From NCBI RefSeq assembly GCF_000620865.1, contig NZ_KK211190.1, positions 757,971-821,970 on the forward strand: a DNA stretch of 64,000 nucleotides, read 5' to 3'. Position 1 is the stretch's first letter. Every line of letters begins with the position of its first letter. This document shows, one piece after another, positions 1 to 64,000 of the stretch. The notes beneath the pieces are model-generated. The model was not told the origin of the DNA. It worked only from the letters and a program-made list of their open reading frames with translations, and did no database searches. This DNA comes from Exiguobacterium sibiricum 7-3 (GTDB lineage: Bacteria; Bacillota; Bacilli; Exiguobacteriales; Exiguobacteriaceae). The translations under genes were made by a program, and so were the position numbers.

Positions 1-1
1 A

Positions 2-43
2 GACGACCACCGGATGTTTATCGTCCTACATGTTGATGAATAA
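2..43 (+). CDS. 3' end of a truncated upstream gene (unknown)
   Basis: Frame 2 of the plus strand is open from the window edge and ends in TAA at 41-43, giving the C-terminal residues DDHRMFIVLHVDE. A strong terminator follows within 10 bases, which supports a real gene end. The gene starts outside the window and 13 residues are too few to name a family, so it could also be a chance open stretch. Confidence 0.35.
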   Translation, partial: DDHRMFIVLHVDE

Positions 44-49
44 CTAAAA

Positions 50-92
50 AAGAAGCATCCATTTCCGAGTTGGAATGGATGCTTCTTTTGGT
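50..92. terminator. Bidirectional terminator
   Basis: An inverted repeat (GAAGCATCCATT paired with AATGGATGCTTC) has an A-run on its left and a T-run on its right. It can therefore end both the gene leaving the left edge and the minus-strand alaT operon, which finishes at 98. Confidence 0.8.
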
Positions 93-97
93 GTAGA

Positions 98-1288
98 TCA
101 TCTTGAGGGATTAGATAACTCGACTTGTTTCTGGTTCAAGTGTTGCATGAAACGGTTGATTCGGTGAATCGCCTGTTGGAGCTGTTCGATCGAACTGGCA
201 TAGCTTGCACGGACGTAGCCTTCACCGCTTGCGCCGAATACAGAACCGGGGACGACAGCGACGCGTTCCGCAATCAACAGTTGCTCTGCGAATTCCTCGC
301 TCGTCAAACCAGTCCCGCCGATGTACGGGAAGGCATAAAACGCCCCACCCGGTGAATGGGTCGGCAGTCCGGCGTCATTTAAGGCTTTGACGAAATAGTT
401 CCGCCGTTGCCGGTAACTGCGGACCATGTCCGGAACCGTCTTGTGACGCGAGCGTAAGGCTTCGATTCCGGCGAATTGAACGAGCGTCGGGGCACACATC
501 ATGCCGTACTGATGAACTTTCAGCATCGCCTGGCTGATAGCGGGCGGGGCACAGGTAAAACCGAGCCGCCAACCGGTCATCGCAAAGGCTTTAGAAAACC
601 CGTTGATGACAATCGTCCGTTCCCGCATATCGGGAAGGGTCGCAAAACAAGTCGGCTCGTCTTCATAAGAAAGTTCAGCGTAGATTTCATCGCTGATGAC
701 ATAAAGATCATGTTTCTTGGCAAGTAACGCGAGATCGGCCAATTGATCGCGTGTCATGACGGAACCGGTCGGATTGGACGGGAAACAAAAGATGATCGCT
801 TTTGTCCGGTCTGTGATGACCGCTTCAATCGTTTCCGGCTGAATCGTAAATCCATCTTCTGCACGACAGGCTGCTGCAATCGGGATGCCGCCTGCAAGTT
901 CGATCAACGGAGCGTACGAGACAAAGGCAGGTTCGACGACGATGACTTCGTCTCCGGGATTGATCAATGTCCGAAACGCTAAATCAAGCCCTTCCGAAGC
1001 GCCGGTCGTGACAATGATTTCGTCCGAGACCTGATAGTCAATCGAAAATTTCTCTTGCATGTACAAGCGGATTTCCTGTCGTAATTCGACCAATCCGGCA
1101 TTGGCGCTGTATGCCGTGTAACCTTGTTCGAGAGCAGCAAAACTTGCTTCCCGGACATTCCAGGGAGTGACGAAATCCGGTTCACCGACACCGAGGGAAA
1201 TGACGTCTTCCATCGAACCGGCTAAGTCGAAAAACCGCCGGATGCCGGAAGGGGCCAACCGTTCGACACGTTCAGATAAGTGTTTCAT
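98..1288 (-). CDS. alaT: Class I/II PLP-dependent aminotransferase, AlaT/YugH-like
   Basis: This 396-residue fold-type I aminotransferase is close to B. subtilis AlaT (YugH), which transfers an amino group between alanine and 2-oxoglutarate. It has the N-terminal arm, the SNPTG motif near residue 170 that contacts PLP, and SKAFAMTGWR near residue 235 with the Schiff-base lysine. It is the last gene of a minus-strand operon. Its start overlaps the alaR stop by 4 bases, so translation is probably coupled. Pairing with an Lrp-type gene in the alaR-alaT order of B. subtilis supports the alanine assignment. Substrate cannot be read from sequence alone; a related aromatic or aspartate aminotransferase is the alternative. 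Confidence 0.85.
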   Translation of the reverse strand: MKHLSERVERLAPSGIRRFFDLAGSMEDVISLGVGEPDFVTPWNVREASFAALEQGYTAYSANAGLVELRQEIRLYMQEKFSIDYQVSDEIIVTTGASEGLDLAFRTLINPGDEVIVVEPAFVSYAPLIELAGGIPIAAACRAEDGFTIQPETIEAVITDRTKAIIFCFPSNPTGSVMTRDQLADLALLAKKHDLYVISDEIYAELSYEDEPTCFATLPDMRERTIVINGFSKAFAMTGWRLGFTCAPPAISQAMLKVHQYGMMCAPTLVQFAGIEALRSRHKTVPDMVRSYRQRRNYFVKALNDAGLPTHSPGGAFYAFPYIGGTGLTSEEFAEQLLIAERVAVVPGSVFGASGEGYVRASYASSIEQLQQAIHRINRFMQHLNQKQVELSNPSR

Positions 1289-1791
1289 GGAGACACCTTC
1301 AATCGTTTGTCCCCGTCATCCTGGCTGAATAAAACACCGTCATGTTTATACGTTTTGAGACGGAAATGTGTTGTCGTCGAAATGACGGAATCGAGTGTCG
1401 ATAATTTTTCTGAGACGAACTGCGATACTTCCTGCAGGGATTTCCCATCAAGGACGACTTGTAAATCGTATGCGCCTGACATCAAATAGAGTGACGTCAC
1501 TTCCGGGAACCGGTGGATGCGTTCTGCGACCTCATCAAAGCCGCGTCCCCGTTTCGGTGTCACTTTGACATCGATGAAAGCTGTCACGCCATGGTGAGCA
1601 TGGATTTTTTGCCAGTCGATGACGGCTGTATAACCGAGCAGGACGCCATCTTGTTTGAATGCCTCAAGCGACGACACTACTTCTTCTTCCGTCAGGTCCA
1701 GCATCTGAGCAGCAAGGGCGTGATCGATCGGTCCATTCTGCGTCAATAATTCAAGTAATTCCAATTGTTTATCTGTATACACGATAATCAC
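1285..1791 (-). CDS. alaR: Lrp/AsnC-family regulator, AlaR/YugG-like
   Basis: The 168-residue product has an N-terminal winged helix-turn-helix (about residues 5-60) and a C-terminal ligand-sensing RAM domain (about 70-150, with the TAFIDVKV strand and LMSGAYDLQVV). This is the classic Lrp/AsnC layout. In B. subtilis the homologue AlaR activates alaRT in response to alanine. The start overlaps the upstream glycosyltransferase stop by 4 bases and the stop overlaps alaT by 4 bases, so the three genes are one transcription unit. Control of its own operon is inferred from the family. Confidence 0.85.
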   Translation of the reverse strand: MIIVYTDKQLELLELLTQNGPIDHALAAQMLDLTEEEVVSSLEAFKQDGVLLGYTAVIDWQKIHAHHGVTAFIDVKVTPKRGRGFDEVAERIHRFPEVTSLYLMSGAYDLQVVLDGKSLQEVSQFVSEKLSTLDSVISTTTHFRLKTYKHDGVLFSQDDGDKRLKVSP

Positions 1792-2582
1792 TCACTTTCT
1801 GTCAAATGGCCGCTAAACGTTCGCCGTGTTTCACGGAGACGGGAGCGGCGTTCTTCTTGGACGATATGAAAATTTTTCATTTCCGTCGTCGGCAGTTCGT
1901 GTTTTTCCACAAGACGCTCAAAATAGACGCGACGTGAGGCATCCTGTTTTGCGGATTGATGATTGCCGGACGGATTAAAGGCATACAGGACAGTCGCACG
2001 GGCGGGGTGCAGGACGAGATGATCTTGTCCGACCCGTAAGATCCAGTCCCAGTCCCAATAGTTGAAGACGTCTTCGTCAAATAAACCAAGCTCTTCGTGA
2101 AGCGACTTTCGATAGAGGGAACCGGACGGGATATAGGTCGAATCCTCTTTCATGGCTTCCCGATCATACGGATAGGCGAACGGTTCCGTTGTTTTGACGA
2201 CGCGGTGATCCTGCTGCCAGTCGTAGGTGAACAGTTCCGCATCGACGTACGTCAAGTCCGCTCCGGCTTCGAGATCGCCGACGGCTTCTTCGATATGTGA
2301 AGGTAACAACAGATCATCATCGTCGTGGAGAAGGATATATCTTCCGTTTGCTAACGAGACACCGTGGTTTCGTGCCCGGACATGGTGATTTTCCGGCAAA
2401 TCAATTGCTGTGATCGTCAGTTTGTCCTGAAAATCGGCAACGACGGAAGTCAGCGGCTCTCCATTATTGTTCAAGATGATGACTTCAAAATCCTGATAGA
2501 TTTGTTTTGTCAGTGCGGTCAGTGCTTCGCGCAACTCACGCAACCGGTTATATGTGGGGATGATGACTGAGACCATCGGCAT
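1788..2582 (-). CDS. Family 2 glycosyltransferase (GT-A fold)
   Basis: The 264-residue protein starts with the GT2 hallmark VSVIIPTYNR. It has a DxD-type nucleotide-sugar and metal site in HDDDD near residue 90 and an acidic motif in NYWDWDW near 175 where the catalytic base lies. No membrane segment is seen, so it is probably cytosolic and acts on an envelope glycan or lipid acceptor. The ATG is preceded by AAGGAG at good spacing. It heads the operon with alaR and alaT, an odd pairing with no obvious metabolic link. The acceptor is unknown. Confidence 0.8.
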   Translation of the reverse strand: MPMVSVIIPTYNRLRELREALTALTKQIYQDFEVIILNNNGEPLTSVVADFQDKLTITAIDLPENHHVRARNHGVSLANGRYILLHDDDDLLLPSHIEEAVGDLEAGADLTYVDAELFTYDWQQDHRVVKTTEPFAYPYDREAMKEDSTYIPSGSLYRKSLHEELGLFDEDVFNYWDWDWILRVGQDHLVLHPARATVLYAFNPSGNHQSAKQDASRRVYFERLVEKHELPTTEMKNFHIVQEERRSRLRETRRTFSGHLTESE

Positions 2583-2603
2583 TTAAGTCGTCTCCTTAGA
2601 ACA

Positions 2604-2632
2604 AAGACACCCTTGAAATTCAGGTGTCCTTG
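2604..2632 (-). terminator. Terminator after the small Nfu-like gene
   Basis: Read on the minus strand, GACACC pairs with GGTGTC around a 10-11 base loop and is followed by a short T-rich run. It lies between the Nfu-like gene and the glycosyltransferase, so it should end or attenuate transcription from upstream. Confidence 0.55.
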
Positions 2633-2640
2633 TGAGATAT

Positions 2641-2880
2641 TTACATTTTTTCTTCGATTGTCGGAAGTAAGTCATTCCATTCAGCGTCAGCTTCTTTTGT
2701 GACGGTGACGAAATCACCGTATGCAAAGAGATTATCGATGCCGTCAATCGTGATGAGTGATGCGAGCAAAGCGTCTTCCGGTGTATCCCCTTTTTTGACG
2801 CTGGTACTCTTGGCACCGAAACGGTCTCCGTCGAGGGTGATTTTTACTGAGTTCGGGTTAGGCGTGTAGTCAACTTGCAT
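2641..2880 (-). CDS. Stand-alone Nfu/NifU N-terminal-like domain protein
   Basis: The 79-residue product resembles the Nfu_N domain seen at the N-terminus of iron-sulfur scaffold proteins: it begins VDYTPNPNSVKITLDG and keeps the spacing of that fold. The C-terminal CxxC domain that actually carries clusters in Nfu is absent, so any scaffold role is unproven. The ATG at 2880 was chosen over an in-frame start 12 codons upstream because AAAGGAGA lies just 5' of it and the extra residues look unlike the family. It follows the YugE-like gene by 13 bases and is probably co-transcribed. Confidence 0.65.
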   Translation of the reverse strand: MQVDYTPNPNSVKITLDGDRFGAKSTSVKKGDTPEDALLASLITIDGIDNLFAYGDFVTVTKEADAEWNDLLPTIEEKM

Positions 2881-2893
2881 AATCAGTCTCCTT

Positions 2894-3127
2894 TCAAAGT
2901 TCACACGAATCTTCACATAAAAGTAAGTTCGTTGCGAGTAAAATCAATTCCTGCTGATCCGGTCGTTCATCAAAAGATTCTTCAAAAACGATCCCTATTG
3001 CTTCCGCAAGAGGGGTTATTTGATCATGAACCGTCAGTAAGCTTAGTATAGCAGACATTTCCGTCGGATAATTTCCTTCTCCTAGGTGAAATGGATCATA
3101 TTTTTTTAAAAGTTCTTCTGAACTCAT
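2894..3127 (-). CDS. Small YugE-like protein (DUF1871-type)
   Basis: This small acidic soluble protein of about 77 residues contains YDPFHLGEGNYPTE, which resembles the start of B. subtilis YugE (DUF1871). YugE also lies close to alaR/alaT in B. subtilis, so position supports the match. No function is known for the family. The start is uncertain: AAGGAG at 3139-3144 is 11 bases from the ATG used here and 5 bases from an in-frame TTG at 3133. No membrane segment or catalytic motif is visible. Confidence 0.6.
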   Translation of the reverse strand: MSSEELLKKYDPFHLGEGNYPTEMSAILSLLTVHDQITPLAEAIGIVFEESFDERPDQQELILLATNLLLCEDSCEL

Positions 3128-3280
3128 AATCAATAAAACTCCTTATCTCAATATATCTCAAAAGGCGGTAGTTCGCCTTTTCAAATTTGTTTGACCTGAA
3201 TTTCAATGCAAGGGCTTATTTTTCCGGCATTTAGTGATAACCTATATCTTGTAGATAAATAGGTTTAAAAATGCCTGAAA

Positions 3281-3328
3281 CGTCTATATATAGAGTGAAG
3301 ATTGAATAACACTTTCTATATGTAGGGC
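3281..3328 (+). promoter_or_regulatory. Paired NrdR-type boxes upstream of the RNR operon
   Basis: Two palindromic cores, CTATATATAG at 3284-3293 and CTATATGTAG at 3316-3325, lie 75-120 bases before the ribonucleotide reductase start. Their centres are 32 bases apart, about three helical turns. The cores and spacing match paired NrdR boxes (consensus centred on CWATATWG), which repress nrd operons when dATP or ATP fills NrdR. Binding by NrdR is inferred; nrdR is not in the window. Confidence 0.7.
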
Positions 3329-3402
3329 GTCTTTTTTTAGTTTAGCGCATTTTTTACGGCAACGGAACCTATTTTAAAGTTAGAGAATGGGAGTGGTTCA
3401 TA

Positions 3403-5670
3403 GTGGCATCTCCACTGAATACAGCACGCATCTATCAAGGTGCAATGACGATAGAAGATGTATATACGGTCATCCGTCAGATTACAGCATCATACTCGGA
3501 GCTCGACGTCGAGCGTTACACAGAACGCGCGATTCGAGCACTCGAAGGAAAGACGTTACAGGCGGATCAAGTCTATGAACTCTTAACAATGCATGCGCTG
3601 GATATGTTAAAAGCAGAAGAACCGAACTGGACATTTGTTGCGACAGCAACGTACTTGAACCGGTTATATCTTGAAGCGAGTGAAAACCGCGGCTATACAG
3701 CGGACGAACGGTACGGCTCGCTTTATCACTTGATTGAGAAATTAACGGAGATTGGTATTTTCACGCCCCACCTTTTAGAAACGTATTCGAAAGAAGAAGT
3801 CGAAGAACTTGCGGCATCGATCGATCCGTCACGTGATCATCTGTTCACGTATATCGGACTCCGGACATTATCCGACCGTTACTTAGCGCGCGACCACGTC
3901 AAAAAATTATACGAATTACCGCAGGAACGTTTCATGATCATCGCGATGACACTCATGCAGACAGAACCGAAAGACCGCCGGATCGAGCTCGTCAAAGAGT
4001 CGTACTGGGCACTTTCGAATCTCTACATGACCGTTGCGACACCCACTTTATCGAACGCCGGTAAATCATATGGACAACTGTCATCATGCTTCATCGATAC
4101 AGTCGATGATTCTCTACGGGGCATCTATGACTCGAACACTGATGTTGCGACACTGTCAAAAGGCGGCGGCGGAATCGGTGTCTATATGGGGAAAATCCGT
4201 TCACGTGGATCAGACATCAAAGGATTTAAAGGGGTTTCAAGCGGTGTCATTCCGTGGATGAAACAGTTGAACAACACAGCGGTCAGCGTCGATCAGCTCG
4301 GTATGCGTCAAGGTTCGATCGCCGTTTATCTCGATATTTGGCATAAAGATATTCTCGAGTTCCTCGATGCTAAATTGAATAATGGGGACGAACGGTTGCG
4401 GACACATGATTTGTTCACAGGCGTCAGCTTACCGGACCATTTCATGCGGACGGTCGAAGCGCGCGGTGACTGGTACTTGTTTGACCCGCACGAAATCCGG
4501 ACGGTGATGGGCTTCAGCCTGGAAGATTCGTTTGATGAAACGGAACAAGGCGGCAGCTTCACGGAGAAATACACAGCGTGTGTCAACGAACCGCGTCTGA
4601 GCCGGACGAAGGTCCCGGCGATTGATCTCGTCAAACGCTATATGCGTTCGCAGCTCGAAACAGGCACACCGTACATGTTTTTCCGTGATGCAGTAAACCG
4701 TGCCAACCCAAACAAACATGCGGGCATGATTTATTCGTCTAACCTTTGTTCGGAAATCATGCAGAACATGAGTCCGACGACCGTGACGGAAGAATACACG
4801 GAAGACGGAAAAATCATCATTACGAAAACACCGGGCGATTTCGTGGTCTGTAACTTATCTTCGATCGCGCTTGCGCGTGCTGTCCGTGAAAATGTGTTGG
4901 AACGCTTGATTCCAATTCAAATGCGGATGCTCGATAACGTCATTGATTTAAATACGATTGACGTGCCGCAAGCACAGATTACGAATCAAAAATACCGCGC
5001 CGTTGGTCTCGGAACATTCGGCTGGCATCACCTGCTTGCTCTCGAAGGCATCCGCTGGGAGTCGGTCGAGGCTGTTCAGTATGCCGATCGTCTTTACGAA
5101 AAAATTGCATACTTGACGATTGATGCGTCGATGCAACTGGCGAAAGAAAAAGGCGCGTACCGTCTCTTTGAAGGATCGGAATGGCAGACAGGGGAATACA
5201 TCGCCCGCCGTCACTACAAAACAACGGCTGAACTGAACTGGGATCGTCTGCAAGCGGACATCACGGCACACGGTATGCGAAATGCCTATTTGATGGCAGT
5301 CGCACCGAACTCGTCGACGGCAATCATCGCCGGCAGTACGGCTTCGATCGATCCGATTTACAAGAAGGTTTATGCGGAAGAGAAGAAAAACTACAAGATT
5401 CCGGTCACAGTACCCGATTTGACACCGGAAACGAACTGGTTCTATAAATCAGCGTTTGAGATTGATCAGCTTTGGAGCATCCGTCAAAATGCCTCACGCC
5501 AACGGCATATTGATCAAGCAATCAGCTTTAATCTCTACGTCAAAAACAGTGTCAAAGCGAAAGAATTACTCGAGATGCACATGGAAGCATGGCAGCTTGG
5601 GATGAAGACGATTTACTACACACGTTCGACGACCGTCGAAATCGATGAATGTGAGTCGTGTTCATCATAA
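3403..5670 (+). CDS. nrdE: Class I ribonucleotide reductase, large (alpha) subunit
   Basis: The 755-residue catalytic subunit reduces ribonucleoside diphosphates to deoxyribonucleotides. Visible features are a shortened ATP-cone-like N-terminus (about residues 10-95), LSSCFIDTV near 225 with a redox cysteine, NLCSEI near 448 with the thiyl-radical cysteine, PNSSTA near 638, and a C-terminal CESC pair that is re-reduced by thioredoxin or glutaredoxin. A GTG start is used, with GGGAG 9 bases upstream. It heads an operon with a flavodoxin and the beta subunit, behind NrdR-type boxes. The NrdE name is used for the Bacillales setting, but the subclass (Ia or Ib) is not settled because no NrdI is present. 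Confidence 0.92.
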   Translation: MASPLNTARIYQGAMTIEDVYTVIRQITASYSELDVERYTERAIRALEGKTLQADQVYELLTMHALDMLKAEEPNWTFVATATYLNRLYLEASENRGYTADERYGSLYHLIEKLTEIGIFTPHLLETYSKEEVEELAASIDPSRDHLFTYIGLRTLSDRYLARDHVKKLYELPQERFMIIAMTLMQTEPKDRRIELVKESYWALSNLYMTVATPTLSNAGKSYGQLSSCFIDTVDDSLRGIYDSNTDVATLSKGGGGIGVYMGKIRSRGSDIKGFKGVSSGVIPWMKQLNNTAVSVDQLGMRQGSIAVYLDIWHKDILEFLDAKLNNGDERLRTHDLFTGVSLPDHFMRTVEARGDWYLFDPHEIRTVMGFSLEDSFDETEQGGSFTEKYTACVNEPRLSRTKVPAIDLVKRYMRSQLETGTPYMFFRDAVNRANPNKHAGMIYSSNLCSEIMQNMSPTTVTEEYTEDGKIIITKTPGDFVVCNLSSIALARAVRENVLERLIPIQMRMLDNVIDLNTIDVPQAQITNQKYRAVGLGTFGWHHLLALEGIRWESVEAVQYADRLYEKIAYLTIDASMQLAKEKGAYRLFEGSEWQTGEYIARRHYKTTAELNWDRLQADITAHGMRNAYLMAVAPNSSTAIIAGSTASIDPIYKKVYAEEKKNYKIPVTVPDLTPETNWFYKSAFEIDQLWSIRQNASRQRHIDQAISFNLYVKNSVKAKELLEMHMEAWQLGMKTIYYTRSTTVEIDECESCSS

Positions 5671-5688
5671 GAGAAGGAGGACGATATC

Positions 5689-6177
5689 ATGAAGGCAGCA
5701 ATCGTATATGCGTCAATGAGCGGAAATACAGAGGAGGTTGCGGAACTGATTGCCAAAGCATGTTCCGAAATGCAGGTCGAACCGACGATGATCTTTGCCG
5801 ATGATGTGACGACGTATCAGCTAGTCCCTTATGATATCGTCTATTTTGGTTCGTACACCTGGGGAGACGGACAATTGCCGGATGAGATGCGGGATTGTCT
5901 TAAGCTGGTCTTAAAGGAAAGTCCGCACGCGATTCCGCAGGCAGCCGTCTTCGGAACAGGTGATAAAATGTTCGTCAAATATTGCCGTGCCGTCGATGAG
6001 ATGGCCTACCATCTCGCGAAATTCGGGGTACCGCTCGCGGGTGAATTACTCAAAATCGAACAATCGCCGCGAAACCGACCGCACATGGTCAAAGAGTGGA
6101 CACGTCGAACACTACTGCAATTACAGCAAGAGGGAGCCGAACAACATGGAACAACTACAAAAAATCAAACTGCTTGA
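5689..6177 (+). CDS. Flavodoxin (YkuN/YkuP type) inside the RNR operon
   Basis: The 162-residue protein is a canonical short-chain flavodoxin: SMSGNTEEVAE near residue 9 forms the FMN phosphate loop, and SYTWGDGQLP and FGTGDKMF form the isoalloxazine loops. It resembles B. subtilis YkuN/YkuP rather than NrdI, which lacks the TWGDG signature. It sits 18 bases after the alpha gene and overlaps the beta gene by 32 bases. This is exactly where class Ib operons carry nrdI. It may supply electrons or oxidant for assembling the beta-subunit cofactor, by analogy with NrdI; this role is inferred. Confidence 0.85.
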   Translation: MKAAIVYASMSGNTEEVAELIAKACSEMQVEPTMIFADDVTTYQLVPYDIVYFGSYTWGDGQLPDEMRDCLKLVLKESPHAIPQAAVFGTGDKMFVKYCRAVDEMAYHLAKFGVPLAGELLKIEQSPRNRPHMVKEWTRRTLLQLQQEGAEQHGTTTKNQTA

Positions 6178-7189
6178 TGCCCGTCATCCGAATCGTGCGA
6201 CAGCGATCATCGGTGGGGAGACAAGCTCGATCGTCAACTGGAACGACATTGCGTATCCGCAGTTTTATTCGATCTATAAACAGTTATTATCAAACTTCTG
6301 GATTCCCGACGAAATTTCGATGTCAAAAGACATGCAACAATGGAATCAACTGAGCGAACGGGAACAGGATTCGTTTAAGCGGATTATCGGTTTGTTGTCG
6401 ATTCTCGACTCTGTCCAGACCCGCTATATCCTGGAATCAGCGATGTTTACATCAGACGCTTCAATCCATGCGATTTTGGCGATTGTGGCACAACAGGAAG
6501 TCGTGCATAACCAATCGTATAGCTATGTCTTGTCGAGTCTTGTGCCGTTGTCGGAACAAAACCGGATCTTCGACATCGCGAAAGATGACGACATGGTCAT
6601 GAAGCGGAATGCCTTCATTCTTGATCTGTATGAAGATTTCCAAAACGACCGGACACCGGAAAACTTTGCGAAATCACTCGTCGCCTCAATCGTTCTCGAA
6701 GGAATCAACTTCTATTCCGGATTTGCGTTCTTCTATAACTTAGCCCGTCACCAAAAAATGGTCGGAACTTCGACGATGATCAGTTACATCCAGCGGGATG
6801 AACTTCAACACTCCTACTTCATCAGTCAGCTGTTACGTGCCGTCTTGACAGAGCATCCGGAAATCGATGCAGACGGTTCATTCACGAAGTTCGTCTACGC
6901 GACATTCGAACGTGCCGTTGATCTTGAAATCGAGTGGAGTGAATACGTGTTACGTGACTTGGACGGACTTGATGTCAGCGAGATGCGTGACTACGTCAAA
7001 TACCTCGCTAATAAACGTCTCCGTGTCATCGGACTCGACGATTTGTATGAAGGACACGATGAAGACGTCATGCCGTGGATTCGCGCCTATTCCGACGACT
7101 CGATGAATGCGACGAAATCCGATTTCTTCGAACAGAAATCACGGTCGTATGCGAAGGTAACGGATGCGAACGGATTTGACGATTTGTAA
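6146..7189 (+). CDS. nrdF: Class I ribonucleotide reductase, small (beta) subunit
   Basis: This 347-residue ferritin-like subunit holds the dimetal and tyrosyl-radical cofactor. The expected metal ligands can be picked out: Asp in SKDMQQW, Glu and His in QQEVVHNQSY, Glu in LEGINFYSGF, and Glu and His in RDELQH. The radical tyrosine is the Y of HNQSY, four residues after the first His. The ATG at 6146 was chosen because AGGGAG lies 9 bases upstream and homology begins there. The open frame continues 62 codons further upstream, but only as a shadow of the flavodoxin gene. The 32-base overlap suggests coupled translation. Metal identity (Fe or Mn) cannot be read from sequence. Confidence 0.9.
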   Translation: MEQLQKIKLLDARHPNRATAIIGGETSSIVNWNDIAYPQFYSIYKQLLSNFWIPDEISMSKDMQQWNQLSEREQDSFKRIIGLLSILDSVQTRYILESAMFTSDASIHAILAIVAQQEVVHNQSYSYVLSSLVPLSEQNRIFDIAKDDDMVMKRNAFILDLYEDFQNDRTPENFAKSLVASIVLEGINFYSGFAFFYNLARHQKMVGTSTMISYIQRDELQHSYFISQLLRAVLTEHPEIDADGSFTKFVYATFERAVDLEIEWSEYVLRDLDGLDVSEMRDYVKYLANKRLRVIGLDDLYEGHDEDVMPWIRAYSDDSMNATKSDFFEQKSRSYAKVTDANGFDDL

Positions 7190-7242
7190 GCCGTTCACGA
7201 ATCTTTATTTTTTGATTGCTTCACCGTGAAATTTCCTTTACG

Positions 7243-7369
7243 CTAGGACAGGTGAGGTCATGCTCGACTCCTGCGGAAAAACAAGTTAATCATGACGCTT
7301 GAAGATGCATCGCATCTGAAGCGGCATAATGACTTGTCTGCGGAAAGCCGACAGACCGGACCTGTCCTT
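7243..7369. repeat. Structured intergenic element with nested stems
   Basis: This is the main content of the 391-base gap between the beta subunit and yugI. A 9-bp perfect closing stem (7245-7253 with 7360-7368) encloses GGTC/GACC, ACAAGT (7281-7286) with ACTTGT (7332-7337), CGCTT with AAGCG, and an AGATGC/GCATCT hairpin. T-rich sequence follows, so it may also act as the nrd operon terminator. It shares the motif ACTCCTGC(G/A)GGAAA with the larger element at 38231-38480, suggesting a dispersed family. No coding potential is evident. Confidence 0.6.
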
Positions 7370-7407
7370 TTTATCTGTTTATTTTTTAGGTCAATCGAGA
7401 AGTGGAC

Positions 7408-7437
7408 AAAAAAAGGGCCGGACTCGAAAAGTCCGGC
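7408..7437 (-). terminator. Minus-strand terminator-like hairpin without a visible gene
   Basis: GCCGGACT (7417-7424) pairs with AGTCCGGC (7430-7437), and on the minus strand this is followed by seven T. On the plus strand there is no T-run. No minus-strand gene precedes it, so it may end an unannotated antisense or small RNA starting before 7581, or be a remnant. Confidence 0.5.
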
Positions 7438-7580
7438 AGAATCAGGGGGAATACTTGAAGTCTTGCTACTAATTTGTTCCCTTGTAAAATAAAAAATAAA
7501 CAATTTGAAAAATATTTTTTACCATCCGTAAAAAGTATGTTATTATAAGTTGATGAATTTAGTTAGGGAGTGTATAAACT

Positions 7581-7973
7581 ATGGCAAACTTTGAAAAAGA
7601 CCAAGTCGTTACTGGTAAAGTAACTGGTATTCAAAACTTTGGTGCTTTCGTAGCACTTGACGAGCAAACACAAGGTCTCGTCCACATCTCAGAAATCTCA
7701 CACGATTACGTAAAAGACATCAACGATTACGTAAAAGTTGGCGATGAAGTAACTGTTAAAGTTCTCGACATCGACGAAGCTAACAAAAAAATGAAGCTTT
7801 CGATCAAAGCAACACAGGAAGCTCCAAAACGCGAAGCACGCGCTAAAGGCCCACGCAAAAACACTGGCCGTCGCGATGCAGGTCCTGCTTTCAAACAAGA
7901 AGAAGCTCCTGGCTTCAACGTGTTAAAAGGCAAATTGGAAGAATGGATTGAAAAATCAAACTTCCAAAAATAA
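7581..7973 (+). CDS. yugI: S1-domain RNA-binding protein, YugI/GSP13-like
   Basis: The 130-residue protein has one S1 OB-fold RNA-binding domain (about residues 5-75, with GKVTGIQNFGAFVAL and GLVHISEIS). A basic tail of about 50 residues follows, rich in Lys, Arg and Pro. It matches B. subtilis YugI (general stress protein 13), a ribosome-associated protein. It precedes yugJ and pgi as in B. subtilis. It is monocistronic here, with a terminator directly after it. Confidence 0.88.
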   Translation: MANFEKDQVVTGKVTGIQNFGAFVALDEQTQGLVHISEISHDYVKDINDYVKVGDEVTVKVLDIDEANKKMKLSIKATQEAPKREARAKGPRKNTGRRDAGPAFKQEEAPGFNVLKGKLEEWIEKSNFQK

Positions 7974-7978
7974 GATTT

Positions 7979-8016
7979 TGAAAGAGAATCGACATCGGTC
8001 GGTTCTCTTTTTTTTG
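7979..8016 (+). terminator. Terminator of yugI
   Basis: AGAGAATCGAC pairs with GTCGGTTCTCT (one G-T wobble) and is followed by eight T, directly after the yugI stop. Confidence 0.85.
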
Positions 8017-8099
8017 CGTTATAAGCATTAAAATAGATGCAAAAGGGGAATGTGTGGATAATGTAAGGTGTTCATTACTTATCAAGGGGGCAACACACA

Positions 8100-9266
8100 A
8101 TGGAAAACTTCGAATATCGTAATCCAACGAAACTTATTTTTGGTGACGGTCAAGTCAGCAAGATTAAAGACGAGTTAAAAGCACTAGGTGCAAAAAAAGT
8201 CATGCTCGTATTTGGCGGAGGCAGTATCAAACGTAATGGTGTCTATGATGACGTCACACGCGAACTCAATGCGGCAGGAATCGAATACGTCGAATGCGAC
8301 GGCGTCGAACCAAACCCACGTATCGAAACAGCAGAGCGCGGCATTAAAATTGCACGTGAAGCAGGCGTTGACGCATTGCTCGCTCTTGGTGGCGGTTCTG
8401 TCATCGACTGTACGAAATTGATTGCTGCTGGTATCCCGTACGAAGGTTCAGCATGGGATCTCGTCATCGGGAAAGCGACACCAGAAACAGTGATCCCGTT
8501 CGGAACAGTCTTGACGCTTGCTGCGACAGGTTCAGAAATGAACTCAGGTTCTGTCATCACGAACTGGAAGACACAAGAAAAATACGGTTGGGGCAGCCCG
8601 TTGACGTTCCCGACATTCTCAGTCCTTGATCCAAAGTACACAGTCAGTGTACCGAAAGATCAAACGATTTACGGCATCGTCGACATGATGAGCCATTGCC
8701 TCGAGCAATACTTCCACACAGCGCATGCACCGGTTCAAGAACGGATGACGGAAGGTGTCATGAAAGCAGTTATTGAAGCTGCACCGAAACTTGTCAACGA
8801 TCTCGAAAACGTTGAACTCCGCGGTACGATCCTGTTTGCCGGTACGATGGCACTCAACGGTGTTCTTCAAATGGGCGCACGCGGTGACTGGGCGTCACAC
8901 AACATTGAGCACGCGGTCTCAGCCGTTCACGACATTCCGCATGCAGGCGGTCTGGCCATCCTCTTCCCGAACTGGATGCGTCACGTTCTTGATGAATCAA
9001 ACGCACACCGTTTCGTCACGCTCGGTGAAAACGTCTTTGACGTCGATACGGCAGGTAAATCAGAAATGGAAGCAGCACACGCTACAATCGATGCAATCAG
9101 TGCGTTCTGGACATCACTTGGTGCACCGAACCGCCTTGCGGATTATGACATCAAAGAAGAAACGGTCGATTCAATCGTGAAGTCAGCGATGACACGTGGA
9201 GACTTTGGTAACTTCAAATCACTTGGCAACGAAGATGTTCGCCAAATCGTAACAGCTGCTTTGTAA
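8100..9266 (+). CDS. yugJ: Iron-containing alcohol dehydrogenase, YugJ/BdhA-like
   Basis: This 388-residue type III alcohol dehydrogenase of the NADH-dependent butanol dehydrogenase group probably reduces aldehydes or ketones in fermentation. LFGGGSIK and [11 protein letters not shown] form the dinucleotide site. DMMSHCLEQ near residue 195, NIEHAVSA near 263 and HDIPHAGG near 275 supply the Asp and His metal ligands. The RBS is AAGGGGG. The order yugI-yugJ-pgi follows B. subtilis, which has two such genes (yugJ, yugK) where only one is seen here. The true substrate is unknown. Confidence 0.88.
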
Positions 9267-9306
9267 GCGTCATAACATTTGCTAATCTTTTCACAAAAGA
9301 CTTGAA

Positions 9307-9344
9307 CGACCTTCCTTCTTGCGTTTTAATGAAAAGGAAGGTCG
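9307..9344 (+). terminator. Hairpin between yugJ and pgi
   Basis: CGACCTTCCTT (9307-9317) pairs perfectly with AAGGAAGGTCG (9334-9344). The following sequence is only moderately T-rich, so it may be a weak or partly read-through terminator. Confidence 0.55.
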
Positions 9345-9378
9345 CATTTGTTTGCGAATGAATAAGGAGGACGAGTGA

Positions 9379-10728
9379 ATGACAACGGTACGTTTTGATT
9401 ATTCGAAGGCCCTACAATTCGTAGGACAACATGAAGTAGACTATATGGCGGATACGGTAAAAACATTACACGGAGCAATCCACAACGGTACAGGTGCCGG
9501 CAGTGATTTCTTAGGATGGGTCGATTTACCGACGAACTATGACAAAGCGGAATTTGAAAAAATTCAAGCGGCGGCTGAAAAAATCAAGTCGGATTCAGAC
9601 GTCTTGTTAGTCGTCGGAATCGGCGGATCGTATCTCGGGGCACGTGCTGCAATCGAGATGCTCGGTCATTCGTTCCACAACCTATTGTCAAAAGACGAGC
9701 GGAAAGCTCCGCAAATCATTTATGCCGGACATAACATTTCTTCGACGTACTTACACGATTTGTTCCAAGTACTTGAAGGAAAAGATGTTTCGGTCAATAT
9801 CATCTCGAAATCAGGAACAACGACAGAACCGGCAATCTCGTTCCGTCTCTTGAAAACATTCATGGAAGACAAGTACGGTAAAACAGGTGCGAAAGACCGG
9901 ATTTATGCGACGACAGATAAAGCACGTGGTGCCCTGAAGACACTTGCTGACTCAGAAGGATACCAAACGTTTGTGATTCCGGATGACGTTGGGGGTCGTT
10001 TCTCTGTCTTGACACCGGTTGGTTTATTGCCGATTGCGGCAGCTGGTATTTCGATTGAAGACTTGATGGCAGGTGCGCGTGATGCACAAGTTCAGTTCTC
10101 AAATGAGAACTTGGCGGAAAATGAAGCGTACCAGTACGCGGTCGTCCGAAACGCATTATATGCTAAAGGAAAAACAATCGAGTTGCTCGTTAACTATGAA
10201 CCCGCTTTACATTATGTGTCCGAGTGGTGGAAACAGTTGTACGGAGAGTCAGAAGGAAAAGACTTCAAAGGCATCTTCCCGGCAGCAGTCGACTTCTCGA
10301 CGGATCTTCACTCAATGGGACAATACGTCCAAGAGGGACGCCGTGACTTGTTTGAAACGGTCATCAAAGTCGGACAAGCGCGTCATGCCTTGACGATTGA
10401 AAAAGATGCACAGGATCTAGACGGTTTAAACTTCCTTGAAGGCAAGTCGATTCAATTCGTCAATGACAAGGCAGCAGAAGGAACGTTGCTTGCTCACACA
10501 GATGGACAAGTTCCGAACTTGACAGTTGAATTGCCGGAGATGACACCGTATCATCTTGGATTCTTGTTCTACTTCTTTGAAAAAGCATGTGCGATGAGTG
10601 GATACCTGCTTGGTGTGAATCCATTCGATCAGCCAGGTGTTGAAGCGTACAAGAAAAACATGTTTGCCTTACTTGGTAAACCTGGATTTGAAGCAGAAAA
10701 AGCGGAGCTTGAAGCTCGCTTGAAATAA
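9379..10728 (+). CDS. pgi: Glucose-6-phosphate isomerase
   Basis: The 449-residue enzyme interconverts glucose 6-phosphate and fructose 6-phosphate in glycolysis and gluconeogenesis, in the cytosol. Its length fits the short bacterial form. Visible signatures are [11 protein letters not shown] near residue 75 and [11 protein letters not shown] near 140 (phosphate binding), [14 protein letters not shown] near 200, and the Glu and His residues of the ring-opening site further on. GGAGG precedes the ATG. It lies downstream of yugI-yugJ as in B. subtilis and has its own terminator. Confidence 0.95.
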
Positions 10729-10734
10729 GAAGCC

Positions 10735-10768
10735 AGACATCTCTCGATTCAGAGGGATGTCTTTTTTT
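10735..10768 (+). terminator. Terminator of pgi
   Basis: AGACATC pairs with GATGTCT, with extra pairing of CTC/GAG around the loop, and is followed by seven T. Confidence 0.85.
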
Positions 10769-10859
10769 GTCATTTTGGCAAATTCCCACGCACTTTCACT
10801 TTTAGAATGCTTTCGAAACAGGTAAAGTGAAGAGAGAAGAAGAAATGAGGTGCACGCAC

Positions 10860-11333
10860 GTGATTACGTTTTTAGATTATTATCAAAATCGGGTTGAACT
10901 GAGTTTTGAGGACCATCCGTTTTCAGTCCATCCGCTTCATGTCTGGGTCATAGCCGTGTACGAAGGGAAATGGTTACTGACGCATCATAAGCAACGGGGA
11001 TACGAGTTTCCGGGAGGAAAGGTCGAGCCAGGGGAAACGGCAGAGGAAGCGGCATACCGGGAAGTCATGGAAGAGACAGGAGGGCGCATTGAACGCCTCC
11101 AGTACATCGGACAGTACCGGGTCGAGGGGCGGGGGGATACGATCATCAAGAATATCTACTTCGCCGAAATCAAATCCTTGGTCCCGCATCTTGCTGTCGA
11201 TGAGACGGATGGTGCCTATTTACTAGACGATATCCCGAAACGTTTAGATACGAACCGCCAATACAGCTTCATGATGAAGGACCGTGTCCTTCCGGAGACT
11301 CTTCGTGTACTCGCCGAACGCCGACTGGTTTGA
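10860..11333 (+). CDS. ytkD: Nudix hydrolase, YtkD-like nucleoside triphosphatase
   Basis: The 157-residue protein carries the full Nudix box from GGKVEPGETAEEAAYREV to MEETGG, with the REVMEE metal-binding glutamates. It is close to B. subtilis YtkD, which hydrolyses 8-oxo-dGTP and acts as an RNA 5' pyrophosphohydrolase. The GTG at 10860 was chosen because it follows GAGG at 9 bases and gives MITFLDYYQN, matching the family N-terminus. An earlier in-frame GTG (10827) and ATG (10845) would add 5-11 unmatched residues. It overlaps the next gene, as expected for a ytkD-ytmA pair. Confidence 0.88.
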   Translation: MITFLDYYQNRVELSFEDHPFSVHPLHVWVIAVYEGKWLLTHHKQRGYEFPGGKVEPGETAEEAAYREVMEETGGRIERLQYIGQYRVEGRGDTIIKNIYFAEIKSLVPHLAVDETDGAYLLDDIPKRLDTNRQYSFMMKDRVLPETLRVLAERRLV

Positions 11334-12048
11334 GCTCCCTCGCCAGGGACCATTCCGTACCTTTCGGGTCTTTTATGAAACGTCCGACGGAGAACAGGTC
11401 GGGGCGTACATCATCTTACCGGTTCGTGCGAACGGACAAGGTCTCTTATATTTACGTGGTGGGACACGTAATATCGGTATGGTTCGGCCGACCCGCTTAA
11501 TGCAGTTCGCGCAAGCCGGTTATTTGGTCATGGCTCCTTTTTACCGCGGTAACTTAGGTGGAACCGGTAAAGAAGATTTTGGACATCAAGACATCCTGGA
11601 CGCCATCAGTGCGTTTGATTGGCTTGATCAATATGTCGAGCGGACGTCGGTCTTTGGCTTTTCCCGCGGAGGTCAGATGGCGCTTTTACTGGCGCATCAT
11701 CGTGAAGTTGCCCGGACGGTGTCGTGGGCCGGCGTAACGAATCTGATTTGGACGTATGAAGAACAACGGACGATGCAAAAAATGCTCAGACGGTTCACGG
11801 GTGGAGTACCGGAACAACGGCTAGAGGAATACCGCATCCGGTCGCCGCTTTATTTTCCACCTCAAGGAGACGTGTTGTTGATTCATGGATTGTATGATCA
11901 AAACGTTCGATTGCGTCATGCGACGAACTATGCAGCCCGCTATCCGGAAAAGACCCGCTTGTTGGTGTATCAGTATGCGCATCAATTTCCAATCCATCAA
12001 AAAATGCTCGTGACGAAACAAGTCATTGATTGGATGTTATCCAAGTGA
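11305..12048 (+). CDS. ytmA: Alpha/beta hydrolase, S9 peptidase-like (YtmA-like)
   Basis: This alpha/beta hydrolase of about 247 residues belongs to the prolyl oligopeptidase-like group and matches B. subtilis YtmA across its length (LRGGTRNIGMVRP, APFYRGNLGG). The catalytic triad can be proposed as Ser in GFSRGG, Asp in GLYDQNV and the His in AHQFP. The start is taken as the GTG at 11305, 6 bases after GGAGA and inside the end of ytkD; a GTG at 11284 is also in frame. No signal peptide is seen. It is an esterase or peptidase of unknown substrate. Confidence 0.82.
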   Translation: MYSPNADWFELPRQGPFRTFRVFYETSDGEQVGAYIILPVRANGQGLLYLRGGTRNIGMVRPTRLMQFAQAGYLVMAPFYRGNLGGTGKEDFGHQDILDAISAFDWLDQYVERTSVFGFSRGGQMALLLAHHREVARTVSWAGVTNLIWTYEEQRTMQKMLRRFTGGVPEQRLEEYRIRSPLYFPPQGDVLLIHGLYDQNVRLRHATNYAARYPEKTRLLVYQYAHQFPIHQKMLVTKQVIDWMLSK

Positions 12049-12060
12049 AAAACATGTGTG

Positions 12061-12096
12061 AAAACATCTCAATGCCTCGCATTGAGATGTTTTTTC
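12061..12096 (+). terminator. Terminator of ytkD-ytmA
   Basis: A perfect 14-bp stem (AAAACATCTCAATG at 12061-12074 with its complement at 12080-12093), a 5-base loop and a T-run. Confidence 0.9.
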
Positions 12097-12215
12097 TCCA
12101 AATGATGGGAACATTGATATGTTTTAAAAAAGAGATTTTTTAAGGGAAAACGATATTTGATATACTAGAACATATAAAATAAGCCAGATTAACGGATTTA
12201 GAAGGGATATATGAG

Positions 12216-13469
12216 ATGGAAATCTTACTTGCGCGACAACCGATTGTAGACCGGTTTGGTTCGATTGACGCTTTTGAACTCCTCTATCGTTCCGTTGAAG
12301 CACCTGAAGTCTTTGATGGTGACTTAGCGACGATGGATGTATTGACGAATACACTGATTCATCTGGGAGTAGATCGTGTAGCAGAAGGAAAACGATTATT
12401 CATTAATTTCACGGGTGATTTGTTACAGTCTGAACTGATTGATCATTTGGATCCGACCCAATTCGTGATTGAAGTATTAGAGACGGTACAGATTGATGCT
12501 GACATGCTCCTGACGCTTCAGAAGTGGAAAGAAGCGGGCTTCGTATTGGCACTGGATGATTTCGTGACGGATTTGTTGCGTCATCATGGCGCTGAACTGT
12601 TTGATTTGATTGATTTAATTAAAATTGATATCGAAGCCATCAATCCACGCGAACAAAGTGCAATCTTACATATCTTGAAGCGGAATTATCCGCATATGCG
12701 CTTTTTGGCAGAACGGGTCGAAACACATGAAGACCATACGAGAAGCCTTGAGATGGGATATGACTGGTTTCAGGGATACTTTTATGCCAAACCGATGTTG
12801 ATGAAAGGAAAGGCGGTTCCTCCGCAAGTACCTGTGCTGTTGAAGATGTTGAAATGGTTGGATACAGACGATCATTATGACGACGTCGTCGATGAAATCG
12901 AAAGAAATCCCTACATCAGCGTGCAAGTACTGCAATTGATCAATTCTCCGGGAATCGGTCTTCGAAACACAGTCAGTTCTGTCCGTCAGGCGATTTCCTT
13001 ATTAGGCTTTTCGCAACTGAAAAGCTGGATTTCGTTAATCGTCTTGCGTGAAATGAAACTCGCAAGTCCATACAAATGGTCAGATGAATTATTACGTTCG
13101 TCGTTGCATTGTGCGAAACTATGCGAGTTGTTTGCTAGGGAAACGAAGACACTGAAAGCAGAAAGCGCCTATATGATTGGATTGCTGTCGCATATCGATG
13201 CGTTACTTTCCGTAGATATTGATGAAATCATTGATCAGCTTCCGATTGAACCGGCATTGAAAAACGTTTTGCAAGGCGAGGATCATCCGTTTCGAGATTG
13301 CCTGTTGCTCGCAATCAGCGCAGACCGAGGAGAATTTGAACGATTCGAGATGCTGAGTAACCGATTCGGGATTGCGAAGCGCCGCGCCTACGAGTTACTG
13401 AAGGAAAGCCAAGTTTGGCTCTCTCAAAAGGAACTTCATTTACAGGACAAGACAGATTCAATCGTCTAA
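12216..13469 (+). CDS. yuxH: EAL-HDOD signalling protein, YuxH-like
   Basis: The 417-residue protein has an N-terminal EAL-like domain (about 1-195) and a C-terminal HDOD domain (about 200-400), the layout of B. subtilis YuxH. Some phosphodiesterase positions remain (FELLYR, FINFT, IEVLE, KID, FQGYFYAKP). The DDFG motif reads DDFV and EGVE reads ERVE, so c-di-GMP hydrolysis is doubtful and a sensor or scaffold role is more likely. HDOD domains usually take part in regulatory interactions. It is monocistronic and convergent with pckA across a shared terminator. Confidence 0.85.
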   Translation: MEILLARQPIVDRFGSIDAFELLYRSVEAPEVFDGDLATMDVLTNTLIHLGVDRVAEGKRLFINFTGDLLQSELIDHLDPTQFVIEVLETVQIDADMLLTLQKWKEAGFVLALDDFVTDLLRHHGAELFDLIDLIKIDIEAINPREQSAILHILKRNYPHMRFLAERVETHEDHTRSLEMGYDWFQGYFYAKPMLMKGKAVPPQVPVLLKMLKWLDTDDHYDDVVDEIERNPYISVQVLQLINSPGIGLRNTVSSVRQAISLLGFSQLKSWISLIVLREMKLASPYKWSDELLRSSLHCAKLCELFARETKTLKAESAYMIGLLSHIDALLSVDIDEIIDQLPIEPALKNVLQGEDHPFRDCLLLAISADRGEFERFEMLSNRFGIAKRRAYELLKESQVWLSQKELHLQDKTDSIV

Positions 13470-13472
13470 CAC

Positions 13473-13509
13473 AAAAGGTTGAGCATCCGTTAAGGAGCTC
13501 AACCTTTTT
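13473..13509. terminator. Bidirectional terminator between yuxH and pckA
   Basis: AAAAGGTTGAGC (13473-13484) pairs with GCTCAACCTTTT (13497-13508). A and T runs on both sides serve the two convergent genes. Confidence 0.88.
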
Positions 13510-13525
13510 AGTGTTATTGATATTT

Positions 13526-15094
13526 TTAAACGCGAGGACCAGCTGCTTTGATGGCATCGGTCGCACTTTCGAAACGTGCGAAGTTCTGCGTGAACTTTTG
13601 AGCGAGTGCAGTCGCTTGTTGTTCGTAAACGGATGGATCCGCCCAGACCTTGACCGGATTGAGTAAATCGGTCGGAACACCAGGGACTTCAATCGGCATA
13701 TGCAGACCGAAAATCGGATGTTCTTCTGTCGGGATATCTGTGAGCAGACCGTTGACGGCCGCATTGACCATCGTCCGTGTATACGCGAGTTTCATCCGGC
13801 TGCCGGTACCGTAAGCTCCACCGGTCCAACCTGTATTGACGAGATAGACTGTGACGCCGTGGCGATCAATCAGTTCTCCGAGCATCGTCGCATATTTTTC
13901 TGGAATCAACGGTAGGAACGGTGAACCGAAACACGTCGAGAACGTTGCTTCCGGTTCTGTGACGCCGCGCTCCGTTCCGGCAAGTTTTGATGTATAACCT
14001 GATAAGAAGTGATACATCGCTTGTTCTTTTGTCAGTTTACTGATCGGAGGCAACACACCGTAAGCATCCGCTGTCAGGAAAACAATTGTTTTCGGATGAC
14101 CGGCACGAGACGGGATAGCGATGTTGTCGATGGCAGTAATCGGATAAGCCGCGCGTGTGTTTTCCGTTTTTGACGTATCATCATAATCCGGAATCCGGGT
14201 GTCGTCGAGGACAACATTTTCAAGAACGGTACCAAAACGGATCGCATCAAAGATTTGTGGTTCTTTTTCACGTGACAGGTTGACGGTCTTCGCATAACAT
14301 CCGCCTTCGATATTGAAGACGCCGTCATGTGACCAGCCGTGTTCATCGTCGCCGATCAATTGACGGCTGTCATCTGCAGACAGGGTGGTCTTACCAGTCC
14401 CGGATAGCCCGAAGAACAACGCGACATCACCTTCATGTCCAACGTTAGCTGAACAGTGCATCGACAACACTTCTTGTTGTGGCAAGAGATAGTTCATGAC
14501 AGAGAAAATTGATTTTTTGATTTCTCCGGCGTACTCGGTTCCACCAATCAAGACGATACGGTGTTCAAATGACATCGCGATGAATGTCTCAGAGTTTGTC
14601 CCGTCAACCGCAGGATCCGCCTTAAAGTGTGGTGCGTAAACGACCGTAAATGGTTCAAAGGCCGCAACCGTAGGATATTCGCGTAAGAATAGCTGTTTCG
14701 CAAACAGATTATGCCAAGCATATTCGGTTACGACGCGCACTGGAAGGGTGAAATGCGTATCGGCACCAGCAGCAGCTTCTGTGTAGTAGAGTTGATCTGC
14801 TTCGTTCATATAACGAAGAACTTTTTGTAACAGTTGCTCGAATTTGTCCGATTCCATCGGTTGATTGACATGACCCCAATCGATATGCATCTCACACGAT
14901 TGATCACGGACGATGAACTTGTCTTTCGGTGAACGACCTGTAAATTTCCCCGTTTCTACAGACAAAGCACCATTTTCTGCAAGAACTCCTTCTTTGTTAC
15001 GAATCGCATGTTCGACTAGTTCAGCAACGGACAGTTGTTTGAACACATGCTCCTTCTTGAGTAGTTCTTCGATATTCAGGACCGTCATCGGCAT
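13526..15094 (-). CDS. pckA: Phosphoenolpyruvate carboxykinase (ATP)
   Basis: This 522-residue enzyme makes phosphoenolpyruvate from oxaloacetate and ATP, the entry step of gluconeogenesis, in the cytosol. Signatures are FTGRSPKDK near residue 50, the P-loop [11 protein letters not shown] near 232, the metal site in DDEHGW, and NIEGGCYAK near 270. The length is normal for the bacterial ATP-dependent form. Two in-frame ATGs (15094, 15088) follow a G-rich RBS; the first is listed. Its upstream region carries CcpN-like and cre-like sites. It is divergent from metK, an arrangement also found in Bacillus. Confidence 0.95.
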
Positions 15095-15139
15095 CCTGAC
15101 CCCACCTTTCCCCTACGTTGGTTTTGGCTCTACTATTAG

Positions 15140-15168
15140 TATGACACATTTATTATATATGACATACT
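15140..15168 (-). promoter_or_regulatory. Tandem CcpN-like operators overlapping the pckA promoter
   Basis: TATGACATACT (15158-15168) fits the B. subtilis CcpN consensus as I recall it (TRTGHYATAYW) at every position, and TATGACACATT (15140-15150) fits at 10 of 11. They are direct repeats 18 bases apart. They cover the -10 region and spacer of the minus-strand pckA promoter. CcpN represses pckA and gapB during glycolysis in B. subtilis; action here is inferred. Confidence 0.6.
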
Positions 15169-15181
15169 AATGATAGGGCAA
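15152..15181 (-). promoter_or_regulatory. Sigma-A promoter of pckA
   Basis: On the minus strand TTGCCC (15176-15181) and TATAAT (15152-15157) are separated by 18 bases. The site is about 60 bases before the pckA start and within the CcpN-like repeats. Confidence 0.6.
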
Positions 15182-15220
15182 TCATTTTCATGCGCTGATT
15201 TCTATTTATCTGGAAACGCT

Positions 15221-15234
15221 TTCAGCATTAACAG
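15221..15234. promoter_or_regulatory. cre-like site (CcpA) upstream of pckA
   Basis: TGGAAACGCTTTCA matches the cre consensus TGWAANCGNTNWCA at 13 of 14 positions and is a near-perfect palindrome. It lies about 80 bases upstream of the predicted pckA start site and about 50 bases upstream of the metK -35, so it could serve either gene. pckA is the better metabolic fit. Confidence 0.6.
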
Positions 15235-15280
15235 TTTAACATCTCTTCTGATTTTTTTCGACTAGAAATTAAAACGTTGC

Positions 15281-15309
15281 TTGACAGAGTGGACACAAGT
15301 TTATATCAT
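15281..15309 (+). promoter_or_regulatory. Sigma-A promoter of the metK leader
   Basis: TTGACA (15281-15286) and TATCAT (15304-15309) are 17 bases apart, placing the transcript start just before the SAM-I aptamer. Confidence 0.75.
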
Positions 15310-15325
15310 GTAATTCGTAACGGAT

Positions 15326-15512
15326 ACTCTTATTCTGAGCAGGTGGAGGGAACAAGGCCCGAAGAAACCCGGCAACCGTCTTATATTAATTTCATCATTA
15401 ATGTAGGAAAAGGTGCTCTCCTGAAGCGAAGTAAACACTTCGAACGATAAGAGGGTAAAGGAAGAACGCACAACCTTTCCCTGACCATTTTTGGACATGG
15501 AAAGGTTTTTTT
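15326..15512 (+). ncRNA. SAM-I (S-box) riboswitch with terminator, metK leader
   Basis: The P1 strand CTCTTAT (15327-15333) pairs with ATAAGAG (15447-15453). Between them lie the conserved S-box core segments CTGAGCAGGTGGAGGGAAC, GAAACCCGGCAACC and AAAGGTGCTC. The expression platform is a terminator: AACCTTTCC (15472-15480) pairs with GGAAAGGTT (15499-15507) before a T-run. With SAM bound, the terminator should form and switch off metK, whose product is SAM itself. Together with the pckA promoter sites this explains most of the 486-base gap. Confidence 0.95.
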
Positions 15513-15580
15513 CATTTTACCGTCCCACTCAACTAGGGGAAATGAGTACACCGTCAAATTCTTTTTTGGGAGGGTCAAAC

Positions 15581-16789
15581 ATGACAAACCTTAATCGCCG
15601 ACTATTTACGTCGGAATCAGTAACTGAAGGTCACCCGGATAAAATCTGTGACCAGATTTCGGATTCAATTTTGGATGCAATTCTTGCAGCCGATCCAAAC
15701 GCACGTGTTGCGGCAGAAACTTCTGTCACGACAGGACTCGTATTAGTAGCAGGAGAAATCACGACATCAACTTACGTGGATATCCCGAAAGTCGTTCGTG
15801 AAACCATTCGTGAAATCGGCTACACACGCGCTAAATACGGTTTCGATGCAGACACTTGTGCTGTATTGACATCAATCGACGAGCAGTCAGCAGACATCGC
15901 TCTCGGTGTCGACCAGGCGCTTGAAGCACGCGAAGGAAACATGTCAGATGAAGAAATCGATGCGATTGGAGCAGGAGACCAAGGTCTGATGTTCGGTTAC
16001 GCAACGAAAGAAACACCTGAACTCATGCCACTTCCGATTTCACTTTCACACAAACTTGCTCGTCGTCTTGCAGAAGTCCGCAAGACAGGACAACTCGATT
16101 ACCTCCGTCCGGATGGTAAAACGCAAGTCACGGTTGAATACAACGAGAACAATGAACCTGTTCGCGTCGATACAATCGTCATCTCAACGCAACATGCAGA
16201 AGAAGTGACGCTTGAGCAAATCCAAGCGGATCTGAAAGAACATGTCATCGCTCCGGTCATTCCGACGGAGTACATCGATGCAGACACGAAATTCTTCATC
16301 AACCCAACTGGCCGTTTCGTCATCGGTGGACCACAAGGCGATGCAGGATTAACAGGTCGTAAAATCATCGTTGATACGTATGGCGGTTACGCACGCCACG
16401 GCGGTGGAGCTTTCTCTGGTAAAGATCCAACGAAAGTCGACCGTTCAGCTGCTTATGCAGCACGTTATGTCGCGAAAAACTTGGTTGCCTCTGGTCTTGC
16501 AGACAAAGCAGAAGTTCAACTTGCTTACGCAATCGGAGTAGCACATCCGGTCTCAATCGCAGTCGATACGTTCGGAACAGGAAAACTTCCTGAAGCGCAA
16601 CTCGTCGAATTGATCGCAGAAAACTTTGATCTCCGTCCTGCAGGGATCATCAAGATGCTTGATCTCCGCCGTCCGATTTATCGTCAGACAGCAGCTTATG
16701 GCCACTTCGGTCGTACAGACATCGAATTGCCATGGGAGCAGACAGATAAAGCTGCTACTCTTGAAGAGCAGGCAAAACGTTTCGTATAA
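15581..16789 (+). CDS. metK: S-adenosylmethionine synthetase
   Basis: The 402-residue enzyme joins methionine and ATP to make S-adenosylmethionine. [15 protein letters not shown] near the N-terminus, [11 protein letters not shown] near 120, and [19 protein letters not shown] near 270 are the MetK signatures for ATP and methionine binding. The ATG at 15581 is preceded by GGGAGG. The open frame extends 30 codons upstream through the riboswitch terminator, which cannot be coding. Product feedback through the SAM-I leader controls it. Confidence 0.97.
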
Positions 16790-16795
16790 TCCATT

Positions 16796-16837
16796 GTTCA
16801 GAAACATCCTGTTAAAGGGTGTTTCTGAACTTTTTTT
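16796..16837 (+). terminator. Terminator of metK
   Basis: GTTCAGAAACATCC pairs with GGTGTTTCTGAAC (one mismatch) and is followed by seven T. Confidence 0.88.
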
Positions 16838-16934
16838 GTTTCTCCCGAACTTTGCAGGGATACGACTGAAATTTCTAGAAAAGGGTAAAAGAACATGAGT
16901 CTGTAATCTGTAAAAGGAAAAGGGGGATTTCGGT

Positions 16935-17423
16935 ATGGAGATACGCGAAGCAGTTCCGGCTGATGCAGCACGCATTCATGATATTGCGCTCACGTCTTGG
17001 ATGGACACATATGAGGAAATCTATTCGGAGCGTTCGAAAGCCCATTTCGTTCAGGAAGCGTATCCGCAGGAAGAAGTGGTTCGGGCAATTCGAACAGCGG
17101 AAGAAGCACGTGGGGAATACTTCAACGTCGGACTGATTGACGGGGAAATTGTCGGTTTCATTCACGCCATCGATGTGGATGGAACGTGGGAAATCGTCCG
17201 TTTGTATGTCTTGCCGAAATACCAACAAAACGGAATCGGACGCCGGCTGATCCGCGAACTGGAATTGCAAGGGGCATCTCCAATTGAAGTCTATGTCGAA
17301 TCCCGGAACTATAAAGCCCGTCACTTTTTGACTGCATACGGATTCAAGGAAATCAGCGAGACGACAGAAGAAGTCTTCGGTCAGGTGGAACCTGTGACGC
17401 GATTGCAACGTATATACGAATAA
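16935..17423 (+). CDS. GNAT-family N-acetyltransferase
   Basis: The 162-residue protein has the GNAT core: an N-terminal strand and helix (IREAVPADAARIHDIA), a central sheet (GEIVGFIHAIDV), and the acetyl-CoA loop in LPKYQQNGIGRRLI near residue 95 (Q/R-x-x-G-x-G/A). The later YVESRNYKARHF segment is also typical. GGGGGA lies at good distance from the ATG. It is monocistronic between metK and an alpha/beta hydrolase gene. The acceptor (small molecule, peptide or protein) cannot be told. Confidence 0.82.
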   Translation: MEIREAVPADAARIHDIALTSWMDTYEEIYSERSKAHFVQEAYPQEEVVRAIRTAEEARGEYFNVGLIDGEIVGFIHAIDVDGTWEIVRLYVLPKYQQNGIGRRLIRELELQGASPIEVYVESRNYKARHFLTAYGFKEISETTEEVFGQVEPVTRLQRIYE

Positions 17424-17431
17424 GGGAAAAG

Positions 17432-17472
17432 AAATCCGACTTGAGGCGGTTTTGCTGAAGTCGGATTTGTTT
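17432..17472 (+). terminator. Terminator of the GNAT gene
   Basis: AAATCCGACTT (17432-17442) pairs with AAGTCGGATTT (17458-17468). The T-run that follows is short. Confidence 0.75.
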
Positions 17473-17507
17473 CATACTAGATGGATATCTGATGAAGAGG
17501 TGAGCGT

Positions 17508-18212
17508 GTGGTAGAACAACCAACCGGAGTGATCGTCCTTGTGTACCCACTCCAATTACGTGCCAGACCAAGTGAAGCACTGATTCGCGTTTTAGAGCGC
17601 GAATATGAAATCCTTCTGGTCGATGCACCCCGCCGTGTGTCGTTTGAAGAACACCAACAGTTGTTAAAAGAAGCATTACGCGAAGCCGGGAAGCGGAAGC
17701 TCCCGATTCATATCATTGCCTGCAGCATGGGAGCACTTGTCGTCAATCGACTGCTGCAAGAATATGAATTACCGGTGGCGAGCCTGACGTTCATCTCGCC
17801 GTTGTTTGATTGGCATAACTCTAAACAATTGGGGGGCGTCAAGCAAGTCTTTGCGAGCGCCTTCGACCGGTTCCGTCCCGATGCTCCGCTTGGAACGTTA
17901 CCGTTCGGACAAAACAATGAGGATGCTGCTCGTCTCGGTGAGTTGACATATGCGCAGTATCGCGAGATTGAAGAAGAAATCGTCATCCATGATGAAGAAA
18001 GAAAGAAATTACCGCGAGTCCAACTCGCTTGTTTTTATGCACCGGACGATCAATTCGCTGACGTCAAATTGACGCTTGAAGTGTGTCGAAAGATGGGCGG
18101 AGACCAGATTTATCTGCAACGCCTGCATGGATTTCCCCACTTCAGTTTTGAACGTTTGAATACACGATTTGCTGAAAAGTTATTGTTGTTCCTAAAAATT
18201 GTGGAAGATTAA
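17508..18212 (+). CDS. Alpha/beta-fold hydrolase
   Basis: The 234-residue soluble protein has the alpha/beta-hydrolase order: the nucleophile elbow is ACSMGA near residue 75 (Cys replaces the usual first Gly of GxSxG), the acid is probably in FYAPDDQFAD near 180, and the histidine is in GFPHFSFE near 208. The GTG start follows AGAGGTGA. It lies alone between two terminators. Homologues are esterases or thioesterases. The substrate is unknown and the altered elbow lowers certainty about activity. Confidence 0.7.
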   Translation: MVEQPTGVIVLVYPLQLRARPSEALIRVLEREYEILLVDAPRRVSFEEHQQLLKEALREAGKRKLPIHIIACSMGALVVNRLLQEYELPVASLTFISPLFDWHNSKQLGGVKQVFASAFDRFRPDAPLGTLPFGQNNEDAARLGELTYAQYREIEEEIVIHDEERKKLPRVQLACFYAPDDQFADVKLTLEVCRKMGGDQIYLQRLHGFPHFSFERLNTRFAEKLLLFLKIVED

Positions 18213-18225
18213 CAACGCTAAATTA

Positions 18226-18265
18226 AAGAGGAAGCCGGATGTCAGAATCCGGCTTCCTCTTTTTA
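18226..18265. terminator. Bidirectional terminator
   Basis: A perfect 16-bp stem (AAAGAGGAAGCCGGAT with its complement at 18248-18263) with A and T runs lies between the convergent hydrolase and mnmM genes. Confidence 0.92.
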
Positions 18266-18856
18266 TTGGTCAATAACTTGTTTTTTTAATTTTTTTTCAA
18301 TTGCCACGATGAACGGCGGGTTATTTTGCTGATTCAAGAAACGGTACTGCAGGACGGCATAATCCTGTTGAGGAAGTGATGAAACGTGTTCCAACACCGC
18401 ATCGCGTTCGCGGCGTCCTTCCAAGTGACCATGGTAAATCACAAGGACAATCAGACCGCCGGGAACAAGGACCGGAAGAAGGGCCCGGAGTGCCTCAAGC
18501 GTCTCTTCTCCGGTCGTCGTGACCGATTTATCGCTTCCCGGTAAGTAACCAAGATTAAACACTCCGGCACGAATCGGACGTTGTTCAGCAAACAACCGAG
18601 CTCCGACGTGAATATGACTTTCGTGATACAAATCGACCCAGTCAAAGACGTGAGCCGCCTGCAGTCGGCGGGTCGTTTCCTCAATTGCTTGCTCCTGGAC
18701 ATCAAAAGCGATGACCCGTCCGCTCGGTCCGACCTGCTCTGCAAGAAAATGCGTATCATAACCGTTCCCTGCAGTCATATCGACGACGCAATCCCCTTCA
18801 TGGATGACGGATTCCAACAATTCTTTTGCGTAAGGTAATACACGTGCAAGTGACAT
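18263..18856 (-). CDS. mnmM: tRNA wobble-uridine methyltransferase MnmM (YtqB)
   Basis: The 197-residue class I SAM-dependent methyltransferase has the SAM-binding motif VVDMTAGNGYDTHFLA near residue 25 and an acidic ribose-binding residue in AFDVQ. The family motif FNLGYLPGSDKS near 100 is typical of YtqB-type enzymes (formerly called rRNA methylase). B. subtilis YtqB/MnmM adds the final methyl group of mnm5(s2)U in tRNA. A monocistronic minus-strand gene; the C-terminus is lysine-rich. Confidence in family is high, in exact substrate moderate. Confidence 0.85.
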   Translation of the reverse strand: MSLARVLPYAKELLESVIHEGDCVVDMTAGNGYDTHFLAEQVGPSGRVIAFDVQEQAIEETTRRLQAAHVFDWVDLYHESHIHVGARLFAEQRPIRAGVFNLGYLPGSDKSVTTTGEETLEALRALLPVLVPGGLIVLVIYHGHLEGRRERDAVLEHVSSLPQQDYAVLQYRFLNQQNNPPFIVAIEKKLKKQVIDQ

Positions 18857-18969
18857 GGCAAAAACTCCTCTTTCTGATTGATATGCTCTATTTTTTTCTA
18901 AGTACCCGTAAAATCGACCCTTTAGTCAATTGTATCATTTTTCCGATTGTTCGTTTAAATTGAAGTTCC

Positions 18970-18999
18970 TTGACAGAGGGCAGAATAATTTCGTAAAGT
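18970..18999 (+). promoter_or_regulatory. Promoter of the MFS transporter gene
   Basis: TTGACA (18970-18975) and TAAAGT (18994-18999) are 18 bases apart, some 36 bases before the start codon at 19035. The -10 is imperfect. Confidence 0.5.
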
Positions 19000-19034
19000 G
19001 GCAAGGTTGGAAACTATATTGGAGGATACTTACC

Positions 19035-20216
19035 ATGCCGAAATTACCTCGCGCGGTCTGGATTCTGGTATTGGCGATGGCGATCAATACGACAGGATCC
19101 TCTTTTTTATGGCCGTTTAATACATTATACATTCATGAATATCTGGGAGAGTCGATGACAAAGGCCGGAATGGCTTTATTCGTCAACTCGGCTCTTGCCA
19201 TCATCGGTAACTACATCGGTGGAAAAGCATTTGATCGGTTAGGCGGCAAACGGACACTTGTCATCAGTGTCATTGGGCTGGTCCTTGCCTCGATTGGTCT
19301 CTGGTTGTTCCATCAGACCTTCACCGGGTATGTTCTGATGTTAGGATTGATCGGGTTTGTCGGTGGAATGGTGTTTCCGACCATCTATGCCTTGACCGGC
19401 GTCATTTGGCCGGAAGGCGGGAGACGGGCATTTAACGCGATATATGTTGCCCAAAATGTCGGTGTTGCATTAGGGACCGCTATCAGTGGGCAAATCGCGG
19501 CAATCGATATCCAGTTCATCTTCATTGCCAATCTGATACTTTATTTGTTGTTTGCGATTGTACTGTTAGTAGGGTTGAACTGGATTCAGGTGCACCCGAT
19601 CAAACGTCAATCGATGGCTGCAGGTGAGGAAGTGCGGGAACCGCTTTCGCGGAGCTCGGTCCGGACGATGTTGTATGTCTCGATCGGCTACGCACTGTTG
19701 TGGTTTGTGTATGTTCAATGGCAGGGAACGTTTGCCGTGCATACAAAATCGCTCGGAGTAACGATTTCTGAGTACTCGATTTTATGGACAATCAACGGTG
19801 CGTTGATTGTGTTTGCACAACCATTATTGACGCCGGTCTTACGTTGGTTTGGTGACGATTTGAAACGTCAATTGTTAACGGGGACCGGTATTTTTCTTTT
19901 GTCCTATGCCATCGTCCCATTTGCTGGTGGATTTAAGATGTTTTTAGTCGCCATGATCATCTTGACGATTGGTGAGATGTTCATTTGGCCGGCAGTTCCT
20001 GCGATGGCAGCGCGCCTGGCTCCGATTGGTAAAGAAGGTGAGTTTCAGGGATACGTCAATATCGCCGCTTCGGCAGGACGGATGATCAGTCCGACCGTCG
20101 GGGGTCTGATTTATGATTTATCCGGTATGAACGCTGTATTTCTTACGCTGATTGGACTTATTCTGATGGCAGGATTTACGTTCATTCGAGCGATTCCGAA
20201 TAAGGCAATAAAATAA
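19035..20216 (+). CDS. MFS transporter
   Basis: The 393-residue protein has about 12 hydrophobic segments and the MFS loop 2-3 signature in GGKAFDRLGGKRTLV near residue 65. The ATG at 19035 was chosen because GGAGGA precedes it; 35 upstream codons in the open frame lie over the promoter. It resembles B. subtilis YttB-type drug or metabolite exporters. No substrate can be inferred from context, since flanking genes are unrelated and both sides carry terminators. Confidence 0.8.
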   Translation: MPKLPRAVWILVLAMAINTTGSSFLWPFNTLYIHEYLGESMTKAGMALFVNSALAIIGNYIGGKAFDRLGGKRTLVISVIGLVLASIGLWLFHQTFTGYVLMLGLIGFVGGMVFPTIYALTGVIWPEGGRRAFNAIYVAQNVGVALGTAISGQIAAIDIQFIFIANLILYLLFAIVLLVGLNWIQVHPIKRQSMAAGEEVREPLSRSSVRTMLYVSIGYALLWFVYVQWQGTFAVHTKSLGVTISEYSILWTINGALIVFAQPLLTPVLRWFGDDLKRQLLTGTGIFLLSYAIVPFAGGFKMFLVAMIILTIGEMFIWPAVPAMAARLAPIGKEGEFQGYVNIAASAGRMISPTVGGLIYDLSGMNAVFLTLIGLILMAGFTFIRAIPNKAIK

Positions 20217-20221
20217 GTTAG

Positions 20222-20264
20222 AAAGACAGAGACGGTCGTTTGATGGCGCCATCTGTCTTTTTTT
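20222..20264 (+). terminator. Terminator of the MFS gene
   Basis: AAAGACAGA pairs with TCTGTCTTT across a 21-base inner region and is followed by a T-run. Confidence 0.75.
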
Positions 20265-20383
20265 GTTGAAGCATAAAAAACATGTAAAATGGGTATTCAA
20301 TTAAAAGGAAAAAAATAATTAATTAACCAAATTAAAGAAAAAATAAAGTGTGTTAGACGTGTCGTGTGCCGGAGGTGGAGAAG

Positions 20384-21415
20384 ATGAGGCAATGTATTTT
20401 CATTGAAGACCGGTCGACTTGGACCACACTAGTCGAAAATAAGAGGCTTGATATTTTTTATAGCTATGAATACGTTCATTTGAACGCACGTGCTGAAGAA
20501 ACTGCTGGATTGATTTATTTTCAGGGAACTTCTGGCGAAATGTTTTATCCATTCTTAAAGCGGCGAATTTTTGATACCGAGTATTTTGATATGATCACAC
20601 CTTATGGTTATGGAGGTCCGGAAGTTGTTGGTGAATTGACGTTAGAAGAACTGGCAGATGCTAAGCGTTCTTTTCGGCAATGGGCAATGCGTCACAAAAT
20701 TGTCTCGGAGTTGATTCGTTTTAATCCGTTGACGGAAAATCAAAAACGGATAGCGGATTGGACGACAACTGAATTCATCCGCCATACGACAAGCATCGAT
20801 CTTCGTCCATCCATCGAGGAAATCATGCAAACATTCCACAAAAAAAACCGGAGTATGATTCGGAAGTCATTAGCGTCAGAGCTGACGGTTCGCCGAGGAT
20901 CAAAAGAAGATTTGCCGACCTTCATCCGTCTCTATTACCAAACGATGGACCGAAAAGATGCCTCTTCCCATTATTATTTTACACCTGAGTACTTTGAACA
21001 ACTGTTTCAACCGACACAGCTGTGTGAATCATTACTGTTGATTGCCGAGTGGAGAGGGGAAGCAGTCGGTAGTTATTTCGTACTGCTTGGACAAGAGTAT
21101 GCACACGGACATTTAATTGGATGTCAACGGGATGAATACAAGCTGTTTCCGAATCAGCGCCTGGAGTATGAGGCGATTTTACATTCCAAGACGGCAGGTA
21201 TGGTCGAACAGCATTTAGGCGGCGGATATCAGGAACGGGACAGTCTGTTTGAAAGCAAGTGCCGCTACACAGGATACCGGATGTTTGAATACCATCAAGG
21301 AAAAACGATTCTTCTCCCACATGTCTATGAACAATTGTGCCAAAGGTATGGAAGTGATAAAGAAGCGAACTATTTCCCGGAATACCGCTACCAAGAGACG
21401 GTTTTAGCTAGATGA
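20384..21415 (+). CDS. FemAB/GNAT-like aminoacyl- or acyltransferase
   Basis: The 343-residue protein has the two-GNAT-lobe pattern of FemAB-like proteins. The N-terminal half contains a hydrophobic strand and a conserved-looking DMITPYGYGGPEV segment near 70. The C-terminal lobe contains MQTFHKKNRSMIRKSL near 150 and GEAVGSYFVLLGQEYAHGHLIGC near 235. Family members attach amino acids to peptidoglycan precursors or acylate envelope components. The ATG at 20384 follows GGAGG by 8 bases. It is the only gene of its unit. A peptidoglycan role is inferred from the fold only. Confidence 0.65.
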   Translation: MRQCIFIEDRSTWTTLVENKRLDIFYSYEYVHLNARAEETAGLIYFQGTSGEMFYPFLKRRIFDTEYFDMITPYGYGGPEVVGELTLEELADAKRSFRQWAMRHKIVSELIRFNPLTENQKRIADWTTTEFIRHTTSIDLRPSIEEIMQTFHKKNRSMIRKSLASELTVRRGSKEDLPTFIRLYYQTMDRKDASSHYYFTPEYFEQLFQPTQLCESLLLIAEWRGEAVGSYFVLLGQEYAHGHLIGCQRDEYKLFPNQRLEYEAILHSKTAGMVEQHLGGGYQERDSLFESKCRYTGYRMFEYHQGKTILLPHVYEQLCQRYGSDKEANYFPEYRYQETVLAR

Positions 21416-21420
21416 ACCAG

Positions 21421-21450
21421 CCTGATCGTCTGCGGATGATCAGGTTTTTT
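21421..21450 (+). terminator. Terminator after the FemAB-like gene
   Basis: CCTGATC (21421-21427) pairs with GATCAGG (21438-21444), followed by a run of T, shortly before the HAD gene. Confidence 0.8.
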
Positions 21451-21477
21451 GGTAGGCTGATAAGAGGAGGGGAAGCA

Positions 21478-22122
21478 ATGAAAAAAACAGGTCTGATTTT
21501 TGATATGGATGGTGTCATCCTCGACAGTGAGATTCAATATTTTAAAGTCCATCAACACATGTTCAAGATGTTATCCATCCCACTCGATCATACGCAGTAT
21601 GCGACGTTCATGGGAAAAACAGGAGACGAGATGTGGGAAGAATTGATCGCGCAACACGATCTACCTCACTCGACGGAAGCATTACTGGCACTCGAACATG
21701 AATTATTCCAACAACATGCGAAACCGGAAGAATGTGGCTTAAAAGACGGAATCAAAGAACTGATGGAACTGGCACGGATAGAAGGATACCGGATCGCGAT
21801 CGCTTCCTCAAGTTCACTCGAAAAAATTAAACGGGTCATTACGCATTATGGATTAACGGTCGATGCGTACACGAGTGGATTTGAAGTACCACGTTCGAAA
21901 CCCGACCCGGCAGTTTTTCAGCTCGCGGCAAAGCGGATTGATCAAACACCTGACACCTGTATCGTCATCGAAGATGGAGCAAACGGGATGATTGGTGCGA
22001 AGAAAGCGGGAATGGAAGTCATCGCCTTGCTTGACGACCGGATGCCGGCACAAGTTTTGCAACATGCGGATCATGTGGTTTCGTCTCACGCCGAAATCGG
22101 AGAAATTTTACGCAACCGTTGA
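21478..22122 (+). CDS. HAD-superfamily hydrolase (beta-phosphoglucomutase-like)
   Basis: The 214-residue protein has all four HAD motifs: FDMDGVILDSE at residue 8 (nucleophile and acid Asp), ASSSS near 105, the lysine in PRSKPDP near 140, and VIEDGANG near 165. The helical cap after motif I puts it in subfamily IA, with beta-phosphoglucomutase and YhcW-type sugar-phosphate phosphatases. The ATG at 21478 follows GAGGAGGGG; upstream codons run through the terminator. Substrate unknown. Confidence 0.85.
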   Translation: MKKTGLIFDMDGVILDSEIQYFKVHQHMFKMLSIPLDHTQYATFMGKTGDEMWEELIAQHDLPHSTEALLALEHELFQQHAKPEECGLKDGIKELMELARIEGYRIAIASSSSLEKIKRVITHYGLTVDAYTSGFEVPRSKPDPAVFQLAAKRIDQTPDTCIVIEDGANGMIGAKKAGMEVIALLDDRMPAQVLQHADHVVSSHAEIGEILRNR

Positions 22123-22164
22123 CGGTAAGGGAAGGTTCAGCTTACACTTACAAATAGATAGTCC

Positions 22165-22410
22165 ATTGCGACGAACTGAAGTAGTAAGGGAGTCATTCCG
22201 TTTTAGAGAGCTGGTGGTCGGTGTAAACCAGTCGGAATCGTCCGTGAACTCGTCAGGGAGCATGATTCGTGAAACCAAGTAGCGAACTCCGGTCCTTCAC
22301 ACCGTTATCTGTGAATCAAGTGGTCTGCTTCTGCAGACAACGTGGGTGGTACCGCGGGAGACAAACCGGTCTTTCGTCCCTATTCCTAGGGGCGGAGACC
22401 GGTTTTTTGT
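22165..22410 (+). ncRNA. T-box leader of leuS (tRNA-Leu responsive)
   Basis: The 309-base gap before leuS holds a T-box riboswitch. The Stem I AGAGAG segment and GGTGTAAACC distal loop are at about 22205-22229. The likely specifier is CTC (Leu) at 22249-22251 in GAACTC. The T-box sequence AACGTGGGTGGTACCGCG is at 22339-22357, and the terminator stem at 22363-22408 (ACCGGTC with GACCGGT) is followed by T. Uncharged tRNA-Leu should bind and prevent termination. The 5' edge is approximate. Confidence 0.95.
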
Positions 22411-22431
22411 ATATTCAGAGGAGGAATAGAG

Positions 22432-24837
22432 ATGCCGTACAATCATCGTGAAATCGAACCAAAATGGCAAGCGCGCTGGGAACAGGACAATGCGTTCGTC
22501 ACAACAGAAGATCCGGAAAAAGAAGGATTTTATGCGTTAGACATGTTTCCTTATCCATCGGGAGCAGGACTGCATGTCGGGCACCCGGAAGGATACACGG
22601 CAACCGATATCCTCGCCCGGATGAAACGGATGCAAGGTTACAACGTCCTTCATCCGATGGGATGGGATGCGTTTGGACTCCCGGCAGAACAGTATGCCCT
22701 CGATACAGGGAATGATCCGCGGGAATTCACAGCGCAAAACATCGAAACGTTTAAACGTCAGTTAAAAGACTTAGGGTTCTCTTACGATTGGGATCGTGAA
22801 ATCAATACGACGGATCCGAAATATTACAAATGGACGCAGTGGATTTTCACGAAGTTATATGAACAAGGATTAGCATTTGTCGACGAAGTAGCCGTCAACT
22901 GGTGCCCGGCGCTTGGAACCGTGCTTGCGAACGAGGAAGTCATTGACGGACTGTCCGAGCGTGGCAATCATCCCGTCGTCCGTGTCCCGATGCGGCAGTG
23001 GGTCTTGAAAATTACGGAATACGCGGACCGTTTACTCGAAGATTTAGATGATCTTGACTGGCCGGAATCGGTGAAGGAGATGCAACGGAACTGGATCGGA
23101 AAATCGGAAGGTGCGGAAATTGACTTTACGATTGATGGTCATAAAAAACAAGTGACAGTCTTTACGACACGTCCGGATACAGTGTTCGGCGCCACCTACC
23201 TTGTCCTTGCACCGGAGCATCCATTCGTTGCGGACATCACGACAGCTGATCACGAAGAAGCCGTCAAAACCTACATCGCTTCTGTTCAGACGAAATCGGA
23301 CTTGGAACGGACGGATCTTGCCAAAGAAAAAACAGGTGTCTTTACGGGAGCATTTGCCGTAAATCCGATTTCCGGCGAACGTCTTCCGATCTGGATTGCC
23401 GATTATGTGTTATCAACATACGGGACAGGCGCGATCATGGCCGTACCGGCACATGACGAGCGGGATCATGAATTTGCGAAACAGTTTGACCTTCCGATTA
23501 TCGAAGTCGTAAAAGGCGGTAACGTCGACGAAGCGGCTTATACAGGAGAAGGCGAGCACGTGAATTCACAGATGCTCGACGGGCTTTCAAAACAAGAAGC
23601 GATTGAGACGATTATTGCAGAACTTGAAACAAATCAAGTCGGACGCAAAAAAATCACATTCCGGTTGCGTGACTGGTTATTCAGTCGTCAACGGTACTGG
23701 GGTGAGCCGATTCCGGTCGTCCACATGGAAGACGGAACGATGAAGACGCTGGATAAATCTGAACTTCCACTTGAATTGCCGATGATTCCGGAAATCAAGC
23801 CGTCCGGAACAGGTGAATCTCCACTCGCCCTTGCAGAAGACTGGCTTGATTATACGGATCCTGTCACGGGACTTAAAGGACGTCGTGAGACGAACACAAT
23901 GCCACAATGGGGCGGCAGCTGCTGGTATTATCTTCGCTTCATTGATCCGCATAATGAAGAAGCGATTGCAGATCCGGAAAAATTGAAATACTGGCTCCCG
24001 GTTGATATTTATATCGGAGGAGCTGAGCATGCTGTTCTTCATTTACTGTATGCCCGTTTCTGGCACAAAGTCTTGTATGATGTCGGTGTCGTACCGACGA
24101 AAGAACCATTCCAAAAGTTATACAACCAAGGGATGATTCTCGGAGAAAACAATGAAAAAATGTCGAAATCACGCGGAAACGTCATCAACCCGGATGAAAT
24201 CGTCAAGTCGCACGGTGCGGATACGCTTCGCTTGTACGAGATGTTCATGGGACCACTTGACGCCTCAGTGTCCTGGTCGGAGAATGGTCTTGACGGAGCC
24301 CGTCGTTTCCTTGACCGCGTCTGGCGTTTGTTCGAACGCACAGCGGACATTCAGGACGTGACGACAGTCGATGCCGACTTTGAACGTGTCTACCACCAGA
24401 CTGTCAAGAAGGTAACGGAAGACTTCACGAATATTCAGTTCAACACCGGCATTTCGCAGTTGATGGTCTTCGTCAACGAAGCAAACAAACAACCGGTCTT
24501 ACCGCGTCATTTCCTTCGCGGATTCATTCAGTTATTGACGCCTGTTGCTCCGCACTTAGGGGAAGAGTTATGGGAACAACTTGGCTTTGACGACACATTG
24601 ACATATGCGGCATGGCCGACATTCGATGAAACGAAACTCGTCAGTGATACGATGGAATTCGTCATTCAAGTCAACGGCAAGGTCCGTTCGAAGCTTGTCA
24701 TCAGCATCGACGCAACGAAAGAAGAAATTGAAGCCCTTGCGTTTGCAGATGAAAAAACACAAGAGTGGATTGGCGATAAAACGGTTCGAAAAGTCATCGT
24801 CGTTCCGAAAAAACTGATCAATATCGTAGCAAACTAA
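22432..24837 (+). CDS. leuS: Leucyl-tRNA synthetase
   Basis: The 801-residue class Ia synthetase charges tRNA-Leu. HIGH appears as HVGH in [14 protein letters not shown] near residue 45 and KMSKS as [10 protein letters not shown] near 575. The editing (CP1) domain lies between, with FTTRPDT near 245 and the Asp-containing PAHDERD near 340. The length is typical for bacteria. GGAGG precedes the ATG. Expression is controlled by the T-box leader and ends at a strong terminator. Confidence 0.97.
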
Positions 24838-24840
24838 GGC

Positions 24841-24880
24841 AAAACCCCTCATCTGATTTAATCAGATGGAGGGGTTTTCG
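24841..24880 (+). terminator. Terminator of leuS
   Basis: AAAACCCCTCATCTGATT pairs with AATCAGATGGAGGGGTTTT (one bulged or mismatched base), giving a stem of about 18 bp with a minimal loop. Confidence 0.9.
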
Positions 24881-24967
24881 TTTATCTCCGTCGCAAGTCC
24901 GCTTTTTTTTTAGGGCGCCTTCTGCTAAACTGAATCAGAAACCGAGACAGAAAGGCGATTTGTGTAA

Positions 24968-25948
24968 ATGAAACGAACTTATATAGTCTATACAACGATT
25001 TTTGCCGTCGTCTCCGGTCTGATCCTTTGTGTGTCCCTCGTCTTTTCAAGACCCGAGACCGTCGCACAAATCAAAGAGACGTTTGCAAAAATTGAGACAC
25101 AATCGAAACACCAAGCAGCTGTTAAACAAGTACCACCGAAAACACCGTCCTCGATTCCGAATCCGGAAGAGCCGTTGATCAAGAATGTCCAACAGATGTT
25201 GTACGATGATTCGATTGGTTCTTATCTTGTCGTAACGGAAGACTATCACTTTTTTGAAATCAGCGGGACCGGAGAACGGATCAACGCTTCGTTCCAAATC
25301 GAAGATGAAGGCAAGTTGATGCTGTCGGGTGTTGACGGGATGACGCTCGTTGACGGTGAGACCGTCGCTTTATTGACATCCAATCAAATTCTCGTGACAG
25401 TTAAACGGGAAGAGGGTGTCTGGAAAGAAGACAAACGAGAACGGGTAGCAGGTACGACAATCCGCGACAGTTTCCACGGACTTGGTTATGACGCCAAGAA
25501 AAAACAATTTTACACGATCAATCACATTCGCTCGTTAGCGCGAAGTGAACTGACGTATTTTACGACGAAACAAGATGAAATCAAGATTGATAAAGATGCG
25601 ACTGCGAAGGAAAAACGGGCCTTGAAGAAAAAACAAAAACCACCGTATTTGACGATCGTGGCACGAAAGCGGATCGACACGGCCAGTGGTATGCGCAGTG
25701 ATGCGAAAAAAGCGTTCGCGGAAAACTTCCGTCCGATCGGTCTTGCCGAGCGGCAAGGGCGGATTTATACACTGGATTCGGAAACGTTATTCCTGTATTC
25801 GATTGACACGAATGATGTGACCATCACAGGGGAATCAGCGAGTCCAAAAGTGTACGGGGCAGAAGGTATATTTGTTCAGGACAATGAGTTGTTTGCACTC
25901 ATCCAAACGGATAAATTCTCGAGTCGTTCGTTTACACCTATCGACTAA
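24968..25948 (+). CDS. Membrane-anchored or secreted protein of unknown function
   Basis: The 326-residue protein starts with MKRTY and one hydrophobic helix (about residues 6-27), so it is exported or anchored with the bulk outside. Residues 75-320 look strand-rich with repeating LVVTEDYHFFEI, VALLTSNQILVTV and RIYTLDSETLFLYSID segments. This suggests a beta-propeller-like or SdiA-regulated-like fold, but no family is recognised with certainty. A Lys-rich stretch lies near 210-222. It stands alone between terminators. No enzymatic motif is visible. Confidence 0.6.
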   Translation: MKRTYIVYTTIFAVVSGLILCVSLVFSRPETVAQIKETFAKIETQSKHQAAVKQVPPKTPSSIPNPEEPLIKNVQQMLYDDSIGSYLVVTEDYHFFEISGTGERINASFQIEDEGKLMLSGVDGMTLVDGETVALLTSNQILVTVKREEGVWKEDKRERVAGTTIRDSFHGLGYDAKKKQFYTINHIRSLARSELTYFTTKQDEIKIDKDATAKEKRALKKKQKPPYLTIVARKRIDTASGMRSDAKKAFAENFRPIGLAERQGRIYTLDSETLFLYSIDTNDVTITGESASPKVYGAEGIFVQDNELFALIQTDKFSSRSFTPID

Positions 25949-25980
25949 AAGGCTAGCTCCGTGTGGAACTAGCCTTTTTG
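25947..25980. terminator. Bidirectional terminator
   Basis: AAAAGGCTAG pairs with CTAGCCTTTTT between the convergent unknown gene and ytfP. Confidence 0.85.
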
Positions 25981-27240
25981 TCATAATGCGGTCAGGGCAG
26001 CATTCGTTCCGGCACAATGTCCGGTCACGAAAGCGGCTGTGATATTGTAACCACCTGTATAGCCGTGAATGTCGAGGATTTCGCCGGCGAAAAAGAGACC
26101 GCCTGCTTTTTTCGACATCATCGTTTTAGGTTGAATTTCCTTAATCGAAACGCCGCCACCGGTGACAAATGCTTTATCAAAGTCGAGTGTTCCCACTGCT
26201 TGAAGCGGGAATCGTTTGAGCGTTGCTAACAATTGGGTGAAGTCTTGTTTTTTAATTTGCGTGCACACTTCATCACCAAAACCGATACGGGCAAATAACA
26301 GATCGAGTAATCGTTCCGGAACAAATCCTTTTAACGCATTACGGACTGTCTTTTTCGGATTAGCGGCAAGGGCGGCTTGGAACCGTTCCGTCAAGGCACC
26401 AATCGATTCGTCCGGGAATAAATCAATGGAGAGATGGACGACACGTTCGCCTGACCGTTTTCTTTCCTTAATCGTGTACTGACTGCACCGTAACGCAATC
26501 GGACCACTTAAACCAAAATGTGTGAACAAGAGGTCACCGGTATGCGTTTTAATCGGTTTGTCTTTTTTACCGTGGACCGTTAAGGCGACGTCACGTAACG
26601 AAAGACCTTGTAGTGTCTTTTCTTGGATAAACGTATCATTCAGTAAAATCGGAACTTCGGTCGGAAAGAGGTCCGTGATCGTATGGCCGGCTTTACGTGC
26701 CCAAGGATAACCGTCACCGGTTGAACCAGTGTGTGGAACCGATTGTCCACCAACCGCGACGACACAACTTTTGGCTTCAAGACGGGTTCCGTCAGCAAGC
26801 AAGACGGCTGCGAACGAACCGTCCGGGTGAAAGTCAAGGGTTGCAACTTCCGCATTGATTTGGATTTCGGCGCCGTGTTGACGAATTTGATCAATCAACA
26901 CACGAACGACATCGGCGGCCTTATCGGAAACCGGGAACATCCGTCCATTGTCCTCTTCTTTTAATGCGACACCGAACCCTTCGAACAGTTCAATGATGGA
27001 TTCGTTATTGAACTGTGAAAAGGCGCTGTAGAGAAAACGGCCATTTCCGGGAATCGATTGAACAAGCTCTTCCAGTGGTTTGCGGTTTGTGACATTACAC
27101 CGACCGCCACCTGAAATCGCTAATTTTCGTCCGAGTTTACTTCCTTTATCGAGCAAAAGCGTCTTAGCGCCTGCTTGTAACGAGGCGAGTGTTGCCATTA
27201 AGCCGCTGGGGCCGCCTCCGATTACGATTACATCATACAT
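25981..27240 (-). CDS. ytfP: HI0933/YtfP-family FAD-dependent oxidoreductase
   Basis: The 419-residue flavoprotein has an N-terminal FAD Rossmann motif VIVIGGGPSGLMA, then KLGRKLAISGGGRCNVTN near 40, which is diagnostic for the HI0933 (BaiN-like) family. A second nucleotide motif CVVAVGGQSVPHTGSTGDGY is near 160, and GGVSIKEI and FFAGEILDIHGYTGGYN lie at the C-terminus. B. subtilis YtfP is the homologue. The reaction is unknown; some relatives reduce steroid intermediates. It is divergent from murJ. Confidence 0.85.
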   Translation of the reverse strand: MYDVIVIGGGPSGLMATLASLQAGAKTLLLDKGSKLGRKLAISGGGRCNVTNRKPLEELVQSIPGNGRFLYSAFSQFNNESIIELFEGFGVALKEEDNGRMFPVSDKAADVVRVLIDQIRQHGAEIQINAEVATLDFHPDGSFAAVLLADGTRLEAKSCVVAVGGQSVPHTGSTGDGYPWARKAGHTITDLFPTEVPILLNDTFIQEKTLQGLSLRDVALTVHGKKDKPIKTHTGDLLFTHFGLSGPIALRCSQYTIKERKRSGERVVHLSIDLFPDESIGALTERFQAALAANPKKTVRNALKGFVPERLLDLLFARIGFGDEVCTQIKKQDFTQLLATLKRFPLQAVGTLDFDKAFVTGGGVSIKEIQPKTMMSKKAGGLFFAGEILDIHGYTGGYNITAAFVTGHCAGTNAALTAL

Positions 27241-27423
27241 GTGGTCACCTCATTTGTTGGATTCTGCTTGTTTCACTTTAGCAGAAGTTTGTACTGTAAA
27301 CAAACCGTCTCTTTCTTTTATGGAAGCTGAGCGGTATAATGATTTGCAATTGTGCAAGAGAGAACTTGTATATTGAGACGTTTATCGAGTCAAGAAAAAT
27401 AGAAAGTGCGAGGAAGGTTATCC

Positions 27424-29088
27424 ATGTCGACTGTGAGCAAAAAGCAAGAAACTTCATCTAGTAATACCGGATTCGTTCGTGGAACGATGTTGTTGTCCGG
27501 TGCATCACTCATTTCCCGTGCCCTTGGTCTGATTTATCTATTTCCGTTTCAGTTCATGGTCGGAGCGACGGGAATCATGTTTTACACGTATGCGTATAAT
27601 TATTATGCCATCATGATTGGTCTCGCAACAGCCGGTATCCCGGTAGCCGTTTCGAAGTTTGTCGCAAAGTATAATGCGATGGGGGAATACGACACAAGCG
27701 AACGGTTATACCGATCCGGATTAAAAATCATGTCCATCACCGGTGTAGTATCCTTTCTGGCCTTATTTTTACTGGCTCCTTATTTGGCTCACCGGGCAAT
27801 ACCCGGAGGAGACGTCGATTCGGCTTCTTATGTCGATGCCGTCACGATGACGATCCGTGGCGTCAGCTTTGCCTTGATTCTGATTCCGGCGATGAGTATG
27901 ACGCGCGGTTATTTTCAAGGGTATCAATCAATGGGACCTACGGCGATTTCGCAAATTCTGGAACAAATCGTACGAATCATCTTTTTACTGGCCGGTGTCA
28001 GCATCGCGATTTATCTGTTTGATACGGATGCGGCCTGGGCCGCGACGATTGCGACGTTCAGTGCCTTCATCGGGGCAATCGGTAGTGTCGTCGTGCTCGT
28101 TTATTATTTCCGAAAACGCGCACCTGGTTTAAAAGCCTTACGCGATGGTCAAACGACGATATCGCCGGATCGTCCGTTAGCAGGGCTGTATAAGGAATTG
28201 TTGACGTATGCGATTCCGATTGTCATGGTCGGCTTGTCGACACCGCTTTATCAGGTCATTGATCAAAACACGATGAATGCTGCTTTACAAAGCATTGGTT
28301 ACACGTTGGAAGCAGCCGGGAATGCAACAGCCTATCTGATTGCAGATAGTCACAAAATTGTCTTGATTCCGGTTTCGGTCGCGACAGGATTATCCTTATC
28401 TGCGACACCACTTTTGACGGCATCCTTTACACAAGGGGATATGCGGAAAGTCCGGAAACAGATTTCGCAAATCTATCAATTGGCCTTTTTCGTGACGATT
28501 CCAGCCGTCGTCGGAATGATTTTGCTCAGTGAAGAGACGTTCCATGTCTTGTTCCCGAGAGATCAGGCCGCATGGGTCTACTTGTTGAGCTATGCACCAA
28601 GTGCGCTTTTCCTTGCGCTGTATTCCGTCACGGCCGCGGTACTGCAAGGCATCAACCGCCAGTATTTCACGATTGTCGCGACATTGGCAGGCTTGCTGAC
28701 GAAGTATCTGTTGAATGCTCCATTGATTCACTGGACAGGAGACGGGACGGGTGCCGGATATGCGACGATTCTTGGATACCTCGTCGCAACAGGATTGATG
28801 TTCTTCCGGATTACGCAAACGATTCAGTTCCCGTTCAGTACGGTCTTGCGCCGGACGTCACTGATCATGATCATTAGTGCCATCATGGGTGCGAGCGTCG
28901 CACTGGTGAAATGGGGATTATCGGTCGTACTACCCGCTACGACGGTCGGTTCGCTCGTCATTTTAATCGTCGGAGCAGGAATCGGTATCGTCGTCTTTGC
29001 AGGTCTTGCCATTTGGAGTGGATTAGCGGAAGCTGTATTAGGACGAAAATTTTCAATGAAACGAGGACGAGGAAATGCGTCTAGATAA
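27424..29088 (+). CDS. murJ: Lipid II flippase MurJ (YtgP), MVF/MOP family
   Basis: The 554-residue polytopic membrane protein has about 14 hydrophobic segments and matches B. subtilis YtgP, shown to act as MurJ, which moves lipid II across the membrane for peptidoglycan synthesis. FVRGTMLLSGASLISRALG at the start and GYFQGYQSMGPTAISQILEQ near 165 are typical of the SpoVB/MurJ group. The ATG at 27424 follows AGGAAGG. The start of the pseudouridine synthase gene overlaps its end by 14 bases, so they form one operon. Other SpoVB-like paralogues are the alternative. Confidence 0.82.
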   Translation: MSTVSKKQETSSSNTGFVRGTMLLSGASLISRALGLIYLFPFQFMVGATGIMFYTYAYNYYAIMIGLATAGIPVAVSKFVAKYNAMGEYDTSERLYRSGLKIMSITGVVSFLALFLLAPYLAHRAIPGGDVDSASYVDAVTMTIRGVSFALILIPAMSMTRGYFQGYQSMGPTAISQILEQIVRIIFLLAGVSIAIYLFDTDAAWAATIATFSAFIGAIGSVVVLVYYFRKRAPGLKALRDGQTTISPDRPLAGLYKELLTYAIPIVMVGLSTPLYQVIDQNTMNAALQSIGYTLEAAGNATAYLIADSHKIVLIPVSVATGLSLSATPLLTASFTQGDMRKVRKQISQIYQLAFFVTIPAVVGMILLSEETFHVLFPRDQAAWVYLLSYAPSALFLALYSVTAAVLQGINRQYFTIVATLAGLLTKYLLNAPLIHWTGDGTGAGYATILGYLVATGLMFFRITQTIQFPFSTVLRRTSLIMIISAIMGASVALVKWGLSVVLPATTVGSLVILIVGAGIGIVVFAGLAIWSGLAEAVLGRKFSMKRGRGNASR

Positions 29089-29794
29089 ATTACTCTCAAA
29101 CATGGGAGCAGGATCCCGAAAAGAAGTAAAACAATTACTCAAGTCGGGTGCGATTCAAGTCGATGGCGAAATCGTTTACGACCCGAAACAGCACGTCGAT
29201 ACAGAAAATCAACAAGTGTTGTTATACGGCGAACCGGTCACGTATCAAAAATTCATTTATTTAATGATGAACAAACCACCGGGTGTGATCAGTGCAACAG
29301 AAGATAAGCGGGATCAAACCGTCATTGATCTGTTGTTTGAAGACGTAACATATTTCAAACCATTTCCGGTCGGACGACTCGACAAGGATACGGAAGGATT
29401 ATTGCTGTTGACGAATGACGGATCATTTAATCATGCGTTGATGTCACCGAAAAAACACGTCGAAAAAGTGTATTATGCAGAAGTCATCGGTACGCTGACA
29501 GAAGAGGACGTGGAGGAAGTTGCAGAAGGGGTCACACTTGAAGACGGGTATAAAACAAAACCCGGTAAGCTGGTCATTCTGGAAGCGACGGATGAAACAT
29601 CAACACTCGAGCTGACGATCACGGAAGGGAAGTTTCATCAGGTCAAACGGATGATGCTGGCTCTCGGAAAAGAAGTGACGTATTTGAAACGATTGTCGAT
29701 TGGACAATTGCCGCTTGATCCGGCACTGGAAGCAGGCGAATACCGGGAACTCACACGTGGCGAATTGGCACTGTTTGATTTTAAACCGGAATAA
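29075..29794 (+). CDS. RsuA/RluB-family pseudouridine synthase (YtzG-like)
   Basis: The 239-residue protein has an N-terminal S4 RNA-binding domain (MRLDKLLSNMGAGSRKEV) and a catalytic domain with the RsuA signature PVGRLDKDTEGLLLLTNDG near residue 100, whose Asp is the catalytic residue. Length and motifs fit 16S rRNA pseudouridine-516 synthase or RluB types. It overlaps murJ by 14 bases, implying coupled translation. The rRNA target site is inferred. Confidence 0.88.
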   Translation: MRLDKLLSNMGAGSRKEVKQLLKSGAIQVDGEIVYDPKQHVDTENQQVLLYGEPVTYQKFIYLMMNKPPGVISATEDKRDQTVIDLLFEDVTYFKPFPVGRLDKDTEGLLLLTNDGSFNHALMSPKKHVEKVYYAEVIGTLTEEDVEEVAEGVTLEDGYKTKPGKLVILEATDETSTLELTITEGKFHQVKRMMLALGKEVTYLKRLSIGQLPLDPALEAGEYRELTRGELALFDFKPE

Positions 29795-29797
29795 GAA

Positions 29798-29831
29798 CAA
29801 GGACGCTCTTCTTTTAGAAGGGCGTCCTTTG
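29798..29831. terminator. Terminator after the pseudouridine synthase gene
   Basis: CAAGGACGCTCTTC pairs with GAAGGGCGTCCTTTG (one wobble). It lies between two convergent genes. Confidence 0.85.
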
Positions 29832-29835
29832 TTGA

Positions 29836-30468
29836 TTATTGATTACGCAGCGCTTCCGCAATCGGGAATGGACCGCTTAATACTTCGAACTGACGTGTTT
29901 GAGTCGGATGATCGATCAATGTGACGAAAAGAGCCGCGATATCATCTCGCGAGACTTCGCGTCCTTCATACGAATCGAAGTGTTCTTGTGTCTCAATCGT
30001 ACCGCTCGGCTCATCATAACTGAGTGGACCTGGTCGGACAATTGTATAATCCAGACCGCTGTCTTTTAGGTGACGGTCTGCCGCACCTTTAGATTCCAAA
30101 TACACTTTCAATTCACCTTGCGGATGATCTGCGCCAACTGAGCTAAGCATCAAGAAACGCTCAATCCCACTTGCTTTAGCCGCATCGATGACTTTAATGG
30201 CGCCGTCTTGGTCGACGGCACGTGTTAATTCGTCGGAAGCACCGCCTGCACCAGCAGCAAAAATAACGACATCGGCATCTTTTACGACATCCGTGACATC
30301 TTTCGTTAGATCGCCGAGGCGTACTTCAGATGCTCCGAGTGCAATCAAGTCATTGATTTGATTTTCTTCGCGGACGACAGCGATGGCTTGATGCTGACCT
30401 TGTTTCCCGACCAGTTCAACCATTTTCCGCCCTGTTGTTCCGTTTGCTCCAATAATTAAAATATTCAT
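29836..30468 (-). CDS. Atypical SDR / NAD(P)H-binding protein (YhfK-like)
   Basis: The 210-residue Rossmann protein has the dinucleotide motif IIGANGTTGRKMV at residue 4, DADVVIFAAGAGG near 65, LSSVGAD near 107, and the TIVRPGPLS motif near 140 typical of the atypical SDR_a5 group, as in B. subtilis YhfK. The usual SDR Tyr-x-x-x-Lys is replaced by a weaker YLESK segment, so it may act as a redox sensor or low-activity reductase. It is monocistronic. Confidence 0.8.
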   Translation of the reverse strand: MNILIIGANGTTGRKMVELVGKQGQHQAIAVVREENQINDLIALGASEVRLGDLTKDVTDVVKDADVVIFAAGAGGASDELTRAVDQDGAIKVIDAAKASGIERFLMLSSVGADHPQGELKVYLESKGAADRHLKDSGLDYTIVRPGPLSYDEPSGTIETQEHFDSYEGREVSRDDIAALFVTLIDHPTQTRQFEVLSGPFPIAEALRNQ

Positions 30469-30520
30469 TTCATCATCTCCTTCTCAAACTAGATATACCC
30501 TGCTTCAAAAAAAAATAACA

Positions 30521-30546
30521 AAAAAAAGACGCGAATGATTCGCGTC
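30521..30546 (-). terminator. Terminator of ytzE
   Basis: The near-perfect palindrome GACGCGAATGATTCGCGTC (30528-30546) is followed, on the minus strand, by seven T. It ends the ytzE transcript. Confidence 0.88.
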
Positions 30547-30578
30547 GTAACAGAAAATAGTCTGATGAAACATCTTAA

Positions 30579-30797
30579 TCAGCCGGCTTGTCGTTGTTTT
30601 TTACTTGATGTCCAAGTACCGCGTCTTGGGCTTACAATGAGGTTGTTATATTCGAGCACATTCAAGTCACGCTGGACGGTCCTTGAAGTAATGCCGAACT
30701 CTTCAACCAAGTCTGCTGTCGTAGTAGCTCCGTTCTCATTGATATAGAGATAAATCGATTTAATCCGGGTCAACATACGGTCTGTAGAATCTTTCAT
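30579..30797 (-). CDS. ytzE: Small DeoR-type HTH regulator, YtzE-like
   Basis: The 72-residue protein is a lone winged HTH domain of the DeoR type: MLTRIKSIYLYI, LVEEFGITSRTVQRDLNVLEYN (recognition helix) and a wing of SPRRGTW. It matches B. subtilis YtzE over its whole length, so it is a naturally short family rather than a truncated sugar-responsive DeoR protein. The ATG at 30797 was preferred to a GTG at 30809 that would overlap the GGGGGAG RBS. It is divergent from pepV. Targets unknown. Confidence 0.85.
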   Translation of the reverse strand: MKDSTDRMLTRIKSIYLYINENGATTTADLVEEFGITSRTVQRDLNVLEYNNLIVSPRRGTWTSSKKQRQAG

Positions 30798-30884
30798 TGG
30801 TATAACCACTCCCCCAATGGATAGAATAGTGTTCTAAAGCTTCGGGTGACAAAAGACGATGATTAATTAAGTTGTTTCGCCTTT

Positions 30885-30912
30885 AGTATAACTCTTTTAA
30901 TATAGAATGCAA
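30885..30912 (-). promoter_or_regulatory. Sigma-A promoter of ytzE
   Basis: On the minus strand TTGCAT (30907-30912) and TATACT (30885-30890) are 16 bases apart, about 90 bases before the ytzE start. The rest of the 306-base ytzE-pepV gap is AT-rich, with no further clear element. Confidence 0.55.
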
Positions 30913-31103
30913 GTAATTTAACCGAACGTTTTCAAAAAAAACACAAACTTTCAATGCTTAATGGCGAATGAAACATGTTTTTTATCTTTAAATGTTCGTT
31001 AAAAACGTAATAACAAAAGATTTAGTATTTTGGATGTTCGTCATTGTCAAATTTTCGCTATACTTAAAGGTGAACGAATTAGCGGATAAGGGAGAGAAGT
31101 CAA

Positions 31104-32501
31104 ATGGTCAATTGGAAAGAAGAAGTCATGGCACGACGCGAAGATCTTTTAGTTGATTTAAAAGAGTTATTACGCATACCGAGTATTCTGGATGAAACAA
31201 CGATTCAGGAAGGAGCTCCATTCGGAACGGAAGTCAAACGTGCACTCGATTGGATGCTCGCACTCGGAGAACGAGATGGATTCATTACGAAAAACGTCGA
31301 TGGATATGCCGGTCACCTTGAGTATGGTCAAGGGGATGAATTACTCGGCATTCTTTGCCACCTGGACGTCGTACCAGCGGGCGGGGATAACTGGACGTAC
31401 GGACCATTTAACCCGACGATGGCTGATGGGAAATTGATTGCGCGGGGTGCAATCGATGATAAAGGACCGACGATGGCGGCGTATTATGCCTTGAAAATCG
31501 TCAAAGAATTAGGCCTTCCGCTTTCGAAACGGATTCGTCTGATTGCCGGTGGGGACGAAGAGAGTGAATGGCGGTGTGTGAATCATTACTTCAAGCATGA
31601 AGAAATGCCGACGCTTGGATTTGCACCGGACGCTGATTTTCCGATCATCAATGCAGAAAAGGGATTATACGACGGTTTGCTTACTCAAGGTAAACCGGTT
31701 AAAGCTGCAGATACAGGATATCAACTGATTCACTTTGAAGGTGGAGAACGTCCGAATATGGTACCGGGTCATGCGACAGCGACGGTTCATGTCGCCGAGC
31801 GGGGGACGATTGAAGAAGATTTCCATCGGTATCTGGAGAAGCAGGGTGTGACGGGTACAATCAAGGAGACGGCAGAAGGACTCGTCTTTGACGTCATTGG
31901 AGTTGCCGCTCATGCCATGGAACCGGACAATGGGAAAAATGCTGCCCTGCATTTGGCGCGTTTCTTGCATACGCTCCACTTGGATTACAACGGACGCCGT
32001 TATCTCGAGATGATCGTGCACATGTTCCGCGATTCACGCGGAGTTGCACTCGGAGTTGCCGCATCTGATGAAACAGGCGATTTGACGATCAACGGCGGAG
32101 TTTTCCGTTATAAAGAAGGGCAAGGGACAGCTTCGATCAATATCCGTTATCCCTACAGTGCCGATTTTACAGAACGACTACAATTGATTAAAGAAGCTGC
32201 GATCGCATACGGATTCGAGCTTCAGACACGCACACATATGCCGCCGCATCACGTCGATCCGAGCCACGAACTGATCCAGACGCTCAGTGCTGTATATGAA
32301 CGGCAAACAAATCAAAAGGCGGATTTGATTGCCATTGGTGGCGGGACGTATGCCCGTTCGTTGACAGCAGGTGTCGCATTTGGACCTGTTTTCCCGGGCG
32401 GACCGGAAGTGGCGCACCAAGTGGATGAGTATGTTGATTTTGAAGAGCTGTTATTAGCCGTCGCCATCTATGCAGAAGCGATTTACGAATTGGCGAAATA
32501 A
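31104..32501 (+). CDS. pepV: Dipeptidase PepV (YtjP-like), M20 family
   Basis: The 465-residue zinc metallopeptidase cleaves dipeptides in the cytosol. M20 motifs are present: [12 protein letters not shown]-like with a one-residue difference near 87 ([12 protein letters not shown]), [14 protein letters not shown] near 112 with the bridging Asp, GGDEESEW near 150 with the catalytic Glu, and GGGTYARSL near 410 supplying the last ligand region. Length fits PepV. The RBS is AAGGGAGAG. A weak hairpin follows the gene. Confidence 0.9.
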
Positions 32502-32538
32502 GCATCGGTTCATCTAAAAAATAATTTATAATGAAATG

Positions 32539-32569
32539 AATCCCCCGAATCCATTGTGATAGGGGGATT
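32539..32569 (+). terminator. Hairpin after pepV
   Basis: AATCCCCC (32539-32546) pairs with GGGGGATT (32562-32569). There is only a short T-rich tail, so it may attenuate rather than end transcription. Confidence 0.5.
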
Positions 32570-32591
32570 GATTCTTGAAGGAGAGTCGGTT

Positions 32592-33737
32592 GTGATCCAT
32601 CGTCAAAAACACCATTTTCAAGCTCTTTATTTTTTCATCTTCTTTGGGCAAGGTGCACTGATTCCATACTTGGCACTCTATTTTTCCAATGATGCCTTTC
32701 AATTATCGGCATCCGAAATCGGAACGATTGTAGCAGTAGGTCCGGTGTTATCGATTGTCCTACAACCAGTTTGGGGAATGGCGGCAGACCGCTTCGGACG
32801 ACCGAAACGTTTACTGTTAGTAGCCTTACTTGCTGCCGGTCTATTAACCATCAGTTATTTATTGACGTCCATCTACTTATTTCTGTTATTGATCTCTTCA
32901 CTCTGGGCATTATTCCAGTGTGCACATATTCCGCTTGTCGATACGTTGGCAATCGAATTTTCAAAAAGAAAATCAGTCGATTACGGAGCACTACGCTTAT
33001 TTGGCTCTGCCGGTTTTGCACTGGCTGTCTTTATCCTCGGACAGGTGACGGAACAAGGATCACTTGATGCGATTTTTTATGCCAGCGGAGCTGCGCTTGT
33101 TCTTGGATTTCTTGTGTTGATTGGAATTGAAGAAACACCTGTTTCGACGGTCGAGCATGAACACATCCCATTGAAATCGTTGTTTTCGAATAAACGTTTT
33201 CTACTGTTTTTAGCAGGCGGAAGTTTAGTGTTTGGACCGATTTTTGCAAACAACTATTATTTCGGGAGTTATGTGACGATCCGTGGTGAATCGACAGCAC
33301 TCGTCGGAACACTGTTTTTTGTCGCCGTGTTATGCGAAATTCCATTCATGCGGATTGCAACACGTGTGATGATGCGGTTTGGGCCGATTCCGGTTCTGGT
33401 CTTTGTTTCAGTCTTGTCGGCGTTGCGGACAGGCATCTTAGCGCTTGAACCGCCCGTTTTGACACTTTGGTTATTGGCGGCGTTACAAGGATTGATCATC
33501 GGCTTGCTGATTCCGGTCGCGCTCGATTATGTTCGCTCGCTCGTCTCCCCCTCGACGGTCGCAACGGCAGTCAGTACATATATGGCGACGACGACCGGCC
33601 TTGCGACTGCTTTATTTAATTTAATGAGTGGGTTTGTTCTGGATCAATGGACCATCTACGCCGTATTTTGGGTATATACAGGTAGTAGCCTGTTAGGTGC
33701 TTGTTTGTATCTGGTCAGCTCAAAAATCAAGGAGTGA
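32592..33737 (+). CDS. MFS transporter, 3-phenylpropionate/nucleoside-symporter-like
   Basis: The 381-residue protein has about 12 hydrophobic segments and the loop signature GMAADRFGRPKRLLL near residue 62. The FQALYFFIFFGQGALIPYLALYF opening is typical of the PPP/MFS_1-like group, which includes HcaT and LacY relatives. The GTG at 32592 was chosen because AAGGAG lies 8 bases upstream; the extended frame overlaps the preceding hairpin. It starts a tight five-gene run (next start 5 bases later). The substrate is unknown. Confidence 0.78.
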   Translation: MIHRQKHHFQALYFFIFFGQGALIPYLALYFSNDAFQLSASEIGTIVAVGPVLSIVLQPVWGMAADRFGRPKRLLLVALLAAGLLTISYLLTSIYLFLLLISSLWALFQCAHIPLVDTLAIEFSKRKSVDYGALRLFGSAGFALAVFILGQVTEQGSLDAIFYASGAALVLGFLVLIGIEETPVSTVEHEHIPLKSLFSNKRFLLFLAGGSLVFGPIFANNYYFGSYVTIRGESTALVGTLFFVAVLCEIPFMRIATRVMMRFGPIPVLVFVSVLSALRTGILALEPPVLTLWLLAALQGLIIGLLIPVALDYVRSLVSPSTVATAVSTYMATTTGLATALFNLMSGFVLDQWTIYAVFWVYTGSSLLGACLYLVSSKIKE

Positions 33738-33742
33738 TCCGT

Positions 33743-34255
33743 ATGCAAAAACACTATTTTATCGCCATTCCGGCTGCTGACGAGACGTTGACGCGATTCG
33801 CGGCTCATCTGGCGCTCGGACGTTATTACAAAACGGTGTACGAATCAGGCGAGTATCATCTGACGCTACGTTTTTTAGGAACATTAACAGAGGACGAGTT
33901 GAGGATTTGGCGACGTCAATTGACAGAAATTGCTCAAATGACTTCTGCTTTTACGTTAAAATTAGATCATCTGGAACGGTTTGGATTAGCCGAACGGCCT
34001 CGTGTCTTTGCCGTCGGACCAGCGTATGAGGAAAAACTGTTTCAGCTTGCCCGACGGATTGATCCGGATCCGGTTAAACCGTTTGTTCCACACATTACCC
34101 TTGCGAAAAAGTGGAATCAAGAAGTGTCGCTCTATCCACCCGAAAGCACACCTGTAGGCAGCTTGATCGTCAAAGAAATCGTTCTGTATCAGATTTACCC
34201 CGACGGTCAGCCGCGGTATCAGGCAGACACACGATTTCCATTTGGGAAGAAATAA
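33743..34255 (+). CDS. thpR: RNA 2',3'-cyclic phosphodiesterase (ThpR/LigT)
   Basis: The 170-residue protein has the two HxTx motifs of the 2H phosphoesterase fold, HLTLRFLG near residue 42 and HITLAKKW near 119. Together they form the active site that opens 2',3'-cyclic phosphates to 2'-phosphates. It matches B. subtilis YtlP. The ATG at 33743 follows AAGGAG and is 5 bases after the MFS gene stop. Residues from an upstream in-frame start belong to the MFS gene's other frame. Confidence 0.88.
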   Translation: MQKHYFIAIPAADETLTRFAAHLALGRYYKTVYESGEYHLTLRFLGTLTEDELRIWRRQLTEIAQMTSAFTLKLDHLERFGLAERPRVFAVGPAYEEKLFQLARRIDPDPVKPFVPHITLAKKWNQEVSLYPPESTPVGSLIVKEIVLYQIYPDGQPRYQADTRFPFGKK

Positions 34256-34268
34256 CGAGGTGATATGA

Positions 34269-35135
34269 TTGGCATTATTGATGAAACTTTATGATTTAGA
34301 AAGCCGATATGAACGAAATCCGCTGGAAGTTTCGAAGCGTTTCAAAGAGCAGCAGCTGGTGGATTATGCGAACGTCTTGAAAAAATGGGAGTCGGGTGAA
34401 CTGTTTCCGGGTGAAACGATTATTCGACCGAAAAAATGGTGGCAGCCTTTTAAAAAACCGGAGATGTTTCAGGTGCCGGGAAAACAAATCTCGAAGTCAG
34501 CTTTTGATAAATGGTATAAAAAGCGAGTGGAAGTCCAAAAATTAATTTACGTGGCAGGTGGAGCGACAGAAGAAGACATCTGGCGCTTGCCCTTAAGACG
34601 CCATCTTGACTTCTATCAAATGTTGCATCTCTTAAATGATCAGTTCGGCATGTTTTATCGTGCCGTCATTCAATACCAGCAGGGGGAAGTCGAACTCAGT
34701 CCATTTGTCGTAGGACCTTCTGCTATCTATGTACTGGACTGGTTAGATGGAGAAGAAAGTATCTATCATATCAAACGGGATAAACTATGGCGAGAACAAC
34801 CATTTAAAGCCTCATCGAAAAATATCGTCAATCCATTAATCAGCTTAAAGCGGACGGAGGATATCCTGCGATTGATTCTAGGTTCCGAATTCATGTTACC
34901 AATCGAGCGTGTCGTCATCGCGTCACAAGGTTATTTCGATCAAATTCCGAAAGAGACGACGACAACTTACGTCAATAAGGTGGACTTCACGGATTGGCTA
35001 CGGAAAATGAATTTGTCGGCTGTGCATACAAAAGCTTCTCAAATGCGGGTATGCGAACAGATATTAAAAGAAACGGTTTCGGTGACCTTTCAAATGGCAT
35101 TGACCAGTCAAGAAAACGGGCGGATTCAAAAATAG
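34269..35135 (+). CDS. YtlQ-like protein with a possible NERD-type domain
   Basis: The 288-residue soluble protein opens with a Lys/Trp-rich region (KKWWQPFKKP near 55). The middle segment (about 120-215), with VGPSAIYVLDWLDGEESIYHI and NPLISLKRTEDILRLIL, resembles nuclease-related NERD-type folds seen in B. subtilis YtlQ neighbours. No catalytic residues can be assigned. The start is TTG, chosen because GAGG is exactly 8 bases upstream. It lies between thpR and pullulanase in one operon, so co-expression is expected but functional linkage is unclear. Confidence 0.6.
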   Translation: MALLMKLYDLESRYERNPLEVSKRFKEQQLVDYANVLKKWESGELFPGETIIRPKKWWQPFKKPEMFQVPGKQISKSAFDKWYKKRVEVQKLIYVAGGATEEDIWRLPLRRHLDFYQMLHLLNDQFGMFYRAVIQYQQGEVELSPFVVGPSAIYVLDWLDGEESIYHIKRDKLWREQPFKASSKNIVNPLISLKRTEDILRLILGSEFMLPIERVVIASQGYFDQIPKETTTTYVNKVDFTDWLRKMNLSAVHTKASQMRVCEQILKETVSVTFQMALTSQENGRIQK

Positions 35136-35151
35136 GGAGGGAAGCGGCAAG

Positions 35152-35178
35152 ATGTTTGATTGTCGCGTAAACAGATGA
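35152..35178 (+). CDS. Possible 8-codon leader peptide before pulA
   Basis: ATG 35152 lies 11 bases after AGGGAGG and encodes MFDCRVNR before TGA. The stop overlaps an in-frame pulA ATG (ATGA). This could couple pulA translation to the leader, or it may be chance. The pulA gene has no other well-placed RBS. Confidence 0.35.
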   Translation: MFDCRVNR

Positions 35179-37334
35179 TAAATAATGAATCGGAAACGCA
35201 GCAAGTCAGATTGTGTTCAGTTGAGTTCGTGACATTTCAAACTATCCTGATGGAGACGACTACACTGGTTGGACAAGCTGATTTTTCGCTCGTCTGTGAT
35301 GGTCAGCCGATGAACTACTCCATTGAAAATCGAGAAGAAGCGGACGGGACGATCAAACTGACACTGCTGCTCGACCGGGCGGTTGAAGTAGAACGATGTT
35401 ATGAAATCATCTTACCCGATCAGGAACGATTCCGTGTGTTACCGAATCGGATTGTACAAACGATGTTATTTGATCGGAAATACAGTTATGAAGGACCCTT
35501 GGGTGTCGTTTATGACGCCGAGGTGATTTCCTTATATGTGTGGTCACCGCTGGCAGATCGGTTGGAGTGTATCCGTTACGATCAAGGCGGTGTCGAAATT
35601 GACAGCCGGGACTTCGAACGGCAGGAACGAGGTGCGCACCGTTTGGTGGTGCCCCGAGCATGGGAAAACAGCCTGTATCGTTACCGGGTCACGACGTATC
35701 AAGGAACACATGAAGTCATCGACCCTTATGCGAAGGCGGTCAGCGTAAATGGACAGTTTGCTGTTTTGCTTGATGTCGAGCAGGAAATCAACCGTCAGTT
35801 TCCGCATCGACAGAAACGACCGCTGTTAATCAAGCCGACAGACGCCATCATTTATGAAGCACATGTGCGGGATTTTACGATTGATCCGTCTTCCGGCTCT
35901 CATCATCCCGGGCAATACGCGGGGATGACGGAAACAGGAACCGTTTCACCGGAAGGACGTTCGACAGGCATCGATTATTTACTTGAGCTGGGGGTGACCC
36001 ATCTTCAATTGTTGCCGGTTCATTTGTTTACGACGACAGAGGAAGTCAGTCGCCTTCCTTATAACTGGGGGTATGATCCTGTTCAATGGTTTTCACTGAC
36101 GGGATGTTATGCCAGTGACCCGAGCGATCCGAAAGTCAGGATTTTTGAATATGTCGAAATGATTGAACAGCTTCACGCGGCAGGGATTCGGGTGACGTTT
36201 GATGTTGTCATGAATCATGTCTACATTCGCGAACAATCCGCGCTCGAACATCTGGTTCCGGGTTATTACTTCCGCTATGAAGTGGACGGAACACTTGCTA
36301 ACGGGACAGGTGTCGGGAATGATACGGCATCGGAACGGTTCATGATGAGACGGATGATTGTTGATTGCCTGACGTATTTTGCGGACAGTTTTCAGGTGGA
36401 TGCCTTCCGGTTTGACTTGATGGGAATTCATGACGTTGAGACGATGAATCGTGTTCGGGCAGCGTTAGATAACATTGATCCGACGATTCTTGTTTACGGA
36501 GAAGGGTGGGATTTGTCGACACCTTTACCGCAACGTCAAAAGGCAATCAGTTCTGTTGCTTCGCAAATGCCTCGGATTGGTCATTTTAACGATGTTTTCC
36601 GGGATGCTTTAAAAGGCTCGACGTTCAATGAAACGGATTGTGGTTTTGTGTCGGGTAACGGTTGGTGGGAAGGTGAAGTGCGAAACGGAATGGCCGGTAG
36701 TATCACTTTGGACGGTCAAACGACCGGACGTTTCCCTGAGCCGACGTATTCAATCAATTATGTCGAAGCGCACGACAACCATACCTTGTACGATAAGTTA
36801 GCACTTGCCCGACCGGATTTGGAGGAAACGACACGGTTACAGATGAGTAGACTGGCTCAGACGATTATTTTCTTAGCGGCTGGCATTCCGTTTCTACACG
36901 CCGGACAAGAGTTCGGACGGACAAAACAAGGCGTCGAAAACAGCTATAATGCACCTGATACGATTAATCGGATGGATTGGACGTTACGCGATCAACATGC
37001 GCAGATGGTTGAGTATTTAAAAAATATCTTACAAATCCGTCGAATGCACGGAGGATTCAGGTTGCACCGAGCCAATCAAGTTCAAGAACTGATGCATTTT
37101 TTGCCGATGCATCCGGGAGTCATCGCCTACGAAGTGGAGGCCGTTCATTCGTATGATGCCTGGCAACGGACGCTTATCGTCCATAATGTGACGTTTGAAA
37201 AGATTGAAATCGCGCTCGATCATCCGAGATGGAATGTCCATGTCCATGGAAACGAAGCATCCGTTACACCGATTGAAAAGGGTGTTTCGCAGATCACGGT
37301 CCTTCCGTTGTCAACAACGATCGCCACATGTTAA
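35175..37334 (+). CDS. pulA: Type I pullulanase (glycogen/starch debranching)
   Basis: The roughly 719-residue GH13 enzyme hydrolyses alpha-1,6 branches in pullulan or glycogen. It has an N-terminal CBM48-like sandwich, the pullulanase signature YNWGYDP near 300, and the catalytic residues in DAFRFDLMG (nucleophile Asp), YGEGWD (acid/base Glu) and VEAHDNHTL (transition-state Asp). No signal peptide is present, so it is intracellular like B. subtilis AmyX. The start is uncertain: the good RBS serves ATG 35152, which opens an 8-codon frame ending in an ATGA overlap with the ATG used here; TTG 35160 is also in frame. Confidence 0.9.
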   Translation: MINNESETQQVRLCSVEFVTFQTILMETTTLVGQADFSLVCDGQPMNYSIENREEADGTIKLTLLLDRAVEVERCYEIILPDQERFRVLPNRIVQTMLFDRKYSYEGPLGVVYDAEVISLYVWSPLADRLECIRYDQGGVEIDSRDFERQERGAHRLVVPRAWENSLYRYRVTTYQGTHEVIDPYAKAVSVNGQFAVLLDVEQEINRQFPHRQKRPLLIKPTDAIIYEAHVRDFTIDPSSGSHHPGQYAGMTETGTVSPEGRSTGIDYLLELGVTHLQLLPVHLFTTTEEVSRLPYNWGYDPVQWFSLTGCYASDPSDPKVRIFEYVEMIEQLHAAGIRVTFDVVMNHVYIREQSALEHLVPGYYFRYEVDGTLANGTGVGNDTASERFMMRRMIVDCLTYFADSFQVDAFRFDLMGIHDVETMNRVRAALDNIDPTILVYGEGWDLSTPLPQRQKAISSVASQMPRIGHFNDVFRDALKGSTFNETDCGFVSGNGWWEGEVRNGMAGSITLDGQTTGRFPEPTYSINYVEAHDNHTLYDKLALARPDLEETTRLQMSRLAQTIIFLAAGIPFLHAGQEFGRTKQGVENSYNAPDTINRMDWTLRDQHAQMVEYLKNILQIRRMHGGFRLHRANQVQELMHFLPMHPGVIAYEVEAVHSYDAWQRTLIVHNVTFEKIEIALDHPRWNVHVHGNEASVTPIEKGVSQITVLPLSTTIATC

Positions 37335-37385
37335 GATAATCATTGTGCCTTAAGGCAAATCTACTAAAAAGTTGAGCGGATTATA

Positions 37386-38189
37386 ATGGAATTAGATATT
37401 TTAGATGCGCTTGGCGAAGGCTGGACCCTTACGCCAGCAGGCGGAATCACGGGAGAAGCATATATTGCCTCGACCGGGCAGTCAAAACTCTTTTTAAAAC
37501 GAAACTCCTCGCCATTTTTGGCGATTTTATCAGCGGATGGAATCGTACCGAAGCTGCTTTGGACGAAGCGGATTTATAGCGGTGATGTCATCAGTGCCCA
37601 ACAGTTCATTGAGGGGCAAGAACTGGAACCGGAAATGATGGAACGACCGGAAGTCGCCCGGTTGCTCGGGAAAATTCATGACTCGAAGGAACTGCTGTTC
37701 ATGTTACAACAGTTGGATCAGCGTCCAATCGAGCCGGATGAACTTTTACGGCAGTGTCGGCTGTATTTTCAACCTGCTGAACTGGCACATCCGGAATTGA
37801 TTGAACAGGCAATCGACTATCTGACTGAACAATTACCTTACGTTAGAACGGACGAGCAAGTCGTCTGCCACTCGGATTTAAATCATAATAACTGGTTGGT
37901 CGGAACAGATGGACATCTGTATCTCAATGATTGGGATGATGCCATCATCGCGGATCGCGCTTACGATCTTGGGATGATGCTATACAGTTATGTCGACGAA
38001 GAGTGCTGGCCGGAATGGTTTGCAAATTACGGACATCCGTTGACGGCGGATTTAAAACAGCGGATGTATTGGTACGTCGTGGCTCAGGCGGTGCTCTCGA
38101 TTTATTGGTATGAAGATACCGTGCATCCTGATGCGGCAGAGAGCTATCTTTTCTTGGCGCAACTGCTCGAGATGGACCAAGAAGGTTAA
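37386..38189 (+). CDS. ytmP: APH-like phosphotransferase, YtmP-like
   Basis: The 267-residue protein has the aminoglycoside-phosphotransferase/choline-kinase fold. VCHSDLNHNNWLV near 160 holds the Brenner motif (catalytic Asp and metal Asn) and LNDWDDAIIADRAYDL near 182 the metal Asp. It matches B. subtilis YtmP, which is normally followed directly by trmB; here 3.1 kb separates them. It closes the pulA operon. The substrate is unknown. Confidence 0.82.
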   Translation: MELDILDALGEGWTLTPAGGITGEAYIASTGQSKLFLKRNSSPFLAILSADGIVPKLLWTKRIYSGDVISAQQFIEGQELEPEMMERPEVARLLGKIHDSKELLFMLQQLDQRPIEPDELLRQCRLYFQPAELAHPELIEQAIDYLTEQLPYVRTDEQVVCHSDLNHNNWLVGTDGHLYLNDWDDAIIADRAYDLGMMLYSYVDEECWPEWFANYGHPLTADLKQRMYWYVVAQAVLSIYWYEDTVHPDAAESYLFLAQLLEMDQEG

Positions 38190-38230
38190 ATCGATGTCAT
38201 GTACTTTCAACACAACAAGCTTTTAACGAT

Positions 38231-38480
38231 AAAAAAGGGGCTGACTCAAAAGTCAGTCTCTACAAAGATAAGGGTGGCAGAATTATAATCTGCCACCCTT
38301 ATCTCGTAAAAAAAGAATCACTCGCTACACGCAACTCCTGCAGGAAAAAGCGCATTTTTGCGCTTTTAGACAAACAAGACCCGCTTTCCTGCCTGAATGA
38401 GGCAGGAAAGCGGGCTTGTGTCTCGCCTGAGGAAAGGGCGTGAAAGACGAGTGATTCTTTTTTGATTCAGCCTCTTTTTT
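38231..38480. repeat. 250-bp nested multi-hairpin element
   Basis: This fills the gap between ytmP and alsD. A 14-bp outer stem (38231-38244 with 38467-38480, one wobble) encloses a CTGACT/AGTCAG hairpin and a perfect 15-bp hairpin (38267-38281 with 38289-38303). It also encloses a perfect 16-bp stem (38309-38324 with 38448-38463), which in turn encloses an AAAAGCGCA/TGCGCTTTT hairpin and a 14-bp hairpin (38380-38393 with 38401-38414) extended by ACAAG/CTTGT. The right end touches the alsD stop codon. A or T runs at both ends allow termination. No transposase is present. It shares a motif with the element at 7243-7369. Confidence 0.75.
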
Positions 38481-39202
38481 TAGCCTTCAGCAATCTTTAT
38501 TTCTTTTTCAATATCGTGACTTTCGAGATCCGCTTTACGGTAGGCTTCTGTCGTCGGCAAACGTAAATCCAATCGCGGTTTTTCTTCGAACATGACTGTC
38601 ACGTCTTGAACCGTATAGTCGAAGACGTGTCCGCCACCACTTCGTTCCTGATCGATGAAGTGAAGGTGGTAACCTGCGACTGCAATGCCATGACCGAATC
38701 GAGGTGTAAAGTAACCGGCCAGCGTACCGTCGATTTGTTCGAATGTTCGGGCGCTTTGTGTCGCGACAGCTTCGGTGATCGGACGGAATGGTTTTTCCTG
38801 TCGGGCGACTGTCCGTGTCTTGACCTCGGAAAATCGTCCTTCGATTCGTACCGCGTAAAAGCTGTTAACGGTACTCAGCTGCTGACTTAACCAGTGTTCG
38901 AAATCAGCTTTAGTCATCGTTTGTTTCACGGATAATGACTGTTCCGGAACAAATCGTGTGAGAGAACAGAACGGCGTCGTCGTCTTCGGATCGAGCGGAC
39001 GGGCACTGCCGTCCGACCGTAATTGATAAAAAGAACCGTCAAAACCAATCATTTCCCCGTCGAGATGATCAAATGTTCCGATTCCGAAATCGTGTCCGGG
39101 AAGAATTGACTCGTAACGTGTCTCGCTTTCGAACACGCCGTCGAGTAAAGCCATCATTGTCGAAATCTGAAGTAACGTATCCTCGTGTTGCATCGCTTCC
39201 AT
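38480..39202 (-). CDS. alsD: Alpha-acetolactate decarboxylase
   Basis: The 240-residue zinc enzyme converts 2-acetolactate to acetoin. The expected metal-site region is GYHLHFIDQERSGGGHVFDY near residues 185-205, with several histidines. Length is close to the family norm of about 240-255. It is 7 bases downstream of alsS in the alsS-alsD order of B. subtilis, so acetoin overflow metabolism is clear. The gene's stop codon touches the right end of the structured element, which may act as its terminator. Confidence 0.92.
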   Translation of the reverse strand: MEAMQHEDTLLQISTMMALLDGVFESETRYESILPGHDFGIGTFDHLDGEMIGFDGSFYQLRSDGSARPLDPKTTTPFCSLTRFVPEQSLSVKQTMTKADFEHWLSQQLSTVNSFYAVRIEGRFSEVKTRTVARQEKPFRPITEAVATQSARTFEQIDGTLAGYFTPRFGHGIAVAGYHLHFIDQERSGGGHVFDYTVQDVTVMFEEKPRLDLRLPTTEAYRKADLESHDIEKEIKIAEG

Positions 39203-39209
39203 CTCCTTA

Positions 39210-40904
39210 TCAGTTCAGTTGATCCAAGTGTACTTCTTTGCCGAGTGTAATGTTATCGCTGTAGTCAATCGGGACATCCACGATAACAGGACCATCTGTT
39301 TTCCATGCTTCTTCCATGACCGAGATGAGCTCTGACGGATGATTGACACGAAGTCCTTTTGCGCCAAAACTTTCGGCATATTTCACTAAATCGACTTCAC
39401 CGAACGATGTACCGGATTTTCGGTTATACTTCATTTCTTGCTGGAATGCGACCATGTCAAATCCGCTGTCACGCCAGACGAAATGGACGAGCGGGGCATT
39501 CAAGCGGACTGCCGTTTCCAGTTCCATCGCAGAAAAGAGGAAACCGCCATCTCCCGAAATCGAGACGGCTTTTTTGCCGGGACGAACGAGTGTCGCCGCA
39601 ATCGCCCACGGTAATGCGACGCCAAGTGTCTGCATCCCGTTACTGAATAGAAGGTGACGTGGTTCGTACGAACGGAAGTGGCGGGCCATCCAAATATAAT
39701 GTGAGCCCACATCGACTGTGACCGTTACATCGTCAGCAATTTGTTCACGTAACGTTTTCATAAAGTAAAGCGGATGAGTGAGGGGTGAGTCTTTGACGAT
39801 TGGCGGGATGTCCCGTTCTTCCAACCGTTGTTGAAGACCACGTAAAAACTCAGTTGAACTCGCCGGGAATGTTAATGTATTCAATCGTTCTGATAAAGCA
39901 TTGATGGTAGCTGCGACATCACCGACAAGCTCACGGTCAGGACGATAGAAATGATCAATTTCAGCCCGCATCTGATCGAGGTGGATTAATGTCCGCTCCT
40001 GAGACGGTTGATTCCAGAATTTTGGATCGTACCCAATCGGATCGTACCCGATTGATAAGACAAGATCGGCTTCAGCAAGTAAAGCGTCTCCCGGCTGGTT
40101 TCGGAAAAGTCCGACTCGGCCATAAAAATTAGATTCAAGCTCGCGCGACAATGTACCGGCCGCCTGGAATGTCTGAACAACTGGAATCGAGACACGTTTC
40201 AACAAAGCGCGGATTGCTTCGACGACACGAGGTTGGCTTGAACGCATACCGAGTAATAAGACCGGTAACTTCGCTTGCTCAATTAATGTAGCCGTCTCAT
40301 CAATCCATTCTTCTGGTGCGATTCCGAGTTTAGGTGTTTTGACGGCTTTAAACGAAGTGACGTTTGCTTCATTTAATCCGACATCTTGCGGAATGCTGAC
40401 AAAAGCAGCACCTGATGTCGTTTCAGCCGTCCGGAAAGCATTGGATAACACTTCAGGAATGTTGTCGGCATCTTGAACTTCAGCACTGAAGTTCGTGATC
40501 GGTTTGAACAGTGCTTGGTTATCCATCGATTGATGTGTTCGTTTCAAACGATCGGCTCGTGTGACGGCGCCGGCAATCGCGACGACAGGGTCACCTTCTG
40601 AGTTTGCCGTGACAAGACCGGTCGCAAGGTTCGAAGCACCTGGTCCTGACGTGACAAGAACCACGCCCGGTTTATCCGTCAAGCGACCGATTGCTTGTGC
40701 CATGAAAGCGGCGTTCTGCTCATGACGTGCGACAATCAATTCTGGTCCGCGGTCTTGCAAAACGTTAAAGACAGAATCAATTTTCGCTCCAGGAATTCCG
40801 AAAATGTAATCGACACCCTGTTCGATGAGGGTATCAACGACCAAATCGGCCCCTGTTTTCTTCTGTACTAATTTTTTGGATTCACTGTTTTGTTTTTCTT
40901 TCAT
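39210..40904 (-). CDS. alsS: Catabolic acetolactate synthase
   Basis: The 564-residue thiamine-diphosphate enzyme joins two pyruvates into 2-acetolactate. [11 protein letters not shown] near residue 38 and the catalytic glutamate in [12 protein letters not shown] near 60 are present. The ThDP-binding segment begins [17 protein letters not shown] near 445. The absence of a linked small regulatory subunit and the adjacent alsD indicate the FAD-independent catabolic enzyme rather than IlvB. A clear promoter and a cre-like site lie upstream. The B. subtilis activator gene alsR is not seen nearby. Confidence 0.92.
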
Positions 40905-40954
40905 TACAATTCTCCTTTTCTACCAGTAGTTTTGGTTGTTCGATAGCTGTAATA

Positions 40955-40968
40955 TGAAAACTGTTTCG
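40955..40968. promoter_or_regulatory. cre-like site at the alsS transcription start
   Basis: TGAAAACTGTTTCG agrees with the cre consensus at 12 of 14 positions. It lies directly at the expected +1 of the alsS promoter. CcpA binding is inferred; two mismatches weaken it. Confidence 0.4.
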
Positions 40969-40973
40969 TAAAA

Positions 40974-41002
40974 AGTATACATCTGTTTTAGTGAGAAACC
41001 AA
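40974..41002 (-). promoter_or_regulatory. Sigma-A promoter of alsSD
   Basis: On the minus strand TTGGTT (40997-41002) and TATACT (40974-40979) are 17 bases apart, about 70 bases before the alsS start. Confidence 0.65.
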
Positions 41003-41021
41003 GGTGAATCGTTCAGAAACT

Positions 41022-41055
41022 AAAAAAGACACCTTGTGATTTACACAAGATGTCT
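41022..41055 (-). terminator. Terminator of the small CydS-like gene
   Basis: On the minus strand CACAAGATGTCT-type arms pair (41044-41055 with 41027-41038, one mismatch), and six T follow. It separates the small gene from the alsS promoter. Confidence 0.8.
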
Positions 41056-41067
41056 GACACGTCAGCA

Positions 41068-41169
41068 TTATTCCGCATTAACTTTCCCGAATGTCGCCCA
41101 AACAAAGAGGGCTGCTACACCCATGACAAGGACAATCGGAGAACCCCAGGCAATTAAGAAGTCATCCAT
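41068..41169 (-). CDS. 33-residue single-span membrane protein, CydS-like
   Basis: The product is a 33-residue peptide: MDDFLIAWGSPIVLVM, then a continuous hydrophobic helix and a short FGKVNAE tail. The pattern (acidic start, FLI, Pro in the first turn, one helix, Lys-containing tail) resembles CydS, the tiny third subunit of Bacillales cytochrome bd oxidase. No cydAB is nearby. AAGGAGG lies 8 bases before the ATG at 41169; another ATG at 41172 is possible. It has its own promoter and terminator, which argues strongly that it is a real gene. Confidence 0.75.
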   Translation of the reverse strand: MDDFLIAWGSPIVLVMGVAALFVWATFGKVNAE

Positions 41170-41203
41170 CATTAAAACCTCCTTCAAGAAACTTTGTACT
41201 GTA

Positions 41204-41232
41204 AGTGTAGTAGATTGCTCAGTAATTCTCAA
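41204..41232 (-). promoter_or_regulatory. Sigma-A promoter of the CydS-like gene
   Basis: On the minus strand TTGAGA (41227-41232) and TACACT (41204-41209) are exactly 17 bases apart, about 35 bases before the small gene. Confidence 0.65.
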
Positions 41233-41344
41233 GTGACGATCTGCTGAACTTTCTTTTTGGCGTCAATCAAGAACATCTTATATATTTACCCGAATCATGA
41301 TAAACTTATCTGCGGATAATTTAAGAATCGAAAGGATGAGCAGT

Positions 41345-41986
41345 ATGCGTTTACGTCACAAACCATGGGCACTGGATTATATGAAAGAGCAATCCTCCAT
41401 TTATATAGCAGACCCGTCGGCCTTAAAAGGAAACTGGTCGAATGAATTTAAAAATGAGAATCCAATTTACATCGAAGTCGGGTCAGGAAAAGGGGCCTTC
41501 ATCACAGGGATGGCAAAACAGTATCCAGAAGTCAACTTCATTGCAATCGAGTTATTTGAGAGCGTTGCGGTCGCCATCGTTCAGAAGATGGTTGAAGAAC
41601 CACTTGCTAACGTTCGTGTCTTGACGGTTGATGCAAAAGACTTGCGTGACTTCTTTGAAAAAGGAGAGGTTGCCCGTGTTTATTTGAACTTCTCTGATCC
41701 TTGGCCGAAATCACGCCATGCCAAACGCCGCTTGACGTATAAAACGTTTTTGGCGACGTATGAAGATATTTTACCGGAAAAAGGACAGATTCATTTTAAG
41801 ACGGATAACCGGAAATTATTTGAATCCAGTCTGATGACGATGTCTGCTTATGGGATGACATTCGATTGGATGTCGCTTGATTTACATGCCAATGAGCCGG
41901 AAAATAACATCAGAACGGAATACGAAGAACGTTTTTCAGCACTTGGTCAACCGATTTATCGGATGGAAGCAACGTATACGAAATAA
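41345..41986 (+). CDS. trmB: tRNA (guanine-46-N7)-methyltransferase
   Basis: The 213-residue SAM-dependent enzyme makes m7G46 in tRNA variable loops. MRLRHKPWA at the N-terminus, IEVGSGKGAFI near 44 (SAM binding) and LNFSDPWPKSRHAKRRL near 115 (the TrmB signature with its catalytic Asp) are present. The ATG at 41345 gives the family start; earlier in-frame starts lie in or before the RBS. Homologues follow ytmP directly in B. subtilis. Confidence 0.94.
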   Translation: MRLRHKPWALDYMKEQSSIYIADPSALKGNWSNEFKNENPIYIEVGSGKGAFITGMAKQYPEVNFIAIELFESVAVAIVQKMVEEPLANVRVLTVDAKDLRDFFEKGEVARVYLNFSDPWPKSRHAKRRLTYKTFLATYEDILPEKGQIHFKTDNRKLFESSLMTMSAYGMTFDWMSLDLHANEPENNIRTEYEERFSALGQPIYRMEATYTK

Positions 41987-42101
41987 TTTAGACAAAAAGT
42001 TTTCTTATTTTCCTAGCATTTCTTTCACACTTTTTTCTTATTAATTGGTACAATGTTGTTGACTGAAGAACTGTATTTACAGGTAAAGGGGGAAATTGGG
42101 G

Positions 42102-42617
42102 ATGTGGCAAAAAAGCTTAGCCTTCGTAACAGCACTCTTTCTCGCATTGAGTATCGGACAATCGGTATTCGCTGCGATTGATACGTCATCTATGCAAAAA
42201 GCACTTGACGAGGATTTGAAGAGTACACATTACGACTATAAAAAAGGTTCTGTAGAAATTGAAGATCCAAAAACATTCACTGGTGAAAAAGGTGAACAGA
42301 TTATCGGCGGAATCGCGGTAATCGAGACAGTTCGTGATGGAATCTTCATCACGATCAAACGTGAAATCCATTTCTTTAACGCAGACAGCGGTAAGTTACT
42401 TACAAGCGCAGATGCGGCTAAAGTAGACGGCGTCAAAGAATACATCGACAGCAACTCAGATAACCTGCACCAAAAAGTGGTCTACTGGTTGCCGATGTTG
42501 CTCATGTTATTAATCATTGCTGTACCAGCTATCATGCTATACGTTGTTGTACCGCGTCTGTATTCAACAACTGAATACATGAACCCGATCTACGAGCGTA
42601 ATGATAACCCGCGTTAA
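42102..42617 (+). CDS. Secreted/membrane protein of unknown function
   Basis: The 171-residue protein has an N-terminal signal peptide (hydrophobic core then SVFA-A), an external domain of about 100 residues, and one C-terminal membrane helix (about residues 128-150, WLPMLLMLLIIAVPAIMLYVVV). A short cytoplasmic tail follows. No family is recognised. The layout resembles TPM-like or sorted membrane-tethered domains, but no motif supports this. A GGGGG-rich RBS precedes the ATG. It lies alone with a terminator after it. Confidence 0.65.
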   Translation: MWQKSLAFVTALFLALSIGQSVFAAIDTSSMQKALDEDLKSTHYDYKKGSVEIEDPKTFTGEKGEQIIGGIAVIETVRDGIFITIKREIHFFNADSGKLLTSADAAKVDGVKEYIDSNSDNLHQKVVYWLPMLLMLLIIAVPAIMLYVVVPRLYSTTEYMNPIYERNDNPR

Positions 42618-42636
42618 TCTTTTTTAAATCAAATGA

Positions 42637-42688
42637 AAATCCCTTGTCCGACCCGATTCGTTGGGACCGACAGGGGATTTTTTTAGAC
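42637..42688. terminator. Bidirectional terminator
   Basis: AAATCCC and GGGGATTT arms, with inner CCGACCC-type pairing and T/A runs on both sides, lie between the convergent unknown gene and the DUF1304 gene. Confidence 0.8.
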
Positions 42689-43039
42689 AAATAAAACGAG
42701 TAAAAAAGCGATGATGGCCGGAAGTCCTTGTTTGAAAAGAATCGAGACATTTGCAGTAGCTGCACCATAAAGGGCAGCGACGATGACACAGCCGAGGAAA
42801 TACAACTGAACAGCCGGGGAATCAAGAATCAGTCCAAAAATCAGACCGGCAGCAAGAAAACCGTTGTAAAGACCTTGATTGGCGAATAATGTCCGGATTT
42901 GTGGATTCGAGACAGCCTCTTCTGTCAGTCCGAATGTACGCTTGGCAGACTTGGATGATAGAAGAAACATTTCAAGTACCATGATATAAAAATGTTCCAC
43001 AGCGACTAGCAGTACGAAGAAGGTAGCGAGTAAAGACAT
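42683..43039 (-). CDS. DUF1304-family integral membrane protein
   Basis: The 118-residue protein has four hydrophobic segments. It carries FVLLVAVEHFYIMVLEMFL at the start and NQGLYNGFLAAGL near 53, both typical of DUF1304 (small putative membrane proteins, some named YqjF-like). The conserved His and Glu inside the first helix are present. Function unknown. It is downstream of, and probably partly read through from, the PepSY gene on the same strand, although a terminator lies between. Confidence 0.78.
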   Translation of the reverse strand: MSLLATFFVLLVAVEHFYIMVLEMFLLSSKSAKRTFGLTEEAVSNPQIRTLFANQGLYNGFLAAGLIFGLILDSPAVQLYFLGCVIVAALYGAATANVSILFKQGLPAIIAFLLVLFV

Positions 43040-43056
43040 GTCGGAGCTCCTTTCTT

Positions 43057-43092
43057 AAAAAAAGACCATACTCCGTCGATCGAAGTATGGTC
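43057..43092 (-). terminator. Terminator of the PepSY gene
   Basis: GACCATACT and AGTATGGTC pair across an 11-base loop. On the minus strand seven T follow. Confidence 0.85.
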
Positions 43093-43098
43093 CGTCTA

Positions 43099-43401
43099 TT
43101 ATGCGTATTCGAGTAAAGCACCTGTTTCCGCATCAACTGTGAATTGATACGTTTTTTCATCGTCACCTTCAAGGACCGAGATGCCACCTTTGTAGCTTTG
43201 GTAGTCACGTGACTCGTATGCGTACGCCTCTGGTGTTGCAGAGATCCATGCACCTTGGACACGTCCTTTTGCTGAAAATGTGCGTTTCGTGATTTCGAGC
43301 GCTTCCTCGGCAGAGAGTTGTTTGTTGTCGACAGCCTTCTTGACTGCGAAAGCGGCAACGACCGCTGCTGCGAGACCGATAATCCAATAGCGTTTTTTCA
43401 T
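43099..43401 (-). CDS. Small PepSY-domain membrane-anchored protein
   Basis: The 100-residue protein begins MKKRYW and one hydrophobic segment (about 6-22), then a single PepSY domain (about 28-100: SAEEALEITKRTF, then YQFTVDAETGALLEY). PepSY domains often bind or inhibit peptidases. The neighbouring divergent gene is an M42 aminopeptidase, but no link is established. The ATG at 43401 follows AAGGAGGGG; the longer frame upstream overlaps the ytoP promoter region. Confidence 0.78.
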   Translation of the reverse strand: MKKRYWIIGLAAAVVAAFAVKKAVDNKQLSAEEALEITKRTFSAKGRVQGAWISATPEAYAYESRDYQSYKGGISVLEGDDEKTYQFTVDAETGALLEYA

Positions 43402-43521
43402 TAAAATTCCCCTCCTTACAGGTTCTATTCCTACTGTACCAAATAATTCGTCCAGTGAGAAACAAAAGGTTAAGTGATTGAAGCAAAATTTTGTATAATG
43501 AATGAACAGGGGGCGATACAT

Positions 43522-44592
43522 ATGAATGAAAAAACAAGAGACTTGTTTCGAACATTGACGGAATTAAATGGTGCGCCTGGATTTGAACACGATGTCAGAC
43601 GCTTCGTGAAAGAGCGGATTGCACCGGTGACGGATGAAATCGTCATGGATGGTCTTGGTTCGATTTTCGGCAAACGGACAGGACAAGAAGATGGTCCAAA
43701 AGTTATGGTTGCCGGTCATATGGATGAAGTGGCCTTCATGGTCACACAGATTACGAAAAACGGCATGCTCCGGATTCAACCGCTCGGCGGTTGGTGGAGT
43801 CAGGTCCTGCTCGCACAGCGTTTCTCGATTTGTGGGGATAACGGCATCATTCCTGGTGTCATTGCCTCGATACCACCACATTTATTGACGGATGAAGTCC
43901 GGAATAAGCCGATGGCAATCAAAGATATGTTCATCGATGTTGGGGCAGACTCAAAAGAAGAAGCGGAATCTTTTGGTATCCGTCCGGGCATTCCGGCTGT
44001 TCCGTTCTTCCCGTTCACACCGATGGCTAATCCGAAAAAAATCATGGCGAAAGCTTGGGACAACCGTTACGGCGTCGGCATGGCAATCGAGTTGCTGGAA
44101 GAGACGACAGCATCGGATCATCCAAACGTCTTGTTCTCAGGGGCGACGGTTCAAGAAGAGGTCGGCTTACGCGGTGCACAAACAGCAACGAACCTGATTG
44201 ATCCGGATGTTGCTTTTGTCGTCGATGCCTCACCGGCCAATGATGCGTCGGGGGATAAAACAGAATTTGGCCAGCTCGGTCAAGGGCCATTGTTACGGAT
44301 TAAGGACAGCGTCATGATTTTATCGAAAGAAATGACAGATTATGTCCTCGACACGGCAGAATCAAACAAGATTCCGTATCAATACTATGTCGGTGCAGGC
44401 GGAACGGACGGAGGAGTCATTCATCGTTCGAACAACGGAATTCCGACGACGGTCGTCGGTCTTCCTGCACGTTATATTCATACACATGCCTCGATCATGC
44501 ATACGGATGACTATGATGCGGCGAAAGAATTGCTCAAGAAACTTGTAACGCAACTGGATGCGACGACACTCGCAACATTACAAATTAAATGA
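43522..44592 (+). CDS. ytoP: M42 glutamyl aminopeptidase, YtoP-like
   Basis: The 356-residue dimetal aminopeptidase has the M42 residues: [11 protein letters not shown] near residue 66, the bridging Asp in [11 protein letters not shown] near 181, the catalytic Glu pair in [12 protein letters not shown] near 212, the DASPANDA segment near 234, and [10 protein letters not shown] with a His in [10 protein letters not shown] near 320. It is homologous to B. subtilis YtoP. The ATG at 43522 follows an AGGGGG RBS; earlier codons are not conserved. Members trim N-terminal residues from peptides. Confidence 0.9.
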
Positions 44593-44605
44593 AGATGATG
44601 GAAGA

Positions 44606-44633
44606 AGGATGCCTTCGTGCATCCTCTTTTTTT
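44606..44633 (+). terminator. Terminator of ytoP
   Basis: AGGATGC pairs with GCATCCT around CTTCGT, followed by a T-run. Confidence 0.85.
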
Positions 44634-44726
44634 GTGTCCTAACTGTCTTGTCATATGAAAAACAAATGTATGACCTTTTTTTAGAGTTTGTTATAATGAA
44701 TCTGATTTCAAACAGAAGGAAGTGGC

Positions 44727-45743
44727 ATGTTGTTAAAAAGAAAAGGGATTTTACTTAGTCCGAAAGTATATTTTATTACAGTACTCAGTTATATGGCGTT
44801 AGGACTCTTCAGTTCTTTGATTATGGGATTAATTTTAAAGACGATTGGTGAAGGGTTGATTACAAGAGGAATCGAAGCGGGAATGCTCGTTACGGTCGGG
44901 GAACAGGCAATCGCGCTGACGGGACCGGCGATTGGCGTGGCTGTGGCATTTGCTCTCGAAGCTCCACCACTCGTTTTGTTTTCTGCCGTTGCTGTCGGTG
45001 CATTTGGTTATGAAGCAGGAGGTCCTGCCGGAAGTTATGTCGCAGCGGTCATTGCTACTGAAATCGGAAAATTGATTTCAAAGACGACGCGTCTTGATAT
45101 CATCTTGACGCCATTCATCACGTTGCTCGTCGGTTTTGTGAGTGGTAAGTACGTCGGAGCTTGGATTGGAACATTGATGACCGATTTAGGAGAAGTCATC
45201 CGGTGGGGAACAGAAAGAGAACCCTTGATCATGGGGATTTTTGTCGCGACCGTCATGGGTCTCGCCTTAACAGCTCCGATTTCAAGTGCTGCCCTCGGTA
45301 TCATGTTAGGTCTTGACGGACTGGCGGCCGGTGCTGCAACGATTGGCTGTGCGGCACAGATGATCGGATTTGGTGTCATCAGTTACAGGGATAACGGGAT
45401 TGGTGGATTCATTGCCCAAGGAATCGGCACGTCGATGTTACAAGTGGGTAATATCATTCGAAATCCATGGACGATTGTCCCGCCGACACTGGCGGGAGCA
45501 CTGCTCGCACCGTTCGCGACAGTTTTGTTGACACTCGAAAGTAATCCTGAAGGATCGGGTATGGGGACAAGCGGACTTGTCGGTCCGCTGATGATGCTAA
45601 AAACGATGGGATTTGAAGCGGAGTATTATTTAGCTGTCTTTGTTTTATGTTTCCTGGCACCAGCGCTGCTGAGTTATTTGATTTATCGGGCCCTGCATCG
45701 CATGGGACGGATTAAAGACGGAGATTTGAAAATCGAGTATTAA
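44727..45743 (+). CDS. PTS EIIC-like permease (PTS_EIIC_2 type)
   Basis: The 338-residue polytopic membrane protein has about 9-10 hydrophobic segments rich in Gly and Ala (GPAIGVAVAFALEAPPLVLFSAVAVGAFGYEAGG is representative in composition). It fits the PTS_EIIC_2 group of putative sugar permeases. No EIIA or EIIB gene is in the window, so phosphoryl transfer would need partners elsewhere, or it may transport without the PTS. It has its own long perfect terminator. The substrate is unknown. Confidence 0.75.
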   Translation: MLLKRKGILLSPKVYFITVLSYMALGLFSSLIMGLILKTIGEGLITRGIEAGMLVTVGEQAIALTGPAIGVAVAFALEAPPLVLFSAVAVGAFGYEAGGPAGSYVAAVIATEIGKLISKTTRLDIILTPFITLLVGFVSGKYVGAWIGTLMTDLGEVIRWGTEREPLIMGIFVATVMGLALTAPISSAALGIMLGLDGLAAGAATIGCAAQMIGFGVISYRDNGIGGFIAQGIGTSMLQVGNIIRNPWTIVPPTLAGALLAPFATVLLTLESNPEGSGMGTSGLVGPLMMLKTMGFEAEYYLAVFVLCFLAPALLSYLIYRALHRMGRIKDGDLKIEY

Positions 45744-45784
45744 TGAGAATATACTTGTTCATTGGCTTTTTGAAAGAGGCAAAG

Positions 45785-45830
45785 AAAGAGAAACAGGCGG
45801 TGGATGCGCATCCACCGCCTGTTTCTCTTT
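45785..45830. terminator. 46-bp perfect palindrome, bidirectional terminator
   Basis: AAAGAGAAACAGGCGG at the left continues to TGGATGC, and the next 23 bases are its exact reverse complement with no loop. It lies between convergent genes and starts and ends with A and T rich triplets. It is best explained as a shared terminator. Confidence 0.85.
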
Positions 45831-45842
45831 ACATACGTATAC

Positions 45843-46133
45843 TTACAGGGAAAAACCAAACGAGCTGGAGTAAAAACTTGTGAAAAAGACATACAAGTAC
45901 AATAGATAGAGCGGAATCAAGTAACGCATCCGAACGATTGGTAATTTTCTGGCGAGCCGTTTCCCGATGGCTTCGAGTAACATGATGATGGCGAATCCGA
46001 CCACAAGAAAAATAAGAATTTGAGGCAGGCTACGCTCGGAATCGATGAACGAATATCCATATCGGAGACAACTTGTCATGCCGACAAAACCTACAAATCG
46101 TTCGAAAGGATGTTTAACAGGTTGATCAGTCAT
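45843..46133 (-). CDS. Small membrane protein of unknown function
   Basis: The 96-residue protein has two clear hydrophobic helices (about residues 38-55 and 70-90) and a soluble N-terminal part with Phe, Gly and Cys. A basic segment (GKRLARKLPIVRMR) separates the helices. No family is recognised and neighbours do not suggest a role. The RBS is AAAGGAA. It converges with the PTS-like gene over the 46-bp palindrome. Confidence 0.6.
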   Translation of the reverse strand: MTDQPVKHPFERFVGFVGMTSCLRYGYSFIDSERSLPQILIFLVVGFAIIMLLEAIGKRLARKLPIVRMRYLIPLYLLYLYVFFTSFYSSSFGFSL

Positions 46134-46257
46134 AATAATTTCCTTTCAGGACATTTTCTAGTTGCAGTATAGCAAACAGAGCACCAAAACGCACAGAAAC
46201 ATTCGAATATGCTATGATGAACCCAATGAAAAAGCAAGTATTGAGGGAGTGTAACAG

Positions 46258-46566
46258 ATGAAAAAATTAGAATCGAAAGAACAATTTGAACAAGCGAAAC
46301 AAGAAAAATCGATTTTCCTCTTCTCGGCGGATTGGTGTCCGGATTGCCGGTTTTTAGATCCATTCATGCCGGAGATGGAACAGACGTTTAGTGAATTCAA
46401 TTTTTATTACGTCGATCGTGATCAGCACATTGAAATTGCCCAGGAAATGGACATCTTCGGAATCCCGAGTTTCGTTGCGTATCGTGAAAATGAAGAGACG
46501 GGTCGTTATGTCGGAAAAGAACGAAAAACACCTGAACAGGTTACAGCATTTTTAGAAACAGTCTGA
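46258..46566 (+). CDS. ytpP: Thioredoxin-like protein YtpP
   Basis: The 102-residue thioredoxin-fold protein has a CPDC active site in ADWCPDCRFL near residue 24 and the cis-proline in IFGIPSFVAY near 72. It matches B. subtilis YtpP and heads ytpP-ytpQ-ytpR as there. WCPDC differs from the WCGPC of general thioredoxin, so it is a specialised redox protein. GGGAG precedes the ATG. Confidence 0.88.
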   Translation: MKKLESKEQFEQAKQEKSIFLFSADWCPDCRFLDPFMPEMEQTFSEFNFYYVDRDQHIEIAQEMDIFGIPSFVAYRENEETGRYVGKERKTPEQVTAFLETV

Positions 46567-46571
46567 GACAA

Positions 46572-46597
46572 AAGCGAGCGCTGACTCGCTTTTTTTA
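46572..46597 (+). terminator. Hairpin after ytpP
   Basis: AAGCGAG (46572-46578) pairs with CTCGCTT (46585-46591) and seven T follow, close to the ytpQ RBS. Confidence 0.75.
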
Positions 46598-46620
46598 ATA
46601 GGAAAGGATGAAATGGATTC

Positions 46621-47418
46621 ATGGAACTACAACAAATTCGTCGCCTTGTCACTGAGGCATTTGATACAACACAATATACAACTTATTTTGATCGAGAAAA
46701 ATCGGTTCTTCGTATCGAACGGAAACAAGATCGGACAGGAGTCGATCTAGGATTGAATCCACTTGTGGCCAAAGCGAAACGTCGCGGGGTGATAGCGGTC
46801 GAAGAGACGATCGAATACATCAAAGCTGTTTTGGAACAGACGGGACCGGTTTCGCTGATTGGTCATGAACAACAGGTCTTTCCTGTCATTCGGGCTAAAT
46901 CTTTTGCAGATGAGACGAAAGACGGCAAGAAAATCATCAGTACCCCCCATACCGGTGAAACGAAAATCATGTACGCCCTTGATTTAGGTGCCACGTACCG
47001 GTTGATTGATGAAGAGTTGTTACAACAAGCAGGATGGACGACCGAACATTTGTCAGAGGCAGCTCGTTTTAATTTAAAAACACTGGATGCGCCTTTTAAG
47101 ATGGACGAAGTAGCCGGGAACATCTTTTATTTCCTGAGTACGGGTGACGGATATGAAGCGAGTCGTGTCTTAAATAAACAATTATTGAGCGATTATGCCG
47201 AAAAAATGACAGGAGAGTTTGCAGTCGGGATTCCGCATCAGGATGTACTGATTTTTGCCGATATTCGAAACGACGCAGGATACGATGTTTTACAACAATT
47301 AATGTTTGACTTCTTCACGAATGGACGGGTTCCGGTAACGGCACTTCCATTCATGTACGAAGAAGGTAAACTGGAACCGGTCTTCGTCCTTGCAAAAAAC
47401 AAGCATCCGAAAAGTTGA
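46621..47418 (+). CDS. ytpQ: DUF1444 protein YtpQ
   Basis: The 265-residue soluble protein belongs to DUF1444 (YtpQ): LGLNPLVAKAKRRG near residue 42, FPVIRAKSFADET near 88, and a C-terminal PVTALPFMYEEGKLEPVFVLAK. No catalytic motif is known for the family. Its place between ytpP and ytpR matches B. subtilis exactly, which is the best evidence for its identity. The start is ATG after AGGAAAGGATG. Confidence 0.88.
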   Translation: MELQQIRRLVTEAFDTTQYTTYFDREKSVLRIERKQDRTGVDLGLNPLVAKAKRRGVIAVEETIEYIKAVLEQTGPVSLIGHEQQVFPVIRAKSFADETKDGKKIISTPHTGETKIMYALDLGATYRLIDEELLQQAGWTTEHLSEAARFNLKTLDAPFKMDEVAGNIFYFLSTGDGYEASRVLNKQLLSDYAEKMTGEFAVGIPHQDVLIFADIRNDAGYDVLQQLMFDFFTNGRVPVTALPFMYEEGKLEPVFVLAKNKHPKS

Positions 47419-47471
47419 ATAATCTGCTACAATAGGCATTGTGAGAAAGTTTGAAGGGAGTCATGGATTGC

Positions 47472-48080
47472 ATGAATGTTTTTTATAATAAAGAAGGTGT
47501 CGGAGACGTCTTGATGGTCATCTTAGCAGATGCACCACGCGCTGAAATCACTGCCGAAAGAAAAGGCGATGTAGCAACGATTTTCCATGGCGAAGACGTC
47601 ATTGGCTATAACATCTTCGAAGCATCAAAGCAGTTTGAATTGAATGCTGTAGGACCGGTCGAATTGACACCGAAACTTGTTGAAACGGTTCAACGCGTAC
47701 TAGGAGAAAATGGAATCGATTTCGAAGCGCGTGAAATTGATTATTCACCTAAATTCGTAGTGGGATTTGTAGCATCTGCTGAAAAACATCCAGATGCGGA
47801 CAAGTTGTCGGTCTGTCAAGTAGAAGTGGATGGTCAGACACTGCAAATCGTCTGTGGGGCACCAAACGTTGCTGCCGGACAAAAAGTAGTAGTCGCTAAA
47901 CCTGGCGCCGTCATGCCGTCTGGGTTAATCATTCGTCCGTCCGCTTTACGTGGAGTGGCTTCTAGCGGAATGCTTTGTTCTGCACGGGAACTCGCATTGC
48001 CGGATGCACCGCAGGAAAAAGGAATTCTTGTCCTTGAAGATACTGCGAAAACGGGAGAAGCATTTTTAATCGGTCGATAA
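47472..48080 (+). CDS. ytpR: YtpR, tRNA-binding (EMAP/OB-fold) domain protein
   Basis: The 202-residue protein has a family-specific N-terminal domain (MNVFYNKEGVGDVLMV) and a C-terminal EMAP-type OB fold (about 95-200: FVVGFVASAEKHPDADKLSVCQV, then IVCGAPNVAAGQKVVVA). This fold resembles the tRNA-binding domain of PheT. The ATG at 47472 gives the family start; in-frame starts at 47451 and 47463 overlap the AAGGGAG RBS. It likely binds structured RNA. Confidence 0.88.
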   Translation: MNVFYNKEGVGDVLMVILADAPRAEITAERKGDVATIFHGEDVIGYNIFEASKQFELNAVGPVELTPKLVETVQRVLGENGIDFEAREIDYSPKFVVGFVASAEKHPDADKLSVCQVEVDGQTLQIVCGAPNVAAGQKVVVAKPGAVMPSGLIIRPSALRGVASSGMLCSARELALPDAPQEKGILVLEDTAKTGEAFLIGR

Positions 48081-48117
48081 TTCGGCCGATTTTTTAACAA
48101 GATGGAGGGGTGAGGGA

Positions 48118-49005
48118 ATGAGCAGTCGTTATGAACAGTCGTTAAAGGAACAGGCAGCACGAATTCGACGTGAATTAGCAGGCGAAAAAGAAACAAAACC
48201 CGTCGAACGTCCTAAAAAAGAAGAGCGTGAAGATCGTTTCGTGTTGACGGATGTTCCATCGCCTATTTACGGATTCCAACGACCTAGAAAGCAACGGTCG
48301 ATCCAAGAGGAAATCCATTCGGACGAATCTGAAGTCGGTGTTTCAAGTGTGCATGAAGAGGAAAAATCAGAAGAGTCGCTTGAACATGAGGCAGAGGAAT
48401 TGAACGAAGAGTCGCGGATCGAGACGATGGAACAGACGGATCTAACCGAAGCGGATGCTGGCTTAGTACCGACGACAGATTCAGATATCCTCGTTCCAGA
48501 ACCGACAATCGAAGAAAATGCTCCGTTAGACGATGTTTCGGAAGAACAAGTCAAAGCACAGGCGGCGATTGAAAATCATCTTCCTGCAGCAGACGATACT
48601 GTTAAAGTAACGGAAGATCCTGTTACAGAAGAAATCAGCGAAGAAGATACGATTGAAGAAGCAACAGCGGAGAGTCATGTGGAAGAAAAGCCTGAGATGA
48701 CTTTGGAAGATCAATCTGTTCATGAAGAAGATACGGAAATCGTCCAGTTATCAACAGGTGTTGTACACGTTGATTCTCAAACGGAAGAGCCGGTCACGCA
48801 GATAGAAGAATTGCACTCTGCTGAAAATGAGTTAGTCGATAAAATCAAAGAAGAAAATAGTGTGGCCGAAGAAGCGCTGACGAATCAGTCGGTTCAAATC
48901 AAAAAACCGGTTGGTCCGCCGGTAAACGTCGTGATGACGACGAAGGACTTGATGGCCATGTATCGTGCACGTCGGGAGCAAAATAATTTAAATGGTAAAA
49001 AATAA
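48118..49005 (+). CDS. Acidic SftA-like protein lacking the FtsK motor
   Basis: The 295-residue protein sits exactly where B. subtilis has sftA (ytpS), between ytpR and murC. Its N-terminal part carries DRFVLTDVPSPIYGFQRP near residue 40, and its C-terminus carries PVNVVMTTKDLMAMY. I recall similar motifs flanking the disordered linker of SftA. The middle is low-complexity and very rich in Glu, Thr and Ser. The ATPase motor (Walker A/B) and gamma domain are absent; murC starts 79 bases after the stop and no motor frame is present downstream. It could be a reduced SftA retaining only a division-site adaptor, or a separate disordered protein. Confidence 0.7.
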   Translation: MSSRYEQSLKEQAARIRRELAGEKETKPVERPKKEEREDRFVLTDVPSPIYGFQRPRKQRSIQEEIHSDESEVGVSSVHEEEKSEESLEHEAEELNEESRIETMEQTDLTEADAGLVPTTDSDILVPEPTIEENAPLDDVSEEQVKAQAAIENHLPAADDTVKVTEDPVTEEISEEDTIEEATAESHVEEKPEMTLEDQSVHEEDTEIVQLSTGVVHVDSQTEEPVTQIEELHSAENELVDKIKEENSVAEEALTNQSVQIKKPVGPPVNVVMTTKDLMAMYRARREQNNLNGKK

Positions 49006-49012
49006 GTCGGTT

Positions 49013-49021
49013 TGCTATAAT
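49013..49021 (+). promoter_or_regulatory. Extended -10 promoter for murC
   Basis: TGCTATAAT is a consensus extended -10, located 62 bases upstream of the murC ATG. The -35 is poor. It should allow murC expression independent of upstream genes. Confidence 0.6.
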
Positions 49022-49083
49022 GGTACAGGTTTTGTACCCAAGCCCGATGGTACGGACCGGAACGTGAATTGGAGGGCTCATAT

Positions 49084-50379
49084 ATGACAAACTATCATTT
49101 TGTAGGGATTAAAGGAACAGGGATGAGTGCACTCGCCCAAGTACTGCATGAAATGAATCATCAAGTACAAGGTTCTGATATTGACAAGCATATTTTTACA
49201 GAAGATGCCTTGCGGGCAAAAGGAATTCCGTTTTTCCCGTTTAGTGCGGAAAACATTAAAGAAGATCAAGTCATCATCCAAGGAAATGCTTTTGGGGATG
49301 ATCATCCAGAAATTGCTCGGGCAAAGGAACTGGATTTAACGATTTATCATTATTATGATTTCTTAGGGTATTTAGCAGATGAGTATCGGTCTGTCGCCAT
49401 TACCGGTTCGCATGGTAAAACATCGACGACTGGTTTACTGTCACACGTCTTAAGTGGCATTACACCGACGGCATTCTTGATTGGTGACGGAACCGGTGCT
49501 GGCGTTGAAGACGCAAAGGCGTTTGTCTTTGAAGCGTGTGAATACAAACGACATTTCTTATACTACAAACCGGATTATGCGATCATGACGAACATCGATT
49601 TTGATCATTCGGATTACTTCACGGGCATTGATGATGTCGTATCCGCATTCCAGGAGATGGCGATGCAGGTTAAACAAGCAATCGTGGCTTGTGGAGATGA
49701 CGAACATCTACAAAACCTTCAGGCGAATGTTCCGATTCTCTATTATGGTTTTGGCGAAAACAATGATTTCCGTGCAGAAAATGCAACGTCGACTCCAGAT
49801 GGAACATCGTTTGACGTGTATCTTCGGGATGACTTCTACGGGACGTTTCTGATTCCTGGCTTTGGTCGACACCATGTCTTAAATGCCTTGTCTGTCATCG
49901 CGATTTGCCAGTACGAAGGACTAAACAAAGACGAAGTCGCAGCACGTCTGTCTACATTCGGCGGAGTTAAACGTCGTTTTAGTGAATCAACTTTCGGTTC
50001 GCAAATTCTTGTTGATGATTATGCGCATCACCCGAAAGAAATCAGTGCGACGATTGAATCAGCACGCAAGAAATATCCGGATCGTGAAGTCGTAGCGATT
50101 TTCCAACCGCATACGTATACCCGCTTGAAGTCATTCATGGATGATTTTGCGACATCGTTACGCGAGGCGGACGCCACTTATCTTTGTGAAATCTTTGGAT
50201 CGGCACGTGAGCAAGAAGGTCAAGTCCGTGTAGAAGATTTACAAGAAAAAGTATCTGGATCTGATATTTTGACACGGGATAATGTATCAATTTTAAGTAA
50301 ACATGAAAATGCAGTGCTGCTCTTTATGGGAGCGGGAGACATTCAAACGTATCAACACCAGTACGAAAACACGAAATAA
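49084..50379 (+). CDS. murC: UDP-N-acetylmuramate--L-alanine ligase
   Basis: The 431-residue ATP-dependent ligase adds the first amino acid, L-Ala, to the peptidoglycan precursor in the cytosol. [14 protein letters not shown] at the N-terminus binds UDP-MurNAc. The P-loop [11 protein letters not shown] is near 108. [11 protein letters not shown] segment near 318 is typical of the C-terminal domain. The ATG at 49084 follows GGAGGG by 7 bases. Position after ytpR and the SftA-like gene is as in B. subtilis. Confidence 0.95.
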
Positions 50380-50396
50380 CATCCTGAGTAGAAACG

Positions 50397-50430
50397 GACG
50401 CTGGCATTCATTTGTCGGCGTCTTTTTTTG
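50397..50430 (+). terminator. Terminator of murC
   Basis: GACGC pairs with GCGTC across an 18-base loop region containing secondary pairing, followed by seven T. Confidence 0.7.
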
Positions 50431-50550
50431 TCAGTTTCGTGAAACAAAAAAGCTGAAGTGATTTTGATGCACGATGTTGTAATTTTTTGATTGCATCTTG
50501 AATTGATTTTTGGAATAGTGGGGGTATGTTATTTAGAAAGGAAAGACGTC

Positions 50551-51066
50551 ATGGGACAAATCTTACTCATCTTACTGTTACAGCTGATTTACGTACCTGT
50601 TTTGACATTACGTACCATCATGCTCGTCAAAGGAAGAACAATCATTGCAGGTGTGTTAGGAACGGTTGAAACGTTGATTTATATCTTTGCGCTCGGTATC
50701 GTATTCCGTGACTTGACGACAGTCGGAATGATTGTCTACGCTCTTGGATTCGGTCTTGGTATTCTGATTGGAGGATTCGTCGAACGGAAGCTGGCGATTG
50801 GATACAATATGATTCAAGTTCACACACAGGAGTTTCCGGCAGAGTTGATTCAAGTCATCCGGGATAATGGATTCGGAGTCACACATTATCAAGGTCAAGG
50901 TCGTGACGGAATTCGCTATCGACTGGACGTACTGGCAGCTCGGACAAGAATGAAAGTGTTACGTAACCTGGTCGAGGAGTATGAACCGAAAGCTTTTCTT
51001 GTCGCTTTTGACTCGGTTGATTTCAAAGGCGGTTATATGCTCAAAGGATTGAAACGATCCCAGTAA
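50551..51066 (+). CDS. UPF0316 membrane protein, YebE-like (DUF2179)
   Basis: The 171-residue protein has three membrane helices in residues 1-80 (LILLLQLIYVPVLTL, LIYIFALGIVF, MIVYALGFGLGILIGG) and a C-terminal DUF2179-type cytoplasmic domain (about 95-170) with the YxGxGRDG segment typical of the family. It matches UPF0316 proteins such as B. subtilis YebE. Function is unknown; DUF2179 is a likely ligand-binding fold. The ATG at 50551 follows AAAGGAAAG; a longer in-frame start is unsupported. Confidence 0.82.
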   Translation: MGQILLILLLQLIYVPVLTLRTIMLVKGRTIIAGVLGTVETLIYIFALGIVFRDLTTVGMIVYALGFGLGILIGGFVERKLAIGYNMIQVHTQEFPAELIQVIRDNGFGVTHYQGQGRDGIRYRLDVLAARTRMKVLRNLVEEYEPKAFLVAFDSVDFKGGYMLKGLKRSQ

Positions 51067-51109
51067 GGAATTTCATACTGGACGCTCGAAGAATCTCTCA
51101 TGAAATCAT

Positions 51110-51135
51110 GTTTAAGTTTTGTTATTTAAGGATAA
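51110..51135 (+). promoter_or_regulatory. Putative sigma-B promoter of dps
   Basis: GTTTAA (51110-51115) and GGATAA (51130-51135) are 14 bases apart, close to the sigma-B pattern GTTTAA-N12-14-GGGTAT. The gene is Dps, a known sigma-B target in B. subtilis. No sigma-A alternative as clear was found. Confidence 0.5.
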
Positions 51136-51181
51136 AGATGAAATAGAACAAAACACAGTTTTATGAGAGGAGAAATCGATA

Positions 51182-51622
51182 ATGATTAGTAATCATGCTA
51201 AGACGGCTTTAAATCAACAGGTGGCAAACTATGGTGTGCTGTTTGTAAAACTCCATAACTACCACTGGTACATTAAAGGTCCTGATTTCTTGACGTTACA
51301 TGTAAAGCTTGAAGAATTATACACATGGGTTTCGGAACAATACGATGTCGTGGCAGAGCGTTTGTTGATGAACAATGGAATGCCTTCTGCAACGCTGAAG
51401 GAATATTTGGAGCAAACGACGCTTGAAGAAGCCAAACCAGGTTTATCAGCAGATGAAATGGTCGAGTCAGTCATCAGCGACTTCCAACAGATTCGTAAGG
51501 AAATGTTGGATGCAATCGTACATCTTGAATCGCAGGACGTGACGGTGGAAGACGATTTGCTGGCACAAGCAAAAGAAATTGAAAAACAAATTTGGATGTT
51601 GCGCGCAACATTAAAAAAATAA
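51182..51622 (+). CDS. dps: Dps-family ferritin-like protein
   Basis: The 146-residue protein folds as a four-helix bundle that forms a 12-mer to oxidise and store iron and protect DNA. The ferroxidase motif is intact in VKLHNYHWYIKGPDFLTLHVKLEELY (His, His, Asp and Glu). Length matches MrgA/Dps. A long lysine-rich N-terminus for DNA binding is not present, so it may protect mainly by iron sequestration. The RBS is AGAGGAG. A putative sigma-B promoter is upstream. Confidence 0.9.
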   Translation: MISNHAKTALNQQVANYGVLFVKLHNYHWYIKGPDFLTLHVKLEELYTWVSEQYDVVAERLLMNNGMPSATLKEYLEQTTLEEAKPGLSADEMVESVISDFQQIRKEMLDAIVHLESQDVTVEDDLLAQAKEIEKQIWMLRATLKK

Positions 51623-51628
51623 GTCGAA

Positions 51629-51673
51629 AAAAACGGATGGCTGCATCCTATATGGAATGAGCCGTCCGTTTTT
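51629..51673. terminator. Bidirectional terminator
   Basis: AAAAACGGA pairs with TCCGTTTTT and inner GGCT with AGCC, between the convergent dps and ampS genes. Confidence 0.85.
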
Positions 51674-51675
51674 CC

Positions 51676-52788
51676 TTATTTTAAGTTTTCAGGATTCAAG
51701 ACATCGAGTTCAGGTAAAACGAATCGACCATCTTTACGAATCAAGACATCATCAAACCAAATTTCTCCGCCGCCGTAATCAGGACGTTGAATGTTCACCA
51801 AATCCCAGTGGATGGATGAGTCATTTCCATTGTAGGCCTCGGCATATGCTTGACCGGGTGTAAAGTGGAAACTACCATCGATTTTTTCGTCAAACAGGAT
51901 ATCCTTCATCGGGTGCTGGATAAACGGGTTGACACCGATTGCGAATTCTCCGACAAAGCGGGCGCCGGCATCTGTATCAAATACTTGATTGATCCGTTCC
52001 GTATCGTTTGCTGTCGCTTCAATGATTTTTCCGTCCTTGAACGTCAATGTGACGTTTTCAAATGTAAATCCTTGATACGGAGAAGGCGTGTTGTAAGAGA
52101 TGGTACCGTTAATCGAATCTTTGACCGGGGCTGTAAAGACTTCTCCGTCCGGAATGTTGGCATTGCCGGCACACTTGATTGCTGGAATGTCCTTGATTGA
52201 GAAAGCAAGGTCTGTTCCAGGTCCGACGAGACGAACACGATCGGTTTTATTCATCAAATCGACGAGAGGCGTCATTGCGTCACCCATCTTAGCGTAATCA
52301 AGCGTACAGACATCAAAGTAAAAATCTTCGAAAGCCTCTGTCGACTGGTTTGCCAGTTGCGCCATTGAAGTCGTCGGGAAACGTAACACGACCCATTTCG
52401 TGCCTTTGACACGATCTTCGGTATGCATCTTGCCGAGTGTTTTACCGTACAGCTTCATTTTGTCAGACGGTACGTCGGAAAGTTCGTTGATATTGTCTCC
52501 AGCGCGTAGACCGATGTAAGCATCCATCGCCTGCATTTGTTTTTGTTCGATGTCCGCCATCAATTGAAGTTGTTCTTCCGACGCATTGCGGTACAATTTC
52601 CGTAACACGCGGTTATCCTTTAAGAGGACGAATGGAAGACCACCGGCTTCATAAGCGGCATCAACGAGCGCTTCGACAAGCTCACGTTCAATTCCGAAGT
52701 TCTCGATCAAGACTTTTTCACCAGGAGCAAGTGCTACTGAATAATTGATAAGATTCGTTGCGAGTTGTGTTAGACGTGGGTCACGCAT
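51676..52788 (-). CDS. ampS: M29 aminopeptidase AmpS
   Basis: The 370-residue metallo-aminopeptidase (PepS/AmpS) cleaves N-terminal residues of peptides. M29 metal-binding residues appear in NIPDGEVFTAPVKDS near 230 (Glu), EFAIGVNPFIQHPMKDILFDEKIDGSFHF near 295-325 (Glu, His, Glu, His) and SSIHWDLV near 340 (His and Asp). The ATG at 52788 follows GAGGAGG; the longer frame upstream is not conserved. It converges with dps. Confidence 0.9.
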   Translation of the reverse strand: MRDPRLTQLATNLINYSVALAPGEKVLIENFGIERELVEALVDAAYEAGGLPFVLLKDNRVLRKLYRNASEEQLQLMADIEQKQMQAMDAYIGLRAGDNINELSDVPSDKMKLYGKTLGKMHTEDRVKGTKWVVLRFPTTSMAQLANQSTEAFEDFYFDVCTLDYAKMGDAMTPLVDLMNKTDRVRLVGPGTDLAFSIKDIPAIKCAGNANIPDGEVFTAPVKDSINGTISYNTPSPYQGFTFENVTLTFKDGKIIEATANDTERINQVFDTDAGARFVGEFAIGVNPFIQHPMKDILFDEKIDGSFHFTPGQAYAEAYNGNDSSIHWDLVNIQRPDYGGGEIWFDDVLIRKDGRFVLPELDVLNPENLK

Positions 52789-52928
52789 GAAAAGTTCCTC
52801 CTCAAAATGATGTATGTAGGTTTCATTTATCATTGTAACGGAAATAAACCATTTGGAGTAGCAGGAACCATTGCTTCTACGTCGAACTACCAACTAGACA
52901 CTAGCAAAAGAAATTGGAGGCACGAACC

Positions 52929-53498
52929 ATGGAAATTACATTAGGCGGAATTGCCGGATTGGTTGCTGCGATTGCATTCGTAGTACTCGTCATCTTCCTC
53001 GCACGCGTATTGAGCGCAGCAGGTAAGACACTTAACAACGTAGCTGATACAACAGCAGGGCTCGAACGTCAATTAGACGGTATCATGATGGAGACGACAG
53101 CGTTGTTACACAAAACAAACCGTCTTGTCGATACGATTGAAGAAAAAACAGAATTGCTTGCACCGGTTGCGAACTCAATCGAAGAATTGGGGACATCGCT
53201 CAATAAAGTAACAGATTCAGTTCGGACTGTATCTGACACGGTCGCAGGTGCTGCCGATACAAACAAAGAACAAATCGCACAAGCCGTCCGTTGGGGATCA
53301 GTCGCGGTTGAACTCTTTAAGAAAAATAAGCCTGAACCAGGCCAAGAAGTTTCATCTTCGACAACGGCTACGACGACAGTCGAAAAGAAACCGCGTCGCC
53401 GCTTCCGTAAAAAAGCAGAAACACCGGTCACACCGGAAGTCGTTTCTGTCCCGGATGTCGAGAGTATTCCAGATGAGTTGAAGGGAGATCGTTCATAA
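52929..53498 (+). CDS. ytxG: YtxG, DUF948 membrane-anchored protein
   Basis: The 189-residue protein has an N-terminal membrane helix (about residues 7-28) and a DUF948 region with long amphipathic helices (LNNVADTTAGLERQLDGI and similar heptads, about 40-130). A basic tail with Thr and Pro runs follows (KKPRRRFRKKAE). The ATG follows TTGGAGG. Its stop overlaps the ytxH ATG. In B. subtilis ytxGHJ is a sigma-B/sigma-H stress operon; only ytxG and ytxH are here. Confidence 0.87.
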   Translation: MEITLGGIAGLVAAIAFVVLVIFLARVLSAAGKTLNNVADTTAGLERQLDGIMMETTALLHKTNRLVDTIEEKTELLAPVANSIEELGTSLNKVTDSVRTVSDTVAGAADTNKEQIAQAVRWGSVAVELFKKNKPEPGQEVSSSTTATTTVEKKPRRRFRKKAETPVTPEVVSVPDVESIPDELKGDRS

Positions 53499-54064
53499 TG
53501 ACAAAACAACATCCATACCAAACACAAGATACTTCTAAAGGTGGCGGATTCCTTGCTGGTATCATCGTCGGTGGTTTAATCGGTGCAGCCGCAGCATTAT
53601 TATCAAGTCCGAAATCAGGCCGTGAAATGCGTGGAATGCTCGATGAGCGGACAGCACCAGCGCGCCAACGTCTGAACGAACAGACGCAAGTCGTTCGTGA
53701 AAAAGCAGAACCACTCGTAGGAGAATGGATTCAATTAGCAAAAGATAAAGCAGCACCTGTCATTGAAAAAGCGAAAAAGAATCCTACCGTTCAAGAAGCG
53801 GCACAATACGCTGGTTTTGAAAAAGACCAATCGAGCATCGATGCTGCACTTGCAGAGGCGGAACAATTGGTCCGTGATATCGAACGTGAAATCGGTGACG
53901 AAGTGGACGGTGCTCCAGTAGCGGAACAACTTGATACTGAAACGGTTGCCGAGCTATCTGAATTACGTGAAGATCTCGAAGGGGAAGAGAATGAAGAAGA
54001 TACAGAAGACGAGGACAATGATCCCCAGTCCAAATTAAGTCATGAAAAACAACCTAAAAAATAA
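53498..54064 (+). CDS. ytxH: YtxH-like general stress protein
   Basis: The 188-residue protein starts with a Gly-rich membrane segment (GGFLAGIIVGGLIGAAAALLSS) followed by PKSGREMRGML, the YtxH signature. Long helices continue to about residue 125 and a very acidic tail (EGEENEEDTEDEDND) ends the protein. Its ATG overlaps the ytxG stop by one base, so translation is coupled. The acidic tail seems longer than in short YtxH proteins. Confidence 0.87.
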   Translation: MTKQHPYQTQDTSKGGGFLAGIIVGGLIGAAAALLSSPKSGREMRGMLDERTAPARQRLNEQTQVVREKAEPLVGEWIQLAKDKAAPVIEKAKKNPTVQEAAQYAGFEKDQSSIDAALAEAEQLVRDIEREIGDEVDGAPVAEQLDTETVAELSELREDLEGEENEEDTEDEDNDPQSKLSHEKQPKK

Positions 54065-54074
54065 GCAACCTTTT

Positions 54075-54113
54075 AGCGTACTCACTGACTTTAAATAGTG
54101 AGTACGCTTTATT
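54075..54113 (+). terminator. Terminator of ytxGH
   Basis: A perfect 12-bp stem (AGCGTACTCACT with AGTGAGTACGCT), a 10-base loop and a T-rich tail. Confidence 0.85.
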
Positions 54114-54115
54114 TA

Positions 54116-54144
54116 TGTACAATTTCACAAGAGTTCGCTATAAT
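54116..54144 (+). promoter_or_regulatory. Promoter of aroA
   Basis: TGTACA (54116-54121) and TATAAT (54139-54144) are 17 bases apart, about 45 bases before the aroA ATG. Confidence 0.65.
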
Positions 54145-54189
54145 TAGTTGCTATTACGAGCTATATGCTGATTAGGGAGTGGTAGAAGA

Positions 54190-55275
54190 ATGGATCAACA
54201 TGCAGAATTAAAACGTTTACGGGATGAACTTGATTTAGTGAACGCTGAGTTGCTGGCGTTAATTAATAAACGAGGGGAAATAGCGGTTGAAATCGGTAAA
54301 GTAAAACGTGCCCAGGGAATCGATCGGTATGATCCGGTCCGTGAACGTCAGATGCTTGAATCGATTGCAGCGAGCAATCATGGTCCATTTGAAACAGGAC
54401 GCCTACAGCACGTATTTAAAGAAATTTTCAAAGCCTCGCTTGAACTTCAAGGAGAGGATCGAACACGGAAGTTGTTGGTGTCTCGAAAACAAAAACCGAC
54501 GAATACGATCATTCGTATCGGGGATGATGTGATTGGTGACGGTTCCCAACAATTAATTGCAGGTCCGTGTGCGGTCGAAAGTGAGGAACAGGTCTTTGAG
54601 GTGGCAGAACAACTTGCGAAACATGGTGTCCGCTTCATGCGCGGCGGTGCTTACAAACCGCGGACATCACCATATGATTTCCAAGGTCTTGGATTAGACG
54701 GATTAAAAATGTTGAAAAAAGCAGCTGATGCCCATGGTCTTCATGTCATCACTGAAATCATGACACCAAGCGCAGTCGAGTCAGCTCTGCCTTATGTGGA
54801 CATCATTCAAGTCGGTGCCCGCAATATGCAAAACTTCGACTTGTTGAAAGAAGTAGGACGAACGAACAAGCCGGTTCTGTTGAAACGGGGCTTATCGGCT
54901 ACACTTGAAGAGTTCATGTACGCTGCTGAATACATCATGGCAAGCGGGAATGAACAGGTCATCCTATGCGAACGCGGAATTCGGACGTATGAACGGGCGA
55001 CCCGCAATACACTCGATATCTCTGCCGTTCCGATTCTAAAACAAGAAACACATCTTCCGGTCATGGTGGATGTGACCCATTCGACGGGCCGTAAAGATTT
55101 ACTTCTTCCGACTGCAAAAGCAGCATATGCCATCGGAGCAGACGCCGTTATGGTAGAGGTCCATCCGTTTCCGGCGCTTGCGTTATCGGATGCGAACCAA
55201 CAACTAGATTTTAATGAGTTCGATTCGTTCATCGAGAATCTGACTTCTACTTTTCCGGCACTAAACGTTCAATGA
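54190..55275 (+). CDS. aroA: Chorismate mutase/DAHP synthase fusion
   Basis: The 361-residue bifunctional enzyme has an AroQ-type chorismate mutase domain (about 1-90: [19 protein letters not shown]) fused to a type I beta (KDO8PS-like) DAHP synthase (about 105-355: [47 protein letters not shown]). It is the B. subtilis AroA (AroG) arrangement, in which the mutase domain gives feedback control by chorismate or prephenate. Position before ccpA also matches. Confidence 0.94.
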
Positions 55276-55432
55276 TTTTCTAAAAAGGCTGTTCTTTAGC
55301 GAATGAGAACGTTTTACAATGAGGGAAGAATGGGAAAAGAAAGTTATCTTTTCCTGTCTTCCTTTCGTGTTGCCTAAAAATGAAAACAAGAATGAAAACA
55401 AAATGGTTGTCTAAAATAAGGAGGAATTTGTT

Positions 55433-56443
55433 TTGAACAGTAATATAACGATTTATGATGTAGCCCGGGAAGCGGCCGTCTCCATGGCGACCGTCTCGCG
55501 TGTAGTAAATGGAAATCCGAACGTCAAACCGTCGACGCGGAAAAAAGTACAGGATGCCATCGATCAACTCGGCTACCGTCCGAACGCAGTCGCACGAGGT
55601 CTTGCCAGTAAGAAAACGACGACTGTCGGTGTCATCGTACCGGATATTTCAAATATCTTTTTTGCAGATTTAGCACGGGGAATTGAAGACGTTGCAACGA
55701 TGTACAAATACAATATCATCTTATGTAATTCGGATCAAAATCCTGAAAAAGAAATTCATCTGTTGAATACGTTACTTGGTAAACAAGTGGATGGAATCAT
55801 CTTCATGGGTGGACGTCTTCACGAAGATCTTGTCCGTGAATTTAAAACATCTCCTGTTCCAATCGTGTTGGCGGCTACTTTAAATCAAGATTATGATCTT
55901 CCAGCCGTTAATATTGATTACGAAAGTGCTGCGCATGATGCTGTAAAATCTCTGATTGACAATGGTCATAAACGGATCGGATTCATTACAGGTCCACTTG
56001 AACAACAGATTAACGGAGAAAAGAAATTTGCCGGTTACCGGAGCGCCTTGGAAGAAGCAAATTTACCGTTTGATGAGCAAAACGTTGTCCTTGGAAACTA
56101 TACGTACGATTCAGGCATGAAGGCGATGAATCAATTACTTGAACTCGGCGATGCTTGTCCGCGTGCGATTTTTGCAGGGACGGATGAAATGGCGCTTGGT
56201 GTCATTCACGCTCTTCAAGACGCCGGTCATCAAGTTCCAGACGACTTTGAAGTCATCGGACATGATAATACCCGTCTTGCGACGATGATTCGTCCGAAAC
56301 TGACGACGGTCGTTCAACCGATGTATGATATCGGGGCAGTTTCGATGCGTTTACTAACGAAGATTCTTAACAAAGAAGAAATTGAGACAAATGATGTAAC
56401 GTTACCACACCGGATTGAAAAACGTGATTCTACACGTTCTTGA
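55433..56443 (+). CDS. ccpA: Catabolite control protein A
   Basis: The 336-residue LacI/GalR-family regulator has an N-terminal HTH and hinge ([28 protein letters not shown]) and a periplasmic-binding-protein-like core that contacts HPr-Ser-P. Its start is TTG, preceded by AAGGAGG. It follows aroA as in B. subtilis. It binds cre sites to repress or activate carbon genes. cre-like sites lie beside pckA, alsS and acsA within this window. Confidence 0.95.
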
Positions 56444-56450
56444 TGAAGCA

Positions 56451-56494
56451 AAAAAGTCTGTTCTTTTTCAATCGAAAAAGAACAGACTTTTTTT
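56451..56494. terminator. Bidirectional terminator
   Basis: AAAAGTCTGTTCTTTTTC pairs with GAAAAAGAACAGACTTTT around AATC, with A and T runs on both sides. Confidence 0.92.
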
Positions 56495-56498
56495 ATGG

Positions 56499-57260
56499 TC
56501 ATGGCTTAACTAAAATCGTTTGGTCTTGATGGTGATGCAATTGATCATTCTCGACATGAAGGCGGATAATTGTCTCCCCTGGATGTGTCAACGAAACTTC
56601 GCCTGCATATTGATCCGATTTTTTAGTGAGCGGCAGATACGTATGTTTTTCAATACCGGGTTCGATGACTTCAATTTGAACATCTGCCTTGAGCGGCTTG
56701 CCGTTCAGGAAGACATGAAAGGGGACGGGGAGTTTTGCCCCGGCTTTCATTGTTTTAGCGCCCATATAATGAACAGATAATCCTTCGACGGTAGCGTGTT
56801 CATGTGCCTGTTCAGTCGTGTTCTTTTTCGTGTCTTCATGCGAGTGATCCATAACGACGAATGAGATCTTATCCATATGGTGAAGTCCGTTTTTATCATT
56901 GATATGATAAAGTCCTTCATATTCGCCTTCAGCAAGCTTGGCTTCGGCTTGATAAGTACCTGTCTTTTTTAATGCCGCTTTAAACTTTTGATGAACCGCT
57001 TCTTTTTCATCAGCTTTCCAGACTTCAAAAGCTACGTTTTCCAGATTAACAGCCTTCTTATTCTCAAGTGCTGTCGCTTGGAAAACTACTTTTTGATTTT
57101 CCATCGTCTTCGCCGGTACATCAACCGTGACGTCGACTGGTTTTTTTCCGGATCCTTGCATTGTATCATGATCCATCGCTTGTTTGTCATTCGCGCATCC
57201 GGCAAGTAAAAGTCCTGTCGCGAAGAACATCCCCATGAAGCTCATTGTTTTTTTCTTCAA
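56499..57260 (-). CDS. His-rich lipoprotein with two YtkA-like domains
   Basis: The 253-residue protein has a lipoprotein signal (hydrophobic core then LLAGC) and is probably tethered outside the membrane. Two immunoglobulin-like YtkA/FixH-type domains follow (about 45-140 and 160-253). His-rich clusters (MDHDTMQ, MDHSHED, EHATVE, LHHHQDQ) suggest binding of copper or another metal, but this is only inference. TTG 57260 was chosen because GGGGGA lies 7 bases upstream and gives MKKKTMSFMG. It is convergent with ccpA and downstream of acuC. Confidence 0.72.
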   Translation of the reverse strand: MKKKTMSFMGMFFATGLLLAGCANDKQAMDHDTMQGSGKKPVDVTVDVPAKTMENQKVVFQATALENKKAVNLENVAFEVWKADEKEAVHQKFKAALKKTGTYQAEAKLAEGEYEGLYHINDKNGLHHMDKISFVVMDHSHEDTKKNTTEQAHEHATVEGLSVHYMGAKTMKAGAKLPVPFHVFLNGKPLKADVQIEVIEPGIEKHTYLPLTKKSDQYAGEVSLTHPGETIIRLHVENDQLHHHQDQTILVKP

Positions 57261-57369
57261 CACGGATTCCCCCAATTTTCGTTTACTAAATAAAGTAATG
57301 AAAGCTTATTCAGTATAACAAGAACTTGTGAAGTGCCCGCGAAGTAATTGTGAAAAGAACAAGACATTT

Positions 57370-58563
57370 TCAATCGTTTGAATAAGGGGAGGAGAACGAT
57401 AAGTGTTCTTTTTTAGAATCGTCGACAAACGGCCACAGTAATCGTTTGACGGTCTCCCAGTTTTTTTCTTCAATTTCCGGACGGCGAGGAATCATCGGGT
57501 AAAGCGGAACAGGGTCGGCCCACGTCATTGGAACGGTTGGACTTTCTTTTTGCCATCGCTTAATCCATTCTTCCGGAAGGTTTCCCCGAAAAGGAGATTT
57601 ATTTGTCAAAGCGGCAAATACTTGACTCCAGGCGCGGGGGACGACACGGTACCAGTCATAACCGCCACCACCTAAAGCTACAATCCGGCCGTCTGTGTAC
57701 CGGTCAGCAGCCTCAACAGCGATTTGTGGAATCTGTTCGTAGCTCTCCATCGTTAACGACAGATGGGTCAAGGGATCAAGTGCATGTGCATCCGCGCCAT
57801 TTTGAGTAATGATCAAATCCGGTTTAAAGAGTTCGCACGCTTCAAACAAGACTGTCCGGTAGGCATGTAAAAAAGAAGCATCTTCCGTAAAGGCGTCAAA
57901 GGGAACGTTCCAGCTCCATCCATACCCTTCCTCTGCGCCACGCTCCGTCACCATTCCGGTTCCGGGAAACAAATAACGTCCGGTTTCGTGAAGCGACAAC
58001 GTCATGACATCCGCCTGATTGTAAAAAGCCCACTGAACCCCATCGCCATGATGGGCATCGGTATCAACATATAAAATCCGACAGTTATATTTTTGAATCA
58101 TAGCTGCCATCGCGACGGCAGTATCGTTGTAGATACAAAAGCCGGAAGCCCGTCCCCGGAAGCCATGATGCAGACCTCCTCCGATATGGAACGTTCGCCG
58201 GTATTGACCGGACAGGACCAGTTCACAGGCTTCGATTGTTCCACCGACAAGTAAGGCAGCACTCTCATGCATCTGATCAAAAAGTGGCGTGTCTTCGGTT
58301 CCTAATCCGTACATTTGAGCCTTCATTGGAGAGAGTTCGCCGTGTCCTGCGAGTTTCACCGCCTGTATGTAATCCGGATCATGAATCAACGATAATTCCT
58401 CGTCTGTTGCCGGACGGGGGGCGATGCAGTCGACATTCTCGAGAGCACCGGTTGCTTCCAATAAGGACAGTGTTAATTCGAGACGGATAGGATTAAACGG
58501 ATGGGAGTCGGAGAACCGGTAGGCGGCCTCTTCTTTGCTATAAAGATAAGCAAACTCTTTCAT
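57370..58563 (-). CDS. acuC: Acetoin utilization protein AcuC (deacetylase)
   Basis: The 397-residue class I histone-deacetylase-like protein has the metal and catalytic residues in GGGLHHGFRG near 130, DTDAHHGDGVQ near 167 and GGGGYDW near 300. In B. subtilis AcuC deacetylates lysine of acetyl-CoA synthetase, reversing AcuA. It overlaps the acuB end by 4 bases and is the last gene of acuABC. No typical terminator is seen before the next gene. Confidence 0.92.
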   Translation of the reverse strand: MKEFAYLYSKEEAAYRFSDSHPFNPIRLELTLSLLEATGALENVDCIAPRPATDEELSLIHDPDYIQAVKLAGHGELSPMKAQMYGLGTEDTPLFDQMHESAALLVGGTIEACELVLSGQYRRTFHIGGGLHHGFRGRASGFCIYNDTAVAMAAMIQKYNCRILYVDTDAHHGDGVQWAFYNQADVMTLSLHETGRYLFPGTGMVTERGAEEGYGWSWNVPFDAFTEDASFLHAYRTVLFEACELFKPDLIITQNGADAHALDPLTHLSLTMESYEQIPQIAVEAADRYTDGRIVALGGGGYDWYRVVPRAWSQVFAALTNKSPFRGNLPEEWIKRWQKESPTVPMTWADPVPLYPMIPRRPEIEEKNWETVKRLLWPFVDDSKKEHLSFSSPYSND

Positions 58564-59192
58564 CGGCTCATATCAGGACCGACCACGTCAAATCCTTCCT
58601 TTCGTAATTTTTCGATGACACGAATTGGATTCATCGTTTGGACACGAAAAGCGACGATTCGGACGTACGGGTCGTTTGTCGGATAGACTAAGACATTTAA
58701 GATGTTAACGTTTGTTTTCGCCAGGAGTCCGGCGATTTTAGCAAGCGTTCCTGCCGTGTTTTCGACGCGGACTTCGATTTGTGAACTCGGTTCGAGTGCG
58801 CCGGTCAATTGGACGAAGGTCCGCAACAAATCCGTTTCTGTTATTAGACCGACCAAGCGACGTCCCCGAACAATCGGAAGACAGGAGAGACGGTGTTCGT
58901 AAAACAAGACGGCCGCATCTTCGATGAAGTCAAGCGGATGAGCCGTAATTGGTGTTCGTTGCATGATGCTAGAAACGGCATTTTGCTGATCATTTAAAAA
59001 AGTTTCCGGGTGAAAGACGCTGCTTGCACTTTGCATCTCCCGCAGACCAATCAAGCCTAGCAGTTCCTGTCGGGCGTTCGTCACAGGCAGGTGACGAATC
59101 TGGTGACGGCGCATCAACTCAGCGGCATGAGCAATCGAGTTTGTAGGTTGAATAGTAATACAATGTGTCTTCATGATTTGTTCGATTAACAT
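58560..59192 (-). CDS. acuB: Acetoin utilization protein AcuB (CBS-ACT)
   Basis: The 210-residue protein has two CBS domains (about 5-60 and 70-125, which bind adenine nucleotides) followed by a C-terminal ACT domain (about 137-200, IEVRVENTAGTLAKIAGLL). This matches B. subtilis AcuB. It probably senses energy state for the acetylation switch. It lies between acuA and acuC in one operon, overlapping acuC. Confidence 0.92.
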   Translation of the reverse strand: MLIEQIMKTHCITIQPTNSIAHAAELMRRHQIRHLPVTNARQELLGLIGLREMQSASSVFHPETFLNDQQNAVSSIMQRTPITAHPLDFIEDAAVLFYEHRLSCLPIVRGRRLVGLITETDLLRTFVQLTGALEPSSQIEVRVENTAGTLAKIAGLLAKTNVNILNVLVYPTNDPYVRIVAFRVQTMNPIRVIEKLRKEGFDVVGPDMSR

Positions 59193-59203
59193 GCGAGCCC
59201 TCC

Positions 59204-59836
59204 TTAATCGTACATGAAGCGACGACGGAGCCGTAACGCATCAAAATGCGCAACGACTTCAGGTGCGACATGTTTACCGATCCGTGCCATCAAACAATTG
59301 GCAGGATGCGAGGCGATTTCTGGATCATCCGTCGGGAAAAAGACTAGCCCACCGTGGTTCATCATTTTTTCCATGATTTTACGGTAGTCCCAAACGGATA
59401 AACCACTTCCTTTTAAATCCCAATGCCAATAATATTCTGTCGTTAAAATTAAATACTGTTCCATCGCTGGATCAAGCATCGAAACTTCGAGAAGCTTTTT
59501 ACCGATTTGCTGCCCACGAAAACGGGCGGCTACTTCGATGGCGCCGAGCTCTAGAATATACGGATTGTTCCCCTCGCTCCATGTCTCATAAGGGTCGGGA
59601 TATAGAAAGGTTACATAGCCGATGATGTCATTTCCTTGTCGTGCGATGATGATACGTCCTTCTTCCAAAGCAGCGATTTCAACGAGTGCTTCAAGCTGTT
59701 CCGCGGGTTGTCGAAAAGCTGTTAGCCCTGGATCAAGTGTATAAGTAGCAAGTACCTGGCTTGTGACCGGTCCTTCAATTTCCACTGGACCAAGCGATGT
59801 TTCATGAGTACGATGATTGAATTGTTTTTCAAACAT
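59204..59836 (-). CDS. acuA: Acetyltransferase AcuA
   Basis: The 210-residue GNAT protein acetylates acetyl-CoA synthetase to inactivate it. The acetyl-CoA motif is ARFRGQQIGKKLLE near 120. The ATG at 59836 was chosen because it gives the 210-residue length of B. subtilis AcuA and follows an AGGTGG RBS; upstream codons lie over the divergent promoter. It is divergent from its target gene acsA. Confidence 0.92.
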   Translation of the reverse strand: MFEKQFNHRTHETSLGPVEIEGPVTSQVLATYTLDPGLTAFRQPAEQLEALVEIAALEEGRIIIARQGNDIIGYVTFLYPDPYETWSEGNNPYILELGAIEVAARFRGQQIGKKLLEVSMLDPAMEQYLILTTEYYWHWDLKGSGLSVWDYRKIMEKMMNHGGLVFFPTDDPEIASHPANCLMARIGKHVAPEVVAHFDALRLRRRFMYD

Positions 59837-59922
59837 GTAAGCGTCACCACCTTCCTGTTCATTATAATCGAAAGCAGAGAAAGAAAGAGAGGGATTTTTT
59901 AACAAATTGGCGGCAAATGGAT

Positions 59923-59950
59923 TGAACTACACGATAACTAGCTTATAATG
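59923..59950 (+). promoter_or_regulatory. Sigma-A promoter of acsA
   Basis: TTGAAC (59923-59928) and TATAAT (59945-59950) are 16 bases apart, about 33 bases before the acsA start. A minus-strand TATAAT at 59861-59866 probably serves acuABC. Confidence 0.65.
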
Positions 59951-59982
59951 TAGGAGAGAACAGCGAAGGGGAGGAACGAGAC

Positions 59983-61686
59983 ATGAAAGTTTTGAAAGCG
60001 CTTCCGGGGAAGCATTGGTTATCCGAATATGATGGTTCAGATTCATATGATTGGCAAGAAGCGGAACAATATTTTTCGTGGTCGACGACGGGGAAAGTCA
60101 ATATGGCCTACGAAGCAATCGATCGTCATGCTGAAGGTGAACGTGCCAATAAGACGGCACTGATTTATTTCGACGGGACAACAGAACAAACATTTACGTA
60201 TGCCGATATGAAACGAATGACAAATAAAGCGGCCAACGTCCTGAAAGAAGCAGGCGTCGAAGCAGGAGATCGAATTTTCATTTTCATGCCACGTTCTCCG
60301 GAATTGTATTTTGCCTTACTCGGTGCTTTGAAGGTTGGTGCAATCGTCGGTCCGCTATTTGAAGCATTCATGGAACAAGCAGTCCGGGATCGCTTACTGG
60401 ATTCGGAAGCAAAAATGCTGATTACGACAAAAGCTTTATTACCGCGGGTTCCTGTTGATGAACTGACATCACTTGAACAGATTTTGCTAGTCGATGACGC
60501 CGTCGAGGAAAAGGATAAAATTAAAGATTTCCGACTGGCTTTTAGTCAAGCGTCTGAATCGTTTGAGCCGGTTTGGCTTGACCGGGAAGACGGTTTGATT
60601 CTTCATTATACATCGGGTTCGACCGGGAAACCGAAAGGCGTTTTGCATGTCCAGAATGCAATGATTCAACATATGATGACAGGGCGATGGGTACTCGATT
60701 TACAAGAAGAAGATGTTTATTGGTGTACTGCTGATCCAGGGTGGGTCACGGGGACGAGCTACGGTATCTTTGCACCTTTCTTGAACGGTGCGACAAATGT
60801 CGTTGTGGGCGGTCGTTTTAATCCGGACTTCTGGTACAGTATCATCGAAAAATATAAAGTAACAGTGTGGTACAGTGCACCAACTGCTTTTCGGATGTTG
60901 ATGGGTGCTGGTGCGGAAGTCGCGAATACACATGATTTGTCCAGTTTACGGCATGTCCTTTCGGTCGGGGAACCACTGAATCCGGAAGTCATCCGGTGGG
61001 GGAAAGAAGCTTTCGATCAACGTATTCATGATACGTGGTGGATGACTGAGACCGGTGCAATGATGATCTGTAACTACAAATCAATGGACATCAAACCAGG
61101 ATCGATGGGGAAACCGATTCCGGGAACGAAAGCGGCGATTGTAGATGATCAAGGAAACGAGTTACCTCCTTTCCGGATGGGGAATTTAGCGTTAAAAACA
61201 CCATGGCCATCGATGATGCGGCAAATTTGGAACAATCCACAAAAATACGAGTCGTATTTCTTCAAAGGATGGTATGTATCCGGCGATTCAGCTTATATGG
61301 ATGATGAAGGATACTTTTGGTTCCAGGGTCGTGTCGATGATGTCATCATGACTGCCGGAGAACGTGTTGGACCGTTCGAAGTAGAAAGCCGCTTGGTTGA
61401 ACATCCGGCTGTTGCAGAAGCGGGTGTCATCGGGAAACCGGATCCGGTTCGTGGTGAAATCATTAAAGCCTTCATCTCATTAAGAGATGGTTATGAGCCG
61501 ACAGAAGAACTCAAACAAGAAATCCAAAAATTCGTCAAAGAGGGGCTGGCAGCTCATGCGGCTCCGCGTGAAATCGACTTCCGCGACAAACTGCCGAAAA
61601 CACGCAGTGGTAAAATCATGCGTCGTGTCTTAAAGGCTTGGGAATTGAATCTCGAAGCTGGAGATCTTTCGACGATGGAAGACTAA
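59983..61686 (+). CDS. acsA: Acetyl-CoA synthetase
   Basis: The 567-residue AMP-forming enzyme converts acetate, ATP and CoA to acetyl-CoA. The motifs YTSGSTGKPKG near residue 207 (ATP binding), WWMTETGAM near 352, GWYVSGDSAYMDDEGYFWF near 430 (hinge region) and the acetylatable lysine in KTRSGKIMRR near 547 are present. AcuA targets that lysine. It is divergent from acuABC. The length fits the Bacillus enzyme (about 572). Confidence 0.95.
   Translation: MKVLKALPGKHWLSEYDGSDSYDWQEAEQYFSWSTTGKVNMAYEAIDRHAEGERANKTALIYFDGTTEQTFTYADMKRMTNKAANVLKEAGVEAGDRIFIFMPRSPELYFALLGALKVGAIVGPLFEAFMEQAVRDRLLDSEAKMLITTKALLPRVPVDELTSLEQILLVDDAVEEKDKIKDFRLAFSQASESFEPVWLDREDGLILHYTSGSTGKPKGVLHVQNAMIQHMMTGRWVLDLQEEDVYWCTADPGWVTGTSYGIFAPFLNGATNVVVGGRFNPDFWYSIIEKYKVTVWYSAPTAFRMLMGAGAEVANTHDLSSLRHVLSVGEPLNPEVIRWGKEAFDQRIHDTWWMTETGAMMICNYKSMDIKPGSMGKPIPGTKAAIVDDQGNELPPFRMGNLALKTPWPSMMRQIWNNPQKYESYFFKGWYVSGDSAYMDDEGYFWFQGRVDDVIMTAGERVGPFEVESRLVEHPAVAEAGVIGKPDPVRGEIIKAFISLRDGYEPTEELKQEIQKFVKEGLAAHAAPREIDFRDKLPKTRSGKIMRRVLKAWELNLEAGDLSTMED
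59994..60007. promoter_or_regulatory. cre-like site at the acsA start
   Basis: TGAAAGCGCTTCCG matches the cre consensus at 12 of 14 positions and lies just inside the acsA coding start, about 45-55 bases after the -10. This is a typical place for CcpA roadblock repression. Binding is inferred. Confidence 0.5.
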
Positions 61687-61697
61687 GTTTATCTTAC

Positions 61698-61748
61698 AAA
61701 AACAGACCACTTATTTCCGGAAACATCGGAAGTAGGTGATCTGTTTTT
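61698..61748 (+). terminator. Terminator of acsA
   Basis: AAAAACAGA pairs with TCTGTTTTT, with inner pairing of CACTTATTTCCG and CGGAAGTAGGTG, followed by T-rich sequence. Confidence 0.85.
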
Positions 61749-61766
61749 GGTTTTGAACGGAACGCT

Positions 61767-61803
61767 AAAAAAACACCGACTCTTTCTGTAGAGTCGATGT
61801 TTT
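61767..61803 (-). terminator. Terminator of the penicillin-binding protein gene
   Basis: AAACACCGACTC and GAGTCGATGTTT pair, and on the minus strand a run of seven T follows. Confidence 0.85.
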
Positions 61804-61819
61804 AGTGACGGAATTTAGA

Positions 61820-64000
61820 TTAATCAGCGTTCTTTTTAGCGTCTGCTTTACGCTTGGCATCTGCATCGGCTTTGACTTTTGCCTCGTCCGCTTTACGCTT
61901 GGCATCTGCATCGGCTTTAGCTTTTGCCTCGTCCGCTTTGCGTTTGGCATCCGCATCGGCTTTAGCTTTTGCCTCGTCCGCTTTGCGTTTGGTATCCGCA
62001 TCGGCTTTGGCTTTCGCCTCGTCCGCTTTGCGTTTGGCATCCGCATCGGCTTTGGCTTTCGTATCGTCTGCTTTTTGTTTGGCATCCGCATCGGCTTTCG
62101 CTTCTGCTTCTTTTTTCTTTCGATCTTGTTCGGCTTGCTTTTTCTTTTCCGCTTCCGCTTTTTTCTTCGCTTCCGCTTCTTTTTTCTTTTGATCTTCCTC
62201 TTTGAAACGACCGGTATTTTTGAAGTCGTCTGCACTGACAGAGGCTGGCTGATTGAATCGGGCACCTGACTTGAAGTAACTGCTGTTTGCGTTATATGTC
62301 AGATTCGCCATTTGAGCCCAAAGATTTTGTGTCCGTTGATAGTACGTCGTCGCACCCATCAAGGAGTTGTTTTGGTCATGTCCGGTCCAGACGGCAAGCG
62401 TGACACCAGGTGTTGAACCGACAAGATATGAGTCTTTGATTTCATTCGTCGTCCCGGTTTTACCTGCCCAATCACCAGGTGCCTTGAGTAATGAATTGGC
62501 ATATTGCGCCGTTCCTTTATCAAAGACACCTCGCATCATATCGAGCGTCAAATAAGCGGTACGATCTTGATAGATACGCTTTTTCTTTGATTTTGCTTTA
62601 TAGATGTTTTTGCCGTCTTTCGTAATCTTCGAAATGACATACGGTTTGACGTATTCACCATAGTTGGCAAGCGTTGCATAAGCACCGGCGAGTTCGACCG
62701 GTGTGATTTCCATCGTTCCTAAAGCGGCAGATGGAGCGTAGCGGATATTATCGGGAATTTCAATTCCCATATCGACTAATTTTTGAATTGAATTCGACAT
62801 GTTCATCTTCTCGTACGTCTTAACGGCAGGAACGTTGAGAGACAGCTCCAATGCTTCACGGACAGTGACGTTTCCGCGGTAACGTCCGCCTTCATTGTTG
62901 ATCGGATTATCACCGGGTTGACGCGGAACTGTTTGATAGTAATATTCTTCGTCATTAATAGTCGATGCCGGTGTAATTAATCCATTTTCAATACCGTTTG
63001 AATAAACAAGAATTGGTTTAGCGGTCGAACCGATTTGACGTTTTGCCTGGAAGGCGCGGTTGAAATCATCCGCTGTTCCATCCGTATAACGCCCGCCAAC
63101 AAATCCTAAAATCCGACCTGTTTCATTTTGAACCATGACAGCAGCGGTTTCTTCTGGATCTTTTTTCGTGACTGTCTTTTTCGTTTTTGGATTGACGACT
63201 TGCTTATACTGCGGTGCACTCGGGAAGTTAGCCGCATTTTTAGCCGGTGTCTGCATTGCTTCGTGAATCTTTTTGTCCAGCGTCAAATAGATTTTATATC
63301 CACCTTGTCGCATCGCGATCAATGCTTGGTCGCGGTAGTTGGCTTTGACTTCGGCAAGTTCAGAAGGTTTGACTTCATCCTCTTTGATCCCGTCCTGTTT
63401 CATGAAATAGCTCGTCATGATTTTAAGTGCTTCTTTTTCAGCTAAATCATAGACGTACGGATACGTATCACGGGAACGTTTCGATGTTTTGGTAAAATCT
63501 TTTGTAATATCGTATTTTACAGCTTTTTCATATTGTGCTTTTGTAATACTTTTCGCGACATACATTCGCTTTAAGACCGTTTTCATACGATTGGTACTCG
63601 GTGTCAAATCCTTTTTGACTATTCCACCTTGAAGGTAAGGTGTGTAATAGTAAGGGTTTTTTGGAATACCGGCGAGGAAAGCAGCTTGTGGTAACGTCAG
63701 TTTTTTGGCAGGTTTGTTAAAGACACCACGTGACGCAGCTTCGATTCCGGCGATATTTCGTCCGAGTGAATTTCGTCCGAACGACACGACGTTCAGATAA
63801 GCTTGAAGAATTTCGTCTTTTGTCATCGCATTTTCAAGACGCAGAGCCAGAATGATTTCTTTAGCCTTCCGTTCAAACGAGACTTCATTCGTCAGAATCT
63901 GATTTTTAATCAGCTGTTGTGTTAAGGTACTTCCGCCTGTACGTGACGAAGAATTCGTCAGTTCTTGAAGAACGGCGCGTAGCGTTGCTTTTGGAACAAT
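61820..64000 (-). CDS. Class A penicillin-binding protein (5' end outside window)
   Basis: The 726 visible residues cover part of a bifunctional peptidoglycan synthase. The glycosyltransferase (GT51) part shows RTGGSTLTQQLIKNQ and LQAYLN. The transpeptidase has the serine motif STAK in QIGSTAKPILVY, the SLN motif in LELSLNVPAV, and KTG in WAGKTGTTNE. The tail (from about 62200 down) is a charged Ala/Lys/Asp/Glu helix made of 15-residue repeats. The N-terminus with the membrane anchor lies beyond 64000, so an internal Met at 63826 is not the true start. It resembles PBP1-like proteins of Bacillales, but the exact paralogue is unclear. Confidence 0.92.
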   Translation of the reverse strand: MVPKATLRAVLQELTNSSSRTGGSTLTQQLIKNQILTNEVSFERKAKEIILALRLENAMTKDEILQAYLNVVSFGRNSLGRNIAGIEAASRGVFNKPAKKLTLPQAAFLAGIPKNPYYYTPYLQGGIVKKDLTPSTNRMKTVLKRMYVAKSITKAQYEKAVKYDITKDFTKTSKRSRDTYPYVYDLAEKEALKIMTSYFMKQDGIKEDEVKPSELAEVKANYRDQALIAMRQGGYKIYLTLDKKIHEAMQTPAKNAANFPSAPQYKQVVNPKTKKTVTKKDPEETAAVMVQNETGRILGFVGGRYTDGTADDFNRAFQAKRQIGSTAKPILVYSNGIENGLITPASTINDEEYYYQTVPRQPGDNPINNEGGRYRGNVTVREALELSLNVPAVKTYEKMNMSNSIQKLVDMGIEIPDNIRYAPSAALGTMEITPVELAGAYATLANYGEYVKPYVISKITKDGKNIYKAKSKKKRIYQDRTAYLTLDMMRGVFDKGTAQYANSLLKAPGDWAGKTGTTNEIKDSYLVGSTPGVTLAVWTGHDQNNSLMGATTYYQRTQNLWAQMANLTYNANSSYFKSGARFNQPASVSADDFKNTGRFKEEDQKKKEAEAKKKAEAEKKKQAEQDRKKKEAEAKADADAKQKADDTKAKADADAKRKADEAKAKADADTKRKADEAKAKADADAKRKADEAKAKADADAKRKADEAKVKADADAKRKADAKKNAD
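61841..62110. repeat. Six 45-bp tandem repeats in the PBP tail
   Basis: Units start at 61841, 61886, 61931, 61976, 62021 and 62066. The first five are nearly identical and the sixth is diverged. Each encodes a 15-residue Lys/Ala/Asp/Glu block such as AKAKADADAKRKADE. The unit length is a multiple of 3, so copy-number change keeps the frame. This is coding repeat DNA, not a CRISPR array. Confidence 0.9.

Follow-up and report, generated by a model that had tools for sequence, protein, structure and literature searches.

The window analyzed here is a stretch of 64,000 nucleotides from Exiguobacterium sibiricum 7-3. It contains, between ytpR and murC, a gene that is identified by the following features.

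47472..48080, + strand: ytpR, the upstream synteny anchor (NCBIfam NF045760 YtpR, 218.6 bits)
48104..48110, + strand: strong Shine-Dalgarno sequence GGAGGGG, kept in the loci of the genus
48118..49005, + strand: motorless SftA-derived gene of 295 aa, read as an open frame and without a Pfam or NCBIfam domain
49084..50379, + strand: murC, the downstream synteny anchor (NCBIfam TIGR01082 MurC, 413.2 bits)

The open reading frame starts with an ATG at 48118 on the + strand and closes with a stop codon that ends at 49005, and the encoded 295-residue protein has a net charge of -46. Pfam and NCBIfam scans of this protein returned no domains; since nothing in either collection matched, the FtsK motor is absent from it. 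A PDB search with the protein recovered no relative, and an Rfam search gave no match. The original prediction had described an acidic protein of 295 residues, located between ytpR and murC and missing the Walker A/B motor; all three points are borne out, by the frame and its charge, by the NCBIfam matches on both sides, and by the lack of a Pfam FtsK domain, respectively.

Two conserved elements border the gene.

48068..48095, + strand: intrinsic-terminator-like hairpin with a T-run over the ytpR stop codon, conserved in the genus
49013..49038, + strand: extended -10 TGCTATAAT (49013-49021), followed directly by the palindrome GGTACA-N5-TGTACC, upstream of murC; conserved in both genera, with a different palindrome sequence in each

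The upstream hairpin (-14.5 to -15.5 kcal/mol in the genus loci) holds the ytpR stop codon in its loop and ends 8 nt before the Shine-Dalgarno sequence of the SftA-like gene; it is not listed by a consensus terminator scan. It may limit read-through into the SftA-like gene and hints at low or conditional expression, and the sigma-70 scan found no promoter of the gene itself. At the same place, E. flavidum has a hairpin of different sequence, and reading by eye shows a short hairpin with T's after it in the sister genus. Downstream, the extended -10 is kept in 18 genomes of the window's genus and in the sister-genus loci. The promoter that had been claimed for murC is this conserved extended -10, an element that the sigma-70 scan does not list. 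The palindrome is a possible operator or 5'-end RNA hairpin, with no match in Rfam; in the sister genus, the -10 is kept and the palindrome differs (GACAAA-GG-TTTGTC). Because of the upstream hairpin and the murC extended -10, the SftA-like gene is set apart from both of its neighbors.

The protein is built from two conserved ends that are joined by a variable middle.

48124..48189, + strand: N-terminal helix, residues 3-24, AlphaFold2 pLDDT about 90, near-invariant in the family
48232..48285, + strand: SftA motif 1 DRFVLTDVPSPIYGFQRP, residues 39-56, 39.4 bits with an HMM of motor-bearing SftA and followed in a class-wide survey
48286..48903, + strand: acidic, fast-evolving linker, residues 57-262, predicted disordered, as read from dN/dS, indels, and pLDDT
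48448..48504, + strand: genus-specific conserved linker block EADAGLVPTTDSDILVPEP, residues 111-129, in all 19 genus loci
48919..48948, + strand: SftA motif 2 PVNVVMTTKD, residues 268-277, from a motif HMM and hhalign
48940..48993, + strand: C-terminal helix, residues 275-292, near-invariant, AlphaFold2 pLDDT about 90

In the single-chain AlphaFold2 model, the pLDDT of the linker is mostly 35-60, and the low confidence for most of the protein between the terminal helices is consistent with disorder. The N-terminal helix is charged, with a mean hydrophobicity of -0.4 to -0.7. A search for it in 32 SftA N-terminal regions gave at best 1.8 bits vs 7.3 for shuffles, and its homology to an SftA segment was dropped. 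At the other end, the protein stops 18 residues past motif 2.

Outside the family, a profile built on the first 58 residues matches long frames in other Bacilli, at loci in which ytpR is followed by a gene for an FtsK-type motor (about 700-1100 aa) and then by murC; in some of these loci, one additional gene separates the motor gene from murC. The ytpR-adjacent motor genes that carry motif 1 are SftA, and their linkers contain, in order and before the motor, FRFPLIPD, motif 1 (FxPTxVPSP[IV]YGF), and motif 2 (PFNVxMLKxDK). The original prediction had taken DVPSPIYGF, now placed at residues 45-53, and PVNVVMTTKD for SftA segments and had proposed a profile comparison with SftA. An HMM of motif 1, built from 17 motor-bearing SftA and zero Exiguobacterium sequences, scores the window protein at 39.4 bits, while the best of 2000 shuffles reaches 7.2; in the motorless protein, the motif takes the form RFVxTDVPSPIYGF. 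This match, as sequence evidence, is decisive for motif 1 being kept from SftA. Motif 2 lies C-terminal to motif 1, as in SftA, and scores 8-12 bits in the sister-genus proteins vs a shuffle maximum of 2.3-3.1. A C-terminal profile joins the window's genus to the sister genus (E 1.7e-6 to 4e-10), and hhalign supports motif 2 of the window's genus at 93%; in the window's genus alone, the motif score was reached by 53 of 20000 shuffles (about p = 0.003). Retention of motif 2 from SftA is therefore supported, in part transitively via the sister genus as far as the window's genus is concerned, and the SftA identity that the original prediction gave to both segments is upheld.

It could be argued that an unrelated gene was inserted at the sftA position and resembles SftA by chance, as no more than about 30 residues are shared and the N-terminal helix does not resemble SftA. 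However, motif 1 stands far above its shuffles, motif 2 follows it as in SftA, and the gene neighborhood is preserved, which makes such an insertion very improbable.

Among motor-bearing SftA-clade sequences, the motif 2 forms nearest to that of Exiguobacterium are PFNVVMTPSDK (L153) and PYNVMMTPSDR (L106). Short motif-1 matches in two genomes (G132 and G249; 335 and 345 aa) were rejected as chance matches with no related locus, and short C-terminal matches in the f16 genomes (202 aa) fall inside a RecR-like gene next to a dnaX-like one, as judged from sequence only. The idea that the sftA P375S suppressor (PMC11790237) strikes motif 2 is unsupported: in two SftA of B. subtilis-like length, motif 2 occupies residues 451-463 and residue 375 lies in the acidic linker, so the substitution was not tied to the motif.

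The distribution of the motorless form was followed in a class-wide survey, in which a broad motif-1 profile was compared with 400 Bacilli genomes and the counts were taken by eye from the listing. Each of the 38 Exiguobacteriaceae genomes, which represent two genera, has motif 1 in a frame of 236-407 aa. The 85 other Bacilli genomes with matches at E up to 1e-5 have it in frames of 713-1117 aa, bar one of 337 aa (G095), which was rejected as a motorless case outside the family, its frame being truncated by the contig end. Weaker matches in other Bacilli extend to frames of 1236 aa and more, and a Walker motif was read in 32 frames of the motor-bearing type. Compared across related species, the locus is thus motorless throughout Exiguobacteriaceae and motor-bearing in other Bacilli.

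The genome of the window has a single motif-1 match and a single PF01580 match, the latter in a SpoIIIE-type gene (L109, 721 aa). Exactly one strong SpoIIIE/FtsK-type motor is present in 38/38 family genomes, in frames of 716-763 aa, with the exception of a 444-aa frame in one fragmented genome; further strong motor matches in family genomes, of 1558-1742 aa, are EssC-like in size. Seven other Bacilli were checked, and both SpoIIIE and SftA motors are present in 7/7. In a tree of motor domains, two Exiguobacterium motors, one per genus, join the transmembrane-bearing SpoIIIE (100/100), apart from a second cluster, likewise at 100/100, that is made up of all seven SftA; transmembrane segments are present in the Exiguobacterium motors and lacking in SftA. 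Relocation of the SftA motor to another place in the genome was accordingly rejected, as the sole FtsK motor is SpoIIIE-type, and an intact SftA elsewhere, which the original prediction had named as evidence against itself, is absent. The SftA motor is missing here and elsewhere in the family genomes, and its loss is family-wide. Judged from this distribution, with an unrooted tree, the motorless form is probably derived and the motor-bearing form ancestral.

The earlier suggestion that the protein is paired with a motor encoded elsewhere could then refer to SpoIIIE only. In such a split system, a detached targeting subunit would recruit or regulate the remaining SpoIIIE/FtsK-type motor in trans, and the function of SftA would be spread over two polypeptides. 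One chromosomal FtsK-type motor is indeed left, and the loss of SftA leaves a gap that it could fill. However, SpoIIIE is anchored by a transmembrane region of its own, the two genes were seen in no fused or adjacent arrangement, and no result ties the two proteins, so we regard this arrangement as rather unlikely.

The gene was found in 19/19 genomes of the window's genus. Intact frames of 244-351 aa with near-invariant ends are present in 18 of them, in agreement with the claim of a clean frame without a frameshift; in the nineteenth, E. flavidum, the gene sequence contains a run of N. In the alignment of the genus loci, the first 58 and the last about 35 residues are near-invariant, and the middle differs by species. 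Nei-Gojobori comparisons with the window copy, in which synonymous sites are near saturation in the distant species, give a dN/dS of about 0.03-0.14 over the first 58 codons, 0-0.08 over the C-terminal 32 codons, and about 0.3-0.6 for the acidic middle. Strong purifying selection acts on both ends of the protein, and the acidic middle behaves as a spacer between them. A frameshift or an assembly error is ruled out, with the gene intact in 18 genomes of the window's genus and in the sister-genus genes read; the family-wide motorless frames, the conserved ends, and the absence of an SftA motor elsewhere thus point to lineage-wide motor loss. With every enzymatic part missing, the gene might be taken for a decaying, functionless sftA remnant. 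Its ends, however, are near-invariant over 19 species while synonymous sites are saturated, dN/dS is mostly below 0.1, and the gene is intact in both genera; this selection analysis already contradicts decay, leaving it exceedingly improbable.

The linkers of the relatives contain many indels and tandem in-frame duplications. Every one of the 19 genus loci keeps the block EADAGLVPxTDxxxLVPEP, in diverged form in E. flavidum; in four of them (L008, L009, L017, and L018) it is doubled, each time by an in-frame duplication of 63-71 residues that repeats EADAGLVPxTDxxLLVPEP. The sister-genus linkers carry a conserved block of their own, GxVSIxxxGFxSVFMxSTDL (L103 2344-3048; L104 1924-2907; L151 1830-3035), which is missing from the window's genus and may be a binding motif specific to that lineage.

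What Bacilli gain from two DNA translocases is a matter of debate, and deletion of sftA alters division although SpoIIIE is able to move DNA. A family that dropped the motor and left two linker motifs near-unchanged is a natural dissection experiment, in which the kept motifs mark those residues of SftA whose function does not need translocation. In line with a suggestion of the original prediction, we propose that the protein is most likely a division-site adaptor that acts without DNA translocation. The retained sftA product would work at the division ring as a flexible, soluble adaptor, in which motif 1 and motif 2 together with the C-terminal helix would each grip a division protein and the acidic linker would act as a spacer. 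Its role would be to modulate how the ring assembles or the septum forms, with no DNA being pumped, and the single SpoIIIE/FtsK-type motor would handle DNA translocation. As the membrane helix of SftA is missing, recruitment to the septum would depend on protein contacts alone.

The best guess for the partners is SepF, FtsA, or FtsZ, because SepF and FtsA support the recruitment of SftA to the Z-ring; the genome of the window contains genes for both. In B. subtilis, as reported in PMC11790237 (citing Saaki et al. 2022), binding of SftA to the Z-ring is supported by SepF and FtsA, deletion of sftA leads to longer cells, and overexpression of SftA in an ezrA mutant blocks division, possibly by interfering with SepF. 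We place at about even chances the broader proposal that the SftA linker is a separable division module, which in Exiguobacteriaceae became a stand-alone, motor-free ring regulator. If true, part of the role of SftA in other Bacilli would be independent of DNA pumping. Both motifs are widespread in the motor-bearing SftA of other Bacilli, and this small soluble protein offers a means to find their binding partners.

A different target of the kept motifs is conceivable, namely, a septal hydrolase or wall enzyme instead of the Z-ring. The model for such an envelope scaffold is the FtsK of Staphylococcus aureus, which, according to PMC12755775, has a non-DNA role in controlling the abundance and septal localization of Sle1; in addition, a Bacilli FtsK within the SftA clade carries PFNVVMTPSDK, and murC adjoins the gene. 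However, the murC adjacency is ancestral synteny and no link to a hydrolase was seen, and we consider the scaffold unlikely relative to the ring adaptor.

The closest known relative is SftA (YtpS) of Bacillus subtilis and its relatives, which occupies the same ytpR-sftA-murC position and shares with the motorless protein motif 1 (FxPTxVPSPIYGF), motif 2 (PFNVMMxxxDK), and the long acidic linker between them. In contrast to SftA, the motorless protein has no motor, no C-terminal gamma winged-helix domain (Pfam), no MSWxKK amphipathic N-terminal membrane helix, and no FRFPLIPD segment, and has a new N-terminal helix; its complete genes, where read, encode 234-401 aa vs 713-1227 aa for SftA. We therefore use the name SftA-derived, and not SftA translocase, because the motor that defines the latter was sought and not found. 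On balance, we lean slightly toward the view that the gene represents sftA in Exiguobacteriaceae, as an orthologue that lost the motor, the membrane-anchor helix, and FRFPLIPD and is now a soluble division-ring adaptor. In the full-text literature searched, in which subscription journals are thinly covered, neither a motorless SftA nor any SftA of Exiguobacterium is described. The membrane translocases SpoIIIE/FtsK belong to the same superfamily as the lost motor, but they have a transmembrane N-terminus and a motor, and the motorless protein has neither. The Staphylococcus-type FtsK of the SftA clade (L153) has, besides PFNVVMTPSDK, a variant of motif 1, but carries the motor. In its proposed mode, i.e., action on the ring without DNA transport, the SftA-derived protein would resemble the small Z-ring regulators SepF, ZapA, and EzrA.
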